NCBI RefSeq assembly: GCF_003122215.1
Contig: NZ_QEYD01000006.1
Location: 1 to 64,000 of the forward strand
Reading direction: 5' to 3'
Origin: Pararhodobacter marinus
Lineage (GTDB): Bacteria; Pseudomonadota; Alphaproteobacteria; Rhodobacterales; Rhodobacteraceae
DNA: 64,000 bases
Position numbers and translations under genes: made by a program. Position 1 is the stretch's first letter. The number at the start of each line of letters is the position of its first letter. The notes beneath the pieces were generated by a model. The model was not told where the DNA came from, did no database searches, and saw only the letters and a program-made list of their open reading frames with translations. Positions 1-64,000 of the stretch are shown one piece after another.

Positions 1-285
<285 letters not shown>

Positions 286-345
286 TTATTGCGCCTTCGA
301 CCCGCTATGCCTACATAAGCGCAAACACACAGGAGATCCGCCGTG

Positions 346-846
346 ATGCCCGGCAGCAAACTCGACCCGATCGACCGGATGATTCTTGCCGAATTGCAGG
401 CCGACGGACGCATGACCAATGTCGAACTGGCCAAGCGGGTGGGGATCTCGGCCCCGCCCTGCCTGCGCCGCGTGCGCACGCTGGAAGAGGCGGGCTATAT
501 CCGGGGCTATCATGCGCGTGTCGACGTGCGCGCGCTGGGCTTCGAGGTGCAGGTTTTCGCCATGGTCCGCCTGCATCGCCAGAACGAGGCCGATCTGCGC
601 GCCTTCGAGGATCGCTGCCGCGCCTGGTCGCTGGTGCGCGAATGCCACATGCTCAACGGCGAGATCGACTTCATCCTCAAATGCGTGGCGCCCGACCTCT
701 CGACCTTCCAGTCCTTCCTGACCGAAGACCTGCTGGCCGCCGACAACGTGGCCTCGGTCAAGACCTCGCTCGTCATCCGCGGCGCCAAGGATGAACCCGG
801 CGTGCCCTTCGACGTGCTCGAAGACCGCTATACGCGCGAAGCCTGA
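346..846 (+). CDS. lrp: Lrp/AsnC family transcriptional regulator
   Basis: A 166-residue feast/famine regulator. The N-terminal winged HTH (about residues 3-60) begins KLDPIDRMILAELQADGRMT and contains NVELAKRVGISAPPCLRRVR. The C-terminal RAM ligand-binding domain (about 65-150) includes ECHMLNGEIDFILKCV. Family members bind amino acids and regulate amino-acid metabolism as dimers or octamers. AGGAG at 331-335 serves the ATG at 346 (10-nt spacing). A GTG directly before it at 343 is also possible (7-nt spacing). It is divergent from trxB, and the dyad at 266-285 suggests autoregulation. The specific effector cannot be told from sequence. Confidence 0.92.
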   Translation: MPGSKLDPIDRMILAELQADGRMTNVELAKRVGISAPPCLRRVRTLEEAGYIRGYHARVDVRALGFEVQVFAMVRLHRQNEADLRAFEDRCRAWSLVRECHMLNGEIDFILKCVAPDLSTFQSFLTEDLLAADNVASVKTSLVIRGAKDEPGVPFDVLEDRYTREA

Positions 847-881
847 CGCCCGCGCCGGACACTCGCCCTTTCACTTTGCCC

Positions 882-937
882 CAAATACTCGCGGGGGTGA
901 ATGGCCCGGAACGGGCCAGAGGGGGCGGCAGCCCCCT
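882..937 (+). repeat. Intergenic element, module C, divergent copy
   Basis: A degenerate copy of the dispersed module C found at six other sites. It reads AAATACTCGCGGGGGTGAAT, then a GGCCCG-GAA-CGGGCC hairpin, then a GGGGGC-GGCA-GCCCCC-type palindrome. It begins 36 bp after the lrp stop. An 8-bp inverted repeat (GTTTCGCG at 938-945, CGCGAAAC at 979-986) follows before trpC. The orientation is opposite to that of most other copies relative to the flanking genes. Confidence 0.6.
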
Positions 938-1039
938 GTTTCGCGTGTCGCTCCGTTCGGGGCCCTTCCGCGACCTCGCGCGAAACGCTTTTCAACGCCG
1001 CCCGCAGGCTTTACCTAGATCCCCGCAAGGAGGGCCCCC

Positions 1040-1840
1040 ATGGCGACCATTCTCGACAAGATCAAGGCCTACAAGCTTGAGGAAATCGCGGCCGCCAAAG
1101 CCGCGCGCCCGCTCGCAAGCGTCGAGGCCGAGGCCCGCGCTGCCGACGCCCCGCGCGGCTTTCACCGCGCGCTGAAAACGGCGTCGGCCACGGGCTACGG
1201 GCTCATCGCCGAGATCAAGAAAGCGAGCCCCTCGAAGGGCCTCATCCGCGCCGATTTCGACCCGCCGGCGCTCGCGCGCGCCTACAAGGCGGGAGGCGCG
1301 ACCTGCCTGTCGGTGCTGACCGACACGCCCAGCTTCCAGGGCGCGCCCGATTTCCTGAAAGCCGCCCGCGCCGCCGTGGATCTGCCCTGCCTGCGCAAGG
1401 ATTTCCTTTATGACACCTACCAGGTGGCCGAGGCCCGCGCCTGGGGCGCCGATTGCATCCTGATCATCATGGCCTCGGTTTCCGACGCGCAGGCGGCCGA
1501 ACTGGAAGAAGCCGCCACGGGCTGGGGCATGGACGTGCTGATCGAGGTCCATGACGATGCCGAACTCGACCGCGCGCTGGCGCTGAAATCGCCGATGATC
1601 GGGATCAACAACCGCAATCTCAACACCTTCGAGACGACGCTCGACACGACCCGCAGGCTGGCCGCGCGGGTGCCCGACGGGCGGATGCTGGTGTCGGAAA
1701 GCGGTCTCTTCACGCCCGCCGACCTGGCGGACATGGCCGCTCACGGGGCGCGCTGCTTCCTCATCGGCGAAAGCCTCATGCGGCAGGACGATGTCGCCGC
1801 CGCGACCCGCGCGCTGCTGGCCGATCCGGTGGCGTCATGA
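1040..1840 (+). CDS. trpC: Indole-3-glycerol phosphate synthase
   Basis: Catalyses ring closure of CdRP to indole-3-glycerol phosphate in tryptophan synthesis. The 266-residue length is normal for the monofunctional enzyme. Diagnostic (beta/alpha)8-barrel segments are visible: [12 protein letters not shown] (catalytic and substrate lysine region), [22 protein letters not shown] and VSESGLF near the phosphate site. AAGGAGGG sits just upstream of the ATG. The stop overlaps the moaC start as ATGA (1837-1840), implying translational coupling with the molybdenum-cofactor genes. trpF and trpB lie about 53 kb away, so the pathway is split. Confidence 0.97.
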
Positions 1841-2319
1841 GCGGCCTCACCCATTTCGACGCCGAGGGGCGGGCGGTGATGGTCGATGTCTCGGACAAGC
1901 CCGTGACCGCGCGCGTGGCGACCGCCTCGGCGCATGTCGTCATGCAGCCCGAAACGCTGGCGCATATCCTGCAGGGTACCGCGAAGAAGGGCGACGTTCT
2001 GGGCGTCGCGCGGCTTGCGGGCATCATGGCGGCCAAGAAGACGTCCGAGCTGATCCCGCTCTGCCATCCCCTGCCGATCACCAAGGTGACTGTCGATCTG
2101 ACGCCCGACGAAGTCCTGCCGGGCGTGCGCATTCTGGCCGAGGTGAAGACCACCGGCCAGACCGGGGTCGAGATGGAAGCCCTCACCGCCGCATCGACCG
2201 CCGCGCTCACCGTCTACGACATGCTCAAGGCGGTCGAGAAGGGCATGGAAATCGGCGGCATCGCCGTCCTGCGCAAAGAGGGCGGAAAGTCGGGGACGTA
2301 TGTCAGGAACGGGGCATGA
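1837..2319 (+). CDS. moaC: Cyclic pyranopterin monophosphate synthase MoaC
   Basis: Second step of molybdenum-cofactor synthesis: converts 3',8-cyclo-7,8-dihydro-GTP (made by MoaA) to cyclic pyranopterin monophosphate. The 160-residue length is typical. Conserved blocks include [31 protein letters not shown], and the C-terminal [10 protein letters not shown] region that holds the catalytic lysine. It overlaps trpC by 4 nt and moeA by 4 nt (2316-2319), so trpC-moaC-moeA is a tightly coupled operon. Confidence 0.97.
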
Positions 2320-3491
2320 TCCGCGTCGCCGAAGCCGAAGCGCTATGCCTTGCGCTGGTCAAGCCCTCGGGCGCGGCTGAGGCCGTGTCGCTGGCGCAGG
2401 CGGCGGGGCGGACGCTGGCGCGGGCTGCCGTCGCGCAGCGCGCGCAGCCGCCGTTTCGCTCGGCGGCAATGGATGGCTACGCGTTGCGGGATGCCGAGCT
2501 TGCCGTCGGCGCCGTCTTTTCCGTGATTGGCGAATCCGCCGCCGGGCATGGCTGGCGCGGGGAGGTGGGCCCCGGGCAGGCCGTGCGCATCTTCACCGGC
2601 GCGCCAGTGCCCGAAGGCGCGGATCATGTCGTCATTCAGGAAGACGTCACGCGCGAGGGCGATCGGATCACGATCCAGCCCAATCTCGGCAACGGTCCCA
2701 ATATCCGCGCCGCCGGCGGCGATTTCGAGGCGGGGTTCGCGCTCGATGCCGGGCGCGCGCTGTCGCCCGCCGATCTGGCGCTGCTGGCGGCGATGAATGT
2801 CGCGCAGGTTGAGGTCGCGCCGCGTCCGCGCGTCGCGCTTCTGGCCACCGGGGACGAGCTGGTGATGCCTGGCGAAAATCCCGGTCCCGACCAGATCATC
2901 GCATCGAACACCTTCGCGCTGAAGGCGATGGTCGATCAGGCGGGGGGCGAGGGGGTGATCCTGCCCATCGCGCCCGACCGTCGCGACGCGCTCGAAGCGG
3001 CGATGGCCGAGGCCGCGCAGGCCGATATCGCGGTGACGATCGGTGGCGCCTCGGTCGGGGATTATGACCTTGTCGGACAGGTGGGCGAGGCTCTGGGAAT
3101 GCAGCGCGCCTTCTACAAGATCGCCATGCGTCCGGGCAAACCGCTGATCGCCGGCACGCTTTCGGGCAAGCCCTATTTGGGCCTGCCGGGGAACCCGGTT
3201 TCGGCGGTGGTGACCGCGCATCTGTTCCTTTTGCCGATGGTGCGTCGCTGGCTGGGGCAGGCGGCGGTCGGACCGGCACGGATGACGGCGCGGCTGGGGG
3301 CGGCTGTCGGCCCGACCGGCCCCCGGACGCATTACATGCGCGCGCGGCTCGAGGACGGGATCGTCACCCCGTTCGAGCGACAGGACAGCGCATTGCTGAG
3401 CGTTCTCGCCGGCGCCAACGTGCTGCTGGAACGCCCGCTGGGCGACGGGCCACGCGAGGCGGGCGAGGCGGTGCCTGTTCTGCTTTTGTAG
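2316..3491 (+). CDS. moeA: Molybdopterin molybdenumtransferase MoeA
   Basis: Inserts molybdate into adenylylated molybdopterin. 391 residues, normal for MoeA. The ATG overlaps the moaC stop (ATGA) and gives an N-terminus [14 protein letters not shown]. Visible motifs are [59 protein letters not shown] and [12 protein letters not shown], covering the MoCF (MogA-like) domain at about residues 170-320. Longer upstream in-frame starts overlap trpC/moaC and are not used. The lexA promoter begins immediately after the stop. Confidence 0.97.
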
Positions 3492-3500
3492 TCATCGCGG

Positions 3501-3529
3501 TTGACACAAAAGGGGAACATGCGTAGAAC
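3501..3529 (+). promoter_or_regulatory. lexA promoter overlapped by an SOS box
   Basis: TTGACA (3501-3506), a 17-bp spacer and TAGAAC (3524-3529) form a strong sigma-70-type promoter just after the moeA stop. The direct repeat GAAC-N7-GAAC (3515-3518 and 3526-3529) covers the -10. This is the complement of the known alphaproteobacterial LexA box GTTC-N7-GTTC. It is seen directly in sequence; autorepression by LexA is the expected consequence. Confidence 0.88.
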
Positions 3530-3568
3530 AGTGGTAAAACGCCTGACCTTTCCCTGTTGGAGGCCGCG

Positions 3569-4261
3569 ATGCTGACCCGCAAACAGCTCGAACTGCTGGA
3601 ACTGATCGACGAACGCATGAAGCGTGACGGGGTGCCCCCCTCTTTCGACGAGATGAAGGATGCGCTGAACCTGCGGTCGAAATCGGGGATCCACCGGCTG
3701 ATCACGGCGCTGGAGGAACGCGGCTTCATCCGGCGTCTTGCCCACCGCGCCCGCGCCATCGAAGTGGTGCGCATGCCCGAAGCGCTGGAAAAGCGCGTGC
3801 CCGAAGTGATCGACGGCGGCGCACCCGTTGCCGCCCCGGCGCAGCCTGCGCGGGCGATGCCGGTGCACGAAGTTCACGCGCTGGAATTGCCGGTCATGGG
3901 CCGCATCGCCGCCGGTACACCGATCGAGGCGATCTCGGAAGTGTCGCGCCATGTCGCCGTGCCCGGTTCGATGCTGGGGGGCAAGGGCGATCACTACGCG
4001 CTGGAAGTGCGCGGCGATTCGATGATCGAAGCGGGGATCCACGATGGCGACATCGTCGTGATCCGCGAACAAACGACGGCGGATAACGGCGATATCGTCG
4101 TGGCGCTTGTCGAAGGACAGGAAGCGACGCTGAAACGCTTCCGCCGCCAGCGCGGCATGATCGCTCTGGAAGCGGCTAACCCGGCCTATGAAACCCGTGT
4201 TCTGCGCGACGATCAGGTCGCGGTGCAGGGGCGCCTGGTGGGCCTTATCCGCAGCTACTGA
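3569..4261 (+). CDS. lexA: LexA repressor / self-cleaving SOS regulator
   Basis: Represses DNA-damage genes and autocleaves when stimulated by RecA filaments. 230 residues. The N-terminal winged HTH starts [17 protein letters not shown] and includes [18 protein letters not shown]. The cleavage site is Ala-Gly in MGRIAAGTP. The catalytic serine is in [15 protein letters not shown], and the lysine lies in GQEATLKRF. The ATG at 3569 has GGAGG five nt upstream (3559-3563); an in-frame TTG at 3557 overlaps that RBS and is unlikely. It is transcribed from its own promoter, which is overlapped by an SOS box. Confidence 0.97.
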
Positions 4262-5164
4262 GCCGAAGGGCCGGTAGACCCGCAGTCATGGCGCGCGCCG
4301 GTCGCCGCGCGTGGGCATGGGTATTCGTGCGTGGGATATAGGGTTTGGTCGTCGGTTTCGGGGCTTTGGGCGCCTGCTTCGGGAAGACGCTGGCAGGGAA
4401 CCGATCCCGGCGCAAGCTTCTGGTAGCCGGATCCGGATTGCCTCTAATGGCGTTATCCCTTTGGACCGCTGAGACGGGCGTTTGCCTTCAACCCTGTGCG
4501 TTTGCGGCACGCCCTTGAGTGGTGGCCTGCGCCAAGCAGGGGTCTTGAGCGAAAGCCTGTCTCTTCGGCAATTGGCTTACAAACTGTCATTCGTTTGGCG
4601 GCTGACGCGGTCGGGCCTCCTCATCGTCCTGCCTTTGCCTCGCCTTTGACGCGGGAGGGCGGGCGCGGCGCGGAAGGGCATCGTCCGCCCTTGTCGCGGA
4701 CCTTCGTAGCAAAGACGGTTCCGGGTCAACGCCGGGAGATCGCGGGGACCGCAGTGGCTTCTGCAAGACGTGGCTGCGGCAGAGGTACCGGCAGACGTGA
4801 TGACCGCTCTGACAGCAAGCCTCCAACCGGATCCCGATCTTGGACGCTTCTCGTCTTTCGGCAACACCGCCGGGACAGGGAGCAGGGGCCGTCGGACCGA
4901 TCAGGGGTGTCCTTTGTCACGGGCATCCGGCTTCGGTCCGGTGCGGCAGACCGGGAAACGGTCTGCGCGGTCCGTCCAGAGAATGGCCTATCGCCAAATC
5001 CGGCGCCTTCTCCGGCATTTCCTCGACGGCGGACACCGAAGATTGCGGATCCGCGCGCGGCATCGGTTCACGCAAACCTGTTCCGGACCCGCGCCGCCCT
5101 CAAACTTTCAGCAAACAGAAAGACCGCCCGAGACCCGGGCGTCTCCGTCCCTCTTGCGCTCCGC
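4262..5164. other. Gene-free spacer between convergent lexA and histidine kinase
   Basis: About 900 bp with no convincing gene on either strand. Short open frames exist but are Arg/Pro/Gly-rich, lack RBS sequences and show no known motif. I looked for recognisable RNase P RNA, SRP RNA and tmRNA core motifs and found none. It is unusually long for this window, where most spacers are under 250 bp. Confidence 0.6.
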
Positions 5165-7393
5165 TCAGCCCGAGGAGCGCCGCAGCGGAACGACGCCCTG
5201 GGTCGAGGGCGCCGGGCAGCGGCGGCCGCGATCGGCGATCAGCGCGCTCAGCGATTCGCGCAGGCGGTCCAGATGCAGGGGTTTCGTCAGGCAATCGTCG
5301 AAACCCTCGCGCAGATAGGATTCCACCTGATGCGCCATCGCGTTGGCGGTAAAGGCCACGATCGGCAGCGCTTTCACGCCGGCGGCCTGCGCGTCGCCCT
5401 CGGCCACGCGGCGGGCCTCGCGCGTGCGGATTTCCTTCTGCACCGTGACGCCGTCCATATCCGGCATCGAGATGTCGAGGATCACCAGGTCGAACGCCTC
5501 GCGCTCATAGGCTTCGAGCGCCTCGCTGCCGCCATTGACCAGCACCGCGGCGATGCCGAGCTGCCCCATCATCGCCGCAAGGATCATCCGGTTGGTGCGG
5601 TTGTCATCGGCGGCCAGCACCCGCAGCGCCTGCAGGTCGGGCGCGACCAGCGCGGGGTCGGGCGCGGGAACGGCCATGTCGGGCAGGTCGGTGCGCGGGA
5701 CGGGCAGGGTGATGACGATCGTGGTCCCGGCATTGGGGATCGTCTCGACGCTGATCTTGCCCTGCATCATGTCGACCAGCCGGTTGACGATCGGCATGCC
5801 CAGACCGGTGCCGCCGAACCGTCGCGCGATCGAGCTGTCGGCCTGGCCGAAATCCTCGAACAGATGCGACAACTGCGCCTCGGTCATGCCGATGCCGGTA
5901 TCGCGTACGGTCATCGTCAGCTCGCCCGAGGCGCCGCAATCGATCTCGACCCCGACCGAGCCGTTCTCGGTGAACTTGATCGCGTTCGAGACGACATTGT
6001 GCATGATCTGCAGGATGCGGTGGGGATCGCCCAGCCGCGCACTGTCCCCGTCGCCCGTCACGCTGACCCCGAAGGAGATGCGCTTTTCCGACGCTTTCAG
6101 CGTGTGCACCGATTCGATGCGCTGCGCCAGCTCGGTGGGGATGAAGGGCACGACCTCGATCTCCATCAGGTCGGCCTCGATCTTGGACATGTCGAGCAGG
6201 TCGTTGATGATGCTCAGAAGCAGCGCCCCGGATTCGTGCATCACCTTGACCATGCGGCGCTGATCGGGATCGTTGATCAGTTTTTCCAGCACCTCGGCCA
6301 CGCCCAGCACGCCGTTGAGCGGTGTGCGCATCTCGTGGCTCATCTTGGCCAGGAAATTCGACTTGGCGGTGTTGGCGCGGTTGGCTTCTTCCAGCGCTTC
6401 CTCGCGCTTGCGCTCGGCCATGGTCTGGTCGGTGACGTCAATCAGCGCGTAGACGACGCGGGCGCGCGTGCCCCCCTCCTGCACCACCGGCGCGGCGTGG
6501 ATCGAGACGAAATGCTCGCCGCCATCCCGGGTGGCCAGCTGCAACCGCTCGACCGGGGCCAGAACGCCCATGCGCATGGCAAGGTCGAAGGGCGTCTCGC
6601 CGGCGGGAATGGTCGAGCCGTCCTCGCGCCGGTAGCCGAAAAAGGCCGGGTCCTCGTGATGGCTGCCCAGCATCTGCACGCTGGGGACGCCCAGCATCGA
6701 TTCTGCGGCGTTGTTGACGAAATTGATGATCCCGTCGGTATCGATCACCACGATTCCCATCGCCGAGGTCGAGGTGATCGAGGACAGGAAGGCACGCTCG
6801 TCGGCCAGTTCCTGCTGGGCGATGCGCATGTCGGTGTCCTGCTCGCGCCGGATCAGGACCGAGCAGATCACATCCGCCACCGATTGCAGCAGATAGACCT
6901 CGCCGGGGAGGAACGAGTGGGTCTTGTGCACCCCGTCGAAGCCCACGAAGCCATAGGTCGAGCCTTCCGAGCGCATCGGCACCAGAAGGATCGAGCGGAC
7001 GGATTGCTCCTCGAGCGTCAGGCGCGAGGGGGAGTCTGGCGGCAATTCGTTGACATCGGGGACGTGGACGACATCGCCGCGGCCCAGATCCTCGGCAATC
7101 GGGCCGTACAGCTCGATCGGCAGTTCCTGAAGGTGGTCGATCATCGGATCGATCCCTTCGGCGCACCATTCATGCGTGTTCTGCGTGATCTCGCCGTGAT
7201 GGACGAAGACATAGGTCCGGTCGCGCCGACAGTAATCGCCCAGCCGCGCGATGGCCTCTTCGACCGCGGCGTCGGTCTGTTCGATCGGTGCGCGCAGAAG
7301 GTTGTTGAGGATCTCGACGACCAGCGCCTGAATGCGCGTCAGCCGCGTTTCATTGCTGATGATGTCTTCGTCGACCGTCGTTTCGTCGTTCAT
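5165..7393 (-). CDS. Soluble hybrid sensor histidine kinase (GAF-PAS-HisKA-HATPase-REC)
   Basis: About 742 residues with no membrane segment. Order: GAF (about 15-185, with HHGEITQNTHEWCAEG), PAS (about 203-325, IVVIDTDGIINFVNNAAESM), HisKA with phospho-acceptor His353 in MSHEMRTPLNG, HATPase_c with N box HNVVSNAIKFTEN, G1 DTGIGM and G2 GGTGLGM, then a C-terminal receiver with LAADDNRTNR, Asp640 in LVILDISMPDMDG and lysine in LTKP. The start (complement 7391-7393) has AGGA 8 nt upstream; an ATG at 7409-7411 is also possible. No cognate regulator is adjacent, so it is an orphan. The signal is unknown. Confidence 0.93.
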   Translation of the reverse strand: MNDETTVDEDIISNETRLTRIQALVVEILNNLLRAPIEQTDAAVEEAIARLGDYCRRDRTYVFVHHGEITQNTHEWCAEGIDPMIDHLQELPIELYGPIAEDLGRGDVVHVPDVNELPPDSPSRLTLEEQSVRSILLVPMRSEGSTYGFVGFDGVHKTHSFLPGEVYLLQSVADVICSVLIRREQDTDMRIAQQELADERAFLSSITSTSAMGIVVIDTDGIINFVNNAAESMLGVPSVQMLGSHHEDPAFFGYRREDGSTIPAGETPFDLAMRMGVLAPVERLQLATRDGGEHFVSIHAAPVVQEGGTRARVVYALIDVTDQTMAERKREEALEEANRANTAKSNFLAKMSHEMRTPLNGVLGVAEVLEKLINDPDQRRMVKVMHESGALLLSIINDLLDMSKIEADLMEIEVVPFIPTELAQRIESVHTLKASEKRISFGVSVTGDGDSARLGDPHRILQIMHNVVSNAIKFTENGSVGVEIDCGASGELTMTVRDTGIGMTEAQLSHLFEDFGQADSSIARRFGGTGLGMPIVNRLVDMMQGKISVETIPNAGTTIVITLPVPRTDLPDMAVPAPDPALVAPDLQALRVLAADDNRTNRMILAAMMGQLGIAAVLVNGGSEALEAYEREAFDLVILDISMPDMDGVTVQKEIRTREARRVAEGDAQAAGVKALPIVAFTANAMAHQVESYLREGFDDCLTKPLHLDRLRESLSALIADRGRRCPAPSTQGVVPLRRSSG

Positions 7394-7620
7394 GCTGTCC
7401 GTCCTGGCCATTCGTCCGATGGTACGAACCCGTCGGCACCCTGCGCGGGCGACGCATCCGGTCCGAGGAAACAGAGACCCGAGAGGATCCCCCGACGCGT
7501 GCAACCTTCGCACGAATACCGTTAATTCTGCCCTTCCAGCCGTGTCGTGGCAAGGGGGCGCGACTTGCGACGCACCGGGCCTTGGGCTAGCCCGGCATAA
7601 ACGCCGAATGAGGAAACACT

Positions 7621-8772
7621 ATGTCCGAAAAGCTCGATCCCGTCGATTTGACCGCGCGCCTGATCCGCTGCCCTTCGGTCACCCCCGCAGAGGGCGGCGC
7701 GGTGGTGCTGCTGCAGGAGACGCTGGAAGCGGCGGGTTTCACCTGCACGCGGGTCGACCGCAACGGCACCGCGAACCTGTTCGCCCGCTGGGGACAGAAG
7801 GGGGCCAACAAGTCCTTCGGCTTCAACGGGCATACCGATGTCGTGCCGCCGGGCGATGCGTCGGAATGGCGCTTCGATCCGTTTTCCGCGACCGAGGCCG
7901 AGGGCAAGCTCTGGGGCCGGGGTGCCTGCGACATGAAATCGGGCGTGGCGGCTTTTGTTGCGGCGGCGGTGGACTTCGTGCGCGAAACGCCGCCCGACGG
8001 CGCCGTGGTGCTGGCGATCACCGGGGATGAAGAGGGCGACGCCACGGACGGAACCGTGGCGCTTCTGGACTGGATGGCGGAGCAGGGCGAGCGGATGACG
8101 CATTGCCTCGTGGGCGAGCCGACCTGTCCCACCGAGATGGGCGAGATGATCAAGAACGGGCGCCGGGGCTCGATGACCGCGCGGATCGAGGCGCGCGGCG
8201 TGCAGGGCCATTCTGCCTATCCGCACCGGGCGAAGAACCCGCTGCCCGCGCTGGTGCGGCTGCTCGACCGGCTGGCCAGTCACGAGCTGGATCAGGGCAA
8301 CAGCCAGTTCGATCCGTCGACGCTGGCGCTGACCACGGTGGATGTGGGCAACCCGGCCACCAACGTGATCCCGGCCAGCGCGAAGGCGGTCCTGAATATC
8401 CGCTTCAACGACATCCATTCGGGCGCCAGCCTGACGACATGGCTGGAAAAGGAAATCGCCCGGGCCCGCGAGGAAAGCGGCATCGACTTTTCGATGACGG
8501 TCAAGGTTTCGGGCGAGAGTTTCGTCACCCAGCCGGGATGGTTCACCGATCTGGTGTCCGACGCGGTCGAAAAGGGCTGCGGGCGCCGCCCCGCCTTGTC
8601 GACGACGGGCGGCACCTCGGATGCGCGGTTCATCAAGGATCATTGTCCGGTGGTCGAATTCGGGCTGGTGGGGCAGTCGATGCATCAGGTGGACGAGCAT
8701 GTCGAAACGGCCCATGTGCGCCAGCTGAAGGACGTGTACCGGCACATCCTGGACCGATACTTCGACAACTAA
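7621..8772 (+). CDS. dapE: Succinyl-diaminopimelate desuccinylase
   Basis: Zn-dependent M20 hydrolase that removes succinate from N-succinyl-LL-DAP in lysine and peptidoglycan precursor synthesis. 383 residues. Visible motifs are [12 protein letters not shown] (metal His/Asp), [10 protein letters not shown] (bridging Asp), [13 protein letters not shown] (catalytic Glu-Glu), the dimerisation lid segment [27 protein letters not shown] and a C-terminal His in [24 protein letters not shown] precedes the ATG. dapD, the succinyltransferase two steps earlier in the pathway, is 2.5 kb downstream. Complete and apparently functional. Confidence 0.96.
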
Positions 8773-8813
8773 ACCGGGTCCCGGCAGCGGGAACCCGGCC
8801 CGTCGCGCGGGCT

Positions 8814-9749
8814 TCAGGCGCCGTCGCTGCGCGCGGCGGCGTCATCGCGCGCCTTGGCCTCGGCGGCCTCTTCCTGCGCGGCCTCGCTGTGCCAGTTCAG
8901 GATCGCCTCGACCGCCTCGTCCGCGGTTTCGACCATCCGGAACAGCTTCAGATCCTCGGCCGAGATCGTCCCGGCCGCGGCCAGCATCTCCCAGTTGACG
9001 ATCTTTTCCCAGAAATCGCGCCCGAACAGCAGGAACGGAATCGGCTTCATCCGGCCCGTCTGAATCAGCGTCAGCGATTCGAACATCTCGTCCAGCGTGC
9101 CGAAGCCGCCGGGGAACACGGCAACGGCGCGGGCGCGCATCAGGAAATGCATCTTGCGGATCGCGAAGTAATGGAAATTGAAGCACAATTCGGGCGTCAC
9201 GTAGCGGTTGGGCGCCTGTTCGTGCGGCAGCACGATGTTCAGCCCGATGGACTTTCCGCCCGCTTCCTCGGCGCCGCGATTGCCCGCCTCCATCACGCCG
9301 GGGCCGCCGCCGGTGGTCACGATCCAGTCGTTGCCGCCTTCGGCCAGCGACATCTCGGTGATGCGCCGCGCGAAGATCCGGGCCTCGTCGTAGTAATGCG
9401 ACAATTCGGCCAGCATCGGCGTCTTGGCGCTGTCCTTCTTGGCGGGTTCGGGGATGCGCGCGCCGCCGAACAAGACCACGGTGGATTTCACCCCGGCCTC
9501 GTTCATCGCCATTTCGGGCTTGAGCAGTTCCAGCTGCAGCCGCACCGGGCGCAGGTCGTCCTGACAGAGGAAATCGTCATCGGCAAAGGCCAGACGGTAG
9601 GTCGGCGATTGCGTCTGCGGCGTTACCGGAATCTGGCGCGCGGTCTCGATATCCTGATGGCTGTCGCGAAAGGCGTGACGCCGCGCCTGCCGGGTCTCGG
9701 CGCGTGCCTTGGCCTCGGTAATGGTCTCGTCGCTGGACGGTTTCGACAT
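8814..9749 (-). CDS. LOG-family protein (lysine-decarboxylase-like fold)
   Basis: 311-residue member of the LOG/TIGR00730 family, whose characterised members are nucleoside-monophosphate phosphoribohydrolases (cytokinin-activating in plants). The two diagnostic motifs are present: TTGGGPGVMEAGNRGA (usual GGGxxGxME) and FPGGFGTLDEMFE (PGGxGTxxE). An N-terminal extension of about 60 residues and an Ala/Glu-rich tail flank the core, matching the longer bacterial subfamily. The start at 9747-9749 is chosen for GGGGAG five nt upstream. Convergent with dapE. The true substrate in this organism is unknown. Confidence 0.88.
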   Translation of the reverse strand: MSKPSSDETITEAKARAETRQARRHAFRDSHQDIETARQIPVTPQTQSPTYRLAFADDDFLCQDDLRPVRLQLELLKPEMAMNEAGVKSTVVLFGGARIPEPAKKDSAKTPMLAELSHYYDEARIFARRITEMSLAEGGNDWIVTTGGGPGVMEAGNRGAEEAGGKSIGLNIVLPHEQAPNRYVTPELCFNFHYFAIRKMHFLMRARAVAVFPGGFGTLDEMFESLTLIQTGRMKPIPFLLFGRDFWEKIVNWEMLAAAGTISAEDLKLFRMVETADEAVEAILNWHSEAAQEEAAEAKARDDAAARSDGA

Positions 9750-9832
9750 GGCGGCTCCCCTTTCACATTCCGGACCCCCTAGGTAGTGTTGCCGCGGCTC
9801 CATGACCAGCGAAACACAAGGCGGAGAGACTT

Positions 9833-10744
9833 ATGGATTGGCGCGCAGAGATCGAAGCCGCAGCGGGTCGCATCGCCGGCCATGTCCGCCGAACCCCTGC
9901 GATGGATATCACGTTGGGCGGCCACGCGGTCGAGATCAAGCTCGAACAGCTGCAGCATACCGGCAGCTTCAAGGCCCGCGGCGCGTTCAATTCGCTGATC
10001 AAGGGGCCGGTGCCCGAGGGCGGGGTTGTCGCGGCCTCGGGCGGCAATCACGGCGCGGCGGTGGGTCATGCGGCCGCAAGCCTTGGCATCCCCGCGCAGA
10101 TCTTCGTGCCGGAAATGGCGGGCCCGTCGAAAATCGCGTTGATCGAGCGGACGGGCGCAGGCTTGACCGTGGTGCCCGGGCAATATGCCGACGCGCTCGA
10201 GGCAGCCCTTGCCTACGAGAAGAAAACCGGCGCGATGCAGGTGCATGCCTATGACGCGACCGGCACGCTGGCCGGGCAGGGGACGCTGGCGCGCGAATGG
10301 GACGAACAGGGGCTGAGCGCCGACACCGTGCTGATCGCGGTGGGCGGCGGCGGGCTGATCGGCGGATCGCTGGGCTGGTGGCAGGGCGCGCGCAAGGTCG
10401 TCGCGGTCGAGCCGGAAACTTCCTGCGCGCTGCACGCGGCGCTGAAAGCGGGCGAGCCGGTCGATGTCGAGGTCTCGGGCGTCGCCGCCAATGCGCTGGG
10501 CGCGCGCCGGGTCGGCGCGCTGTGCTACGGGCTGGCGGCGGGGCAAGGGATCGACACCGTGCTGGTCAGCGACGCGGCGATCACCGAAGCGCAGCGCCTG
10601 TTGTGGCGCGAGGCCCGGCTTCTGGTCGAACCCGCCGGAGCCACGGCGCTGGCAGCGCTGATCTCGGGCGCCTATCGCCCGGCCGAGGGCGAGCGGGTGG
10701 CGGTGCTTCTGTGCGGCGCCAACCCCGCCCCGGAGCCGGTCTGA
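9833..10744 (+). CDS. PLP-dependent threonine/serine dehydratase family protein
   Basis: 303-residue fold-type II PLP enzyme, related to threonine deaminase and serine racemase/dehydratase. The PLP lysine is in LQHTGSFKARGAFN. The Asn of SGGNHGAAVGHAA contacts the cofactor. The glycine-rich phosphate loop is AVGGGGLIGG. No ACT regulatory domain is present, so a biosynthetic IlvA role is less likely than a catabolic or general dehydratase role. GGAG lies 6 nt before the ATG. It ends only 1 bp from the convergent VOC gene. Confidence 0.88.
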   Translation: MDWRAEIEAAAGRIAGHVRRTPAMDITLGGHAVEIKLEQLQHTGSFKARGAFNSLIKGPVPEGGVVAASGGNHGAAVGHAAASLGIPAQIFVPEMAGPSKIALIERTGAGLTVVPGQYADALEAALAYEKKTGAMQVHAYDATGTLAGQGTLAREWDEQGLSADTVLIAVGGGGLIGGSLGWWQGARKVVAVEPETSCALHAALKAGEPVDVEVSGVAANALGARRVGALCYGLAAGQGIDTVLVSDAAITEAQRLLWREARLLVEPAGATALAALISGAYRPAEGERVAVLLCGANPAPEPV

Positions 10745-10745
10745 A

Positions 10746-11141
10746 TTACAGGTAGCGCCCGCCGCGCTGCAGGACCTCGATCTGGTAGCCGTCGGGATCG
10801 GCGACGAAGAAAAAGCGTGCGATTACCTCGCCCTCCGGCGCGAAATCCACCAGATTGCGCGGCGACAGGCCCTCGGCCTCGAACCGGGCATGCTCGGCGG
10901 TGACGTCATCGACCGACACCGCCAGATGCCCGTAGCCGTCGCCCAGATCGTAGGGCTCGGTTCGGTCCTTGTTCACCGTCAATTCCAGCTCGAATCCGGT
11001 TTCCGGGTTCGACAGGTAGATCAGCGTGAAAGCGTCGAAATCCAGCCGGTCGGCGACCTTCAGCCCGAAGGCCGTGTCGTAGAAGGCAAGTGAGCGCGCC
11101 TCGTCCAGCACGCGGATCATCGAGTGGATCATCTTGGCCAT
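10746..11141 (-). CDS. VOC family protein (glyoxalase I-like)
   Basis: 131 residues, one complete vicinal-oxygen-chelate module pair. [20 protein letters not shown] opens the first beta-alpha-beta unit and [11 protein letters not shown] the second. Likely metal ligands are the His of IHSMIRV, Glu of FELELT, His of GHLAVSV and Glu of YQIEVLQ, in the order His-Glu-His-Glu seen in lactoylglutathione lyase GloA. The length (about 130) also fits GloA. AGGAG lies 6 nt upstream. A methylglyoxal-detoxifying role is likely but the family is broad. Confidence 0.82.
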
Positions 11142-11279
11142 GGGAAACTCCTGTCATGTCGCCGCTGCGATCTAGCCTGTCGCGGCGGCGATGCAAACCG
11201 GAAGCGAAAGCGCTGCATTGTCCGCAGGCCCGCCGCCCGCTATAGGGCTTGGCAACCGAAAACACCGGAGAAGCGCCCC

Positions 11280-12107
11280 ATGTCGAACGCCGCACTCGAA
11301 ACCGCCATCGAAGCCGCCTGGGAGGCCCGCGACGGGATCACCCCCGCGACCAAGGGCGAAACCCGCGACGCCATCGAAGCGACGCTGGCCGCGCTCGATT
11401 CGGGGTCGCTGCGGGTAGCCGAACGCGGCGAGGACGGCACCTGGCATGTCAACCAATGGGCCAAGAAGGCGGTTCTGCTGGGCTTCCGCCTGAAGGACAT
11501 GGAAGAGCAGTCGGGCGGCCCGCAGGGCGGCGGCTGGTGGGACAAGGTCGACAGCAAATTCAAGGGCTGGGACGCCGCGCAGTGGAAAGAAGCGGGCTTC
11601 CGCGCCGTCCCCAACTGCGTCGTGCGCAAATCGGCCTATATCGCCCCGGGCGTGGTGCTGATGCCGTCCTTCGTGAACCTGGGCGCCTATGTCGATACCG
11701 GCACCATGGTCGATACCTGGGCCACCGTCGGCTCCTGCGCGCAGATCGGCAAGAACGTGCACCTGTCGGGCGGTGTCGGCATCGGCGGCGTGCTGGAACC
11801 GATGCAGGCCGGTCCGACCATCATCGAGGATCACTGCTTCATCGGCGCGCGCTCGGAAGTGGTCGAAGGCGTGATCGTGCGCGAGGGCTCGGTTCTGGGC
11901 ATGGGCGTGTTCATCGGCCAGTCGACCAAGATCGTCGACCGCGCCACGGGCGAAGTCATGTATGGCGAAGTCCCGGCCGGCTCGGTCGTGGTGGCGGGCT
12001 CGATGCCCTCGACCGGCGGCGTCAGCCTGTATTGCGCGGTGATCGTGAAGCGCGTGGACGCCAAGACCCGCTCGAAGACCTCGATCAACGAGCTGCTGCG
12101 CGACTGA
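11280..12107 (+). CDS. dapD: 2,3,4,5-tetrahydropyridine-2,6-dicarboxylate N-succinyltransferase
   Basis: Transfers succinyl from succinyl-CoA to tetrahydrodipicolinate in the lysine/DAP pathway. 275 residues. The alpha-helical N-terminal domain (about 1-100) is followed by a left-handed beta-helix of hexapeptide repeats ([49 protein letters not shown]). The start at 11280 has GGAGA upstream. An intrinsic terminator follows directly. dapE lies upstream in the same direction, though separated by unrelated genes. Confidence 0.97.
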
Positions 12108-12129
12108 CCGCATCCCCCGCTGGATGGGG

Positions 12130-12173
12130 CCGCCGCCCGCCTTTGAAAACAAGGCCGGGCGGCGGAACTTTTT
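12130..12173 (+). terminator. Intrinsic terminator of dapD
   Basis: A perfect 10-bp stem, CCGCCGCCCG (12130-12139) with CGGGCGGCGG (12156-12165), followed by AAC and five T residues. Placed 22 bp after the dapD stop. Confidence 0.88.
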
Positions 12174-12245
12174 CCGCGCCCGGCTTGTTAACCCCGCAAT
12201 AACCGGGTGCGGCCCGGTGTCACACAATCCTTTGGGGGTACTTCC

Positions 12246-12500
12246 ATGACCGGACTTGGTTGGATCGCGGCGATCATCATCGGCGGCATCGCCGGCTGGC
12301 TTGCCGAACAGTTCATGAAATCGAACATGGGCATCCTGATGAACATCATCCTCGGTATCGCCGGAGCGGTGATCCTGAACTTCATTCTCGTGGCCCTTGT
12401 CGGCGCGACGCTGGGTGGCTGGATCGGCCAGCTGGTCGTGGGCTTCATCGGCGCCTGCATCCTGATCGCCATCGCGCGGATGTTCCGCCGCACGGCCTGA
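12246..12500 (+). CDS. GlsB/YeaQ/YmgE family small membrane protein
   Basis: 84 residues, almost entirely hydrophobic, with three predicted membrane segments (MTGLGWIAAIIIGGIAGWLA, MNIILGIAGAVILNFILVAL and IGQLVVGFIGACILIAIARM). The glycine-rich IGGIAGWLAE start and RMFRRTA end are typical of the transglycosylase-associated/YmgE family, often stress-inducible and of unknown biochemical role. It has its own upstream space after the dapD terminator and is followed by another hairpin terminator. Confidence 0.85.
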   Translation: MTGLGWIAAIIIGGIAGWLAEQFMKSNMGILMNIILGIAGAVILNFILVALVGATLGGWIGQLVVGFIGACILIAIARMFRRTA

Positions 12501-12550
12501 CCGGATCGCCTTTTGACGGCCCTGCACGACATCCTGTCGTGACGTGACGA

Positions 12551-12585
12551 AGCCGGGCGCCCCGCCGCGCCCGGCTTTCGCTTTT
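12551..12585 (+). terminator. Hairpin terminator after the YeaQ-family gene
   Basis: AGCCGGGCG (12551-12559) pairs perfectly with CGCCCGGCT (12568-12576), followed by a T-rich tract (TTCGCTTTTC). It ends about 28 bp before the next start codon, separating the two genes transcriptionally. Confidence 0.75.
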
Positions 12586-12612
12586 CCCCCATTGTCCCAA
12601 GCCGGAGCGCCG

Positions 12613-13641
12613 ATGTTCGCGGACCTGCCGCTGTCCCTGTTGCTTGTCGTCTTCTTTGCCGCGGGCGCGGTGGTCGTCGCGGTGTCGATCCGCGCCACGC
12701 ATCTGGCCGACCTGATCGCCGACCGGACCCGCATCGGCGAGGCTATGGCGGGCGCGGTCATCCTGGGGGGCGCCACCTCGCTGTCGGGGATCGTGGTATC
12801 GGTCACGGGCGCTGCGGGGGGAGACGCGTCCTTCGCGGTCTCGAACGCCGTGGGAGGCATCGCCGCGCAGACGCTGTTCCTGGCCATCGCGGATCTGCTC
12901 TACAAGCGCGCCAACCTGGAACACGCCGCCGCCGAGCCCGCCAACCTGTTCCAGGCGGTGCTGCTGATGGCGATGCTGTCCTTGCCCGTCGCGGCGATGG
13001 CGGGGCCCGATATCTCGGTCTGGTCGGTGCATCCGGTCTCGGTGGTGATGTTCTTCACCTATATCGCGGGCGTTCGGCTGTCCGCGCAGGTGGGCGAGCG
13101 GCCGATGTGGCGGCCCGTCCAGACCTCGGAGACGCGGCGCGACGAGCCCGAGGATGACAACGACCCCGACGCGCCCGTCACCCGCCCGGCCCTCGTCTTT
13201 GCCGGGCTGGTGGTGATCATGGGCCTGTGCGGCTGGGTCATCAGCCAGGTGGGCGGAACCTTCATCACCCGTTTCGGCCTGTCGTCCAGCATGGTGGGCG
13301 CGCTGATGACCGCCGTGATCACCTCGCTGCCCGAGCTTGTCACCACGCTGGTCGCGGTCCGCAAGGGATCGCTGCAACTGGCCGTGGGCGGGATCATCGG
13401 CGGCAACACCTTCGACACGTTGTTCATGGTGTTTTCGGATGTCGCCTATCGCGACGGGTCGATCTATCAGGCGATCGGGCCCACGGATCTGTACTGGCTG
13501 TCGACGGGCATGCTGATGACCGCGATCCTGCTGGGCGGATTGATCCTGCGCCAGCGCAATGGTCCCGCGCGGATCGGGATCGAGAGCGTGCTGCTGATCG
13601 CGGTCTATGCGCTGGCGGTGGCGGTCGAGTTGTTCGCCTGA
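12613..13641 (+). CDS. Calcium/sodium:cation exchanger (CaCA family)
   Basis: 342-residue inner-membrane protein with about ten hydrophobic segments in two halves separated by an acidic/charged cytoplasmic loop (about residues 175-200). The second alpha-repeat is canonical: MVGALMTAVITSLPELVTTL, followed by GGIIGGNTFDTLF. The first repeat (GEAMAGAVILGGATSLSGIV) has Ser-Leu-Ser-Gly where S-x-P-E is usual, so the usual acidic residue is missing there. The start at 12613 (GGAG upstream) excludes an upstream in-frame GTG inside the terminator. Ion specificity is uncertain. Confidence 0.85.
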   Translation: MFADLPLSLLLVVFFAAGAVVVAVSIRATHLADLIADRTRIGEAMAGAVILGGATSLSGIVVSVTGAAGGDASFAVSNAVGGIAAQTLFLAIADLLYKRANLEHAAAEPANLFQAVLLMAMLSLPVAAMAGPDISVWSVHPVSVVMFFTYIAGVRLSAQVGERPMWRPVQTSETRRDEPEDDNDPDAPVTRPALVFAGLVVIMGLCGWVISQVGGTFITRFGLSSSMVGALMTAVITSLPELVTTLVAVRKGSLQLAVGGIIGGNTFDTLFMVFSDVAYRDGSIYQAIGPTDLYWLSTGMLMTAILLGGLILRQRNGPARIGIESVLLIAVYALAVAVELFA

Positions 13642-13647
13642 CCCGCC

Positions 13648-14043
13648 TCAGCCCTTCTTTTGCGGCTTTTCGCCCACCGGCCCGCCCGAGCCTTTCCAGC
13701 CGCCGAACCCGTCGGTGATGTGCATCACGTTTTCCAGCCCCATTTCCTGCGCGACCCGCGCCGACAGGGCCGAGCGCCAGCCCGAGGCGCAATAGAACAC
13801 GAACTTGTCGCCGGTCTGGAATTGCGGCTTGGCATAGGGGCTTTCGGGATCGATCCAGAATTCCAGCATACCCCGCGGGCAGTGAAAGGCGCCGGGGATC
13901 ATGCCCTCGCGCTCAAGCTCGCGCGGGTCGCGTAGATCGACGAAGGTGACACCCTCTTGCCCGTGCAGGTCCAGAAGCTCGGCAGCGGGGGCGTGGGCGA
14001 CGACCTCGTTGGCTTCGGCCACCATCTCTTTGACGCGTTTCAT
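13648..14043 (-). CDS. Rhodanese-like domain protein
   Basis: 131-residue single rhodanese domain. VTFVDLRDPRELEREGMIPG is the typical substrate-entry region, and the active-site loop FYCASGWRSALSA carries the persulfide-forming Cys. The C-terminal DGFGGWKGSGGPV is also typical. No signal peptide, so cytoplasmic. GGGAG precedes the ATG. Sulfur-transfer activity is plausible because the catalytic Cys is intact; the acceptor is not known. It is convergent with the exchanger gene, with 6 bp between the stops. Confidence 0.9.
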   Translation of the reverse strand: MKRVKEMVAEANEVVAHAPAAELLDLHGQEGVTFVDLRDPRELEREGMIPGAFHCPRGMLEFWIDPESPYAKPQFQTGDKFVFYCASGWRSALSARVAQEMGLENVMHITDGFGGWKGSGGPVGEKPQKKG

Positions 14044-14217
14044 GCGGGTCTCCCTGTTTCAACGTCAGGCAAACACGGGAAAAAACGATGCGCAAGGGGG
14101 ATTGGAAAGGCTTCGTTTACGCTTCTGTGTCCAGATATTCCACAGCGCGAGGCCCTGCGCCCGGGCTTCGGTACGGTCTGGCTGTTCCCTGTTCCAGTTC
14201 TCCCATGAGTCGCCTCC

Positions 14218-14916
14218 ATGCTTGCGTTGCTTCCCATCCGACTGGCGCTGGCGCCGATCACCCTGACTCAGGCCTTGGCCAGTTGGCGCCGTCTCACCCG
14301 GCTGCCACCCGTCCCCGGTGCACGACAGGGGGTCGTCGGTTCCGGCCCCGCGCTACGTCTATTCATCCTCGGCGATGGCGCCGCGGCGGGACTGGGCGCG
14401 CCCTCGCTCGAGCAATCCTTTGCCGGCTATCTGGTCGCCGATCTGGCACGCGACTTCACCGTGCACTGGCGGGTCGAGGCGCGGCTCATGGCGACCTCGG
14501 CACAGGCCCTGCGCCACCTGCGCGCGCTTGATCTGGGGCGCATCGATGTCGCCGTCACCGCGCTGGGCATCGCCGACATGCGCAGACAGGTCTCGCCGCG
14601 CCGTTTCCGCAACCAGCAGCGCGCGATTGCGCAGCTTCTGCTTGATCATGGCGCAAGGCAGATCTGGCGCACCGGCCTGCCGCCCGTCGAACGCCTGCCC
14701 CACCTGCCGCAACCCTGGCGGATGATGCTGGCGATCCATGCCCGCGCGCTGGACAAGGTGCTGGAGCAGGACACCCATCCGCCGATCTACCGCTTGCCCT
14801 ACGACCAGGCGCTGCTGCGGCCTGATCTGCGCACCTCCGACCGTCTCGTGCCCTCGACGGCGGCCTATGCCGAGTGGGCGCGGCGTCAGGCGCGCGAGAT
14901 CCGGCTTCGGGTCTGA
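14218..14916 (+). CDS. SGNH/GDSL hydrolase-like protein lacking catalytic residues
   Basis: 232 residues with the framework of an SGNH hydrolase (about residues 40-225). Block I is LRLFILGDGAAAGLGAPS, where the nucleophile Ser of GDS is Gly. Block III reads TALGIADM, where the Asn of G-x-N-D is Ala. Block V reads SDRLVPSTAAYAEWAR, where the His of D-x-x-H is Val. The Asp of block V remains. The frame is intact, so this looks like a maintained pseudo-enzyme, perhaps binding rather than hydrolysing. The start is uncertain because no good RBS is visible before 14218. Confidence 0.75.
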   Translation: MLALLPIRLALAPITLTQALASWRRLTRLPPVPGARQGVVGSGPALRLFILGDGAAAGLGAPSLEQSFAGYLVADLARDFTVHWRVEARLMATSAQALRHLRALDLGRIDVAVTALGIADMRRQVSPRRFRNQQRAIAQLLLDHGARQIWRTGLPPVERLPHLPQPWRMMLAIHARALDKVLEQDTHPPIYRLPYDQALLRPDLRTSDRLVPSTAAYAEWARRQAREIRLRV

Positions 14917-14976
14917 CACGCCCTTTCCGCCGCAGCTGCTTCGCGCTATCACCGGCGCAAAGCAAAAGGCGAGATC

Positions 14977-15324
14977 ATGGCCGACAAAGCCGAATCCAGA
15001 CCCGAGAAGAAAAAGCGCGCGCAGCAGGTTTTCACCCTGCTGGTGCAGGTCGGCCGCAAAGAGGGCGATGGCCTGCCCGAGGGCAGCACCGGCGCGGGGC
15101 TTTTGTGCTATGCCTCGGGCGTGGACGAAGCCGAGGCGGTGCGCGAAACCGTGGCGATCCTGAAACAGGCCGATCTGGCGCCCCTGGATGTCACCGGCTA
15201 CGGCACGCTGGATGACCGGCTGGCACAGGGCGACGAGATCGACCCCGAGGAACGCGCCCTGATGCAGCGCGCGCTCGAGGAAAACGCGGTGATCGTCGCG
15301 CAGATGACGCCGTTCGACGACTGA
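14977..15324 (+). CDS. Conserved hypothetical protein, 115 aa
   Basis: A small cytoplasmic protein beginning MADKAESRPEKKKRAQQVFT, with an acidic C-terminal half (DEIDPEERALMQRALEENAV). No signal peptide or membrane segment. The central part (LLVQVGRKEGDGLPEGSTGA) suggests a compact alpha/beta fold but I do not recognise the family. Same strand as, and 60 bp after, the SGNH-like gene. Coding bias matches its neighbours. Confidence 0.75.
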   Translation: MADKAESRPEKKKRAQQVFTLLVQVGRKEGDGLPEGSTGAGLLCYASGVDEAEAVRETVAILKQADLAPLDVTGYGTLDDRLAQGDEIDPEERALMQRALEENAVIVAQMTPFDD

Positions 15325-15330
15325 GCGCGC

Positions 15331-16527
15331 TCAGCCGGTCATGAACCGCGCGCGCAACGGGCCGCTGGCCGCTCCCAGCGCACGGCCCTGCGGCCCGATC
15401 GATCCCTCGCGCAGCTCGGGCATCTCCAGCCCGCGCAGCAGCCCGTCGTCACCCGGCGCGGCCAGCGCCGCGCGCACGCGCGCCACCAGCGCCCCGCGCA
15501 GGTCAGCGGGCATCCAGCCGTCCAGAATCACCAGGGGCAGGTCCAGCACCGCCACCGCCGCCCGTATCGCCTGCGCGATGGCGGGGGCGGCACGGGCCAG
15601 CCACGCCTCGGCCAGGGGCGCAGGCAGGGCCCAGCCTTCGGGCGTCTCCCACAGCGCGCTGCCATCGAGGCCCGCCTCCCACAGCGCGCGCTCCAGCCCG
15701 CTCAGCGAGGCCAGCGCGATCAGTTGTCGCATCTGCCCCGCCCCGTCGCGCACCGGCATGGATCCCAGCGCGCCGGCAAGCCCCCGGGCGCCGGTGTAAA
15801 GCCGTCCGTCCAGCACGATCCCGCCGCCGATATAGAATCCCATGTGAATGTGCAGGAAATCGCGCGCGTCCCGATGCCTGCCGAAGGTCAGCTCGGCCCC
15901 GCAGGCCGCGTTCGCGTCGTTGTGCAGCGTGACCGGAAAGGGCAGCGCGGCGCCCAGCTCGGCGGCGATGTCCCGCTCGGCCCAGTCCCGCAGCCGGGTT
16001 GCGGCGCCATCTGCGGCCTCGGGCCAGTCCCACACCCGGTCGGGCAGGGCGATCCCCAGCCCGGCGATTCGCGCATGCTCGGCCTCGGGCAGATCCGCGC
16101 TGATCGCGGCCAGCGATTCGTGCGCGAATCGCAACACCGCGTCGACATCCGGCGCAGCATGGCGCGCGCTGCGCCGGGCAAGGCAGGTGCCCAGAAAGTC
16201 GATCAGCACCATCTCGACCGCGCGCCGCCCGATTCGCAGCCCGAAGAACAGCGCTCCGCGCGGCGCCAGCGCCATCGGCACCGAGGGCTGTCCCACCCGC
16301 CCGCGCTGCGGCGCCTCGCGCGTGAGCAGCCCCTCGGCTTCAAGCGCCCGCATGATGACCGACACGCTTTGCGCTGACAGGCCGGTCAGGCGGGTGATTT
16401 CGGATTTCGCAAGCGGCCCCTGACGCCGGATCAGCGTCAGCACCAGCCGCTCGTTGCGCGCGCGCATCCCGGTCTGGTTGGTGCCCGGGGCAGGGGGCGG
16501 CGGCGCATCATCCATCGGGCTGACCAT
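15331..16527 (-). CDS. ROK family transcriptional regulator lacking the zinc motif
   Basis: 398 residues. The N-terminal winged HTH (about 25-85) reads LAKSEITRLTGLSAQSVSVI. The C-terminal ROK sugar-kinase-like domain (about 90-390) has the NDANAACGAELTFG motif and glycine loop GFYIGGGIVLDG. The zinc signature C-x-C-G-x2-G-C-x-E expected after the GH motif is absent, replaced by GAGQMRQLIALASLSGLE, and E-x-G-H is ALGS. ROK regulators sense sugars, but no sugar genes are adjacent. An alternative ATG (16513-16515) gives a four-residue shorter protein. Confidence 0.85.
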   Translation of the reverse strand: MVSPMDDAPPPPAPGTNQTGMRARNERLVLTLIRRQGPLAKSEITRLTGLSAQSVSVIMRALEAEGLLTREAPQRGRVGQPSVPMALAPRGALFFGLRIGRRAVEMVLIDFLGTCLARRSARHAAPDVDAVLRFAHESLAAISADLPEAEHARIAGLGIALPDRVWDWPEAADGAATRLRDWAERDIAAELGAALPFPVTLHNDANAACGAELTFGRHRDARDFLHIHMGFYIGGGIVLDGRLYTGARGLAGALGSMPVRDGAGQMRQLIALASLSGLERALWEAGLDGSALWETPEGWALPAPLAEAWLARAAPAIAQAIRAAVAVLDLPLVILDGWMPADLRGALVARVRAALAAPGDDGLLRGLEMPELREGSIGPQGRALGAASGPLRARFMTG

Positions 16528-16680
16528 CCTGTGTGTCGGTCAAGGCAGGATGCCGCGCGCACGGGCAGGGGTCAATAATTGCTCAACAAGAGTGAATTAT
16601 TCGACAAACAGCTCCGCCGGCGCCGAAAAACGGCCTATCCGGTGCGCCTTCCGCGCCCTGTCCACGATGAAGGGGAAGGG

Positions 16681-16755
<75 letters not shown>

Positions 16756-16770
16756 GTTGCCACGGGCGGC

Positions 16771-16799
16771 TGAATAGACGCATCCCGCGCCCCGCGCAA
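16771..16799 (-). promoter_or_regulatory. Promoter of tRNA-Thr
   Basis: On the minus strand, TTGCGC (16794-16799), a 17-bp spacer and TATTCA (16771-16776). The -10 lies 15 nt before the first tRNA base, as expected for a start with a short 5' leader. Confidence 0.65.
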
Positions 16800-16841
16800 G
16801 CCCCATCTGGACATTATTTCACCCGGCGCTAAGACAGACCC

Positions 16842-17045
16842 ATGACCAAGCGCGATCCCGAACAGAACCCCGCTGCCGACGGCTTCGACGGCGCCCGCCG
16901 CGTGGCCTCGGTCAAAGGCACCAAGGGCGATGCCGCGAAAGAGGCGCGCGTGAAAGCCGCGCTCAAGGCGAATATCGCCAAACGCAAGGCGCAGGCGAAG
17001 CTGCGCGGCGATACAGATCCCGCCGAGGAAAAGGACAAGCCATGA
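16842..17045 (+). CDS. Small basic hypothetical protein, 67 aa
   Basis: A lysine/alanine-rich soluble protein, MTKRDPEQNPAADGFDGARR followed by an amphipathic stretch KAALKANIAKRKAQAKLRGD. It overlaps the start of the DUF2948 gene by 4 nt (ATGA, 17042-17045), which argues that it is really translated. No known domain; the composition suggests nucleic-acid binding or disorder, but this is inference. Confidence 0.7.
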   Translation: MTKRDPEQNPAADGFDGARRVASVKGTKGDAAKEARVKAALKANIAKRKAQAKLRGDTDPAEEKDKP

Positions 17046-17536
17046 CCGATGCCCGTTTCGAAGACGGGGACGACGCACCGCTGCGGCTGATTGCCCGCGA
17101 TGCCGAGGATCTCAACGTGATCTCGACGCTGGTGCAGGATTCGGTGCTGACCGGCGCCGATCTGCGCTACAGCAAGGCGCGCCGCCGTTTCACCCTGCTG
17201 CTCAACCGTTTCCGCTGGGAAGACGAATCACGCGCCAAGGCGTCGGGCCGCCGGGTCGAACGGGTGCGCAGCCTGCTCGATCTCAGCGATGTCACCGCCG
17301 TGGCCCATCAGGGCCTGACGCGCGACAGCGACACCGTGCTGTCGCTCCTGTCGGTCGATTACACGCCCGACGCGCCGGTCGAAGCGGGCGAGCCCGCCGG
17401 TCCGGGCCGCGTGGTCCTGACCTTCGCGGGCGACGGGGCGTTGCAACTGACCGTCGAATGTCTCGAGGTCGAGCTCAGCGACGTCACGCGGCCCTATGCC
17501 GCGCCCTCGGGCCATGTCCCGCACCATCCCGACTGA
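17042..17536 (+). CDS. DUF2948 family protein
   Basis: 164 residues, cytoplasmic. Conserved segments typical of the DUF2948 family that precedes hisD in Rhodobacterales are present: PLRLIARDAEDLNVISTLVQ, FTLLLNRFRWEDE and a C-terminal ECLEVELSDVTRPYAAPSGH. Function unknown. Position directly upstream of hisD and overlap with the small basic gene suggest a co-transcribed set of three genes. No motif indicates an enzymatic role. Confidence 0.85.
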   Translation: MTDARFEDGDDAPLRLIARDAEDLNVISTLVQDSVLTGADLRYSKARRRFTLLLNRFRWEDESRAKASGRRVERVRSLLDLSDVTAVAHQGLTRDSDTVLSLLSVDYTPDAPVEAGEPAGPGRVVLTFAGDGALQLTVECLEVELSDVTRPYAAPSGHVPHHPD

Positions 17537-17606
17537 GCCCGCCCGCCCGCTTGCCCATCGCCCGCCGATCCCCTATCGCTGCGCCATACGCGCACAGGAG
17601 ATCGCC

Positions 17607-18908
17607 ATGCCCCAGTTTCTGAACAGCCAGAATCCCGGTTTCGAGGCTGATTTCACCCATCTTCTGGGCATGAAGCGCGAAGACAGCGCCGATGTGGATG
17701 CCATCGTCGCGGGGATCATCGAGGATGTGCGCGCCCGCGGCGACGACGCGCTGATCGAGCTGACGTCGAAATTCGACCGGCTCGATCTCACGCCCGAAAC
17801 GCTGGCTTTCTCCGAGGCCGAGATCGACGCTTTCTGCGCGCAGGTCACGCCCGAGGACCGCGCCGCGCTCGAACTCGCCGCCGCGCGCATCCGCGCCTAT
17901 CACGAACGCCAGACGCCCGAAGACGCGCGCTGGACCGAAGCCTCGGGCGCCGAACTCGGCTGGCGCTGGTCGGCCGTGGCCGCGGCGGGGCTCTATGTGC
18001 CCGGTGGGCAGGCGAGCTATCCGTCCTCGGTGCTGATGAACGCCATTCCCGCCAAGGTCGCAGGCGTCGGGCGGCTTGTGGTCGTCTGCCCGACGCCGGG
18101 CGGCGCTGTGAACCCGCTCGTGGTGCTGGCCGCGAAACTGTCGGGCGTCGACACGATCTACCGCGTGGGCGGCGCGCAGGCCGTGGCAGCGCTGGCCTAT
18201 GGCACGCAGACCATTGCCCCCGTCGACAAGATCACCGGCCCCGGCAATGCCTTCGTTGCCGCCGCCAAGCGCCGGGTCTTCGGGCGCGTCGGGATCGACA
18301 TGATCGCCGGGCCCTCGGAAATCCTCGTGATCGGTGACGGCACCGGCGATCCCGACTGGATCGCGCTCGACCTGCTCAGCCAGGCGGAACACGATCAGGT
18401 CGCGCAATCCGTTCTCATCACCACCTCGCAGGCCGAGGCCGACGCGGTCACACAGGCGGTGGAGCGCCACCTTGAAACGCTCGAGCGGCGCGACATTGCC
18501 GGGGCCAGCTGGCGCGATTACGGCGCGGTCATCGTGGTCGGCACGCTCGAAGAGGCCGCGACCCTCTCCAACCGCATGGCGCCCGAGCATCTGGAACTCT
18601 GCGTCGATGACCCCGAGGCCCTTCTGCCGCAGATCCGCCATGCCGGGGCGATCTTCCTGGGCCACTGGACGCCCGAGGCGATCGGAGACTATGTCGGCGG
18701 CCCCAACCACGTCCTGCCGACCGCCCGTTCGGCGCGGTTCTCGTCGGGGCTGAGCGTGCTCGATTTCATGAAACGGACGACGCTGGCGCGGATGACGCCC
18801 GATGCGCTGCGCGCCATCGGCCCGGCGGCGGAACGGCTGGCCATCAGCGAGAGCCTCCAGGCCCACGGCCTCAGTGTGCGCGCCCGTCTCGACAAGCTCA
18901 ACGACTGA
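17607..18908 (+). CDS. hisD: Histidinol dehydrogenase
   Basis: Last two oxidations of histidine synthesis, histidinol to histidine, using NAD and Zn. 433 residues. Motifs: [60 protein letters not shown] (catalytic and Zn region), [10 protein letters not shown] (catalytic Glu-His) and [13 protein letters not shown]. The ATG at 17607 follows AGGAGATCGCC. It is the distal gene of a presumed operon with DUF2948. An extended repeat region follows the stop. Confidence 0.97.
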
Positions 18909-18933
18909 ACGGGCACGCCCGCCGCCCTTTTCA

Positions 18934-19010
18934 TCTTTGTTCCGCAAATATCCTCGGGAGGATTTTCAAGGAGGGTGGAAAACCCTCCTTGAAGCGGGGG
19001 GCCCGGGGGG
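18934..19010 (+). repeat. Intergenic element, module C, copy 2
   Basis: Core CAAATATCCTCGGGAGGA preceded by CATCTTTGTTCCG, then a strong 12-bp hairpin TTCAAGGAGGGT / ACCCTCCTTGAA (18965-18993), leading into the GGGGGGCGGCAGCCCCCC palindrome and the tandem array. It begins 26 bp after hisD. Its orientation matches module C copies that follow minus-strand genes, here the ABC ATPase. Confidence 0.7.
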
Positions 19011-19231
19011 CGGCAGCCCCCCGGTCTTTCTGATAGCGGCGGGGCGGCAGCCCCCCGGTCTTTCTGATAGCGGCGGGGCGGCAGCCCCCCGGTCTTTCTG
19101 ATAGCGGCGGGGCGGCAGCCCCCCGGTCTTTCTGATAGCGGCGGGGCGGCAGCCCCCCGGTCTTTCTGATAGCGGCGGGGCGGCAGCCCCCCGGTCTTTC
19201 TGATAGCGGCGGGGCGGCAGCCCCCCGGTCT
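19011..19231. repeat. 34-bp minisatellite, six full units plus a partial
   Basis: Exact tandem copies begin at 19011, 19045, 19079, 19113, 19147 and 19181, with a truncated seventh unit at 19215-19231. Each unit starts CGGCAGCCCCCCGGTCTTTC and ends with GATAGCGGCGGGG. Units are identical, so the array is recent or homogenised. It lies between hisD (+) and the ABC ATPase gene (-), 30 bp from the latter's stop. There are no unique spacers, so it is not a CRISPR. Confidence 0.97.
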
Positions 19232-19260
19232 CCCAGTGAAAACTTAACCGGCGCGGTGGG

Positions 19261-19998
19261 TCAAAGCCGCCCGCCTTCCAGCAGCCGCTCCAGGAACTGG
19301 CGCGTGCGCGGGTGCTCGGGCGCGTTGAACAGCTGCGCGGGCGCGGCCTCTTCAACGATCCGGCCACCATCCAGGAAACATACCCGGTCGGCCAGATCAC
19401 GCGCGAAACCCATTTCGTGGGTGACGATCACCATCGTCAGCCCGCGCGCCTTCAGGCTGCGGATGGCCTCCATCACCTCGCCCACCAGCTCGGGATCCAG
19501 CGCCGCCGTCACCTCGTCGAGCAGCAGCACCTCGGGTTGCCCGGCCAGCGCGCGGGCCAGTGCCACGCGCTGTTGCTGGCCACCCGAAAGCTGCTCGGGA
19601 TAGGCGCGCGCGAAGCGTTCCATGCCGAACAGCGCCAGCGTTTCCAGCGCCTGCTCCTCGGCCTGCGCGCGGGACTGGCGCAGCACCTTGCGCGGTGCCA
19701 GCGTGATGTTGTCGATCACCCGCATATGCGGGAACAGGTTGTAGCTCTGGAACACGATGCCCACGCGCTGCTGCAGCCCGGTGCGGCCCCAGCCCGGATC
19801 GGTGACGGTGCGGCCGTCGATGCGGATCTCGCCCCAGTCGGGCTCGATCAGCCGGTTGATGCAGCGCAGAAGCGTGGACTTGCCCGAGCCCGAGGCGCCG
19901 ATCAGGCAGACGACCTCGTGTCGCGCCACGTCCAGATCGACCCGGTCGAGCACCAGGCTGGAGCCGAAATACTTGGTCAGCGCGCGGATCTCGATCAT
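19261..19998 (-). CDS. Amino acid ABC transporter ATP-binding protein
   Basis: 245 residues, polar amino-acid (HisP/GlnQ) class. Walker A is GASGSGKST, the signature LSGGQQQRVALARAL, Walker B VLLLDEVTAALDPE and the H-loop IVTHEMGFA. Its start overlaps the permease stop by 4 nt (19995-19998), so it is coupled to the permease. It is the last gene of the substrate-binding protein / permease / ATPase operon. The minisatellite lies immediately 3'. Confidence 0.95.
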   Translation of the reverse strand: MIEIRALTKYFGSSLVLDRVDLDVARHEVVCLIGASGSGKSTLLRCINRLIEPDWGEIRIDGRTVTDPGWGRTGLQQRVGIVFQSYNLFPHMRVIDNITLAPRKVLRQSRAQAEEQALETLALFGMERFARAYPEQLSGGQQQRVALARALAGQPEVLLLDEVTAALDPELVGEVMEAIRSLKARGLTMVIVTHEMGFARDLADRVCFLDGGRIVEEAAPAQLFNAPEHPRTRQFLERLLEGGRL

Positions 19999-20855
19999 GT
20001 TTCCTCGGCCATCTGCAGGCGGCGCTTGCGGTCGCGATGCGTGATCCAGTCGGCCAGACGCGCCATCGGGATGGTGGCCAGCAGAAACAGCAGTGCCGCC
20101 ACCACCAGCGAGGAATAGTTGAACGTGCTGGCGGTGTAGATCTGCGCCTCGCGCACCGCGTCGCGCACGCCGATCACGCTGAGCAGCGCCACGTCCTTTT
20201 GCAGGGCCACGACGATGTTCATCAGGGACGGCACGGCGTTGCGCAGGGCCTGCGGCAGGATCGCGTAGAGCATCACCTGACCCTCGTTCAGCCCCAGCGC
20301 TCGCGCGGCCGAGCGCTGGCCTTCATGGACCGCGTCGATGCCTGAGCGGTAGATCTCGCACACATAGGCCGAATAGCTCAGCACCATGGCCACGCCGCCC
20401 CAGAACAGGCCGGAACTGGGCAGGCCGGCGATGCGCAAAGCGGGGATGCCGAAGCCGAACAGGATCACCAGCAACAGCGCGGGCAGGCCCCGGAAGATGT
20501 CGACATAGAGCATCACCATCAGCCGGAAGGGCGCGAACCACGGCCCCCGGAGCGAGCGCACCACCGCCAGAACCAGCGCCCAGAGCGCGATGCAGGCCAT
20601 GGCGATCAGCCAGACCTGCAGATTGGTCAGGAAGCCCTGCGCGACGCGGGGCAGGGCGGCCAGCATGTGATCGACGGAAAAGAACTGCCGCTGGATGCGC
20701 GGCCAGTTTTCGTTCTGCGTGATCAGCCAGGTCAGCGTGCCGAACACGGCCAGGATGCTTGCCGCGCTGATCAGCCCCGGCAGGAAGGCGCGGCGCCAGT
20801 CGAAGCCCCGCCGCCGGGGTGGCGGCGGGGGCGTGGTCGGTTGGTCGGGGATCAT
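19995..20855 (-). CDS. Amino acid ABC transporter permease
   Basis: 286 residues with a proline-rich cytoplasmic N-terminus (TTPPPPPRRRGFDWRRAF) and about five to six membrane segments. The HisM-family signature is YVDIFRGLPALLL, with the EAA loop around ARALGLNEGQVMLYAILPQALR contacting the ATPase. Only one permease gene is present, so the transporter probably uses a homodimer. It lies between the solute-binding protein (18 bp upstream) and the ATPase (4-nt overlap). Confidence 0.93.
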   Translation of the reverse strand: MIPDQPTTPPPPPRRRGFDWRRAFLPGLISAASILAVFGTLTWLITQNENWPRIQRQFFSVDHMLAALPRVAQGFLTNLQVWLIAMACIALWALVLAVVRSLRGPWFAPFRLMVMLYVDIFRGLPALLLVILFGFGIPALRIAGLPSSGLFWGGVAMVLSYSAYVCEIYRSGIDAVHEGQRSAARALGLNEGQVMLYAILPQALRNAVPSLMNIVVALQKDVALLSVIGVRDAVREAQIYTASTFNYSSLVVAALLFLLATIPMARLADWITHRDRKRRLQMAEET

Positions 20856-20873
20856 CCGGGATCTGCTTCGCGC

Positions 20874-21713
20874 TTATTCCGAGATAACCGGCAGGTCGGG
20901 ATCGGCGACCAGCCAGGTCTGCACCAGCTCTTCGACGGTGCCCGAGGCGATCACTTCCGACAGCGCCGCATCGACCCAGGGGATCAGCGGGCTGCCCTGT
21001 TCGAACAAGAGGCCGTGGCCCTCGTCGCCCCCGTCGGGCGGCAGGATCGCGGTGATCGAGGCTTCGGGGATCTGCACGGCGGTGGCGAACAGCGCCGTGG
21101 GGATGGCGGCGACGGTGGCGTCGATCTGGCCCGCCTGCATCGCCTGGAACACGCCGACCTGATCGTCATAGACCATCACACCGTCGACGCCGACGACGTT
21201 TTCCAGATAGGCCAGATCCGTCGTGCCGATCGCCGCGCCCCAGCGCGCCTCGCGCAGATCGGCGAAGCTTTCGGCGCCGGTCACCGGCGAGCCGGGCAGC
21301 GCGATCACCGCCTTGTCGGACTGGTAATAGACTTGGCTGAAACCCACCACCTCGGCCCGCGCGGGGGTGACCGAGACCTGGTTGATGGCAAAGTCGAACG
21401 GCTTGTCCCCGGGCGCGATGATCTGCTCGAAGGTCATGCGGACCCATTGCACCTGATCGCGTTCGAACCCCATCTGCTCGGCCAGCGCGTAGACCAGCGC
21501 GTTTTCGAACCCCTCGCCGCTTTCGGGCGAATCGTTCATCATCCAGGGCGGATAGACCGGGTCCGAGGTTCCGACCGTCAGCATGCCGGGCTGGACCAGG
21601 CGCGGATCGTCGGGGGTGCCGGTCGTTTCTTGCGCCATGGCGGGAAGGGTGAGGCTCATAGCGGCCAGCGTAGCGGCGGCGGCGATGCGAAGGACGGATC
21701 TGCGGTCGGACAT
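20874..21713 (-). CDS. Periplasmic substrate-binding protein of amino acid ABC transporter
   Basis: About 279 residues, SBP_bac_3 family. The signal peptide MSDRRSVLRIAAAATLAAMS... ends near PAMAQ. The mature part has LTVGTSDPVYPPWMMND at the start, FDFAINQVSVTPARAEVVGF (lobe hinge) and EGHGLLFEQGSPLIPWVDAA. An in-frame GTG nine nt upstream (21722) is an alternative, but GGGAG is only 3 nt from it. First gene of the three-gene operon. The substrate is a polar amino acid or analogue, not resolved by sequence. Confidence 0.9.
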   Translation of the reverse strand: MSDRRSVLRIAAAATLAAMSLTLPAMAQETTGTPDDPRLVQPGMLTVGTSDPVYPPWMMNDSPESGEGFENALVYALAEQMGFERDQVQWVRMTFEQIIAPGDKPFDFAINQVSVTPARAEVVGFSQVYYQSDKAVIALPGSPVTGAESFADLREARWGAAIGTTDLAYLENVVGVDGVMVYDDQVGVFQAMQAGQIDATVAAIPTALFATAVQIPEASITAILPPDGGDEGHGLLFEQGSPLIPWVDAALSEVIASGTVEELVQTWLVADPDLPVISE

Positions 21714-21904
21714 CTGGGTCACGGACTCCCTGTTGGCCCCCGGTTGAGCCGGGATGCGGTGATCGATGGCGCAAGCTTTGCGCCCCCGCGCGCGTTAGGC
21801 AAGGGAAAGCGTGACGGAAAGGGGGAAGGGGCAGGGCGGGGAAAACGGGTCCGCCACGGCGCGGGGCATCGTCGCCGAGCGGGCTCAGGATTCAGTCGGC
21901 GGTT

Positions 21905-22327
21905 TCAGTCGGCGTCCGGCGCAGTGGGGGCGATCTCGGGTGCGGGCATCGGGTCGGTGCCGCAGAACATGTCGTACATCAGCCCGATCGTGCGCGCCGC
22001 GCGGGGATCGCCCAGCGTGTAATAGATCGTCTTGCCCTCGCGCCGGCAGGTCACCAGCCCTTCCAGCCGAAGCCGCGCCAGTTGCTGGCTGACCGCGGCC
22101 TGCCGCGAGCCCAGCAGCTGCTCGAGCTCGGTCACCGATTTCTCGCCCGAGGACAGATAGCACAGGATCAGCAGCCGCCCCTCATGCGCCAGCGCCTTGA
22201 GAAAGGCGGCCGCGGCCTGCGCCTGCTCGACCATGTCGTCCACGGGGCGCAGGGCGCAGTCGGTTTGCGTCGGCACATCCGACATATTCGGGCTTTCGAG
22301 CGTGTTTGCGTTTGAAGCGATGCTCAT
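21905..22327 (-). CDS. ArsR/SmtB-family regulator, SqrR/BigR-like
   Basis: 140 residues. Winged HTH: FLKALAHEGRLLILCYLSSG, then SVTELEQLLGSRQAAVSQQL (recognition helix) and LVTCRREGKTIYYTLGD. Metal-binding motifs of the ArsR class (such as CxC) are absent. A Cys in helix 2 (LLILCYL) and one near the C-terminus (YDMFCG) sit where the persulfide-forming Cys pair of SqrR/BigR/YgaV sensors lies. A reactive-sulfur sensor is therefore plausible but inferred. GGAG lies 8 nt before the start. No obvious target gene is adjacent except itself. Confidence 0.85.
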   Translation of the reverse strand: MSIASNANTLESPNMSDVPTQTDCALRPVDDMVEQAQAAAAFLKALAHEGRLLILCYLSSGEKSVTELEQLLGSRQAAVSQQLARLRLEGLVTCRREGKTIYYTLGDPRAARTIGLMYDMFCGTDPMPAPEIAPTAPDAD

Positions 22328-22419
22328 TCACGCAACTCCGGTGAGTTTTGAATGCAAGGATTGCGATCTGTACGAAAGAGATAGGGGCACGAGCGTGATC
22401 CGGCAAGTCCTTAACATGC

Positions 22420-22453
22420 AAAAGGGCGCACAGTTGTGACACTGTGCGCCCTT
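22420..22453 (-). terminator. Terminator of the rpsF-rpsR-rplI operon
   Basis: A perfect 13-bp stem (22422-22434 with 22441-22453, AAGGGCGCACAGT/ACTGTGCGCCCTT) with a 6-nt loop. On the minus strand it is followed by TTTT. It lies about 60 bp after the rplI stop. Confidence 0.88.
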
Positions 22454-22510
22454 CGCTGAGATTTTGGGCGGTCGCGACCGGACGGGCGCCCGGATGCGAC
22501 CCGACCGGGA

Positions 22511-23089
22511 TCAGGCGTCTTCGTCTTCGTCCGAAGCGGCACCGATTTCGTCGAACAGCTCCTGGATCTCGAATTCGGCCTCGGCTTCTTCCTCGGCGGC
22601 GAGTTCCTGGATCGACTTGCCCGACGCCTGCAGTTCGGCCTCTTCGGGCGAGCGGGCGACGTTCACGGTGATCTCGGCGGTGACTTCCGGGTGCAGCGTC
22701 ACGGTCAGCGTGTGCAGGCCCAGCGTCTTGATCGGCGCGGTCAGGACAACCTGACGGCGGTCGATCGAGAAACCATCGGCGGTGGCGGCATCGGCGGCGT
22801 CACGCGGGGTGACCGAACCGTAAAGCGCGCCGCTGTCCGAAGCCGAGCGGATGATGACGTAGGTCGTGCCATCCAGCTTCTCGGCCAGCGCTTCGGCTTC
22901 CTTCTTGGTTTCCAGGTTGCGCGCTTCGAGCTGCGCTTTCTGGTCCTCGAAGGCGACCTTGTTGGCGTCGGTGGCGCGCAGAGCCTTGCCCTGCGGCAGC
23001 AGGAAGTTGCGGGCGAAACCGTCGCGAACCTTCACGACGTCGCCCATCTGGCCCAGCTTGGCCACGCGTTCGAGCAGAATCACTTGCAT
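22511..23089 (-). CDS. rplI: 50S ribosomal protein L9
   Basis: 192 residues. The N-terminal domain [20 protein letters not shown] with [16 protein letters not shown] is the L9 signature. The long central helix ([20 protein letters not shown]) and C-terminal domain follow. An acidic tail (about residues 165-192, many Glu/Asp/Ala) extends past the usual 150-residue length, common in Rhodobacterales. Last gene of the ribosomal operon, 10 bp after rpsR, with a strong terminator downstream. Confidence 0.98.
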
Positions 23090-23099
23090 GGTTCTATCC

Positions 23100-23327
23100 T
23101 CACTTCACGGCGTAGGGCAGCAGGGCGAGGAAGCGCGCGCGCTTGATGGCACGGGCCAGTTCGCGCTGCTTCTTCGCCGAAACGGCGGTGATGCGGGCGG
23201 GGACGATCTTGCCGCGCTCGGAAACGTAGCGCTGCAGAAGACGGGTGTCCTTGTAATCGATCGCGGGCGCGTTATCGCCCGAGAACGGGCAGACCTTGCG
23301 GCGGCGGAAGAACGGCTTGGTGGCCAT
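23100..23327 (-). CDS. rpsR: 30S ribosomal protein S18
   Basis: 75 residues, full length. [20 protein letters not shown] and the core [17 protein letters not shown] plus [19 protein letters not shown] are diagnostic. Binds 16S rRNA with S6. Middle gene of rpsF-rpsR-rplI, 26 bp after rpsF. Confidence 0.98.
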
Positions 23328-23353
23328 GGGGTGTTACTCCTGTCTGACCTGAA

Positions 23354-23710
23354 TCAACGGCGACGGTCGCCGCGGTCACCGCGGTCGTCACGCTTCTGCA
23401 TCTGCACCGAGGGGCCGTCTTCGTGCTTGTCGACCTTGATCGACAGGACGCGCATGACGTCGTCGTGCAGGCGGGCCAGACGTTCCATTTCCTGAATCGC
23501 GGCCGACGGGGCGTCGGTGCGCAGGTACATGTAGTGGCCCTTGCGGTTCTTGTTGATCTTGTAGGCCATCGTCTTGACACCCCAGTATTCGGTGCCGACG
23601 ATGCTGCCGCCGTTGTCGGAGACCACGGTCGAGAAATGCTCGATCAGGCCTTCCGCCTGCGCGTTGGACAAATCCTGACGCGCGATCATGACATGCTCGT
23701 AGAGAGGCAT
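23354..23710 (-). CDS. rpsF: 30S ribosomal protein S6
   Basis: 118 residues, starting MPLYEHVMIARQDLSNAQAE with GGAG five nt upstream. Core motifs are YWGVKTMAYKINKNRKGHY and MERLARLHDDVMRVLSIKV. The tail is basic and acidic (KRDDRGDRGDRRR). Partner of S18. First gene of the operon; a longer in-frame extension upstream lacks an RBS and homology. Confidence 0.97.
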   Translation of the reverse strand: MPLYEHVMIARQDLSNAQAEGLIEHFSTVVSDNGGSIVGTEYWGVKTMAYKINKNRKGHYMYLRTDAPSAAIQEMERLARLHDDVMRVLSIKVDKHEDGPSVQMQKRDDRGDRGDRRR

Positions 23711-23819
23711 GCGTGCTCCATTTCTATCGGGGCGCATTTCATAAGGCGGACCTGTGATACCCTGCCGCGGCCCGCCCACGAGAGTCTGCGCCGGAATCGT
23801 GGATGCAGCAGGATGGGGC

Positions 23820-23847
23820 CTTATAGCCGGATTGCGGCGCGGCGCAA
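23820..23847 (-). promoter_or_regulatory. Promoter of rpsF operon
   Basis: On the minus strand, TTGCGC (23842-23847), a 16-bp spacer and TATAAG (23820-23825), about 110 bp before rpsF. The -35 is identical to that of the tRNA-Thr promoter in this window. Confidence 0.6.
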
Positions 23848-23965
23848 CCCCGCATGCGCCGGGCTACGGGGGCGATCCCGCGAAACCCTTGACCGATAAG
23901 CTTTACGGGTTAAACATTAACCATAGCACTCGGCAAAGACCATGAACGGATTGTGGGGGTCCATC

Positions 23966-25207
23966 ATGTGGACACGGATGCTCGATACCTATCTGAAGTC
24001 ACTGGTGCGCATCGGCGCGCTGACGCTGCGCTTGCCCGACGGGCTGAGCTATCGCTACGGCCCCGGCGGCGAGGGCGCGCCGGATGTCACCGTCACCATC
24101 AAGGATGAAGCGACGCTGCGCTCGCTCGCGCTCAACCCGCACCTGACGCTGGGCGAGGCCTATATGGACCAGACGCTGGTCATCGATGGCGATGACCTGC
24201 ACGGGCTTCTGGAACTGGCGATGCGCAACATCTCAGCGGGGGCGGATTCGGCGCTGAACCGGCTGCAGGGCGCGGTGCGCACGGCGCTGACGGCGGCGAT
24301 CCGGCGCAATCCGATTGCCAAGTCGAAAGAGAATGTCGCGCATCACTACGATCTGTCGGGCGTGCTGTACGATCTGTTCCTCGATGAAGACCGGCAATAT
24401 TCCTGCGGCTATTTCCTGACGCCCGAGGACGGTCTGGAAGCAGCGCAGCGTCAGAAAAAGGCGCATATCGCGGCCAAACTGCTGCTGAAGCCGGGGATGA
24501 AGGTGTTGGATATCGGATGCGGCTGGGGCGGCATGGCGTTGACGCTGGCGCGCGATCACGGTGCCGAGGTGCTGGGCGTCACGCTGTCCGAGGAACAGCT
24601 GAAGATCGCCCGCGCCCGCGCGCAGGAGGCCGGGCTTGCGGACCGGGTGCGGTTCGAGCTGATGGATTACCGCGCGGTGACCGGGCAATTCGACCGCGTC
24701 GTCTCGGTCGGCATGTTCGAGCATGTGGGCGCGGCCCATTACACCACGTATTTTGCTAAAGTGCGCGACTTGCTAAAGCCCGATGGCGTGGCGCTGATCC
24801 ACACGATCGGGCGTTTCACCCCGCCTGGCGCCAGCAATCCGTGGATCACCAAGTACATCTTCCCGGGCGGCCATATCCCCGCGCTGTCCGAGATCATGGA
24901 GCCTGTCGAGAAGCTCGACCTCGTGCCCACGGATGTCGAGATCTGGCGGATGCACTACGCCTATACGCTGCGCCACTGGCATGACCGTTTCATGGCAAGG
25001 CGCGACGAGGCGGCGGCGCTCTATGACGAGCGGTTCGTGCGGATGTGGCGGTTCTATCTGGTAGCCAGCGAGCAGAGTTTCCGCTGGTACGGTCAGGGCG
25101 TGTTCCAATTGCAGATCGCGCGCGACCAGAACGCGGTGCCGCTGACGCGCGACTATCTCGCGGGGAAGGCGGCCAGCGCCGCGAATGTCGCCGAGGCTGC
25201 CGAATAG
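23966..25207 (+). CDS. cfa: Cyclopropane-fatty-acyl-phospholipid synthase
   Basis: 413-residue SAM-dependent enzyme that methylenates unsaturated phospholipid acyl chains. The N-terminal domain carries LPDGLSYRYGPGG. VAHHYDLSGVLYDLFLDEDR and QYSCGYF are diagnostic. The SAM motif is VLDIGCGWGGMAL, and the catalytic region has SVGMFEHVG and FPGGHIPALSEI. I start at MWTRMLDTYLKSLVRIG, where the family usually begins, with GGGGG upstream. An in-frame ATG at 23942 would add 8 residues. Its orientation is divergent from the rpsF operon. Confidence 0.95.
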   Translation: MWTRMLDTYLKSLVRIGALTLRLPDGLSYRYGPGGEGAPDVTVTIKDEATLRSLALNPHLTLGEAYMDQTLVIDGDDLHGLLELAMRNISAGADSALNRLQGAVRTALTAAIRRNPIAKSKENVAHHYDLSGVLYDLFLDEDRQYSCGYFLTPEDGLEAAQRQKKAHIAAKLLLKPGMKVLDIGCGWGGMALTLARDHGAEVLGVTLSEEQLKIARARAQEAGLADRVRFELMDYRAVTGQFDRVVSVGMFEHVGAAHYTTYFAKVRDLLKPDGVALIHTIGRFTPPGASNPWITKYIFPGGHIPALSEIMEPVEKLDLVPTDVEIWRMHYAYTLRHWHDRFMARRDEAAALYDERFVRMWRFYLVASEQSFRWYGQGVFQLQIARDQNAVPLTRDYLAGKAASAANVAEAAE

Positions 25208-25978
25208 GCGGCTCTCGCGGGATTGGCGCCGGTATGGTCCGGTTTTTTTGGCAGGGAAAGCAGGGCGGATGTGCCGGGCGCGGGGGAAGGCGAAGCGGGG
25301 GCCGGGCCTCGCGTCCGGCTCGCCTTGTGCGGCGTGACGACAGGCGGGAAGGGGGCGACGCGGACAGGGCGAGGCGGTGACGTCCGCTCCGAGCGTCGGG
25401 TTCGGCTTTCGCGTTGCTTCCACGAAGCCTTCTGGCGCGTGGCCCCTGCCCGGATTCCGGCGTCGCATATTCAGACGAGACAGCCCGAAAGCCAGAGAGC
25501 GGGGGCCGATGCGACCGGCGGTGGTCGAAACAGGCCCGTCGGCACACATGCGGGAGCACATAGGTTGGCATGTCGTCGCGTTCTTTGGTGCCTCTCGCCA
25601 GCCGGGTTCGCAAGCGGGCCAGACAGGGCTGCAGACTGCAGATCCGACGGGGTCGCCTTGGCCCACGGGGCCAGGCCTTTGCGCTTCCCGCCCGTTTACC
25701 CCGCGAAGCGGTCTGGTCGTGCGATGCTTCGGGGCACGGGTCGTCTGGCGGGGCTCTCCTTGCGCGGTGCATCAGGCTCGCCTGTGCTGCGGGCTCAGGT
25801 CTTTCGCGATCCGACCTGACCCAATGCGAGCCCCATCCCAAGCGTATGCCCAAAGCCCCGATCGCGCCTCCGTATAAGCCACAGGCCTCCTCACGGCCAA
25901 AGGCGCCGTTGCGAAGAACGCGCTGCCCCGGTCGGTGTTGACCCGAGCGTGCCGTGTGGAATTTCCCGGACCCCGGGG
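25208..25978. other. Gene-free spacer between convergent cfa and chemoreceptor
   Basis: About 770 bp. Open frames on both strands are Arg/Pro/Gly-rich and lack RBS, known motifs and conserved-looking starts. No terminator, tRNA or RNase P-like core is recognised. With 4262-5164 it is one of two unusually long spacers. Both lie at the 3' end of a signalling gene and between convergent genes. I see nothing I can name in it. Confidence 0.55.
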
Positions 25979-27436
25979 TCAGTCGGCCGAGCGATAGGCC
26001 AGCCGCAGCCCGCCCCAATGGCGGCCGCGCAGGGTGATGGGGGCCGAGACGTCCTTCATCAGGACAAACGCGCCATTCCCCATGTCGCGGCGATAGGCCT
26101 GCAGGCAGAAGGGCTCGGTGCTGCGCCCGGCGGCAAGCCCGACGCGGTCGTCGAAGATCCGCCGGTTGCGGCTATGGGCCATGTTCCAGTCCCGGTGGCC
26201 CGGACGCTGGGGATGCGAGAATCGGGCGTTGTGCGTGGGCAGGTATCCGTTGCGGTCGACCGCCGCGCAGAACACCACGCGCGGCGACAGGTCCAGCATC
26301 GGTTCCTGAACGGGCGGAAGCAGCCGGTCGGTCAGCGCAGTGAAACGGGTGGTGACCTGTGGCGGGTCGCTGCCCGGGACCGGGACATAGCGGGTGTCGA
26401 ACAGGTCCCCGATCCCGATCTGTCCCTGCGCCAGCGCGGACTCGAAGGCGTCTTCGATGCGACGTGCGGCGGCTTGTACGGCGCGGATGAAGGGGGTGTC
26501 TTCGGTCTCGACCCCGAGGCGCGCGAAATCGGCGGTCAGGCGCTGGGCGGTGGCCAGGATACCGTCGAAGCCGCGATGGACCCCGTCCACCCCCGCCTGC
26601 GCCTTGCGCGCCGAACCGTCGAGCCAGGCAATGCTGCGCTCGACCTGGGCGATGGCGGCGGCGGTGTCCTGGCGCGCGTCGTCGATGCGCGATTGCTGCT
26701 GATCCACCTCGGCGATGGCGCTGTCGATGCCCGTCATCACCCCCGCGAACGAGGTCGCCTGTCCCTGCATCTGCCCCGTTCGCCGCAGAACGGCGGCATT
26801 GGTGGCGGCGATCTGCTGCGCCGAGCCGCGCAGATGTTCGAGCGTGCTGCCGATTTCGTCCGTGGCGGCGGCGGTGCGCTCGGACATCGCCTTGACCTCT
26901 TGCGCGACGACCATGAAGCCGCGCCCGGCAGGCCCCGCGCGCGCCGCCTCGACCTGCGCGTTCAGAGCCAGGAGATTGATCATCTGCGCGACCGAGGCGA
27001 TGTCCTCGGCCACGCGGCGCACCCGGTCCAGCGCATGCGACAACCCGTCGACGCAGGTTTCCAGGCTGTCGACTTCGCGGGCCAGCGCGCCGACATCCGC
27101 CATCACCTGCCCGAACTGGTCCTGCGCGGCGCGGCTGCGGGTGCGGGCGTCGCGCGTGGCCTCGGTCGCGGCGCCGGTGGCGGTTTCCACCGCGCGCGCG
27201 CCTTCGCCCATGCGCTGGGCTTCGCCGCGCAGGGTGTCGAACGTGGCCACCTGTGCCGCCAGTTCCCCGGCCACGGCATCGGAATGCCCCTGCGCATCGG
27301 CGAGAAGCTCGGTCAGTCGACCGGCGACCTGCGCCAGGGCAGCGATGGCAGTCGGGTCCGAAGGCGGACCGGTGGGCGGAGCCATGGAGGGCGCGGCGGA
27401 GTCTGCGCGGGCGGAAGGCTGGGTCGTGTCACGCAT
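25979..27436 (-). CDS. Cytoplasmic methyl-accepting chemotaxis protein with C-terminal sensor
   Basis: 485 residues, no membrane segment. A helical N-terminal half leads to the receptor hairpin tip (about 145-200: [40 protein letters not shown]), which binds CheA/CheW. After a long coiled-coil, a C-terminal domain (about 330-480) carries [20 protein letters not shown] and [20 protein letters not shown]. This is a module found at the ends of soluble receptors and probably senses a cytoplasmic or redox/energy ligand. No che genes are nearby. The ligand is unknown. Confidence 0.9.
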
Positions 27437-27576
27437 GGTCGATCCGCCATCGGTTTCGGGTCGCGTGGCGCGGCGGAAGGCCGCCGGTGCCGGGAAGCGG
27501 GACGGGAACCCAACACGGCGTTGCGCTGTCCCCGTTGCATCGTTATGCGGTCTGAAGCGTTAAAGGGAGGTTTCCA

Positions 27577-28506
27577 ATGAGCAAAGCCCTCGTCTTTCCG
27601 GGCCAAGGGGCGCAATCGATCGGCATGGGCCGCGATCTGGCGCAGGCCTATCCCGCCGCGAAAGCGGTGTTCGACGAGGTCGACGAGGCGCTGGGCCAGT
27701 CGCTGTCCTCGTTGATCTGGGAGGGCGACGCGGCCGAGCTGACGCTGACCGCCAATGCCCAGCCCGCGCTGATGGCGACCTCGCTCGCCGCGATGCGCGC
27801 GCTTGAGGCCGAGGGTTTCGCGGTGACCGACGCGGCCTTTGTCGCCGGCCACAGCCTGGGCGAATACTCGGCCCTTGCGGCCGCGGGCGCGCTGAGCGTG
27901 GCCGATACCGCGCGGCTTCTGCGCATCCGGGGCGAGGCGATGCAGACGGCGGTGCCGGTCGGCATGGGCGCCATGGCGGCGCTTCTGGGACTTGATTTCG
28001 CCACCGCGACCGAGGTCGCCTCGGAAGCGGCGCAGGGCGAGATCTGCCAGGCGGCGAACGACAACGATCCCGCGCAGGTGGTCGTGTCGGGCCACAAGGC
28101 GGCGGTCGAACGCGCGGTCGAGCTGGCCAAGGCGCGTGGCGCCAAGCGGGCGGTGATGCTGCCGGTCTCGGCGCCTTTCCATTGCGCGCTGATGCAGCCC
28201 GCCGCCGAGGCGATGGCCGAGGCGCTGGCGGGCGTGACCATCGCGGCGCCGGCGGTGCCGGTCGTCGCCAATGTGCGTGCCGAGGCGGTCAGCGATCCCG
28301 ACACGATCCGCGCGCTGCTGGTCGAGCAGGTGACGGGTTCCGTGCGCTGGCGGGAATCGGTGATCTGGATGCTGGCGCAGGGTGTCGACACGTTTTGGGA
28401 AGTGGGCGCGGGCAAGGCCCTGTCGGGGATGATCAAGCGCATCGAGCGCGGCGCCAATCTGGCCGCCGTGGGGACGCCCGCCGATATCGCCGCGTTGAAG
28501 GGCTGA
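27577..28506 (+). CDS. fabD: Malonyl-CoA:ACP transacylase
   Basis: Loads malonate onto acyl carrier protein for fatty-acid synthesis. 309 residues. VFPGQGAQSIGMG is the N-terminal signature, the nucleophilic Ser is in VAGHSLGEYSALAA, the Arg in LLRIRGEAMQ and the catalytic His in VSAPFHCALM. GGAGG precedes the ATG. Divergent from the chemoreceptor. A module C element begins 4-5 bp after the stop; fabG is not next to it here, unlike in many genomes. Confidence 0.97.
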   Translation: MSKALVFPGQGAQSIGMGRDLAQAYPAAKAVFDEVDEALGQSLSSLIWEGDAAELTLTANAQPALMATSLAAMRALEAEGFAVTDAAFVAGHSLGEYSALAAAGALSVADTARLLRIRGEAMQTAVPVGMGAMAALLGLDFATATEVASEAAQGEICQAANDNDPAQVVVSGHKAAVERAVELAKARGAKRAVMLPVSAPFHCALMQPAAEAMAEALAGVTIAAPAVPVVANVRAEAVSDPDTIRALLVEQVTGSVRWRESVIWMLAQGVDTFWEVGAGKALSGMIKRIERGANLAAVGTPADIAALKG

Positions 28507-28510
28507 GCGG

Positions 28511-28580
28511 GGCAGGGGGGCTGTCTGCCCCCCTCGGCGCTGACGCGCCTCACCCCCCGAGGATATTTGTGGAACAAAGA
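28511..28580 (-). repeat. Intergenic element, module C, copy 3
   Basis: Immediately after fabD: GGGGGGCTGTCTGCCCCCC palindrome, a variable middle, then CACCCCCCGAGGATATTTGT followed by GGAACAAAGA. The order [stop]-palindrome-GAGGATATTT matches the copies after cueR, plsY and the acyl-CoA synthetase. Confidence 0.75.
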
Positions 28581-28692
28581 GGGGCGCGGCGTCCGCAAGG
28601 GACGTGCCCCTTTTTCTCCCTGCGGCTTCACGACTGCTTCAGGGCGCGCGAAAAGGCTTGACGATACAGGGCGCGCGGCCTCGGATACCGGG

Positions 28693-29385
28693 ATGCGCGC
28701 GCTGATCTTTCTCTGTGTCCTGATTGCCGGTTGCGGTCGTCCGCTGACCGCGCCCGAGGCCGATCTGGCGGCGCGGCTGTTCGGGCCGGGGCTGGACCCG
28801 GCGCCGGTGCGGATCGTCGAGAACGGGCTCGTGGGTCTGCGCAGCCATGTCTTCCCGGTCCGACCGCGCACCACCTGCCGCGAGCGCATCCTGCCGCCCG
28901 CCGAGGGGCCTGTATCCGAGGCGCGCGGCGCGGGCGTGGTGCTGGGCAACCGGATGCAGATCCGGCCTGACCTGTTTCGCGAGGATTATCTGCGCCGCGA
29001 GGGCGAGGCGGGCGCCGTGTCGCTGGGCGCGGCGATGTTCCTGGCGCATGAGCTGACGCATGTCTGGCAGCACCAGAACCGCGCGCGCACCGGCTATTCG
29101 CTGTGGCGCGTCGGGCGCGAACACGTGGCGCTGGAGGATCCCTATCTCTTCGACACCGATGTCGATTCAGACGCTGCCGAGGGCGCGCGGTTTCTGGATT
29201 ACGGCTACGAGCAGCAGGCGAGCCTTGTCGAGGAATATGTCTGCTGCGAAGCGCTCGATCCGGAAGGCGCGCGCACGGCGCGGCTGCGCGCGCTTCTGAG
29301 CCAGGAAATGGCGGTGGGCGATCTGCCGTCGGGGCCGGTCTCGCTGCCATGGCGCGGGGTCGAGCGGCGCGGGATCTGCGGTTGA
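28693..29385 (+). CDS. Lipoprotein with HExxH zinc-protease-like motif
   Basis: 230 residues. The signal peptide MRALIFLCVLIAGC is short and has a lipobox (LIAGC), so it is probably outer-membrane or periplasm anchored. FLAHELTHVWQHQN contains HExxH plus a further His, as in DUF4157-type metallopeptidase-like proteins. VEEYVCCEAL near the C-terminus provides a candidate third ligand (Glu). Proteolytic activity is not shown. The start at 28693 is chosen because it yields a proper lipoprotein signal; upstream in-frame codons lie in the module C repeat. Confidence 0.75.
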   Translation: MRALIFLCVLIAGCGRPLTAPEADLAARLFGPGLDPAPVRIVENGLVGLRSHVFPVRPRTTCRERILPPAEGPVSEARGAGVVLGNRMQIRPDLFREDYLRREGEAGAVSLGAAMFLAHELTHVWQHQNRARTGYSLWRVGREHVALEDPYLFDTDVDSDAAEGARFLDYGYEQQASLVEEYVCCEALDPEGARTARLRALLSQEMAVGDLPSGPVSLPWRGVERRGICG

Positions 29386-29459
29386 CGCGGGCTTGACCTG
29401 CACAGGCGGGCCGGGCGTGCTAGAGTAAGACGAAGCATTCGACAGGCAGCGAGGCAGAC

Positions 29460-30029
29460 ATGGACCGTCGCACTTTCTTCACCGCTCTGACCGGCGCAGG
29501 TCTGGGACTGGGGGGTGCCTTGGGGCTGGGCGCGGGCGCGCTGCAGGCCCAGAGCAACCGTCAGGAGCGGATCGGCGAGCGCTATCCCGTGCGCGTGCGC
29601 GACGGGGGCGGGGCCGTGCTCTTGCACCAGATGCTGGTCACGGACGGGACACGGGCTTTGGTGCTCGACTGGCCCTCGGGCGGGCTTCTGTTTCCGGAGG
29701 ACCGGGTCGATCTGTCCGGCGTGCCGGGCGTGGGCGGCGTGTTCCGCACGCCGTTCCGGCGCCGCTGGGTCGAGGCGCGGCCGCTCGCGCCCGTCAGCAT
29801 GATCGGGCAGATCGGGCTTCTGATGGCGCGGCTGCCGGACCTGTCGGGGCTGAGCGGGCGCGGCGTGACGCTGGGGGTCGAGGATGTCAGCTGGGATCTG
29901 TCCGGCGCGCTGCGCCCCGGCAACCCGCCGATGATGCCGCGCATCGCCGCGCGCGATGTGGGGGCGATGCGGCTGGGCGCGGATGGCCGGGTGCTGGTGC
30001 ATCTGCCGCAGATGTACGCCCTGACCTGA
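29460..30029 (+). CDS. Tat-exported hypothetical protein, first of a tandem paralogous pair
   Basis: 189 residues. The N-terminus MDRRTFFTALTGAGLGLGGA has a twin-arginine motif (RRTFF) and hydrophobic region, suggesting Tat export of a folded protein. The body (about 40-189) is paralogous to the next gene: shared LVTDGTRALVLDW, VDLSGVPGVGGVFRTPFRRRW and MRLGADGRVLVHLPQMYAL. No known family recognised. Spacing of 17 bp to the paralogue suggests an operon. Confidence 0.75.
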   Translation: MDRRTFFTALTGAGLGLGGALGLGAGALQAQSNRQERIGERYPVRVRDGGGAVLLHQMLVTDGTRALVLDWPSGGLLFPEDRVDLSGVPGVGGVFRTPFRRRWVEARPLAPVSMIGQIGLLMARLPDLSGLSGRGVTLGVEDVSWDLSGALRPGNPPMMPRIAARDVGAMRLGADGRVLVHLPQMYALT

Positions 30030-30046
30030 GCCTGCCGGGGGGAAGG

Positions 30047-30583
30047 ATGGAGCGACGCAAGGGCCAGTCCGATCCCGACGAGGAACGCGCGCGCGCCGAA
30101 CGGGCGCGCCGGCTGGGGCAGGGCGCCCGGGTGCCGGTTCAGGCCCAGTTCGACGGAGCCGTCTGGGAAATCACCCATCTGGTGATGACCGACGGCGAGA
30201 GCGCTTTGTCGCTCGACTGGGAGGGGCCGCTTCTGTTGCATGACGAAGAACGCGCGGACCTGTCCGAGCTTGGCCCCGCGGCGGGGCTGTTCCGCCAGCC
30301 CTTCAAGGCGCGCTGGGCCGAGGGCGTGCATATCGGCTTTTCCAGGATCGCTCCCTCGGCCCGGACGCTGATCGCTCTGGTGGGCGATCTGCGCGGCCTG
30401 GCCGGGCGGTCGGTAACGCTGTCCTGCGACGGCGTGGGCTGGGACCTTCCCGGCAGGCTGGCGCCGGGCGGTCTGCCCGTCGATCCGGTCCGCGACGAAG
30501 AGGCGCGCATGGCGGGCGGCGTCAAGCTGGGCGCGGACGGACGCGTGCTGATGTCGTTCCTGCGCGTCTACCGGATGCGCTGA
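30047..30583 (+). CDS. Hypothetical protein, cytoplasmic paralogue of the preceding gene
   Basis: 178 residues, with no signal peptide; the N-terminus is charged (MERRKGQSDPDEERARAERA). It aligns along its length with the preceding exported protein: LVMTDGESALSLDW, RADLSELGPAAGLFRQPF, KARWAEG and VKLGADGRVLMSFLRVYRM. Gene duplication followed by relocation of one copy is the simplest reading. Function unknown. Six bp before the HNH gene. Confidence 0.75.
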   Translation: MERRKGQSDPDEERARAERARRLGQGARVPVQAQFDGAVWEITHLVMTDGESALSLDWEGPLLLHDEERADLSELGPAAGLFRQPFKARWAEGVHIGFSRIAPSARTLIALVGDLRGLAGRSVTLSCDGVGWDLPGRLAPGGLPVDPVRDEEARMAGGVKLGADGRVLMSFLRVYRMR

Positions 30584-30588
30584 TCCCG

Positions 30589-30891
30589 ATGGAAGACCCG
30601 CCGAACTGTGCGCTCTGCGGGCGGCCGATCCCCGCGGACGTCCCGCAATCGCTGCATCATCTGGTGCCGAAGCTGAAGGGCGGGAAGAACGGGCCGACGG
30701 TTCTGTTGCACCATATCTGCCACAAGGAGATCCACGCCACGCTGAGCGAGGCGGAACTGGCGCGGGATTACGCGACGCCCGAAGCCTTGCGGGCGCATCC
30801 CCGGCTGGCGAAATTCATCGCTTGGGTGTCGAAACGCCCGCCCGGTTTCCTGTCGCGAGTGCCGTCGAAACGTCGCGCTCGACAGCGCTGA
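30589..30891 (+). CDS. HNH endonuclease-type protein, 100 aa
   Basis: 100 residues. CALCGRPIPADVPQSLHHLV gives the first zinc Cys pair and the HH of the HNH motif. HHICHKEIHATLSE gives H-x2-C-H-x3-H with the catalytic/metal His. The C-terminus is strongly basic (SKRRARQR). Stand-alone small HNH proteins of this size may act on DNA or RNA; the target is unknown. Close spacing (6 bp) to the upstream paralogous pair suggests co-transcription but no functional link is visible. Confidence 0.85.
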   Translation: MEDPPNCALCGRPIPADVPQSLHHLVPKLKGGKNGPTVLLHHICHKEIHATLSEAELARDYATPEALRAHPRLAKFIAWVSKRPPGFLSRVPSKRRARQR

Positions 30892-30913
30892 GCGCGCGCG
30901 CTAAAGGCGCGAC

Positions 30914-31156
30914 ATGGATTGGGATGACGAACTCGATGCGCAGGGGCTGCTGTGCCCGCTGCCGGTGCTCAGGGCGCGCAAGCGGCTGATGGCGATGGCG
31001 CCCGGGGCGGTATTGCGCGTGGTGGCGACGGACCGGGCCTCGGTCGTGGACATGCCGCATTTCTGCGCGCAGGAGGGGCATACCTATCTGGGCTGCGACG
31101 AGATGGGCGAGACGCTGGCGCATATCATCCGGCGCGGAGAGGCCAGACCGTCGTAA
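30914..31156 (+). CDS. TusA/YedF family sulfurtransferase
   Basis: 80 residues. The CPxP signature LDAQGLLCPLPVLRARKRLM includes the active Cys and helix 1 of the TusA fold. A second Cys pair (MPHFCAQEG, YLGCDEMG) is present. TusA-like proteins carry persulfide for tRNA thiolation or molybdenum-cofactor enzymes. Adjacency to mobA and neighbours is compatible with the latter but is inference. The last 32 bp overlap the 3' end of the convergent gene 31125-32012. Confidence 0.88.
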   Translation: MDWDDELDAQGLLCPLPVLRARKRLMAMAPGAVLRVVATDRASVVDMPHFCAQEGHTYLGCDEMGETLAHIIRRGEARPS

Positions 31157-32012
31157 GCGCCGTGCGCAACAGGTCCTCGTGCCCGAGGCCGAGGATCCAG
31201 CCTTCCTCGCGGATGCGCGAATCGGGCCCTGTATCGGGCCCTGTATCGGGCCCCGTCTCGAGCAGCGGCGCGAGCGAGGGCAGCGCGGCCAGCGCCTGCG
31301 CCAGCGCGCGGACCTGCACCTGATCCTTGACCAGCCCGGGCGCCATGCGCGCCGCAACCTCGGCGGCCAGAAGCGAGGGAAAGACCTCGGCCAGGATCAC
31401 CGGGCGGGTGAGCGGCTCGAAGGGCCAGACGGCGATTTGGCCCGGAAAGGCCGCGCGCAGCCGTTGCAGCATGGGAATGCCCGTCAGGGCCTGCGAGCCG
31501 ACCGAGCCCGCGCCGCCCAGTTTCCACGGCGATTGGGCCCCCTTGGCCTGCCCGTCGCAGAGCCGGTGCTCGGCAAAGCCGTGGCCGTCGCGGGTGCGTC
31601 CCTTGCGCGGCAGATGGGCAAGATCCTCGCGCGCGGCGTTGAACCAGAAGGGACCGGTGCCGGGCAGGCGCGCATTGATCGCATCCCCCAGCGCGAATCG
31701 GTTCGAGCGGTTGTCGGGGCCGTCCTGCAGGTGGCGCGCCAGCCAGTCCCAGATCGCCAGAGGATCGTCGCGCCCGGTCAGTGCGCGGGCGAAACCCACC
31801 GGATAGGCGAAAGGGAAATCGGCGCCGATCAGCAGCGTCCTGCCCTCTGTCAGCGTGTCGTCGATCAGGGCGGCGCAGGCGTCGAACGCGGCCTGCCGGG
31901 TGGGCAGGTTTTGCGTCGTACCATCCTCGCGGCCCATCCAGATCGAATCCTTGCCCCGCCGCGGCGTGTTGGCGGCGGACCAGTCGAGAATGGCGACGCG
32001 GTCCGGTGTCAC
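31125..32012 (-). CDS. Conserved hypothetical protein next to mobA, 295 aa
   Basis: A cytoplasmic protein starting MTPDRVAILDWSAANTPRRG. ILDWSAA, then LIGADFPFAYPVGFA and VWPFEPL, hint at an RNase H-like fold (compare DUF429), but I cannot assign it firmly. It overlaps the mobA stop by 4 nt (ATGA, 32009-32012) and is therefore coupled to mobA. It contains a perfect 12-bp internal repeat encoding Thr-Gly-Pro-Asp three times near the C-terminus. Its 3' end overlaps the TusA-like gene by 32 bp. A role linked to molybdopterin dinucleotide formation is suggested only by context. Confidence 0.7.
   Translation of the reverse strand: MTPDRVAILDWSAANTPRRGKDSIWMGREDGTTQNLPTRQAAFDACAALIDDTLTEGRTLLIGADFPFAYPVGFARALTGRDDPLAIWDWLARHLQDGPDNRSNRFALGDAINARLPGTGPFWFNAAREDLAHLPRKGRTRDGHGFAEHRLCDGQAKGAQSPWKLGGAGSVGSQALTGIPMLQRLRAAFPGQIAVWPFEPLTRPVILAEVFPSLLAAEVAARMAPGLVKDQVQVRALAQALAALPSLAPLLETGPDTGPDTGPDSRIREEGWILGLGHEDLLRTALTTVWPLRAG
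31223..31258. repeat. In-frame 12-bp tandem repeat (three units)
   Basis: TCGGGCCCTGTA-type units repeat about three times inside the gene 31125-32012, encoding TGPDTGPDTGPD on the minus strand. The third unit has a variant base. A likely slippage-variable tract. Confidence 0.8.
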
Positions 32013-32575
32013 GTCCAGATCTCGGCCTGACGCAGATCCGCCGGGGTGTTGACGTTGAAGAACGGGTCAGGCGTCGCGTCGAAGGCGATCTCGGCGGCGT
32101 TCTGCGACGCGGCGAAGCGCATCGCCCGGCGTTCGTCCTGTGCCAGTTGCGCGCGCAGGGCGTGGCGGGCCTCGACAGGCCAGAGGCCGATCACCGGATG
32201 CGCCCGCCCGCCGCTGGCCGCGATGGCGGCGGGTGCGGGGCCGAGCCGTGCGACGAGGTCATCGGGCAGGAAGGGCGTGTCGCCCGGCACGCTCAGAAGC
32301 CGTGCATGGCCCTGTTCCGCCGCCCAGTCGAGCCCGGCCAGGATCCCCGCCAGCGGCCCGGGCTGATCGGGCAGGCTGTCGGGCAGGACCGGCAGGCCGA
32401 AGACCGCAAACCGCGCGGGGTCGCCATTGGCGTTGAGCGCCAGCGCATCGACCTGCGGCGCGATGCGGGCGATGACGCGCGCCAGCAGGCTCTGCCCGTT
32501 CAGCATCAGCAGCGGCTTGTCCCCGCCGCCCATCCGGCTGGCCTGTCCGCCGGCAAGGATCACCGCTGCGACCAT
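32009..32575 (-). CDS. mobA: Molybdenum cofactor guanylyltransferase
   Basis: Attaches GMP to molybdopterin to make the guanine dinucleotide cofactor used by DMSO-reductase-family enzymes. 188 residues. The nucleotide-binding start AAVILAGGQASRMGGGDKPL is diagnostic, and VPGDTPFLPDDLV carries the Mg/GTP Asp. The C-terminus FFNVNTPADL is typical. Preceded by its own short spacer and coupled to the downstream 295-aa gene. The moaC-moeA genes lie about 30 kb away. Confidence 0.96.
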   Translation of the reverse strand: MVAAVILAGGQASRMGGGDKPLLMLNGQSLLARVIARIAPQVDALALNANGDPARFAVFGLPVLPDSLPDQPGPLAGILAGLDWAAEQGHARLLSVPGDTPFLPDDLVARLGPAPAAIAASGGRAHPVIGLWPVEARHALRAQLAQDERRAMRFAASQNAAEIAFDATPDPFFNVNTPADLRQAEIWT

Positions 32576-32639
32576 CCTCTCCCTTTCCCCTGTGGCGCGT
32601 GCAGGCTATCAGGGTATCGTCCTGTCACAAGAGGCGCCG

Positions 32640-33155
32640 ATGTCATCCCTCGCTTATGTTTCCGGAACCGCGCGCGGCCAGACCGACCGCCTGCTGGCCG
32701 AAATCGCCGCCACGCTGGGCGCCGAGGGCTGGGCGCTGGCGGGCGTGGTGCAGCTCAACACCGACCGTCCGGGGCGCCGGGATTGCGACATGGACCTGCG
32801 GGTGCTGGGCCGCCCCGAGGTGATCCGCATCAGCCAGAATCTGGGCGCCGAATCGTCGGGCTGCCGGCTGGACCCCGACGGGCTGGAAACCGCCGTGGCG
32901 CTGGTCGAGCGGGAACTGGCCGGAACGCCGCGCCTGCTGATCCTCAACAAGTTCGGCAAGGCCGAGATCGAGGGACGTGGCTTTCGCGCCCTGATCGGCG
33001 AGGCGCTGGCGCGGGGCATTCCCGTTCTCCTGGGCGTCAAGCCGCTGAACATGCCGGGTTTTGAAGACTTCGCGCAGGGCATGGCCGAAGCGCTTCCGCC
33101 CGAACCCGGCGCCCTCCTCGACTGGGCGCGCGCGCAGGCGCATGCGGCGCTCTGA
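32640..33155 (+). CDS. DUF2478 family protein
   Basis: 171 residues with no signal. SLAYVSGTARGQTDRLLAEI and LLILNKFGKAEIEGRGFRAL are the recognisable blocks of DUF2478, found near molybdate uptake and cofactor genes. The asparagine/lysine-rich NKFGKAE segment and a P-loop-like start suggest a THEP1-related NTPase fold, but the Walker A is not canonical. Divergent from mobA (64 bp apart), consistent with a molybdenum link. Confidence 0.8.
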   Translation: MSSLAYVSGTARGQTDRLLAEIAATLGAEGWALAGVVQLNTDRPGRRDCDMDLRVLGRPEVIRISQNLGAESSGCRLDPDGLETAVALVERELAGTPRLLILNKFGKAEIEGRGFRALIGEALARGIPVLLGVKPLNMPGFEDFAQGMAEALPPEPGALLDWARAQAHAAL

Positions 33156-33185
33156 CCGTTCGGCCATCTTCTGTCGGCGCAACCC

Positions 33186-33216
33186 TTGACCTTCCACTAA
33201 CTGGAAGCGTCATATG
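33186..33216 (+). promoter_or_regulatory. CueR-type operator/promoter for copA
   Basis: TTGACC (33186-33191), a 19-bp spacer and a -10-like CATATG (33211-33216). The dyad CTTCC-N7-GGAAG (33191-33207) is centred in the spacer. The long spacer and dyad are the hallmarks of MerR/CueR-activated promoters, and the sequence closely resembles the known copA operator. It precedes copA by about 25 bp; cueR is the gene after copA. Confidence 0.85.
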
Positions 33217-33240
33217 GGTCAGGACCAGATGGAGGTCCCG

Positions 33241-35712
<2,472 letters not shown>

Positions 35713-35732
35713 CGAACGCAATGGAAACGGGC

Positions 35733-36152
35733 ATGAATATCGGACAGGCGGCGAAAGCCTCGGGCCTGCCCGCGAAGACCATCCGCTATTACGAGGATAT
35801 CGGTCTGATCGCGCCGAAGCGCGACTCGAACGGCTATCGCAGCTTCCGCGAGGGCGAGATCCACCGGCTCGCCTTTCTCAACCGCGCGCGGGGGCTCGGC
35901 TTTTCGATCGAGGATTGCCGCGCCTTGCTGGGCCTCTACGACGACGCCTCCCGCGCCTCCGAGGACGTGAGACGGCTGGCGGCGGAACATCTCGACCGTA
36001 TCGACGCGCGCATCGCCGAGTTGCAGGAAATGCGGGCCACCGTGGCAGGGCTCGTCGATAGCTGCGCGGGCGACGGCCGGCCGGATTGCCCGATCCTCGA
36101 CGATCTTGCGACCGGGCCGCTGAGCCGCCACGCCACGCGCAGCCGCCGCTGA
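35733..36152 (+). CDS. cueR: MerR-family copper-responsive regulator CueR
   Basis: 139 residues. MNIGQAAKASGLPAKTIRYY is the HTH of the MerR class. The long dimerisation helix follows (RRLAAEHLDRIDARIAELQE). The metal loop is DSCAGDGRPDCPILDDL: two Cys seven residues apart, exactly the C-x7-C of CueR that binds Cu(I)/Ag(I). Starts at 35709 (GTG, overlapping the copA stop) and 35721 are alternatives; I choose the canonical MNIG start. Coupled to copA in one operon, so it regulates its own transcription. Confidence 0.92.
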   Translation: MNIGQAAKASGLPAKTIRYYEDIGLIAPKRDSNGYRSFREGEIHRLAFLNRARGLGFSIEDCRALLGLYDDASRASEDVRRLAAEHLDRIDARIAELQEMRATVAGLVDSCAGDGRPDCPILDDLATGPLSRHATRSRR

Positions 36153-36180
36153 TACCCGCGTCGCGCCCGTGGCGACGCGT

Positions 36181-36240
36181 GGCCAAGGGGGGCTGTCTGC
36201 CCCCCTTGGATCCCCCCGAGGATATTTATGGAACAAAGAT
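36181..36240 (-). repeat. Intergenic element, module C, copy 4 (after cueR)
   Basis: GGGGGGCTGTCTGCCCCCC palindrome, then CCCCCCGAGGATATTTATGG and AACAAAGATG. It starts 28 bp after the cueR stop. It pairs head-to-head with copy 5 (36267-36333). Confidence 0.8.
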
Positions 36241-36266
36241 GCGCTCAGGGTCGGGTTGAGCCTGCG

Positions 36267-36333
36267 TCTTTGTTCGTCAAATATCCTCGGGGGTGAATTG
36301 GCCGCAGGCCAAGAGGGGGCAGACAGCCCCCTT
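36267..36333 (+). repeat. Intergenic element, module C, copy 5
   Basis: CTTTGTTCGTCAAATATCCT, then GGGGGTGAATTGGCC, then TTGGCC-GCA-GGCCAA and GGGGGC-AGACA-GCCCCC palindromes. Inverted relative to copy 4, with about 26 bp between them. Together they form a long imperfect inverted repeat between cueR and the ArsC-like gene. Confidence 0.8.
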
Positions 36334-36380
36334 CATTTCGGCTACCCCTCGCGCAGGACGACTGGACAAAGGACGCCGCC

Positions 36381-36704
36381 ATGACCACCGCCATCTGGGG
36401 CCTCAAGACCTGCGATACCTGCCGCAAGGCGCGCAAGGCACTGCCCGAGGCCGAGTTCCGCGATATTCGTGAGGTGCCGCTGACGGATGCCGAGATCGCG
36501 CTTCTGCTGGGCGAGTTCGGCGACACGCTGGTGAACCGGGCCTCGGCCACCTGGCGCGGGCTGGACGAGGCGGCGCGCGCGCAGCCCGCGGCGCAGCTTC
36601 TGGCCGAGAACCCCACGCTGATGAAGCGGCCGGTGATCCGTGCCGAGGGGACGTGGTATCTGGGCTGGACACCCGCCGTACGCGCGGCGCTGGGCACGGT
36701 TTGA
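36381..36704 (+). CDS. ArsC/Spx-family thioredoxin-fold protein
   Basis: 107 residues. The thioredoxin-fold start is IWGLKTCDTCRKARKALPEA, with a CxxC redox pair as in Spx/YffB rather than the single-Cys ArsC site. TWRGLDEA and LMKRPVIRAEGTWYLGWTP match the family's C-terminal portion. Because CxxC is present it could act as a reductase or a Spx-like regulator; arsenate reductase activity is less likely. The ATG at 36381 is downstream of module C copy 5. No arsenic genes nearby. Confidence 0.85.
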   Translation: MTTAIWGLKTCDTCRKARKALPEAEFRDIREVPLTDAEIALLLGEFGDTLVNRASATWRGLDEAARAQPAAQLLAENPTLMKRPVIRAEGTWYLGWTPAVRAALGTV

Positions 36705-36729
36705 GCGGCGCAGTCTGAGGGGGATATTG

Positions 36730-36758
36730 CAAAAACCCGCCGCGAAGGGCGGCGGGTT
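36730..36758 (-). terminator. Terminator of cspA
   Basis: On the minus strand, AACCCGCCGC/GCGGCGGGTT form a 10-bp stem (36734-36743 with 36749-36758) followed by TTT(TT). It is about 90 bp after the cspA stop. It is also close to the end of the convergent ArsC-like gene and may serve both. Confidence 0.78.
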
Positions 36759-36845
36759 CGTCAGATCGTGTCCTGGAATGCCCCGGGCAAGGGCCAGCTT
36801 TCCAGCGGGGCCGTTCGACCTTGCCGCGTTTGCCCGGACGTCAGG

Positions 36846-37052
36846 TCAGAGCAGTTTCAGATCGGACGCCGACGAGCGGCCGTCGCGGCCCGACTGCAAT
36901 TCGAAGCTGATCTTCTGGTTGTCCTGAAGGCCGGTCAGTCCGGCGCGTTCGACGGCCGAGATATGGACGAAGACGTCCTTGCCGCCTCCGTCGGGGGCGA
37001 TGAAGCCATATCCCTTCGTCGTGTTGAACCATTTGACGGTGCCAGTGGCCAT
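36846..37052 (-). CDS. cspA: Cold-shock protein (CspA family)
   Basis: 68-residue single cold-shock domain that binds single-stranded nucleic acid. [20 protein letters not shown] holds RNP1, and [20 protein letters not shown] holds RNP2. The length is normal. I start at the canonical MATGTVKWF (complement 37050-37052); AGGA lies 11 nt upstream. An upstream in-frame ATG (37062-37064) has no spacing to an RBS. Divergent from the DEAD-box helicase gene across a 338-bp spacer. Confidence 0.93.
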
Positions 37053-37390
37053 ATCCGTATCCATCCTCTCAGTTTCCCGCGACAGGATTGTCATCGGGCC
37101 GTGCAGCCAGGCCTTCGGGTCGTGCGGGCTGCCTGAGTAGGCGGGCGGACGCAGGAAGTCTGTTGTCACACCTCCGAGGATGACACGAATTACCAGCAAA
37201 TCAAGGGTTCTGTTGCCGTTTCACGCCCATCTGCGGGGTGCGGGGCCACGGAATGCTTGACTTCGCGCCACTGCGGGACCATCTGGCAGGCGTGCAGGCT
37301 GCGCGCGGCTCCGTTGCGGTCGCAGGGCGCACCTCCCCGGACCTTTTCCGCGTTTTCGCCGGCCTGAATGCCGGCTCCGAAAGGACTTGA
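37053..37390. promoter_or_regulatory. Shared 338-bp spacer of cspA and the DEAD-box helicase gene
   Basis: Holds both 5' leaders and promoters. The only candidate -35 I could read is TTGACT (near 37257, plus strand), with a weak -10. Long 5' leaders are common in cold-shock genes, where they control translation by temperature. I do not see a clear cold box or RNA motif by eye. Confidence 0.4.
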
Positions 37391-38782
37391 ATGACCGATT
37401 TCTCGATGCTGGACCTCGCGCCGACGCTGCTGTCGGCGCTGGAGCGGACCGGCAAGACCGAGCCCACGCCGATCCAGGCGCGGGCGATTCCGCCGCTTCT
37501 GGAAGGCCGCGACCTGATGGGGCTCGCGCAGACCGGGACCGGCAAGACGCTGGCCTTCGGGCTGCCGATCCTGCACCGGCTGCAGGGGCAGGGCAAGCCC
37601 GCGCCGAAATCCGCGCGCGCGCTGATTTTGGCCCCGACGCGCGAACTGGTGCAGCAGATCGCCGCCTCGCTGACCGAGCTGGCGCAGGGGCTGCCCACCT
37701 CGATCGTCACCGTTGTCGGCGGCGCCTCGATCAACCGGCAGACCGACCGGCTGGTCCGCGGCTGCGACGTGCTGGTGGCGACGCCCGGGCGGCTGATCGA
37801 CCTGCTCGAGCGCAAGGCCGTGTCCCTGGGCCAGGTGCAGATGCTGGTGCTCGACGAGGCCGACCAGATGCTCGATCTGGGCTTCATCCACGCCTTGCGC
37901 CAGATCGCCCGCCACCTGCCGAAACAGCGCCAGACGATGCTGTTCTCGGCGACGATGCCCAAGGACATGTCGGAAATCGCCGATACCTATCTCGACCGTC
38001 CAGTCCGCGTGCAGGTCTCGCCGCCGGGCAAGACCGCCGACAAGATCGCGCAGGCGGTGCATTACGTGGCGCAGGGCGACAAGGCGGCGCTTTTGCAGGA
38101 ATACCTTGCCAAGCATCCCGGCGAGCTGGCGCTTGTGTTCGGGCGCACGAAGCACGGCTCGGAAAAGCTGTCGCGGCTGCTGGACAAATGGGGCTTCTCG
38201 GTCGGCGCGATCCACGGCAACAAGAGCCAGGGGCAGCGCGAACGCACGCTGGCGGCCTTCCGCGCGGGCGAGACCGAGGTCCTGGTGGCCACCGATGTCG
38301 CGGCGCGGGGGCTCGATATCCCGCAGGTCATGCATGTCTACAATTTCGACCTGCCCAACGTGCCCGAGAATTACGTCCACCGCATCGGCCGCACCGCGCG
38401 CGCCGGGCGCGAGGGGCGGGCGGTGGCGTTCTGCGCGCCGGCCGAGATGGCCGACCTGCGCGCGATCGAGAAACTGACCAAGCAACCGATCGAGGTGATC
38501 GGCGGCGAACCCTGGCCCGAGCGCATGGCCGAAGAGGCCCGTACCAAGGCGCGCGCCGCGACCGGCCAGGGCCGCGGTGGCCGCCCGCAGGGGCAGAAGC
38601 CGAAACAGGGGGGCGGTGCCAAGGGCAAACCCGACGCCGCGAAAGCCCCGGGCGAGGCCGCGAAACCCGCCCGTCCGCGCAAGCCGCGCCCGCATCCGGC
38701 CCTGGCCGAGGCCATGGCGGAGGAGCGCGGGCAGAAACCGCGCCGGTTCCGGAAGAAGCCCGTGCGGCGCGGCGGCGAATAA
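37391..38782 (+). CDS. DEAD-box RNA helicase (RhlE-type)
   Basis: 463 residues. Motifs in order: Q-motif TPIQARAIPPLL, Walker A GLAQTGTGKTLA, Ib TPGR, DEAD (VLDEADQML), SAT (LFSATMP), then VLVATDVAARGLDIP and HRIGRTARAG. The C-terminal tail (about 385-463) is Lys/Arg/Pro/Gly-rich and low complexity, as in RhlE proteins. Probable roles are ribosome assembly or cold adaptation. Transcribed away from cspA. Followed by a strong terminator and composite elements A-B-C. Confidence 0.95.
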   Translation: MTDFSMLDLAPTLLSALERTGKTEPTPIQARAIPPLLEGRDLMGLAQTGTGKTLAFGLPILHRLQGQGKPAPKSARALILAPTRELVQQIAASLTELAQGLPTSIVTVVGGASINRQTDRLVRGCDVLVATPGRLIDLLERKAVSLGQVQMLVLDEADQMLDLGFIHALRQIARHLPKQRQTMLFSATMPKDMSEIADTYLDRPVRVQVSPPGKTADKIAQAVHYVAQGDKAALLQEYLAKHPGELALVFGRTKHGSEKLSRLLDKWGFSVGAIHGNKSQGQRERTLAAFRAGETEVLVATDVAARGLDIPQVMHVYNFDLPNVPENYVHRIGRTARAGREGRAVAFCAPAEMADLRAIEKLTKQPIEVIGGEPWPERMAEEARTKARAATGQGRGGRPQGQKPKQGGGAKGKPDAAKAPGEAAKPARPRKPRPHPALAEAMAEERGQKPRRFRKKPVRRGGE

Positions 38783-38797
38783 CGCTTTTTCAACCCC

Positions 38798-38830
38798 GGC
38801 CCGTGCATCGCTGCGCGGGCCGCCTTTTTT
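38798..38830 (+). terminator. Terminator of the DEAD-box helicase gene
   Basis: GGCCCG pairs with CGGGCC at the stem ends, with further pairing of GCA/TGC around a TCGC loop. Followed by GCC and six T residues (38825-38830). It lies 15 bp after the stop codon. Confidence 0.85.
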
Positions 38831-38928
38831 GTGTCACTTAACCGACCTCTTTGGCGTCGGGCCAAAAAACCAGACATTTCGCAGCGCTGCGTCGGACCGT
38901 ATGCGCCGGCGGGCCGGAGCAGCAGGCG

Positions 38929-38967
38929 CGCGCGCCTCGCTCCCGCCCACCGCCCCGCTTGCGCGCG
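38929..38967 (+). repeat. Intergenic element, module A, copy 1
   Basis: A 7-bp stem (38929-38935 with 38961-38967) around a conserved C-rich loop of 23 nt (38937-38959, TCGCTCCCGCCCACCGCCCC...). The complementary strand reads GGGG-C-GG-T-GGG-C-GGG, almost a G-quadruplex motif (one run is GG). Confidence 0.7.
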
Positions 38968-39004
38968 GCTCTTGCCACAACAGGGCGCGGGATGCTGGCG
39001 GGGA

Positions 39005-39027
39005 ATGAGTATTTGCAGCAGAATGAA
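39005..39027 (+). repeat. Intergenic element, module B, copy 1
   Basis: ATGAGTATTTGCAGCAGAAT then GAA, downstream of the helicase gene and oriented with it. Head-to-head with module C copy 6, which follows plsY. Confidence 0.65.
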
Positions 39028-39050
39028 GGCCCGTCTTCCGGGCTGCGCCC

Positions 39051-39120
39051 TCATCTTTGCGCCGCAAATATCCTCGGGGGTGAATTGGCCGCAGGCCAAG
39101 AGGGGGCAGACAGCCCCCTC
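39051..39120 (+). repeat. Intergenic element, module C, copy 6
   Basis: GCAAATATCCTCGGGGGTGA, then TTGGCC-GCA-GGCCAA and GGGGGC-AGACA-GCCCCC. On the minus strand it directly follows the plsY stop (16 bp), with order palindromes then GAGGATATTTGC...CAAAGATGAG. Confidence 0.8.
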
Positions 39121-39135
39121 TGGCGGCGTTTGCCC

Positions 39136-39744
39136 TCAGCGTCCGACGCGGGGTTCGGTGCCGTTCACAAGGCGCCGGATATTCGAGGCGTGGCGGATCC
39201 AAACGAGCGCCGCCAGGGCCAGGGCCAGCACGATCATGCTGCGCGGGCCGATGAACCACAGATAGGGCGCGGCGGCGAGCGAGGCGATCAGGGCTGAAGC
39301 CGACGAGATCCGCGTGAGCGCCACGACCACGAGCCAGGTCGCGCAGCACATCAGGCCAATGGGCCAGGACAAAGCCAGCAGCGTGCCAAGGAAGGTGGCG
39401 ACGCCCTTGCCGCCCCGGAAGCCCAGCCAGACCGGGTAAAGGTGGCCCAGGAACGCGGTGAACCCGGCCAGCTGGGCCGCATCCTCGCCCGCCAGCGCGC
39501 GGGCGATCAGAACGGCGATGCCGCCCTTGCCCGCGTCCAGAAGCAGCGTCGCCAGGGCCGCGCCCTTGTGGCCGGTCCGCAGCACATTCGTTGCGCCGAT
39601 ATTGCCCGAGCCGATCTTGCGCAGATCGCCCAGGCCCAGGGCGCGGGTGATGACGATGCCGAAGGGGATCGATCCCAGCAGGTAGCCGCCGATGCCGATC
39701 AGGGCGAGGAGAAGCGGCGGGGTGGTGAGTTCGGGCAGAAACAT
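39136..39744 (-). CDS. plsY: Glycerol-3-phosphate acyltransferase PlsY
   Basis: Acylates glycerol-3-phosphate from acyl-phosphate at the inner membrane, the first step of phospholipid synthesis. 202 residues, about five membrane segments. Three signature loops: GYLLGSIPFGI / GSGNIGATNVLRT, TLLLDAGKGGIAV and FLGHLYPVWLGFRGGKGVAT. The ATG overlaps the pyrC stop by one base (TGATG), so it is coupled to pyrC. Confidence 0.97.
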   Translation of the reverse strand: MFLPELTTPPLLLALIGIGGYLLGSIPFGIVITRALGLGDLRKIGSGNIGATNVLRTGHKGAALATLLLDAGKGGIAVLIARALAGEDAAQLAGFTAFLGHLYPVWLGFRGGKGVATFLGTLLALSWPIGLMCCATWLVVVALTRISSASALIASLAAAPYLWFIGPRSMIVLALALAALVWIRHASNIRRLVNGTEPRVGR

Positions 39745-41021
39745 CAGGCGACCTCGCGTTCATAGACCGGCTGCCCGTCGACCCAGGTGCCCAGCACCTT
39801 GCCCTGCAGCCGGGCCCCGTCGAAGGGCGAGTTCTTGGATTTCGAGCGCAGCGTGAAGCGGTCCAGCACGAAGGGCGCATCCGCGTCGAACAGGACCAGA
39901 TCGGCAGGCGCGCCCGCGCTCAGCCGCCCGGCCTCGAGCCCCAGCCGTCTGGCCGGGTTGAGCGCCATCGCGCGCCAGAGCTGCGGCAGGGTGAGCTGGC
40001 CGTTGTGATAGAGCCTGAGCGCGGCGGGGAGCAATGTCTCCAGCCCCACGGCGCCGGGCGCGGCTTCCTCGAAGGGCAGGCGTTTCGATTCCTCGTCCTG
40101 CGGCGTGTGCATCGAGCAGATCACGTCGATCGTGCCCTTTGCCACCGCCTCGATCGCGGCGAGGCGGTCGTCTTCGGATCTGAGCGGCGGCGAGAGCTTG
40201 AAGAAGCTGCGGTAATCGCCCACGTCGAATTCGTTCAGCGTCAGGTGGTGGATCGAGATCCCGGCGGTGACGTCGAGCCCGTTGGCCTTGGCGCGCTCCA
40301 GCGCGGGCAGGGTGCGCGCGCAGGTGATCTGTTCGGCGTGGTAACGCGCGCCCGTCATCTCGATCAGCGCCATGTCGCGGTCGAAGGCCATGCGCTCGGC
40401 CATCGGCGAGACGCCGGGCAGCCCGCGCAGCGAGGCGAACTTGCCCGAGGTGACGGCGGCGCCGCTGCTCAGGCCCGGATCCTGCGTATGCGCGACCACG
40501 AGCGCGCCGAGGCTGCGCGCATAGGTCAGGCAGCGCGAAAAGACCTTGGTGTCGCGCGTGACCTTCTCGCCGTCGCTGAAGGCCACGGCGCCGGCATCCT
40601 GCAGGAAGCCGATCTCGGCCATTTCGCGCCCGTCGCGTCCGCGCGTCAGGGTCGCCATATGGTGGACCTTGACCTGCGTTTCGGCATCGGCGCGGCGGCG
40701 CAGGAAATCCAGCGCTTCGGGCGTGTCGGTGGGGGGCGTCGTGTCGGGGCGGGTGATGAAGGTGGTGACGCCGCCCGCCGCCGCCGCGCGCCCGGCCGAG
40801 CGGAAGCTTTCCTTGTGGCGCCCGCCCGGCTCGCCGACATGGACGCCCCAGTCGACGATCCCGGGGGCGAGGCATTTGCCGCGCGCATCGATCACGCGGG
40901 CGCCTGCGGGCGCATCTGCGTCGACGGCTGAAATGCGCCCGTTCTCGACCGTGAGCGAGCCGGACCGGTCGGTGCCGGCCTCGGGGTCGATCAGCCGGGC
41001 ATTGGTGAATTGCAAGATCAT
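39744..41021 (-). CDS. pyrC: Dihydroorotase-like amidohydrolase, altered metal/catalytic sites
   Basis: 425 residues, amidohydrolase fold, annotated family: dihydroorotase. Start and length are normal, coupled to plsY. The metal H-x-H (DxHVHxREP) reads DWGVHVGEPG, so the first His and the Arg are replaced. The usual N-T-x-P block reads TRPDTTPP. The catalytic D-H-A-P-H reads SMHTPQ, without the Asp. VGLETLLPAALRLYH and MALNPARRLGLEAGRLSAGA remain. This may be a non-catalytic PyrC partner of PyrB or use an altered site. pyrB is not in the window. Confidence 0.88.
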   Translation of the reverse strand: MILQFTNARLIDPEAGTDRSGSLTVENGRISAVDADAPAGARVIDARGKCLAPGIVDWGVHVGEPGGRHKESFRSAGRAAAAGGVTTFITRPDTTPPTDTPEALDFLRRRADAETQVKVHHMATLTRGRDGREMAEIGFLQDAGAVAFSDGEKVTRDTKVFSRCLTYARSLGALVVAHTQDPGLSSGAAVTSGKFASLRGLPGVSPMAERMAFDRDMALIEMTGARYHAEQITCARTLPALERAKANGLDVTAGISIHHLTLNEFDVGDYRSFFKLSPPLRSEDDRLAAIEAVAKGTIDVICSMHTPQDEESKRLPFEEAAPGAVGLETLLPAALRLYHNGQLTLPQLWRAMALNPARRLGLEAGRLSAGAPADLVLFDADAPFVLDRFTLRSKSKNSPFDGARLQGKVLGTWVDGQPVYEREVA

Positions 41022-41108
41022 GCCGCCGCCTTCTCTACGCCTGTTCCCGCGCCCGCCAGCGCGCTGCCGGGCGTTCGGGCGGTGTATAACGTCGCGCGGC
41101 GGCTGACG

Positions 41109-41642
41109 CTACTGCCGAAGCGCGCGGGCGGAGAGGCTGTCGCGGATCAGCCGTGCCGCGCCATGCGCATCGGCGAGACCCGCCAGCCGCAGCGATTGCA
41201 CGCCGCGCCCGTCGAGCCGGATCAGCATTGGACCGACGGCAATGCGGCCGATTTCGGAGAGCGGCAGGCTGGCGCCCAGCGCGGTGATCACGCGCCGGTC
41301 GGTCAGCCGCCAGCGGCAGCGGGACAGACCGGCAAGGCGGATCGCCAGCGCTCCCGAGAAGGGCAGGAGGGTGAGAAGGGCGATTTCGCGCGGCGCGCCC
41401 AGCAGCATCTGCTCGGCCAAGGCACCGGCCATGGTGGCGGCGATCAGAAGACCGCTGAGCAGCATGAGCACGCGCGGATCGGGCCGCAACTCGGCGATTA
41501 GGGTTTCACCCGGGGCAAGGGCCGGCACGGGCGGCGGCGCAAGGAAGGCGCGGCGCAGCGGGGCCAGCCCCGGCGTCAGGAAGACGAGCGCAAAGAGCAG
41601 ACCAAGCAGAACGAAGCCTTGAACGTAGACAATCGGTGCCAT
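41109..41642 (-). CDS. Membrane protein with bacterial PH-like domain, 177 aa
   Basis: One N-terminal membrane helix (VQGFVLLGLLFALVFL) and two more (VLMLLSGLLIAATMAG, LLTLLPFSGALAIRLA), followed by a PH-like (bPH2) segment RWRLTDRRVITALGASLPLS. GGAAAATTGGC precedes the ATG. A longer in-frame upstream extension into the next gene is probably not used. Second of two consecutive PH-domain genes that look paralogous. Function unknown; bPH2 domains occur in envelope proteins. Confidence 0.75.
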   Translation of the reverse strand: MAPIVYVQGFVLLGLLFALVFLTPGLAPLRRAFLAPPPVPALAPGETLIAELRPDPRVLMLLSGLLIAATMAGALAEQMLLGAPREIALLTLLPFSGALAIRLAGLSRCRWRLTDRRVITALGASLPLSEIGRIAVGPMLIRLDGRGVQSLRLAGLADAHGAARLIRDSLSARALRQ

Positions 41643-41719
41643 GCCAATTTTCCGGACCAGCGTGTCGTACAAGCTGATCCGAAAATGATGAGCGGCCAGT
41701 AAACCAATCGTGTTGAGGG

Positions 41720-42175
41720 TCAGGCTGCGCGGCGTTTCGCCCGTTTGTCGCGCGCCTGCGCGATGCGCCGCACAACGTCCGCGCCATTGGCCAGATGCTT
41801 GAGCAGGTGCTTGTCGCCGCCCGTCGTGATGATCTGGACATCGCCCAGAAGCGGGCGCACCGTGGCGATGTCGCCCAACATGACGGCGCGTTGGCCGCCC
41901 GGCAGGATGAGCCGGCGGTCGGTCAGCACCCAGCGCAACGACAGCGTTTCGCCGGCAAGATAGGCGGCCCGCACGCCCACCGCGAGGATCGCGCCCAGCG
42001 AGCCGATGGCGGGGTAGGGGCTGTCGATGGCCCACAGGACGATCCCGGCCAGCGCCATCAGGATCACCGCCATGACGCCATGGTCGCGCCAGTATTTCCC
42101 GCGGTCGGGGCGGAACTCGGCCAGGATCTTTTCCCCGTCTTCAAGGATCGGGGCATCGCCGGGGGTTTGGGTCAT
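41720..42175 (-). CDS. Membrane protein with bacterial PH-like domain, 151 aa
   Basis: Starts MTQTPGDAPILEDGEKILAE. Two membrane helices (GVMAVILMALAGIVLWAI, AIGSLGAILAVGVRAAYLAG) precede a PH-like region LRWVLTDRRLILPGGQRAVM. The LTDRR motif is shared with the next downstream gene (LTDRRVI), suggesting tandem duplication. Its upstream neighbour hflC ends with a terminator, so this pair forms its own unit. Confidence 0.75.
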   Translation of the reverse strand: MTQTPGDAPILEDGEKILAEFRPDRGKYWRDHGVMAVILMALAGIVLWAIDSPYPAIGSLGAILAVGVRAAYLAGETLSLRWVLTDRRLILPGGQRAVMLGDIATVRPLLGDVQIITTGGDKHLLKHLANGADVVRRIAQARDKRAKRRAA

Positions 42176-42190
42176 GGGCTTGTCTGCCTG

Positions 42191-42223
42191 AAAAAAGCGC
42201 GCCCCCGGCAGGGCGGGGGCGCG
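42191..42223 (-). terminator. Terminator of hflK-hflC
   Basis: On the minus strand, CGCGCCCCCG/CGGGGGCGCG (42214-42223 with 42198-42207) form a 10-bp stem followed by C and six T residues (42191-42196). It lies 17 bp after the hflC stop and 16 bp before the PH-domain gene start. Confidence 0.92.
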
Positions 42224-42239
42224 TTGGATCGGTCGGGGA

Positions 42240-43325
42240 TCAGTTCGCGGGAACGGGTTCGTCCTCGGGGGTATCCTCGGGGGCGGTGACCGCCGGTTCT
42301 TCGCTCGGGGTTTCGGCGGTGATGTCGGGCGTTTCGACCGGCGTCGGCTCGGCCGTTTCGGCCGGGGTCGCGTCGCCTGCCGCCTGTTCCGCCGCCGCCT
42401 CTTGTGCCGCTGCATCGGTCGCAGCGGTCGCGGTGACCTGGCTTGCAGCCGCGTCGCCCGTCGGATCGATCTGCCGCAGGAAGCGGAAGAAATCGCTGTC
42501 GGGGCTCAGCACCATGGCCGCGTTATCGCCGGTCAGGGCCCGCTCATACGAGGTAAGCGAGCGCGAGAAGGCGAAGAACTCGGGATCCTGGCCGAAGGCC
42601 TGGGCATAGATCCGGTTCCGCTGGGCATCGGCCTCACCGCGAATGATCTCGCTGTCACGACGCGCTGTCGAGACCAGTTCGACCACCGTCCGGTCGGCTT
42701 GGGCCCGGACCCGCTGCGCGGCTTCGTTACCGCGCGCGATCTCGTCCGCCGCTTCCCGCTCGCGCTCTGCGCGCATCCGCGCGAAGGTGGCGGACAGGTT
42801 CTGCTCGGGCAGGTCGGTACGTGTCAGGCGCACGTCGATGACGTCGACACCGAGCGAGCGCGCCTCGCGGCTGGCGAGGTCCTGGATGCGTTCCATGAGC
42901 CCGGTCCGGTCTTCCGACAGCACCGCGCCCGAGGGCACCGAACCCAGGATTTCCCGGATCGCGGCGTTCAGGATGCGTTCGATCCGGCCTTGCGCGGCGC
43001 GGATGCCTTCGGCGCCGACGGCCTGACGGAACTGCTGCACGTCGCTGATGCGCCAGCGCACGAAGGCGTCGACGACAAGGCGGCGGTCATCCAGCGGCGT
43101 GATTTCCAGGGGCTGCGATTGCAGGCCCAGGATCCGCGCATCGTAGCGAACGACTTCCTGAATGAAGGGGATGCGGAAATACAGCCCCGGCTCGGTACGG
43201 ACCTGCTTGACCTGACCGAATTGCAGGACCAGCACGTTTTCCCGCTCGTCGACGATGAACATCGAGGACAGCGCCACGGCGGCGGCGATGATCAGGGCGG
43301 GGATCAGTAGCGTGATGCGTTTCAT
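42240..43325 (-). CDS. hflC: HflC, SPFH-domain modulator of FtsH protease
   Basis: 361 residues. The signal-anchor LLIPALIIAAAVALSSMFIV is followed by an SPFH/band-7 domain (about 28-200: NVLVLQFGQVKQVRTEPGLY, GVDVIDVRLTRTDLP). A coiled region (EREREAADEIARGNEAAQRV) follows, and the C-terminus (about 295-361) is a long Ala/Glu/Pro/Thr acidic tail. HflK and HflC form a periplasm-facing ring around FtsH. Its start overlaps the hflK stop (TGATG). Confidence 0.95.
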   Translation of the reverse strand: MKRITLLIPALIIAAAVALSSMFIVDERENVLVLQFGQVKQVRTEPGLYFRIPFIQEVVRYDARILGLQSQPLEITPLDDRRLVVDAFVRWRISDVQQFRQAVGAEGIRAAQGRIERILNAAIREILGSVPSGAVLSEDRTGLMERIQDLASREARSLGVDVIDVRLTRTDLPEQNLSATFARMRAEREREAADEIARGNEAAQRVRAQADRTVVELVSTARRDSEIIRGEADAQRNRIYAQAFGQDPEFFAFSRSLTSYERALTGDNAAMVLSPDSDFFRFLRQIDPTGDAAASQVTATAATDAAAQEAAAEQAAGDATPAETAEPTPVETPDITAETPSEEPAVTAPEDTPEDEPVPAN

Positions 43326-44509
43326 CAGTTGCTCCCCTGATTGGATTGGATCGAACGGCTCGTGCTGTCATCGCTGCGCGATGCGCCCGAACGCAGGGTG
43401 TCGAGCGGCAGGTAGGGCACAACACCGCTGCCACCGTTCTCGCCGGTGACGTTGTCGAGGATCGTCAGATCCATGCCACCCAGCACGCGCTCCATCGATT
43501 CCAGGTACATCCGCTGGCGGGTGACCTCGGGCGCGTTCTGGTATTCTTCCCAGACCGCGAGGAAGCGGCTTGCCTCACCCTCGGCCTCGTTCACGACCTG
43601 CGCGCGATAGGCTTCCGCCTGTTCGAGCACCTGCGCCGCTTCACCGCGCGCGCCGGCAAGGACGCGGTTGGCATAGGCATCGGCCTGACGTTCCAGGCGG
43701 TCGCGTTCCTGACGCGCGGCCTGCACTTCGCGGAAGCTGTCGATCACCTCGGCCGGCGGGTCGGCGCGGTCAAAGTTGATCCGGATGACGCTCACGCCGG
43801 ATTCGTAATCGTCGAGGATCGACTGCACCTGCTGGCGCAGTTCGGCGGCAATCGTGCCCCGGTCGCGGTTGAGAATGGGCGACAGTTCGGAACGGGCGAT
43901 AATGTCGCGCATCGCCGATTCCGCCGCGGCGCGCACCGTGTTCGCCGGGTCGGCCAGGTTGAACAGGAAGTCCGACGGGTTGGCGACGTTCCAGACGACC
44001 TGGAACTCGATATCCACGATCGCCTCGTCGCGGGTCAGCATCAGCCCGGAATCCAGTGCCGAACGGCCGGCGCCGACCTCGGTCACGCGTTCGGTCGTGG
44101 TCTGCACGATCTCGTAGCTGACGACGGGCCAGGGGGCGAAGTTCAGACCCGGTTCGCCGGTCGAGAATTCCTGCCCGAACAGCAGCTCGACCGAGCGCTC
44201 TTCCGGCCGGACCGTGTAGAACGAGGCATAGGCCCATCCCAGCACGAGCACCGCCAGCACGATCAGCACGCCGCGCGCGCTGAAGCCCGGGCCGCCCGGG
44301 CCACGCCCGCCGCCCGATCCGCTGCTGCCGCCGCCGCGACCGCCCATCAGCACCTTGAGCTGCTGCTGGCCCTTCTTCACGAGATCCTCGATTTCGGGGA
44401 TCTGCGGGCGTTCGGGGCCGTTACCGCCGCCATTGGGGCGGTTCCCCCCGCCCGAAGAGCCGCGGTTTCCACCGCTGCCGCCCCAGGGGCCTCCACTGTT
44501 GCCTGACAT
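43325..44509 (-). CDS. hflK: HflK, SPFH-domain modulator of FtsH protease
   Basis: 394 residues. Gly/Asn-rich low-complexity cytoplasmic N-terminus (MSGNSGGPWGGSGGNRGSSG) with a helical EIEDLVKKGQQQLKVLMGG, then a membrane anchor (GVLIVLAVLVLGWAYASFY), SPFH domain (VELLFGQEFSTGEPGLNFAP) and a coiled-coil (RQERDRLERQADAYANRVLA). The start at 44507-44509 has AGGAGAGGCC upstream. Translationally coupled to hflC. Confidence 0.95.
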   Translation of the reverse strand: MSGNSGGPWGGSGGNRGSSGGGNRPNGGGNGPERPQIPEIEDLVKKGQQQLKVLMGGRGGGSSGSGGGRGPGGPGFSARGVLIVLAVLVLGWAYASFYTVRPEERSVELLFGQEFSTGEPGLNFAPWPVVSYEIVQTTTERVTEVGAGRSALDSGLMLTRDEAIVDIEFQVVWNVANPSDFLFNLADPANTVRAAAESAMRDIIARSELSPILNRDRGTIAAELRQQVQSILDDYESGVSVIRINFDRADPPAEVIDSFREVQAARQERDRLERQADAYANRVLAGARGEAAQVLEQAEAYRAQVVNEAEGEASRFLAVWEEYQNAPEVTRQRMYLESMERVLGGMDLTILDNVTGENGGSGVVPYLPLDTLRSGASRSDDSTSRSIQSNQGSN

Positions 44510-44637
44510 GGCCTCTCCTTGGTTCAGGTCTGTCATCGGTCCGTCTTATGCCCTCAATTGGGCACGTTCGGCAGGGATTCAAGGCAAATCCCAAGCATCC
44601 CTGCCGTCTCGACCGGCATCCTATCAAGCCCCGGCGC

Positions 44638-46008
44638 TTATCGCGAGGGCTTGCGCATCAGCACCAGTTCCTCGCTCATCGTCGGATGAACGGCGATCGT
44701 GGCGTCGAAATCGTCCTTGGTGGCGCCCATCTTGACCGCCACGGCGGCGATCTGGATCAGCTCACCCGCGCCGGGTGCGACGATATGACAGCCCAGCACA
44801 CGGCGGCTCGGCTTGTCCACCACCAGCTTGAACAGCGCCTTGGTCTCGGCGCCGATGAAGGCGGTCTGCATGGGCCGGAAGCTCGCCTGGTAGATCTCGA
44901 TATCGTGGCTCTCCCGCGCCTGTTCCTCGGTCAGGCCGACGGTGCCCGCCTCGGGACGGGTGAAGACGGCGCTGGGGACATTGGTGTGATCGACCGTGAC
45001 GGGCTTGCCGCCGAACACGTTGTCGGCAAAGGCATGGCCCTCGCGGATCGCCACCGGGGTCAGCTGGATGCGGTCCGTCACATCGCCCACGGCGAAGATC
45101 GACGGCACGTTGCTTTGCGAGAAATCGTCGACCATGACGGCGCCGCCCCGGCCCAGCGCGACGCCCGCTTCCTCAAGCCCCAGCCCGGCGGTGTTGGGCA
45201 CGCGCCCGGTGGCGAACAGCACCTTGTCGAAGACCCGCTCGCGCCCCTGCGTGTCGCAGGCGCGGAACCGGCCGTCGGCCAGTTTCTCGAGCGATGTCAG
45301 GTCGGTATTCACTTCAAGCGCGACGCCCTGCTGCACCAGCGCCGCCGCCACATGCTCTTGCAGGTCGTCATCGAAGCCGCGCAGGATCTGGCGCCCGCGA
45401 TACATCTGCGTGACGCTCGATCCCAGCCCCTGGAAGATCCCCGCCATCTCGCAGGCGATGAAGCCGCCGCCCAGGATCAGGATCGTCTCGGGCAGGCTGT
45501 CGGACAGGAACACGTCGTTCGACGTCCAGGCGCCCAGCCCGCGATAGGGTTCGGGTACGAAGGGCGTGCCGCCCACCGCGATCAGGATATGGCGCGCGCG
45601 CACCTGCCGTCCATCGGCCAGCCGGACCTCGTGCGGGCCCGCCACCGTCGCACGCTGGTGATAGATCGTCACGCCCGCGGTCTCGGCATTGCGGGTATAG
45701 ATCGATTCCAGCCGGTTCAGCTCGGCATCGAGCCGGTGGCGGAAGACCGACCAGTCGAACGCACCCTTGGTGACGGTCCAGCCGTATTCCGCGCCCTCGT
45801 CGATCGTCGCGCCGTGGCCGGCGGCGAAGACCATCAGCTTCTTGGGCACGCAGCCGCGGATCACGCAGGTGCCGCCCATGCGGTATTCCTCGGCCATCGC
45901 GACCTTCGCGCCATATTCGCTTGAGGCGATGCGCGCCGCGCGCACCCCGCCCGAGCCCCCGCCGATCACAAACAGGTCGTAGTCGAAGGCGGACGATGAC
46001 TCGGACAT
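44638..46008 (-). CDS. gor: Glutathione-disulfide reductase
   Basis: NADPH-dependent reduction of glutathione disulfide. 456 residues. The FAD Rossmann motif is FVIGGGSGGVRAARIASSEY, and the redox pair lies in GGTCVIRGCVPKKLM (C-x4-C). NADPH fold: ILILGGGFIACEMAG, with downstream YRGRQILR arginines typical of NADPH preference. FAVGDVTDR and the C-terminal catalytic His-Glu (VHPTMSEE) are intact. Complete enzyme. Confidence 0.96.
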   Translation of the reverse strand: MSESSSAFDYDLFVIGGGSGGVRAARIASSEYGAKVAMAEEYRMGGTCVIRGCVPKKLMVFAAGHGATIDEGAEYGWTVTKGAFDWSVFRHRLDAELNRLESIYTRNAETAGVTIYHQRATVAGPHEVRLADGRQVRARHILIAVGGTPFVPEPYRGLGAWTSNDVFLSDSLPETILILGGGFIACEMAGIFQGLGSSVTQMYRGRQILRGFDDDLQEHVAAALVQQGVALEVNTDLTSLEKLADGRFRACDTQGRERVFDKVLFATGRVPNTAGLGLEEAGVALGRGGAVMVDDFSQSNVPSIFAVGDVTDRIQLTPVAIREGHAFADNVFGGKPVTVDHTNVPSAVFTRPEAGTVGLTEEQARESHDIEIYQASFRPMQTAFIGAETKALFKLVVDKPSRRVLGCHIVAPGAGELIQIAAVAVKMGATKDDFDATIAVHPTMSEELVLMRKPSR

Positions 46009-46158
46009 GGGGCGGGATCTCCGTGGGAAGGCATGGGGAAGGCATGCGAAAAAACTCGCCCTTACCTAAGCGGGCGGGGCACAGAGGACAAGCGCCCCTC
46101 AGAGCTCACGCCCGGCGCTCAGGTCCCGCGCTCTGGCCCGACGCTGAAGCGCGCCCCT

Positions 46159-46181
46159 TCATTCTGCCGAAAATACTCATC
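46159..46181 (-). repeat. Intergenic element, module B, copy 2
   Basis: Reads on the minus strand as GATGAGTATTTTCGGCAGAA then TGAA, 29 bp after the rpiA stop and in the same orientation as rpiA. A GC palindrome (GGGGCGCCCC type) lies between it and the stop. Confidence 0.65.
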
Positions 46182-46209
46182 GGCCCCACGCGGGGCGCCC
46201 CGCGCCGCC

Positions 46210-46992
46210 TCAGATATCGCGGAAGATGTTGTCCTCGTCCTCGAACACGATCTTCTCGTGCTCGACGCTGCCCGAGGCGATGTCGCGCATCTCGACCCGC
46301 CCATCGCCGAAGCCGATCACCACCGCGTCGCAGATATCGATGAACAGCCCGTTTTCCACCACGCCCGGCACCTGGTTGAGCGCCAGCGACAGCTGGCGCG
46401 GATTGCCGATCCGGCCCAGCGCCAGATCAAGGATGTAATTCCCCTCATCCGTCACGAAGGGCGTCTCGCCGTTCATCCGCAGTGCCGCCTGCGTGCCCAT
46501 CACATCCATCGCGCTCAGAAGCTCTTCGGTCAGCATCCGGCTCGACTGCCAGCCGAAGCGGATCACCTCGACCGGCAGCGGGAAATGACCCAGCGTCTTC
46601 ACCTCTTTCGAGGCATCCGTGATCACCACCATCCGGTCCGAGGCGGTGGCGACGATCTTTTCCATCAAAAGCGCCCCGCCGCCGCCCTTGATCAGCGTGA
46701 GATCAGTGTCGAACTCGTCCGCGCCGTCGATCGTCAGGTCCAGCCATCCCGCCTCGTCCAGCGTGACCACTTTCAGCCCCAGCTCGGTCGCCAGCTGCCC
46801 GGTCCGCGCCGAGGTCGCCACGCAGGTCAGCCGCAACCCGTCCTCGCGCACCCGCTCGGCCAGCGCCCTTACCATCCAAGCGGCGGTCGAGCCGGTCCCC
46901 AGCCCCAGCTTCATGCCGTCCTCGACAAGGTCGACGGCCCGTCGGGCGGCGGCGTATTTGGCGCGGTCGATAGGGGTGAGCTGGAGGGACAT
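46210..46992 (-). CDS. rpiA: Ribose-5-phosphate isomerase A
   Basis: Interconverts ribose-5-P and ribulose-5-P. 260 residues. LGLGTGSTAAWMVRALAERV and the active region TIDGADEFDTDLTLIKGGGG, with EKIVATASDRMVVITDASKE, are diagnostic. The start at 46990-46992 has AGGAGCC upstream and gives MSLQLTPIDRAK. A TATAAC -10 candidate lies near 47020-47025 on the minus strand. Divergent from GST. Confidence 0.96.
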   Translation of the reverse strand: MSLQLTPIDRAKYAAARRAVDLVEDGMKLGLGTGSTAAWMVRALAERVREDGLRLTCVATSARTGQLATELGLKVVTLDEAGWLDLTIDGADEFDTDLTLIKGGGGALLMEKIVATASDRMVVITDASKEVKTLGHFPLPVEVIRFGWQSSRMLTEELLSAMDVMGTQAALRMNGETPFVTDEGNYILDLALGRIGNPRQLSLALNQVPGVVENGLFIDICDAVVIGFGDGRVEMRDIASGSVEHEKIVFEDEDNIFRDI

Positions 46993-47452
46993 GGCAAGGC
47001 TCCTGATCCGGTCGCAAGGGTTATAGCAAGCCGCGCCGCGCGCGGACAGGGGCCGCATAGCACCGTGCGGGCCGCGGGGCGGAACGGATTTTTCCGTTGA
47101 CGGTAATTCGCCGGATGCGGAAGGTCGCTTCGGTGCAGGTACAGGTTGTCCAGCGGTTCAGGGAGAAGGCGCGTGGCACGGATCTGGAGCGAGATCGAGG
47201 CGCTGAACCCGTCTAGCGCGGCACCAAAGCTGATCAAGGTGGGGCAGGACTCTATGCGACGGAATGGCCCGCGGCCCGATGCCCAAGCCCCTTCATGTGC
47301 GATCCGCACTAAAACTATTTCGCTACCTGATCCTCGGCGGTTGCGCGGAATGCTGCGTCCATGAAGGGGGTGTGCCGCAAAAGGGAGCAGGATTTGCGAT
47401 GTGCAGATTTGGCCGCCGCCGCGGTCACCGGCCTCATCCGGCGCGACCACGA
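46993..47452. other. 460-bp divergent spacer rpiA/GST
   Basis: Contains a possible rpiA -10 (TATAAC, minus strand, complement of 47020-47025). A 72-codon plus-strand frame (47146-47364) starts MSSGSGRRRVARIWSEIEAL but has no RBS, no recognisable family and antisense frames of equal quality, so I do not call it. Otherwise nothing is assigned. Confidence 0.45.
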
Positions 47453-48136
47453 ATGATCTATACCCTGCATTACGCGCCCGACAACGCCTCGCTCATCATC
47501 CGGCTGGCGCTGGAAGAACTGGGACAGCCCTATCGCACCGCCCTGGTCGACCGCCGGGCTCGCGCGCAGGACAGCGCCGCTTACCGCGCGCTCAACCCGG
47601 CGGGGCTGATTCCGGTGCTTGAGACTCCCGACGGGCCGGTCAGCGAGACGGCGGCGATCCTGCTATGGCTTTCCGAGCGCCACGGCGCGCTGGCCCCGGC
47701 GCCGGGCGATTCCGCGCGCGGGGCGTTCCTGAAATGGCTGTTCTTCACCTCGAACACGCTGCACGCCGATCTGCGCATCGCCTTCTATCCCGACCGTTAC
47801 GCGCCGGGGGGCGAGGCCGCGCTGCTGGCGGGGATCAAGGCGCGGCTCGCAAGCCATTTCGCGCTCCTGGAAGCGGAATGCGGGCGCCACGACTGGCTGG
47901 GCGGCGAAGGGGTCTCGGGGCTCGATCTCTATCTCGCGCCGCTGATGCGCTGGGCGCAGATCTATGGTGCCGGGCCGCGCTGGTTCGACGCCGCGCGCTA
48001 TCCGCGCCTGATGGCGATGGCCGGGGCGCTGGAAAACCGCGCCAGCGTTGCGGCCGCGATCCGGGCCGAGGGGCTGGGCCGGGCCCCGTTCACGGCGCCG
48101 CAGCCTTGCGATCCGCCCGAGGGCAGCGCGCTGTGA
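47453..48136 (+). CDS. Glutathione S-transferase
   Basis: 227 residues. The thioredoxin-like N-terminal domain (about 1-80) starts MIYTLHYAPDNASLIIRLAL, with LNPAGLIPVLETPDGPVSET (cis-Pro and the glutathione-binding Glu-Ser/Thr). The all-helical C-terminal domain (about 90-220) has the GEGVSGLDLYLAPLMRWAQ segment. The catalytic residue is not obvious; Ser14 is a candidate for beta-like GSTs. Followed by composite elements A-B-C. Confidence 0.9.
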   Translation: MIYTLHYAPDNASLIIRLALEELGQPYRTALVDRRARAQDSAAYRALNPAGLIPVLETPDGPVSETAAILLWLSERHGALAPAPGDSARGAFLKWLFFTSNTLHADLRIAFYPDRYAPGGEAALLAGIKARLASHFALLEAECGRHDWLGGEGVSGLDLYLAPLMRWAQIYGAGPRWFDAARYPRLMAMAGALENRASVAAAIRAEGLGRAPFTAPQPCDPPEGSAL

Positions 48137-48143
48137 CAGGGCA

Positions 48144-48191
48144 GGGGCGCGCGCGTCGCTCCCACCCACCCGCCCCGCTCGCGCGCGCCCC
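48144..48191 (+). repeat. Intergenic element, module A, copy 2 (G-quadruplex loop)
   Basis: A perfect 12-bp stem GGGGCGCGCGCG/CGCGCGCGCCCC (48144-48155 with 48180-48191) around a 24-nt loop TCGCTCCCACCCACCCGCCC... The complementary loop strand reads GGGG-C-GGG-T-GGG-T-GGG, a G-quadruplex motif with one-base loops. It starts 7 bp after the GST stop. Confidence 0.8.
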
Positions 48192-48218
48192 CGGCGAAGG
48201 GGGCGGCCCCGGCAAGGC

Positions 48219-48241
48219 ATGAGTATTTTCGGCAGAATGAA
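48219..48241 (+). repeat. Intergenic element, module B, copy 3
   Basis: ATGAGTATTTTCGGCAGAAT then GAA, after GST and oriented with it. Nearly identical to copies 1 and 2. Confidence 0.7.
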
Positions 48242-48252
48242 AACCGGCCGGC

Positions 48253-48325
48253 CCTCATCTTCGATCCTCAAATATCCTCGGGGGTGAATTGGCCGCAAGG
48301 CCAAGAGGGGGCAGACAGCCCCCTC
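48253..48325 (+). repeat. Intergenic element, module C, copy 7
   Basis: CAAATATCCTCGGGGGTGAA, TTGGCC-GCA(A)-GGCCAA and GGGGGC-AGACA-GCCCCC. On the minus strand it follows the acyl-CoA synthetase stop by 21 bp. Head-to-head with module B copy 3. Confidence 0.8.
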
Positions 48326-48346
48326 CCATCCGCCCGTGTCACCGGG

Positions 48347-49900
48347 TCAGCCCTTCTGGGCGACGCGGTCGCGCAGCACGCGGCGCAGGATCTTGCCCGA
48401 GGCGGATTTGGGGATGGCCTCGATCACCGCGAGGTGGCGGATCTGCTTGTAATGCGCGATCTCGCCGTCGAGATGGGCCTGGATCTCGGCCAGGGTCGGG
48501 GGCGTCTGAGCGGTGATGAAGGCCATCGGCACTTCGCCCGCTTCGGCGTCCGGCACGCCGATCACTGCCGCGTCGGTGATCGCCGGATGCGTCACCAGCA
48601 GCGCTTCGAGTTCGGCGGGCGCGACCTGAAAGCCCTTGACCTTGATCAGCTCTTTCAGCCGGTCGGTGATATACAGGTATCCGTCCGCATCGACATGCGC
48701 GATGTCGCCGGTCCTGAGCCAACCGCCCTCGACGATGGTTTCGGCGGTGGCCTCGGGGCGGTTGAGATAGCCCTTCATCACCTGTGGTCCCTTCACCCAC
48801 AATTCGCCGTCCGTCCCCTTGGGACAGTCCTGCAGCGTTTCGGGATCGACGATGCGGCATTGCGTGTTGGGGATCGTCACGCCCGAGGCGCCAGCGCGAC
48901 CCTTCCCTTTGGGCGAGACATGGCTGACCGGGCTGAGTTCGGTCATGCCGTAGCCCTGGGTCGCCATCGTGCCGATCCGGGCGCCCATCGCCTCGGCGAT
49001 ATCCGCGCCAAGCGGCGCCGCGGCCGAGTTGATCTGCACGACATGCGACAGGTCGAAATTGTCGACCATCGGGTGTTTGGCCAGCGCCAGAGCCACCGGA
49101 GGCACGATCCACATGCGCGGGGTGCGGTGTTTCTGCGCGAGCGTCAGGAACTGTTCCAGATCGAAGCGTGGCATCGTGATCAATGTCCCGCCGCGGCCGA
49201 GGTAGAAATTCATCAGTACCTGCAGCCCGTAGATATGGAAGAAGGGCAGGAAGGCGATCGTGGTTTCGCCCGCGTCAAGCGGGGCGATGGCCATCGTCTG
49301 GTCGAAATTGGCGACGAGGTTGCGATGGGTCAGCATCACCCCCTTGGGCAACCCCGTCGTGCCCGAGGAATAGGGCAGCGCGACGACATGGGTGTCGGGA
49401 TCCACCGGCGACTGCGCCCCGAGCGGTTCGCCCATGAGCGTATCGAGCCCGTTCGCGCCGTCGGGGCCGGGGCCGATGACGATGATTTCCCGCACGCCGG
49501 TGCCCTTGATGCCGTCGCGCGCGGTGGCAAGGAAGGGGGCTGCGGTGATCAGCAGCGTGGCGCCCGCATCGACGAGCTGATGGTTGAGTTCGTGCGCGGT
49601 ATAGGTCGGGTTGACCGGCGTGACGGTGCCGCCCGCCCAGGCCACGGCGTGGAACAGGGTGCAGAATTCGGGCATGTTGGGCGCCATGATCGCCACGCAG
49701 CCGCCGGGCGCATACCCTTTCGCGATCAGCCCGCCCGCCAGTCGTTTCACCGCGTCCATGACCTCGCGCCCGCTCATCTGCCGCCCACTGGGGCCGTCGA
49801 TCAGCACGGTATGGTCGCGCGCGATCCCTTCGAAGACGCATTCGGTCACGCTGAGATCGCGCAGCGGCACATCGGGATGCGGGCTGTGGATGATGATCAT
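48347..49900 (-). CDS. AMP-dependent acyl-CoA synthetase (4-coumarate-CoA ligase-like)
   Basis: 517 residues, ANL superfamily. The P-loop is SSGTTGLPKGVMLTHRN. Further motifs: YGMTELSPVSHVSP, WLRTGDIAHVDADGYLYITD and IKVKGFQVAPAELEA. The catalytic lysine near the C-terminus is in IPKSASGKILRRVL. It closely resembles 4-coumarate-CoA ligase-type enzymes of proteobacteria. Substrate not determined by sequence; no pathway genes adjoin it. It ends near module C copy 7. Confidence 0.92.
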   Translation of the reverse strand: MIIIHSPHPDVPLRDLSVTECVFEGIARDHTVLIDGPSGRQMSGREVMDAVKRLAGGLIAKGYAPGGCVAIMAPNMPEFCTLFHAVAWAGGTVTPVNPTYTAHELNHQLVDAGATLLITAAPFLATARDGIKGTGVREIIVIGPGPDGANGLDTLMGEPLGAQSPVDPDTHVVALPYSSGTTGLPKGVMLTHRNLVANFDQTMAIAPLDAGETTIAFLPFFHIYGLQVLMNFYLGRGGTLITMPRFDLEQFLTLAQKHRTPRMWIVPPVALALAKHPMVDNFDLSHVVQINSAAAPLGADIAEAMGARIGTMATQGYGMTELSPVSHVSPKGKGRAGASGVTIPNTQCRIVDPETLQDCPKGTDGELWVKGPQVMKGYLNRPEATAETIVEGGWLRTGDIAHVDADGYLYITDRLKELIKVKGFQVAPAELEALLVTHPAITDAAVIGVPDAEAGEVPMAFITAQTPPTLAEIQAHLDGEIAHYKQIRHLAVIEAIPKSASGKILRRVLRDRVAQKG

Positions 49901-49974
49901 GGCTGGTCCTCCCTGCCGCCAGCTTAACAGCGGCGCGGTCCCTGCCTAGCCTTTCCGTCTCTCCTGCGCGGGGA

Positions 49975-50352
49975 TCACGCGCCGGCGGCGGGTTCGCCCT
50001 GGGCGTCGAAGCTTTCGCGCGCCGCGTCGATATGGTCGAGATGCGCCAGCGCCCAGTCGGTCAGCGCGCGCACCGGCCCGCGCAGGCTGTGGCCCAGCGG
50101 CGTGAGTTCGTATTCCACGCGGGGCGGGATCTCGGGGAAATAGTGGCGCGTGACCAGCCCGTCGCGTTCCAGATTGCGCAGCGTGAGGCTGAGCATGCGC
50201 TGCGAGATGCCCAGCTCGCGCTTGAGCGCGTTGAACCGCACCGGACCGTCGCGCAGCGCGTAGACGACCAGCATGCTCCAGCGGTCCCCGACCCGCGAGA
50301 GCACGTCATTGATGCGCTGGCAGGTGCTGATCGTGTGAACGACGTCTTTCAT
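49975..50352 (-). CDS. HxlR-family transcriptional regulator
   Basis: 125 residues. Cys-Gln in STCQRINDVLSRVGDRWSML is the typical HxlR start, with a Cys that in YodB/HypR-type proteins senses electrophiles or disulfide stress. HTH: FNALKRELGISQRMLSLTLR, wing: TRHYFPEIPPRVEYELTPLG. The start at 50350-50352 has AAAGGG upstream. Divergent from a nitroreductase gene, with a symmetric operator between them; it probably represses that gene. Confidence 0.92.
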   Translation of the reverse strand: MKDVVHTISTCQRINDVLSRVGDRWSMLVVYALRDGPVRFNALKRELGISQRMLSLTLRNLERDGLVTRHYFPEIPPRVEYELTPLGHSLRGPVRALTDWALAHLDHIDAARESFDAQGEPAAGA

Positions 50353-50382
50353 GGCTGACCCTTTCGCGGCCGGTTCCCCTTG

Positions 50383-50459
50383 TGTGACCGGGTGACGTAT
50401 CTGTGCCTTCTTGTTCCCGGATACAAGTATCACATATCCACCCGGTCACAAAACGATAC
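50383..50459. promoter_or_regulatory. Nested inverted repeats, HxlR-type operator region
   Basis: Outer perfect 12-bp inverted repeat TGTGACCGGGTG (50383-50394) with CACCCGGTCACA (50439-50450). Inner palindrome GATAC-AA-GTATC (50420-50431), with extra half sites GTATC (50397-50401) and GATAC (50455-50459). It lies in the divergent promoter region. Binding by the adjacent regulator is inferred. Confidence 0.7.
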
Positions 50460-50490
50460 CACCCCCGATGGCGGTGGAAAGGAGACCGGA

Positions 50491-51123
50491 ATGCTGATCG
50501 AAAAACTGCACTGGCGCTATGCCACGAAGAAAATGGACCCCAACCGCGCCGTGCCCGACGCAGCGCTTGAGCGGATCCTTGAAGCCGCGCGGCTGGCGCC
50601 GACGTCGAGTGGGCTGCAGCCTTTCGAGATCGTCGTCGTCACCAATCCCGAGATCCGCGCGCAGCTTCGCGCGGCGGCGTTCGATCAGGCGCAGATCACC
50701 GATGGCTCGCATCTTCTGGTTTTTGCGGCATGGGATAACTACACCGAAGAGCGCATCGACGCGGTGGTCGAGCAGACCGGCGCCGAGCGGGGCGGGGTCA
50801 GCGACGCGCTGACGGGCTATTACGAGCGTCTGAAAGCGATGTATCTGCCGCGCCCGGCGGAAGAGAACTTCAACCACGCCGCGCGGCAGGCGTATATCGC
50901 CTTCTCGCAGGCGATCACGGCGGCCGCGTTCGAGGCGGTCGACGCGACGCCGATGGAAGGCTTCGATGCCGACAAGGTCGACGAGATCCTGGGCCTGCGC
51001 GCGCGCGGCCTGCGCTCGGTGACGCTGTTGCCGCTGGGCTATCGCGACACGTCGGGCGACTGGCTGGTCGACATGAAGAAGGTCCGCCGCCCGATGGACG
51101 ATCTGGTCACCCGCGTGGCGTGA
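50491..51123 (+). CDS. FMN-dependent nitroreductase family protein
   Basis: 210 residues. RYATKKMDPNRAV (FMN contacts), LAPTSSGLQPFEIVVV and LLPLGYRDTSGDW identify the NfsB-like class. The enzyme probably reduces quinones or nitro compounds with NAD(P)H. GGAG lies 7-8 nt before the ATG. Divergent from and presumably controlled by the HxlR regulator. The physiological substrate is not known; HxlR-nitroreductase pairs commonly respond to quinone or electrophile stress. Confidence 0.9.
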   Translation: MLIEKLHWRYATKKMDPNRAVPDAALERILEAARLAPTSSGLQPFEIVVVTNPEIRAQLRAAAFDQAQITDGSHLLVFAAWDNYTEERIDAVVEQTGAERGGVSDALTGYYERLKAMYLPRPAEENFNHAARQAYIAFSQAITAAAFEAVDATPMEGFDADKVDEILGLRARGLRSVTLLPLGYRDTSGDWLVDMKKVRRPMDDLVTRVA

Positions 51124-51187
51124 CCGGGTTGTGCCCGCGGGCGGGGCGCTGCCGCTTTGTCGAGGGGCCGAAAACCCGGGTTTCCCC

Positions 51188-51216
51188 TTGCCAGACAGGC
51201 TTTGCGCGGCTATAGC
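51188..51216 (+). promoter_or_regulatory. rpsA promoter
   Basis: TTGCCA (51188-51193), a 17-bp spacer and TATAGC (51211-51216). It gives a leader of about 120-130 nt containing the hairpin described separately. Confidence 0.6.
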
Positions 51217-51241
51217 CGCCCCCATCCCGAGGCAGCGTTGC

Positions 51242-51266
51242 AACGGGCGTCCCGGTGGCGCCCGTT
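51242..51266 (+). promoter_or_regulatory. Hairpin in the rpsA leader
   Basis: AACGGGCG (51242-51249) and CGCCCGTT (51259-51266) form a perfect 8-bp stem, 80 nt before the rpsA start. No U-tract follows, so it is a leader structure rather than a terminator. S1 autoregulation through its own mRNA is known in other bacteria; the role here is inferred. Confidence 0.45.
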
Positions 51267-51347
51267 TCGGCATTGAACCCGGGCAGTCAAAGACCGGCGG
51301 AGCCAACCGTCTGGCCAGTGAAACAGAACCCAAAGGAACTGATCTGC

Positions 51348-53021
51348 ATGAGCACTGCTATGGACGAATTTGAGGCCCTCCTTAACGAGAGCCTCGAGAT
51401 CGACACCCCGAATGAAGGGACTGTCGTCAAAGGCCGGGTCATCGCCATCGAGGCGGGCCAGGCCATCATCGATGTCGGCTACAAGATGGAAGGCCGCGTC
51501 GAGCTGAAAGAATTCGCGAATCCCGGCGAAGCCCCCGAAGTCGCCGTCGGCGACGAGGTCGAGGTTTATCTGGAGCGCGTCGAGAATGCCCGCGGCGAAG
51601 CCGTGGTCAGCCGCGAGAAGGCCCGCCGCGAAGCCGCGTGGGACCGTCTGGAAAAAGCCTACGAAAAAGAAGAGCGTGTCGAAGGCGCGATCTTCGGCCG
51701 CGTCAAGGGTGGCTTCACCGTCGATCTGGGTGGCGCGGTCGCGTTCCTGCCCGGCTCGCAGGTTGACGTGCGCCCGGTGCGCGATGCCGGCCCGCTGATG
51801 GGTCTGAAGCAGCCGTTCCAGATCCTGAAAATGGATCGCCGTCGCGGCAACATCGTCGTCTCGCGCCGTGCCATTCTGGAAGAATCGCGCGCCGAACAGC
51901 GCGCCGAGGTCATCGGCAAGCTGGCCGAAGGTCAGGTTCTGGATGGCGTGGTCAAGAACATCACCGAATATGGTGCGTTCGTCGATCTGGGCGGCGTTGA
52001 CGGCCTGCTGCACGTCACCGACATGGCATGGCGCCGCATCAACCACCCGTCGGAAGTCCTGTCGATCGGCCAGAACCTCAAGGTTCAGGTCATCAAGATC
52101 AACAAGGAAACCCACCGCATCAGCCTCGGCATCAAGCAGCTGCAGGCCGATCCGTGGGATTCGGTGGAAGCCAACTACCCGCTGGGTTCGGTCCACAAGG
52201 GCCGCGTGACCAACATCACCGATTACGGCGCGTTCGTCGAGCTGGAGCCCGGTGTCGAAGGTCTGGTCCACGTCTCGGAAATGAGCTGGACCAAGAAGAA
52301 CGTGCACCCCGGCAAGATCGTGTCGACCTCGCAGGAAGTCGAAGTCATGGTGCTCGAGATCGACTCGGCCAAGCGCCGTGTCTCGCTCGGCCTCAAGCAG
52401 ACCCAGCGCAACCCGTGGGAAGTCTTCGCGGAATCGCATCCCGCCGGCTCGACCATCGAAGGCGAAGTCAAGAACATCACCGAATTCGGTCTGTTCATCG
52501 GCCTCGACGGCGATATCGACGGCATGGTCCACCTGTCGGACCTGTCGTGGGATCAGCGCGGCGAAGAAGCCATCCAGCAATACCGCAAGGGCGACATGGT
52601 CCAGGCGGCGGTGCTGGAAGTCGACGTCGAGCGCGAGCGTATCTCGCTGTCGATCAAGGCTCTGGGCGCCGACACCTTCTCGGAAGCCATTGACGGCGTG
52701 AAGCGCGGCTCGATCATCACGGTCGAAGTCACCGCGATCGAAGACGGCGGCATCGAGGTCGAGTACAACGGCATGAAGTCCTTCATCCGTCGTTCGGACC
52801 TGGCCCGCGACCGCGCCGACCAGCGCCCCGAGCGCTTCGGCACCGGCGACAAGGTCGATGTCCGGGTCACCTCGGTCGATTCGAAAGCCCGCAAGCTGGG
52901 CCTGTCGATCAAGGCCCGCGAGATCGCCGAAGAGAAGGAAGCCGTGGAACAATACGGCTCGTCGGATGCCGGCGCGTCGCTGGGCGACATCCTCGGTGCG
53001 GCCCTGCGCGGCAACAACTGA
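51348..53021 (+). CDS. rpsA: 30S ribosomal protein S1
   Basis: 557 residues with six S1 (OB-fold) domains at about 25-100, 115-180, 200-270, 285-357, 372-445 and 459-529. Repeats show the phrases GAFVDLGGVDGLLHVTDMAW and GAFVELEPGVEGLVHVSEMS. MSTAMDEFEALLNES is the usual alphaproteobacterial start, with AAGGA 10 nt upstream. It recruits mRNA to the ribosome. cmk, which often precedes rpsA, is not adjacent. Own promoter and terminator are visible. Confidence 0.97.
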   Translation: MSTAMDEFEALLNESLEIDTPNEGTVVKGRVIAIEAGQAIIDVGYKMEGRVELKEFANPGEAPEVAVGDEVEVYLERVENARGEAVVSREKARREAAWDRLEKAYEKEERVEGAIFGRVKGGFTVDLGGAVAFLPGSQVDVRPVRDAGPLMGLKQPFQILKMDRRRGNIVVSRRAILEESRAEQRAEVIGKLAEGQVLDGVVKNITEYGAFVDLGGVDGLLHVTDMAWRRINHPSEVLSIGQNLKVQVIKINKETHRISLGIKQLQADPWDSVEANYPLGSVHKGRVTNITDYGAFVELEPGVEGLVHVSEMSWTKKNVHPGKIVSTSQEVEVMVLEIDSAKRRVSLGLKQTQRNPWEVFAESHPAGSTIEGEVKNITEFGLFIGLDGDIDGMVHLSDLSWDQRGEEAIQQYRKGDMVQAAVLEVDVERERISLSIKALGADTFSEAIDGVKRGSIITVEVTAIEDGGIEVEYNGMKSFIRRSDLARDRADQRPERFGTGDKVDVRVTSVDSKARKLGLSIKAREIAEEKEAVEQYGSSDAGASLGDILGAALRGNN

Positions 53022-53047
53022 TCGGCCCCGGCCGGAAACGATCTGGA

Positions 53048-53075
53048 AAAGCCCCGCGCGAGCGGGGCTTTTTCT
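53048..53075 (+). terminator. Terminator of rpsA
   Basis: AAAGCCCCGC pairs perfectly with GCGGGGCTTT around GCGA, followed by TTCTTT. 26 bp after the rpsA stop. Confidence 0.92.
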
Positions 53076-53262
53076 TTGGCCCTCCGTCGCGCGATGCGTT
53101 TCGGCTTCCTCTGCACCGGCGACCGGACCCCGCGCGACTCGCCGGTCAGGACCGACGCCGTTGCCAGAGACCGATTCGCCCGCTCCGGGTCGCTCGCGGC
53201 TTGCGTTTCGCGGGCAATCCCCGATATTGACGGCGCAAACCTGCGACTTTGCGTGGTTTTCG

Positions 53263-53290
53263 TTGCCGGGCCTGAAACAGGGTCTATAGT
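53263..53290 (+). promoter_or_regulatory. Candidate promoter of ihfB-lapA-trpF
   Basis: TTGCCG (53263-53268), a 16-bp spacer and TATAGT (53285-53290), 70 bp before ihfB. Similar in style to the rpsA promoter. Confidence 0.5.
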
Positions 53291-53360
53291 CGGACCGTCG
53301 AAACCGCATCCGCAGAAGATGCGCGACCGCTGCCAGAATTTAAGCCACTCGGGGGGGGCA

Positions 53361-53660
53361 ATGATCCGTTCGGAACTGATTCAACAGCTTGCCGAGGCTA
53401 ACCCGCATCTCTACCAGCGGGACGTCGAGCGTATCGTCAACACCTTCTTCGACGAAATCATCGAAGCGCTTTCCCGCGGCGAACGGGTCGAGCTGCGAGG
53501 CTTCGGCGCGTTTTCGGTCAAACAGCGCGATGCGCGCACGGGGCGGAACCCAAGGACGGGTGAGACGGTTGAAGTGGAAGAGAAATGCGTTCCCTTCTTC
53601 AAGACCGGCAAGCTTCTGCGTGACAGGCTTAACGGGCTGGAAACCTCTAACGACGAGTAG
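53361..53660 (+). CDS. ihfB: Integration host factor subunit beta
   Basis: 99-residue HU/IHF-fold DNA-bending protein, heterodimer partner of Ihf[41 protein letters not shown] and the arm [19 protein letters not shown] with the DNA-intercalating Pro are diagnostic. A run of G residues precedes the ATG as a strong RBS. Upstream of lapA (12 bp) and trpF, an arrangement conserved in Rhodobacterales. Confidence 0.97.
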
Positions 53661-53672
53661 ACAACCCAGATT

Positions 53673-54056
53673 ATGAAATACCTTCGCTACGCCCTTCTTG
53701 CCATCGTCCTCCTGTTCTGCGTCACCATTGCGCTGGCCAATCGCGCGCCCGTGACGCTGGCCTTGTGGCCCGATACCGTGACCTCGTTCCTGGGCTTCGG
53801 CTATTCGGTCACGCTGCCGCTCTTCATCATCGTCGGTCTGGCCGGCGGGCTGGGGCTGGTTCTGGGGCTCGTCTGGGAATGGCTGCGCGAACGGTCGGTG
53901 CGCGTCGAGGCCAAGCAGAACCGCCGCGAGCTGGACCGCATCCGCGCCGATCAGGGTACGCCTGCCACGACGACCGGCAGTGCGGTGGCGACGACGAAGC
54001 CCGGCAACGGCTCGCGCGATCAGGTGCTGGCAATTCTTGACGAAAAGGACGCGTGA
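53673..54056 (+). CDS. LapA (DUF1049) family membrane protein
   Basis: 127 residues. Two membrane helices ([40 protein letters not shown]) with a short loop, then a charged cytoplasmic coiled segment ([20 protein letters not shown]). It matches the lipopolysaccharide assembly protein A domain. It sits between ihfB and trpF in one operon. A role in envelope assembly is inferred from the family. Confidence 0.88.
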
Positions 54057-54063
54057 GCAGGCG

Positions 54064-54708
54064 ATGCCGGCTGACGTGAGGGTCAAGATCTGCGGGCTGA
54101 CACGCGCGCAGGATATCGACGCCGTGGTCGCCGCCAAGGCTGCTTTTGGCGGTTTCGTCTTTTTCGCCAAATCCCCCCGCAACGTGAACGCCGCGCAGGC
54201 GCGCGCGCTGGCCCTGTCTGTGCCCGTGGGGCTGGCCCGGGTCGGGCTGTTCGTCGATCCCGACGATGCGTTTCTGGATGCCGTGCTGGCCGAGGTGCCG
54301 CTCGACATCCTGCAGCTTCACGGCAAGGAAAGCCCCGAGCGCGTGCAGGCCCTGCGCGCGCGTCACGGTCTGCCGGTGATGAAGGCGGTGGGGGTGGCCG
54401 ATGACGGCGACCTTGACGCGCTTACGACCTATGGCCGGGTGGCCGACATGCTTCTGGTCGATGCCAAACCGCCCCGGAACGCCAAACTGCCGGGCGGCAA
54501 CGGGCTGGCCTTCGACTGGCGGCTGATCGCCGGGCGGCGCTGGCCGGTGCCGTGGATGCTGGCGGGCGGCCTGACGCCCGACAACGTGGCCGAGGCCGTC
54601 GCGCTGACCGGCGCGCGGCAGGTCGACGTGTCCTCGGGCGTGGAAAGCGCGCCGGGGGTCAAGGATGCCGCGCTGATCGCCCGCTTCGTCGGGGCCGCGC
54701 ACGGCTGA
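54064..54708 (+). CDS. trpF: Phosphoribosylanthranilate isomerase
   Basis: 214 residues, (beta/alpha)8 barrel. [20 protein letters not shown] has the catalytic Cys. [13 protein letters not shown] and LLVDAKPP (catalytic Asp region) follow, with [13 protein letters not shown] at the phosphate site. Third step after anthranilate in tryptophan synthesis, before TrpC. Seven bp after lapA; a longer upstream frame overlaps lapA and is not used. Confidence 0.96.
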
Positions 54709-54715
54709 TCGCCGC

Positions 54716-55015
54716 TCAGCTTTCGCGTTCGACGATCTTGCCGAAGGGCGCGCTGGACTCGGTGTCCTCCACCAGCTCGGCGGGCGAGACGATGCGCGCG
54801 GTGGGGCGGGCGACAGGGTCGGACTTGTCCTCGGGCAGCGCGAAAGTGACGATCAGGCCGCTGGCCTGCAAGCCGGCCGACACGATGCCGACCTGGCCCG
54901 TGGCCGAAAGCGGGTCGGGGGTGGGGGCAGGGGCAGAAGGATTGCCGAGCGCGGGCGCCGCGAGGGTCATGAGGGCCAGCGCGCAGGCCGCGAGGGAAGC
55001 CGGATGGCGGGGCAT
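54716..55015 (-). CDS. Hypothetical exported protein, 99 aa
   Basis: Signal peptide MPRHPASLAACALALMTLAA with an AxA-type cleavage (PALG/NP). The mature part is short and Pro/Ala-rich. GGAG lies 6 nt before the ATG (complement 55013-55015). No known domain recognised. Convergent with trpF (8 bp between the stops). Confidence 0.7.
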   Translation of the reverse strand: MPRHPASLAACALALMTLAAPALGNPSAPAPTPDPLSATGQVGIVSAGLQASGLIVTFALPEDKSDPVARPTARIVSPAELVEDTESSAPFGKIVERES

Positions 55016-55264
55016 GGAACACTCCGTGATAGGAGCCCGCGCCGCGGCGATCCAGCTTGCGGAAGGATAAATCGCCGCGGCGGGGCTTTCCTGACAAACG
55101 CGTGAGAGCGCAAAAGGTTTCACGGCGATGTGAGGAATACTTCATCCCCGGCCCGAACCCGCTGAAAACCCGGACATTCTGTCGCAACTCTCGGGGTGCC
55201 GGATGTCGCGGGGCCGCGCCTTCGCTGGCTTGAAGCCCGTGTCCCGGGTGCTAGGTTTGCCGAC

Positions 55265-56026
55265 ATGGAACCGTCCCCCAAGGAGCCCAAACGCAGCCGG
55301 CGCGTGTCGCCGTTCACCCGCGGATCCATGTTGATCGGCAGTGTTGCGCTGGTGTTCCTGCTGGGGATCGGAAGCTGGCGCAACCTCTCGGCGCCGGCGG
55401 ATCCGGCCCGGCTGGATGCCGAGCTCAGGCAGGCCATCGGCCTGTGTCAGCCGACCCGCATCGCTGCGCTGATCGCCGACGGCGCGGATGTGAACCGCGA
55501 GACCGTGCCCGGTGCCGGCGGTTCGGGCTTGGTCGATGACGCCGGCGTTTTTCCGGCCGTGCCTGCGGGCAGCCGCCCGATAGACGCCTATGCGCGCTGC
55601 GAGACGCCCGAGACGCTGGCCACGCTTCAGGCGGCGGGTGTCGATCTGCAACCGCATATGCGGCGCCTGGCGGATCAGGCGATGATGCCGCCGCGCCCCG
55701 AAGTGTTTCGATGGCTCTTGCAGAACGGGCTGTCGCCCGAGGCCCGCTGGCGCACGCTTGAAGGGTGGGAGACGCTGTGCCACCGTGTCGCGCGGCGCGG
55801 GCAGATCGAATTGTTGCGCATCCTGCAGGAGGAAGGCGCAGATCTGTCGCTGCCCGACAGCGAGAACATGACGCCGCTCGCGCGGGTCGAGCGCGTGATC
55901 GAGCAACATGCGGCCCGGCTCTCCGCCGATCCGCAGGGGCAGGAGATCCTCGACGGCGGTTTCGACCCGCGTGCCTTGTATATCGACGTGATTGCCTTGT
56001 TGCAGCAGGCCACCGGAACAGAGTAG
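55265..56026 (+). CDS. Membrane-anchored ankyrin-like repeat protein
   Basis: 253 residues. A basic cytoplasmic N-terminus ([20 protein letters not shown]) and one membrane helix ([17 protein letters not shown]) are followed by repeats resembling ankyrin units: [40 protein letters not shown] and [20 protein letters not shown]. The start at 55265 is chosen to give a positive-inside anchor; an earlier codon is possible. It lies 25 bp before trpB. Partner unknown. Confidence 0.78.
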
Positions 56027-56051
56027 TCAGAAGCGAGACACGAGGGACCCC

Positions 56052-57284
56052 ATGCCAGACGATCTGATCAATTCCTTCATGACCGGCCCCGACGAGACGG
56101 GCCGTTTCGGCATCTTCGGAGGCCGCTTCGTCAGCGAGACGCTGATGCCGCTGATCCTGGAATTGGAAGCGGAATACGAGCGCGCCAAGACCGACCCGGA
56201 TTTCTGGGCCGAGATGGACGATCTGTGGAAGCACTATGTCGGCCGTCCCTCGCCGCTTTATTACGCCGAGCGGATGACCGAAGAGCTGGGCGGCGCCAAG
56301 ATCTATCTGAAGCGCGAAGAGCTGAACCATACCGGCGCGCACAAGATCAACAACGTGCTGGGGCAGATCCTGCTTGCCCGCCGCATGGGCAAGAAACGCA
56401 TCATCGCCGAAACGGGCGCCGGTCAGCACGGCGTGGCGACGGCGACGGTCTGCGCCAAGTTCGGGCTGCAATGCATCGTCTATATGGGCGCGACCGATGT
56501 CGAGCGTCAGGCGCCCAACGTGTTCCGCATGAAGCTTCTGGGCGCCGAAGTGGTGCCGGTGACCTCGGGGCGCGGCACGCTGAAAGACGCGATGAACGAC
56601 GCGCTGCGCGACTGGGTGACCAATGTGCGCGATACGTTCTATTGCATCGGCACGGTGGCGGGCCCGCATCCCTATCCGGCCATGGTGCGCGATTTCCAGT
56701 CGATCATCGGCAAGGAAACCCGCTGGCAGCTGGAAGAGCACGAAGGCAAGGGCCGACTGCCCGATACGATCATCGCCGCGGTGGGCGGCGGGTCGAACGC
56801 GATGGGCCTGTTCCACCCGTTCCTTGACGACAAGTCGGTCGACATCATCGGTGTCGAGGCCGGCGGCCACGGCGTCGACGACCGGATGGAGCATTGCGCC
56901 TCGCTGACCGGCGGGCGCCCGGGCGTGCTGCATGGCAACCGCACCTATCTGCTGCAGGACGAGGACGGGCAGATCCTGGAGGGGCATTCGATCTCGGCCG
57001 GGCTGGATTACCCGGGGATCGGGCCCGAGCATAGCTGGCTGCACGATATCGGCCGGGCGAAATACGTCTCGATCACCGATGACGAGGCGCTGGACGCGTT
57101 TCAGTTCTGCTGCCGGACCGAGGGGATCATTCCCGCGCTGGAAAGCAGCCACGCGCTGGCCCATGTGATGAAGATCGCGCCCGATCTGCCCAGGGAACAT
57201 ATCATCGTCATCAACCTGTCGGGCCGCGGCGACAAGGATATCTTCACGGTGGCCAAGCATCTCGATGTCCACATGAAGGTCTGA
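56052..57284 (+). CDS. trpB: Tryptophan synthase beta subunit
   Basis: PLP enzyme converting indole and serine to tryptophan. 410 residues. The PLP lysine is in [18 protein letters not shown], with [13 protein letters not shown]. The phosphate site is [10 protein letters not shown], and the C-terminus reads [15 protein letters not shown]. Start [20 protein letters not shown]. trpF is 1.3 kb upstream, separated by a convergent exported gene and the ankyrin gene. A terminator follows. trpA is not in view. Confidence 0.98.
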
Positions 57285-57313
57285 GCGGCGTTCCGATCAG
57301 CGAAACAACGCGC

Positions 57314-57340
57314 AAGGCGGCCTCCGGGGCCGCCTTTTGC
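57314..57340 (+). terminator. Terminator of trpB
   Basis: AAGGCGGCC (57314-57322) pairs with GGCCGCCTT (57328-57336) around a 5-nt loop, followed by TT. 30 bp after the trpB stop. Confidence 0.8.
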
Positions 57341-57426
57341 ATGGCGTGGCGGGAACGGGCGGGGCAGGTTCGCGTTGGTCCGGGACTGGCTGGCAGAGAC
57401 GCCAGAGCCGCATGAAGGAGACAATG

Positions 57427-57741
57427 ATGACCAACCGTATCGCCGCCCTGCTGCCTGCTTCCGCGCTGGCGCTTGCTGTCCTGACGGCCGCGCCGCTGCT
57501 GGCGCAGAGCGCCGCGCCGCTCGATCCCGAGCATCTGCGCGAGCAGTTCCAGTCGGGCGGCTGGGATTCCGTGCAGGTCGAGTCCGACGACGCCACGGTC
57601 GAGGTCGAAGCCCGGCGCGGCGGGATGGAGCTGGACGTGACCTATGACCGCGCCTCGGGCATGGTGCGCGATCTGGAGATCGAGAATTCCGACGGCCGCC
57701 CGGTGATGATCCCCGGCCTGACGCTGACCCCGGCGGCATGA
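57427..57741 (+). CDS. Secreted PepSY-like domain protein, 104 aa
   Basis: Signal peptide MTNRIAALLPASALALAVLT with cleavage after LLAQ-type. The mature region (LREQFQSGGWDSVQVESDDA, DVTYDRASGMVRDLEIENS) resembles a single PepSY-like unit, domains that inhibit or regulate proteases. GAAGGAG six nt upstream favours the ATG at 57427 over 57424 or 57412. Periplasmic. Partner not known. Followed by module A copy 3. Confidence 0.75.
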   Translation: MTNRIAALLPASALALAVLTAAPLLAQSAAPLDPEHLREQFQSGGWDSVQVESDDATVEVEARRGGMELDVTYDRASGMVRDLEIENSDGRPVMIPGLTLTPAA

Positions 57742-57793
57742 CCGCGCGGGCTTCGCGGGCAGGCCCCGTGACCTTTTGTCAGTGAAAAGGGCA

Positions 57794-57845
57794 GGGCGGC
57801 CGAAGCGACGCTCCCGCCCGCCCACCCCGCGCGCTTCGGCCGCCC
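57794..57845 (+). repeat. Intergenic element, module A, copy 3 (G-quadruplex loop)
   Basis: A perfect 14-bp stem GGGCGGCCGAAGCG/CGCTTCGGCCGCCC (57794-57807 with 57832-57845) around a 24-nt loop ACGCTCCCGCCCGCCCACCC... The complementary loop strand reads GGGG-T-GGG-C-GGG-C-GGG. The stem sequence differs from that of copy 2 yet pairs perfectly. Confidence 0.8.
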
Positions 57846-57895
57846 CCTCTGGAGCCCGCGGGTTTTTCCAGGCCGGCAGGCCGACAGAAGATTGC

Positions 57896-58324
57896 TTAAC
57901 GCAGGATCGGCGGACCGAAGCCAGTATCGTCGCGCAGATTGGGCACGCCCTTGGTCGTCCCGGGGACCAGCCCCGCGCGCAGGCTGCGCCCGATCCGGTG
58001 CGCCAGCGCCGACCATGCCGTTGCGGTTTCCGCCGGCAGATGCTTGTGCAGCACCATGTCGAAGAGCCCGAGCCACGGCTCGAACATGCCGGGCCGCACG
58101 TCGCCCGCCCGCGCATGGACCTGCATCGGGTTGCCGTCATAGCTGCGTTCGAACAGGATCGCGTTGCGCCAGAAGCCGGCGATCTTGGCCTCATGCGCGG
58201 GCCAGTCGCTGACGTGGCGCGCAAAGACCGGGCCCAGCCCCGGATGCTGACGCACCAGCGCGTAGAACTCGGTCACGACTAGGTCGATCTGTTCGGGTGT
58301 TATCGGAAAGCGCGGCTCTATCAT
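57896..58324 (-). CDS. Group III truncated hemoglobin
   Basis: 142 residues. A 2-over-2 globin with FPITPEQIDLVVTEFYALVR, ARHVSDWPAHEAKIAGFWRN (CD-E region) and HLPAETATAWSALAHRIGRS. The heme-binding proximal His is probably in VLHKHLPAE or QVHARAGD. Binds O2, NO or sulfide; exact role in this family is open. Monocistronic, divergent from the secreted 345-aa gene. Complete. Start MIEPRF. Confidence 0.92.
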   Translation of the reverse strand: MIEPRFPITPEQIDLVVTEFYALVRQHPGLGPVFARHVSDWPAHEAKIAGFWRNAILFERSYDGNPMQVHARAGDVRPGMFEPWLGLFDMVLHKHLPAETATAWSALAHRIGRSLRAGLVPGTTKGVPNLRDDTGFGPPILR

Positions 58325-58702
58325 CCTCCTGACATGCGCCCGGTGCGCATGTTTGGCAAGATCCGCAAGGCCCCCCGCGCCGAGGTGTCGCGCCCTGGCC
58401 AGGCCCGTCCCCGCCTGTCGAGGTAAAGGTCGAGGTCATGCACGCAGCCACCGGCCCGGTCGTCCCGGAACACGCAACGCGCGAAACGGACGTGTCGTAT
58501 TCCGCCTTGGCGCGTATGGGCGGATCTGCGAAACACCGCAAATTCCCTGCGCTTGTTCAATAAGCCGCCTGAATCCTTTCACATTCTGGGATCAAACCAT
58601 GAACGCCCGGTAAATTTTCCTGCCGGATCGGTTGCCGGGACTTTTGCGAATCGGCCGCTTGGGTGACGCTGGGGCAATGTTATTTAAAAGAAGGAGATCG
58701 TT
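58325..58702. other. 378-bp divergent spacer globin / secreted protein
   Basis: Holds both promoters. The right end is AT-rich, with a strong Shine-Dalgarno (AAGAAGGAGATCG) directly before the start at 58703. No other element recognised. Confidence 0.45.
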
Positions 58703-59740
58703 ATGAGCATACTCACCCAAAGCCTTCCCCTGTCCGCCGCCATCGGGCGGGGCGCCCGGTGGCTCGGCGCCTGCCTGCTGGGCGCAGGCCTCGTGACGGC
58801 GGCGCCGGCCGTCGCGCAGGACGGAACCTCTGCGGCCCCCGAAACCTCGACCAACGCGGTCTACGAAGTCGGCTGGATGCGCTGGATCCAGTACTGGACG
58901 AACTCGGCGCTCTATAGCGGCGGCGTGGGCCTGCGCAACCGCGGCCATGGCGCGATCGAGATTTCGGGCATCCCCGCGGGCGCCGAGGTCCGCAACGGCT
59001 ATCTTTACTGGAACATCATCACCTCGGGCGAGCCGGGGCCGGGACAGCGCATCCTGTACATTCAGCGCCTCTACCCGGACCGTTCGGGCTTTTACCGCCT
59101 GACCGGCACGCAGGTCGGGCAGGGGGCCAGCCCGTGCTGGGGGGGCAGCTACAACACCGTCTACCGCACTTGGGTCGGGTCGAACATCATCACCGGCAAC
59201 GGCACCTACGGTCTGACCGTGCCGCGCTGGGCCTTCGGGCACACGGACGGTTCGCTGCCCTGGGGCAATGTCTCGCATCCGTCGATCAACGGCGCTTCGC
59301 TTTTCGTGATCACCACGGGCGACCGCTATGTGTCGATCTACGATCAGCCGATGGCGGGGCAGATGTTCTACAGCTATGACGGGCTCAGCGTGAATGCCGC
59401 CTCGCCCTGGCCCGCGCGCGACAGCTATTCGACGATCCTGCATTTCGCGCAATCGGACGGCCAGTACGGCAATCCGGGCCTGTCGCTGTCAACGGCTGTC
59501 GCGTCCGAGAACGTGCAGGTGAACGGCACCTATATCTCGGGACCGATGTCGACGCGCCGGACCGATGGCGACTGGAACGGCGATGCTGGCGGTTCCTATG
59601 CGCAGCTGTGGGATCATGTCGTCCACGATGTCAGCGGCGTGGTGCAGTCGGGTGACACCTATGTCGCGATCCAGCATGGGGGTGATACCGGGTCGAGCGA
59701 TTGCCTGGTGCCCGTGGCGCTCGGGATGGAGCGCTACTGA
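58703..59740 (+). CDS. Secreted protein of unknown function, 345 aa
   Basis: A signal peptide (about residues 1-39, AAPAVAQ) leads to an exported protein rich in Gly, Tyr, Trp, Ser and Asn. Segments such as NGYLYWNIITSGEPGPGQRI and TRRTDGDWNGDAGGSYAQLW repeat aromatic/Gly patterns. Two distant Cys (near 148 and 337) may form a disulfide. No catalytic motif or membrane segment. Unlike its neighbours in composition, with an exceptional RBS and its own terminator. A surface-exposed or secreted adhesive protein is possible but not shown. Confidence 0.75.
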   Translation: MSILTQSLPLSAAIGRGARWLGACLLGAGLVTAAPAVAQDGTSAAPETSTNAVYEVGWMRWIQYWTNSALYSGGVGLRNRGHGAIEISGIPAGAEVRNGYLYWNIITSGEPGPGQRILYIQRLYPDRSGFYRLTGTQVGQGASPCWGGSYNTVYRTWVGSNIITGNGTYGLTVPRWAFGHTDGSLPWGNVSHPSINGASLFVITTGDRYVSIYDQPMAGQMFYSYDGLSVNAASPWPARDSYSTILHFAQSDGQYGNPGLSLSTAVASENVQVNGTYISGPMSTRRTDGDWNGDAGGSYAQLWDHVVHDVSGVVQSGDTYVAIQHGGDTGSSDCLVPVALGMERY

Positions 59741-59772
59741 CCCCGGTTCCGGTTCTTCGGTCCGCAAGCGAG

Positions 59773-59807
59773 ACCGCGCGCAGCTTCCGGGTTGCGCGCG
59801 GTTTTTT
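59773..59807 (+). terminator. Terminator of the secreted protein gene
   Basis: ACCGCGCGCA (59773-59782) pairs with TGCGCGCGGT (59793-59802), followed by TTTTT. 33 bp after the stop; strong. Confidence 0.92.
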
Positions 59808-59818
59808 CCGCGGTGCGC

Positions 59819-60199
59819 TCAGCCCTGCGCCGTGTCGGTCGCGTAGAGGCGCAGCACCGAAAGCGGCACGATATCGAGCGTGCGCAGATGCGTCGCGCGC
59901 AGCCGGATGCGGGGCGCGGCGCCTTCTTCATGCGCCTGCAGGAACCGGCCCGCGCAAAGACACCAGCTGTCGCCGGGTTTGAGCCCGGCGAAACCGTATT
60001 CGGGGCGCGGCGTGGACAGGTCGTTGCCCAGATATTTCGACAGCGCGAGAAATTCGGCGGTCATCTCGGCGCAGACCGTGTGCAGGCCGTGATCCTGCGG
60101 CCCGGTCTCGCAGCAGCCCGAGCGGAAGAAGCCGGTGAGCGGGTCGCGCGAACAATCTTCAAGCGCGCCGCCCAGCACGTTGATCGAGGCTTCCTTCAT
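59819..60199 (-). CDS. DUF2237 family protein
   Basis: 126 residues. NVLGGALEDCSRDPLTGFFR, SGCCETGPQDHGLHTVCAEM, GNDLSTPRPEYGFAGLKPGD and WCLCAGRFLQA are the defining blocks. Several conserved Cys (CS, CC, CLC) suggest metal binding or disulfide chemistry. Function unknown; the family is widespread. No signal peptide. Convergent with the secreted protein gene. Confidence 0.92.
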   Translation of the reverse strand: MKEASINVLGGALEDCSRDPLTGFFRSGCCETGPQDHGLHTVCAEMTAEFLALSKYLGNDLSTPRPEYGFAGLKPGDSWCLCAGRFLQAHEEGAAPRIRLRATHLRTLDIVPLSVLRLYATDTAQG

Positions 60200-60229
60200 C
60201 GGAAATTTTCCTTGCCGGCTGTGCCGGTC

Positions 60230-60412
60230 TCAGCTTGTGGGTAAAGGCGTGCAGGTCTGGGTGTCGGCATCGAGGCTCTGGCCCTCGGGGCAGGAAACGG
60301 GCCGCGACGACTCGCAGGCATGCTGGGCCATGGCGAGGGTCGGTGCAGTGAGCACGAGCATGGTCAGAACCGTAAGGCGGGTCAATGGGCGGGTCAGCAT
60401 GGTCGGGGACAT
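60230..60412 (-). CDS. Small secreted Cys-containing protein, 60 aa
   Basis: Signal peptide MSPTMLTRPLTRLTVLTMLV... ending near TLAMAQ. The mature peptide is about 30 residues, HACESSRPVSCPEGQSLDAD then TQTCTPLPTS, with three Cys in a chitin-binding-like spacing (C-x6-C-x11-C). No family assignment. Small, but with a proper signal peptide and coding bias. Confidence 0.7.
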   Translation of the reverse strand: MSPTMLTRPLTRLTVLTMLVLTAPTLAMAQHACESSRPVSCPEGQSLDADTQTCTPLPTS

Positions 60413-60516
60413 CGGGCACCTCGGGGCTGTGGTGACCCCGACCCTAGCATGGATTGGCCGGCCTGTGTGGAATGTTCACGGCCCGTTGTGTCCCGCGCGG
60501 CTCTGGCGTTCCGGGC

Positions 60517-61689
60517 TCATGTCGGATCGGGCGACAGCGCGCGGGCGATGGCCCGGAACAGCGCGACTTTCTCAAGCGTGACCTCGCGCGTCGAAAAGCC
60601 CCGGTCGGCGGCGTTGACGGCGATCACCACGCCGCGCGGGCGGTCGATCCAGATTTCCTGTCCATAGACACCGCGCGCCCAGATCTCTCCCGGTTCCGCC
60701 TCGGGCGGGAGCCACCATTGATAGCCATAGCCGGTGCCCAGCTCGGCCTCGAAAGCCCCCGGTGCGGTGCTTTCCGCGATCCAGTCCGGGGGTACCAGCT
60801 GACGCCCCTGCCACGCGCCGTTCTGCGCGACCAGAAGCCCCAGCCGCGCGTAATCCCGCGTCGTCAGGTTCAGCCCGCCCAGAACGAACGCCACGCCGTC
60901 GCCATCGGTGACGTAATAGCCGTCGCGCTCCAGCCCCAGCGGGCGCAGCAGGCGCTCATCCATCAGTTCGGGGATCGAACGGCCCGTGGCGCCGCGAATG
61001 ACCATGCCGATCACATGCGTGTCGAGCGAGACATAGGCCCAGTCGCTGCCCGGCGGTCCGCGCCGCGCGGTCTGGCCGATGGTGAAGCCGTCCATCGAGC
61101 CGCCCATGGCCAGCACCCGGCCCATGCGGTTGATGTCGGACCAGAAGTCCATGTAATCCTCGTCGAAAGACACGCCCGACTGCATCTGCAGAACCTGCCG
61201 GATTGTCGCCCGCGCATAGGCCGAGCCGCGCAGTTCCGGCGCGTAATCGGTGACGGGGACGTCCAGATCGGGGATCGTGCCATCGGCGACCAGCGTGCCC
61301 AGCAGCAGCGACAGCGCGCTTTTCGCCACCGACCACGAGATGCGCAGATCGTCGCGCCCGGTGCCGAGGCGGTACTCTTCGAACACCACGGCGCCGTCAT
61401 GCAGCACCACCATGCCCGTCACCGAGCGCTGCGTCATCCATGTCTCGAGCCCGTCAGGCATCGCGGCGCCGGGCCCCTGCGGCAGGACCGAAGGCGTGCC
61501 GCCGTCAAGCAGGACGGACTGGAACATCGTGTCCATCTGCGAGAAATTCTCGACGATGCGGTCGGCATCGAACAGCGAATTGACGGCCCAGAGGCGCATG
61601 ACCTCGTCGCGTTTCCAAAGACCCAGCGCGGCCAATACCACGACAAGCACCACCAGAACCCAACCCAGCCGCCTGAGAATTTTGCGCAT
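60517..61689 (-). CDS. Membrane-anchored serine hydrolase (beta-lactamase fold)
   Basis: 390 residues. An N-terminal membrane anchor (LGWVLVVLVVVLAALGLW) precedes a class-C-like penicillin-recognising domain (about 70-380). The nucleophile is S-x-x-K in RISWSVAKSALSLLLG. The usual YxN region reads YVSLDTHVIGMV, and the later catalytic segment is GVYGQEIWIDRP. Esterase or DD-peptidase-like activity is plausible. The start at 61687-61689 gives a correct anchor; longer frames upstream have no support. Confidence 0.85.
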   Translation of the reverse strand: MRKILRRLGWVLVVLVVVLAALGLWKRDEVMRLWAVNSLFDADRIVENFSQMDTMFQSVLLDGGTPSVLPQGPGAAMPDGLETWMTQRSVTGMVVLHDGAVVFEEYRLGTGRDDLRISWSVAKSALSLLLGTLVADGTIPDLDVPVTDYAPELRGSAYARATIRQVLQMQSGVSFDEDYMDFWSDINRMGRVLAMGGSMDGFTIGQTARRGPPGSDWAYVSLDTHVIGMVIRGATGRSIPELMDERLLRPLGLERDGYYVTDGDGVAFVLGGLNLTTRDYARLGLLVAQNGAWQGRQLVPPDWIAESTAPGAFEAELGTGYGYQWWLPPEAEPGEIWARGVYGQEIWIDRPRGVVIAVNAADRGFSTREVTLEKVALFRAIARALSPDPT

Positions 61690-61876
61690 GTCACACTCCT
61701 CCGATCCGGCCAATGTCGCAGGCTGGGCGGCAATCGCAAGGGTCGCGTGCATGCCGTCTTGACCGGAACGCGGCGCGGCCCTATCTGCGCGCTGCACCGC
61801 GCCTGACAGGCGGTGTTTCCGGGTCCCGCGCGGGCAGGTGATGCCCCCCGGCTCCCCCTTTTGGACATGGCAGACG

Positions 61877-62827
61877 ATGGCGGCTTGGGCGTCAACCTCG
61901 GGCGATCTGATCGTGGATCGGCGGTACGAATTTGCCGAGGCGCTGGCTGCGGGCGGCGACCGGGCCGGCGCAGTCGACTTGCTGGCGCAGGCGCTCGAGC
62001 TTGCGCCGCTCTGGGCGGCGGGCTGGTTCCGGCTGGGCGAATGGCTGGACGACCTGGGGCGCACCGACGAAGCCTGCGCCGCCTGGGACCGCGCCACCGC
62101 CGCCGATCCCGCCGACCGGCTGGGCGCGGGGCTGAAGCGCGATCTAGCGCGCAAGGTGCCGATGGTCGAGACGATGCCGCAAGCCTTCGTCGAGGCGCTG
62201 TTCGACCAATATGCCGAGCGTTTCGATACCGCGCTGGTCGACAAGCTGGGCTACCGCGCGCCATGGCTTCTGCGTGATGCGCTGTCGCGCGCGCATCCGG
62301 GGCGGCGCTTTGCGCGGGCGATGGATCTGGGCTGCGGCACGGGGCTTGCGGGCGAGGTGCTGCGCGGCTCGGTCGACTGGCTGGAGGGGTGTGACCTGTC
62401 GGCCGCCATGCTGGCGCAGGCGCAGGCCAAGGGGCTTTACGACCGGCTGGACAAGGCCGACCTGTCCGCGCTGGAAATCGGCGCGACCTACGATCTGATC
62501 CTTGCCGCCGATGTCTTCGTCTATCTGGGCGCGCTGGAACGCATCGTCGCGTGGTGCGCGGGCTCGCTGGCGCCGGGCGGCGTGCTGGCCTTCAGCGCCG
62601 AGGCGGGTGAGGCGCCGCTCACCCTGCGCGAAAGCCGCCGCTTCGCCCATTCGCAGGATTACCTGCAGGGCGTGCTGACGGCGGCGGGCTTCACCGGGAT
62701 CCGGCTTGAGCGCGCGGTGCTGCGCCACGACCGGGGCGCGGCGATCGAGGGCTTCATCGTCACCGCCAGCGCCCCCATGGCGCTGCGCGACCTGCAGGGC
62801 GACGGCGAGGACGCGGCGCTGGTCTGA
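61877..62827 (+). CDS. TPR-containing SAM-dependent methyltransferase
   Basis: 316 residues. N-terminal TPR-like helices (about 10-80: AVDLLAQALELAPLWAAGWF, RTDEACAAWDRATAADPADR). Methyltransferase domain (about 110-290): SAM loop AMDLGCGTGLAGEVLR, ADLSALEIGATYDLI, and the acidic motif VFVYLGALERIVAW. This is the PcoR/UbiE-like class with unspecified acceptor. I start at MAAWASTSGDLIVDRR, where the family typically begins; GTG/ATG at 61838/61841 are alternatives. The gene precedes glnE. Confidence 0.85.
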   Translation: MAAWASTSGDLIVDRRYEFAEALAAGGDRAGAVDLLAQALELAPLWAAGWFRLGEWLDDLGRTDEACAAWDRATAADPADRLGAGLKRDLARKVPMVETMPQAFVEALFDQYAERFDTALVDKLGYRAPWLLRDALSRAHPGRRFARAMDLGCGTGLAGEVLRGSVDWLEGCDLSAAMLAQAQAKGLYDRLDKADLSALEIGATYDLILAADVFVYLGALERIVAWCAGSLAPGGVLAFSAEAGEAPLTLRESRRFAHSQDYLQGVLTAAGFTGIRLERAVLRHDRGAAIEGFIVTASAPMALRDLQGDGEDAALV

Positions 62828-62865
62828 TCATTGACCTTCCCGTCCGGCCCGGCGCAAATCACCGG

Positions 62866-64000
62866 ATGGGAGATTTTTCGAACCGACTCACCCGCGCGCC
62901 TCTGCCCTTCGACACGGAAGCGGCGGCGGATATCGCGCAGACCTTCGCCGATCTTGCCCCCGAGCTGCGCGATCTTCTGGGCGGCACGGCGGGCTGCAGC
63001 CCGTTCCTGAAAGGCCTGATCGAGCGCGACGCCGACTGGCTGCGAGAGGCGCTGTCCCAAGGCCCCGAAGCGGCGATGGCTGACCTCATGGCCGCTCTGG
63101 TGCCGCAGGGCCCCTCCGAGACCGGATCGGCGCTGCGGCTGGGCAAGCGGCGCATTGCACTGCTGGCCGCGCTCGCCGATCTGGGCGGCCTGTGGTCGCT
63201 GGAAGAGGTGACGGGCGCGCTGACCCGCTTTGCCGATGCCGCCGTCCACCGCGCCTTCGCCACCCATCTGGCCGAGGAAATCCGCCGCAAGAAGATCCCC
63301 GGCGCGCAGCCGGGGGACGAGGAACGCGGCGCGGGCATGGTGGCCTTCGCGATGGGCAAGATGGGCGCGGGCGAGCTGAATTATTCGTCCGATATCGACC
63401 TGATCTGCCTGTTCGACGAAAGCCGCTTCGACCCCGACGACTGGCACGAGGCGCGGCAGGCCTTCATCCGCGCGACGCGCAAGGCCTCGGCGATGCTGAA
63501 CGACCCGACGGGCGAGGGCTATGTCTTCCGCACCGACCTGCGGCTCAGGCCCGATGCATCGGTCACACCGGTCTGTATCTCGATGGATGCGGCCGAGCGG
63601 TATTACGAAAGCCTTGGCCGGACATGGGAGCGCGCGGCCTGGATCAAGGCGCGGCCCTGCGCGGGCGATCTGGAGGCGGGCGCGAAGTTCCAGGAGGTGC
63701 TGCGCCCCTTCGTCTGGCGCCGGCATCTGGATTTCTGGGCAATCGAGGACGCCTATGACATGATTCGCCGGATCCGCGAGCACAAGGGCCTGTCGGGACC
63801 GCTGGCGCTGGAATCGCATAACCTGAAACTGGGGCGCGGCGGGATCCGTGAGATCGAGTTCTTCACCCAGACCCGCCAGCTGATCGCGGGCGGGCGCGAC
63901 CCGGCGTTGCGGCATCGCGACACGGTCGGCGCGCTCGCGGCCCTGTCGGACAAGGGCTGGGTGCCCGAAGCCGTCACCACGCAGCTGACCGATGCCTACC
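62866..64000 (+). CDS. glnE: Glutamine synthetase adenylyltransferase, N-terminal part (runs off right edge)
   Basis: Bifunctional GS adenylyltransferase/adenylyl-removing enzyme that tunes glutamine synthetase to nitrogen status. About 378 residues visible. The N-terminal (adenylyl-removing) nucleotidyltransferase motif is AMGKMGAGELNYSSDIDLIC, with G-x-D-x-D geometry. TDLRLRPDASVTPVCIS and RGGIREIEFFTQTRQL are further signatures. GG-rich sequence precedes the ATG. The C-terminal adenylyltransferase half lies beyond the window. Confidence 0.95.
   Translation, partial: MGDFSNRLTRAPLPFDTEAAADIAQTFADLAPELRDLLGGTAGCSPFLKGLIERDADWLREALSQGPEAAMADLMAALVPQGPSETGSALRLGKRRIALLAALADLGGLWSLEEVTGALTRFADAAVHRAFATHLAEEIRRKKIPGAQPGDEERGAGMVAFAMGKMGAGELNYSSDIDLICLFDESRFDPDDWHEARQAFIRATRKASAMLNDPTGEGYVFRTDLRLRPDASVTPVCISMDAAERYYESLGRTWERAAWIKARPCAGDLEAGAKFQEVLRPFVWRRHLDFWAIEDAYDMIRRIREHKGLSGPLALESHNLKLGRGGIREIEFFTQTRQLIAGGRDPALRHRDTVGALAALSDKGWVPEAVTTQLTDAY

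Follow-up and report, generated by a model that had tools for sequence, protein, structure and literature searches.

Modules B and C at two convergent gene junctions of Pararhodobacter marinus are versions of one core with a TATTT tag, and in the full unit three arms on a single strand precede this core. There is strong sequence evidence that this unit behaves as an intrastrand triplex motif. The third arm follows the changes of the purine arm in parallel register. Since this is seen at separate loci and across several genera, we regard it as evolutionary evidence that the base triples matter. The probable role of the repeat is in stopping transcription or sealing the RNA end. By the window we mean the whole stretch of 64,000 nucleotides that was analysed.

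Composite loci and the core family

A sequence-only reading of the window had described the order A-B-C, with module C on the minus strand, at two junctions, and direct reading finds this order at both 38925-39119 and 48144-48323. By Pfam, the first locus is flanked by a DEAD-box helicase gene (37391-38782, plus strand) and plsY (G3P_acyltransf, 39136-39744, minus strand), the second by a GST gene (47264-48136, plus strand) and an AMP-binding enzyme gene (48347-49900, minus strand). The features are as follows.

38925-38970, plus strand: module A, a GC hairpin whose loop is C-rich, ahead of the B core (direct reading; 7 genome matches)
39006-39027, plus strand: module B, a T2 core (TGAGTATTT...AGAATGAA) without a triad in front (reading and T2 pattern)
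39052-39075, minus strand: module C, a T1 core (GAGGATATTT...AAAGATG) that faces B, with the TATTT anchors 60 nt apart
39076-39119, minus strand: triad of module C at locus 1 (direct reading and triad scan); purine arm 39114-39118, C1 39102-39106, second hairpin 39086-39099, third arm C2 39076-39080
48144-48193, plus strand: module A of locus 2 (direct reading)
48220-48241, plus strand: module B of locus 2, a T2 core (reading and T2 pattern)
48256-48279, minus strand: module C of locus 2, a T1 core, with anchors 50 nt apart
48280-48323, minus strand: triad of module C at locus 2; purine arm 48319-48323, C1 48307-48311, third arm C2 48280-48284

The proposed relation between B and the A/T part of C is correct, both being versions of one core. 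The T1 (C-type) core reads GRGGATAYTTnnGGMRYAAAGATG and the T2 (B-type) core TGAGTATTTnnGGCARARTGAA, and their spacing differs by 2 nt within one genome. Genome-wide (4.49 Mb in 30 contigs), the T1 pattern has 107 matches with up to 2 mismatches and the T2 pattern has 56, compared to 0 for either pattern written backwards; the architecture recurs, and these are not random repeats. A set of 1.62 Mb, consisting of the window and stretches of four contigs, contains 83 cores, and the reversed sequence contains 0. The family has a sharp edge: weight matrices find no T1 or T2 copy between 14 and 18 bits, and at 12-14 bits there are 2 T1 matches (genic) and 2 T2 matches (one divergent, one genic). 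The top over-represented intergenic words in the first 864 kb derive from this element.

Module A lies ahead of both of these B cores, as had been noted, but is not a general component, since other B cores are preceded by a triad, by another hairpin or by neither. It is rarer than the cores; of its 7 matches genome-wide, 5 precede a same-strand T2 core by 73-84 nt. At each of the two loci the B module lacks a triad and the C module has one. An ordinary hairpin with a T-run stands directly 3' of the helicase stop codon (about 38797-38830), and A-B therefore lies more than 90 nt farther on. Module A may represent a small RNA or a Rho site. Rfam returned only tRNA across the whole window at gathering thresholds and no match at positions 38900-39140 with E values up to 1.

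Further copies in the window are found with and without triads.

870-935, minus strand: T2 core with a triad, oriented against the next gene
18932-18990, minus strand: mixed-arm triad (AAGGAGGG / CCCTCCTT / TCCTCCC) and T1 core, in parallel register
28515-28582, plus strand: lone triad and T1 core in a tandem gap, co-oriented
36187-36241, plus strand: triad (GGGGGG / CCCCCC / TCCCCCC) and T1 core behind a MerR-family gene, half of a head-to-head pair between tandem genes
36265-36330, minus strand: the other T1 core of this pair with its triad, oriented against both neighbours (MerR and ArsC-like by Pfam), anchors 60 nt apart
46158-46179, minus strand: T2 core without a triad, co-oriented

A 34-bp tandem repeat at 18973-19278 (7 overlapping 102-nt copies at 34-nt spacing) adjoins the T1 element at 18932-18990. 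Tandem double triads in which a core follows the second only are seen at C22:295578 (minus strand), C22:307683 (plus strand) and about 18960-19030 of the window (minus strand). At C24:79278 and C24:102373 of the same genome (both minus strand), T2 cores without a hairpin overlap or directly follow a stop codon.

A third arm in parallel register

The B and C modules of the sequence-only reading stand; the third arm had gone unnoticed. The triad consists of a purine arm, a loop, a pyrimidine arm C1, a linker (a few nucleotides or a second hairpin) and a third, pyrimidine arm C2. It precedes every intergenic T1 core (54 of 54) and 15 of the 27 intergenic T2 cores, the other 12 T2 cores being without one. 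The same test is positive at 1 of 5000 intergenic positions drawn at random away from the cores and at 2 of 159 other intergenic TA[TC]TT sites. From the end of C2 to the last T of TATTT the distance is 9 nt in 26 cores, 10 nt in 36 and 11 nt in 7.

Arm lengths were compared in 38 of the 44 cores in 864 kb, the remaining 6 not being parsed. The purine arm and C1 are equally long in 38/38, and C1 and C2 in 33/38 (permutation mean 16.8, largest 27). In other genomes' sites C1 equals C2 in length in 15/21, 131/154, 5/5 and 6/7, among the matches listed. Arms are often 5 nt and linkers often 14-28 nt long. Pairing of the purine arm with C1 is better than with C2 by a mean of 4.5 kcal/mol in 24 short forms and 6.7 kcal/mol in 40 long forms, and in some cores C2 pairs better, by up to 5 kcal/mol. 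The C1 hairpin is therefore the ground state by mean energy, though not in every core, and this leaves C2 free as a third strand.

The third strand of a triple helix of this type runs in the same 5'-3' direction as the purine arm and thus mirrors C1, while a strand that pairs antiparallel would be a copy of C1. Arms made of C only fit pairing with C1 or C2 alike, and therefore only arms containing A discriminate. In these, an A of the purine arm is matched by a T of the third arm in parallel register, fitting U.A-U and C.G-C triples. Among the matches listed, the 43 triads with an inner A and an inner T divide into 26 parallel, 1 antiparallel and 16 ties (sign test p = 4e-7), and the lone antiparallel triad is a site outside the cores. 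A looser triplex scan gives 33 parallel, 4 antiparallel and 101 ties, again among the matches listed; control anchors in the strict scan give 3 cases only (2 parallel, 1 tie).

The parallel triads come from distinct arms. Among the matches listed, GGGGAGG occurs with CCCCTCC at 8 loci (genomes G420 and G209), GGAGGG with CCTCCC in G294 and G333, GGGGAGGG with CCCCTCCC at 2 loci (G493), and AAGGAGGG with TCCTCCC at 7 loci belonging to the own genome, records selected for T1 and one genome of the same genus. Since the arm AAGGAGGG is common to 7 of the strict set of 26 and GGGGAGG to 8, L349 and L215 are partial matches, and copies within a genome may be kin, we estimate about ten independent events. 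Some comparison loci were chosen by their third arm alone, hence their purine arm was free to differ; some of these are coding sequence or have no clean triad, and the first places per genome are listed. Simple duplication or template switching would not be expected to yield mirror copies.

Arm order (54/54 T1, 15/27 T2) and the parallel third arm (26:1:16, among the matches listed) are those of a class III intrastrand triplex, which is the strand opposite a class II motif (PMC4666352). The ITxF database search is limited to stems of 6-15 nt and loops of 1-6 nt (PMC4666352); many triads fall outside these limits and some short forms fit.

Gene ends, pairing and turnover

The 1.62 Mb set has 218 convergent, 738 tandem and 232 divergent gaps, and its cores fall into convergent gaps (30), tandem gaps in co-orientation (31), tandem gaps in reversed orientation (20) and genes (2), with none in divergent gaps. 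Genes were called with a purpose-made hexamer-based caller rather than taken from an annotation, and single gap assignments can therefore be wrong. Divergent gaps make up 28 % of the intergenic sequence and hold 0 of the 81 intergenic cores (P = 1.8e-12), in agreement with the suggested location at 3' gene ends. Convergent and co-oriented copies have their TATTT at a median of 67 nt from the upstream edge of the gap. With duplicate listings removed by eye, the caller assigns 3 elements of G192 to divergent gaps and another 3 to genes, whereas no element of G180 is assigned to a divergent gap. Among the matches listed in the T1-selected records of other genomes, several cores fall within called genes, and a divergent gap holds the two cores of one head-to-head pair.

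A strict polarity had also been expected and is not borne out, as 31 copies in tandem gaps are co-oriented and 20 reversed. Some reversed copies are explained by head-to-head pairs, which occur between tandem genes too (8 pairs). Tandem singles are co-oriented rather than reversed in 23 against 12 cases in the own genome (p = 0.09), and tandem T1 singles in other genomes' loci in 25 against 9 (among the matches listed). Pooled, the singles show a partial polarity of 48:21 (p = 0.0016, the other-genome part being among the matches listed). Terminator-like hairpins scored alike give 66:18, not significantly different from the core singles (48:21, among the matches listed; Fisher p = 0.26). Gene-calling errors as a source of the reversed copies were ruled out, there being no co-oriented reading frames at those sites.

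An ordinary terminator-like hairpin with a T-run occurs within 150 nt of 2/56 gene ends that have a co-oriented core, compared to 97/622 other ends (p = 0.01). This avoidance is seen at convergent ends alone (p = 0.04) and is not significant at tandem ends alone (1/31 vs 48/468, p = 0.35); the scan is simple and noisy, with 327 sites forward and 217 in the reversed sequence.

Head-to-head pairing, as proposed for the two loci, holds for 78 of 79 close pairs among the matches listed, but it is a rule of the element pair and not of convergent genes only. The core pairs within 400 nt comprise 21 in the own genome and 57 in other genomes' loci, with none tail-to-tail (among the matches listed). 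As 8 own-genome pairs lie in tandem gaps, the pairing is more than two gene ends meeting. Anchors are 55-63 nt apart in 10/21 own-genome pairs and 60 or 61 nt apart in 44/57 other-genome pairs, mostly from Pararhodobacter aggregans (among the matches listed).

One locus of G180 (L162) has two outward-pointing cores with one common hairpin, a tail-to-tail arrangement absent from the 79 close pairs (among the matches listed). We considered a selected RNA stem between the two cores of a pair and rejected it: the n positions of partners match in 13/78 pairs, compared to a permutation mean of 10.5 (among the matches listed).

The core pattern with at most 1 mismatch is found in 65 of 198 genomes of the family, the own genome included, with up to 131 copies; since the pattern was built largely from the own genome, this is a lower bound. 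Sampling across the class gives a lone T1-like match in 1 of 141 other genomes, and the sole same-family genome among these has 0. The same core is present in Pararhodobacter aggregans and Rhodobacter sp. NTK016B (among the matches listed). Behind C2 the tag reads GRG-(GA)-TATTT-n-purine-rich box, its 3' half depending on the genus. Among the places listed, the part after TATTT is near-constant within a genome and varies between genera, examples being nnnGCAAGATGAA (G182), nnnCCAGAATGAA after GGATATTT (G192) and nnGACAAGRTGAA (G265). These genus dialects suggest a co-evolving partner.

TTAA-N7-TTAA boxes occur near many cores and match the CtrA consensus. The other-genome records used for pairs and boxes were picked for the T1 pattern and are mostly from Pararhodobacter aggregans (matches listed). 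A box with at least 7 of 8 matches accompanies 72/137 other-genome T1 cores, 70 of these boxes starting 23-24 nt after TATTT, and in the T1-selected records the boxes form the centre of head-to-head pairs (both among the matches listed). Perfect boxes in L182-L282 lie near a core in 29 of 30 cases (among the matches listed) and are candidate CtrA sites behind genes. In the own genome the box is mostly absent, 4/20 paired and 5/34 single T1 cores having one with at least 6 matches near that place.

Element sites turn over fast. Behind plsY, a core-like site lies within 320 nt in 4 of 16 other same-genus loci, and the same element at the same place is found, among these 16, in the closest relative G539 only (92 % protein identity).

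Possible roles and relation to known systems

We tentatively hypothesize, as the reading that we prefer at somewhat short of even confidence, that the unit is a gene-end signal whose class III triad and tag fold in the nascent RNA and act in termination or 3'-end protection. The purine arm and C1 would form a hairpin, and C2 would occupy the major groove of that hairpin, running parallel to the purine arm and completing C.G-C and U.A-U base triples. With the polymerase at UAUUU, C2 would be just out of the RNA:DNA hybrid and would dock into the hairpin, which has by then formed upstream. The pull of docking on the weak UAUUU hybrid would aid release, and the triple helix would afterwards keep 3'-to-5' exonucleases off the 3' end. 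In head-to-head pairs both strands would be served in this way, and a B-type core that lacks a triad would depend on some other hairpin or on a factor.

The RNA:DNA hybrid in the polymerase is 9-10 nt long, and the 9-11 nt from C2 to the end of TATTT appear close to this length, which we count for the RNA reading. Also counted for it are the parallel arms of equal length, the fixed distance between C2 and TATTT, the place at gene ends, the co-orientation of singles and the scarcity of ordinary terminators. Pyrimidine-type triplexes are possible in RNA and purine-type ones are not (PMC4666352). Against an RNA terminator we count the reversed copies (20/51 in tandem gaps), the 12/27 B-type cores without a triad, the fast turnover of sites, the noisy terminator scan and the lack of significant terminator avoidance at tandem ends alone (p = 0.35). 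In addition, C.G-C triples need protonated C and are unfavourable at neutral pH, as said of the C-rich strand of TM_ECO, and earlier work cited in the same paper found no terminator activity for E. coli PIT elements (PMC4666352).

Alternatively the triplex may matter in DNA, where either strand in single-stranded form, one carrying the pyrimidine and the other the purine motif, would fold during replication or transcription and cause a barrier or instability, as proposed for TM_ECO. On the complementary strand the same letters would permit a purine-motif triplex and predict the same covariation, which therefore cannot separate RNA from DNA. Reversed copies, head-to-head pairs and fast turnover suit this explanation, as does the stability in vitro of purine-motif TM_ECO DNA triplexes (PMC4666352). 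We nevertheless find it rather unlikely, given the co-orientation of singles (48:21, among the matches listed), the empty divergent gaps of the own genome, the fixed distance to TATTT and the few ordinary terminators at the same ends.

A role for the core as a DNA-binding protein site, perhaps for CtrA at the pair centre, which would block or insulate transcription with help from the triad, is unlikely too. The core's near-constant 3' half within a genus and its change between genera (among the places listed), the lack of intermediate-score copies, the pair spacing of 60 or 61 nt in 44/57 and the boxes at 72/137 other-genome T1 cores (both among the matches listed) would agree with such a site. 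The box records, however, were chosen by the T1 pattern and are mostly from one species, boxes are few in the own genome (4/20 paired and 5/34 single T1), and T1 and T2 differ in spacing by 2 nt within one genome.

We consider it very improbable that the unit is a REP-like mobile or selfish repeat kept behind genes through promoter avoidance. Inverted pairs, avoidance of divergent gaps, both orientations and fast turnover are what such a repeat would show, but the arms keep co-varying across genera, there are no decayed copies at 14-18 bits and Y1_Tnp/RAYT (PF01797) has no match in the genome. RAYT mobility was rejected for want of this enzyme (PF01797, 0 matches in the genome; control matches in 5 of 14 known genomes). 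DNA uptake sequences are dense and also lie within genes, and this candidate was rejected as 2/83 cores are genic. The poorest account is an ordinary intrinsic terminator, or a switch with the purine arm pairing antiparallel to C1 or C2: a strong GC hairpin does precede a short U-rich stretch and all-C arms of equal length suit either pairing, but the A-containing arms are parallel by 26 to 1 (among the matches listed) and C1 pairs better on average, though not in every core (4.5 and 6.7 kcal/mol), and on the parallel register and the mean energies we rejected the C1/C2 switch.

If the RNA reading holds, Rhodobacterales may, as a tentative extension to which we give a little less confidence, end transcripts and seal mRNA 3' ends by an RNA triplex besides the plain hairpin and U-run, coupled to a genus-specific downstream tag, in scores to hundreds of copies per genome and with pairs serving both strands. 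Location behind genes, together with the fixed spacing to TATTT, makes this role specific enough to test, and a partner factor is suggested by the genus dialects and the CtrA-like boxes.

Like an intrinsic terminator, the unit has a GC hairpin after the stop codon and then a U-containing stretch. In contrast, its hairpin is set away from that stretch with the third arm between, the U stretch is only UAUUU followed by the conserved box, and a hairpin leading directly into a T-run is found at 2/56 ends with a co-oriented core. MALAT1/ENE elements are protective triple helices near an RNA 3' end, rich in U.A-U and eukaryotic or viral, whereas the unit is bacterial with C.G-C triples, and the RNA triplex is here inferred only. 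REP/BIME elements are short hairpin repeats behind genes that form inverted pairs; the unit differs in having no Y1_Tnp in the genome, and in its triplex covariation and genus-specific tag.

Searching the literature for the exact string of the core yielded only primers and unrelated papers. We recognised no earlier description of the element in the open-access literature and make no claim that it is unpublished. The accessible parts of an RNase E paper (PMC6238624), a PNPase paper (PMC7866481) and a Paracoccus sRNA paper (PMC5107571) do not mention it, and those of the PNPase paper report no motif upstream of its 3' ends.

Intrastrand triplex motifs are already known in bacteria. In BoxC/PIT/TM_ECO of E. 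coli, as in the Rhodobacterales unit, three arms lie on one strand, the third follows the purine arm, and copies are intergenic and sometimes form inverted pairs (PMC4666352). The TM_ECO/BoxC pattern CCCTCNCCC-N3-6-GGGNGAGGG-N3-GGGNGAGGG has 0 matches in the window and 390 loci, and the main text of PMC4666352 does not name Rhodobacter, Paracoccus, Roseobacter or alphaproteobacteria. For its own motif that paper found neither a role in gene expression nor a stable triplex in vivo. TM_ECO is commoner upstream of genes and without strand bias (PMC4666352), whereas the Rhodobacterales unit lies after genes, carries the conserved TATTT tag, and has arms that are shorter and linkers that are long and hold a second hairpin. 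Judged by its letters, the unit thus differs from TM_ECO in sequence, tag, place and covariation, and is a separate Rhodobacterales family of the intrastrand triplex motif kind, joined to a genus-specific tag at gene ends.
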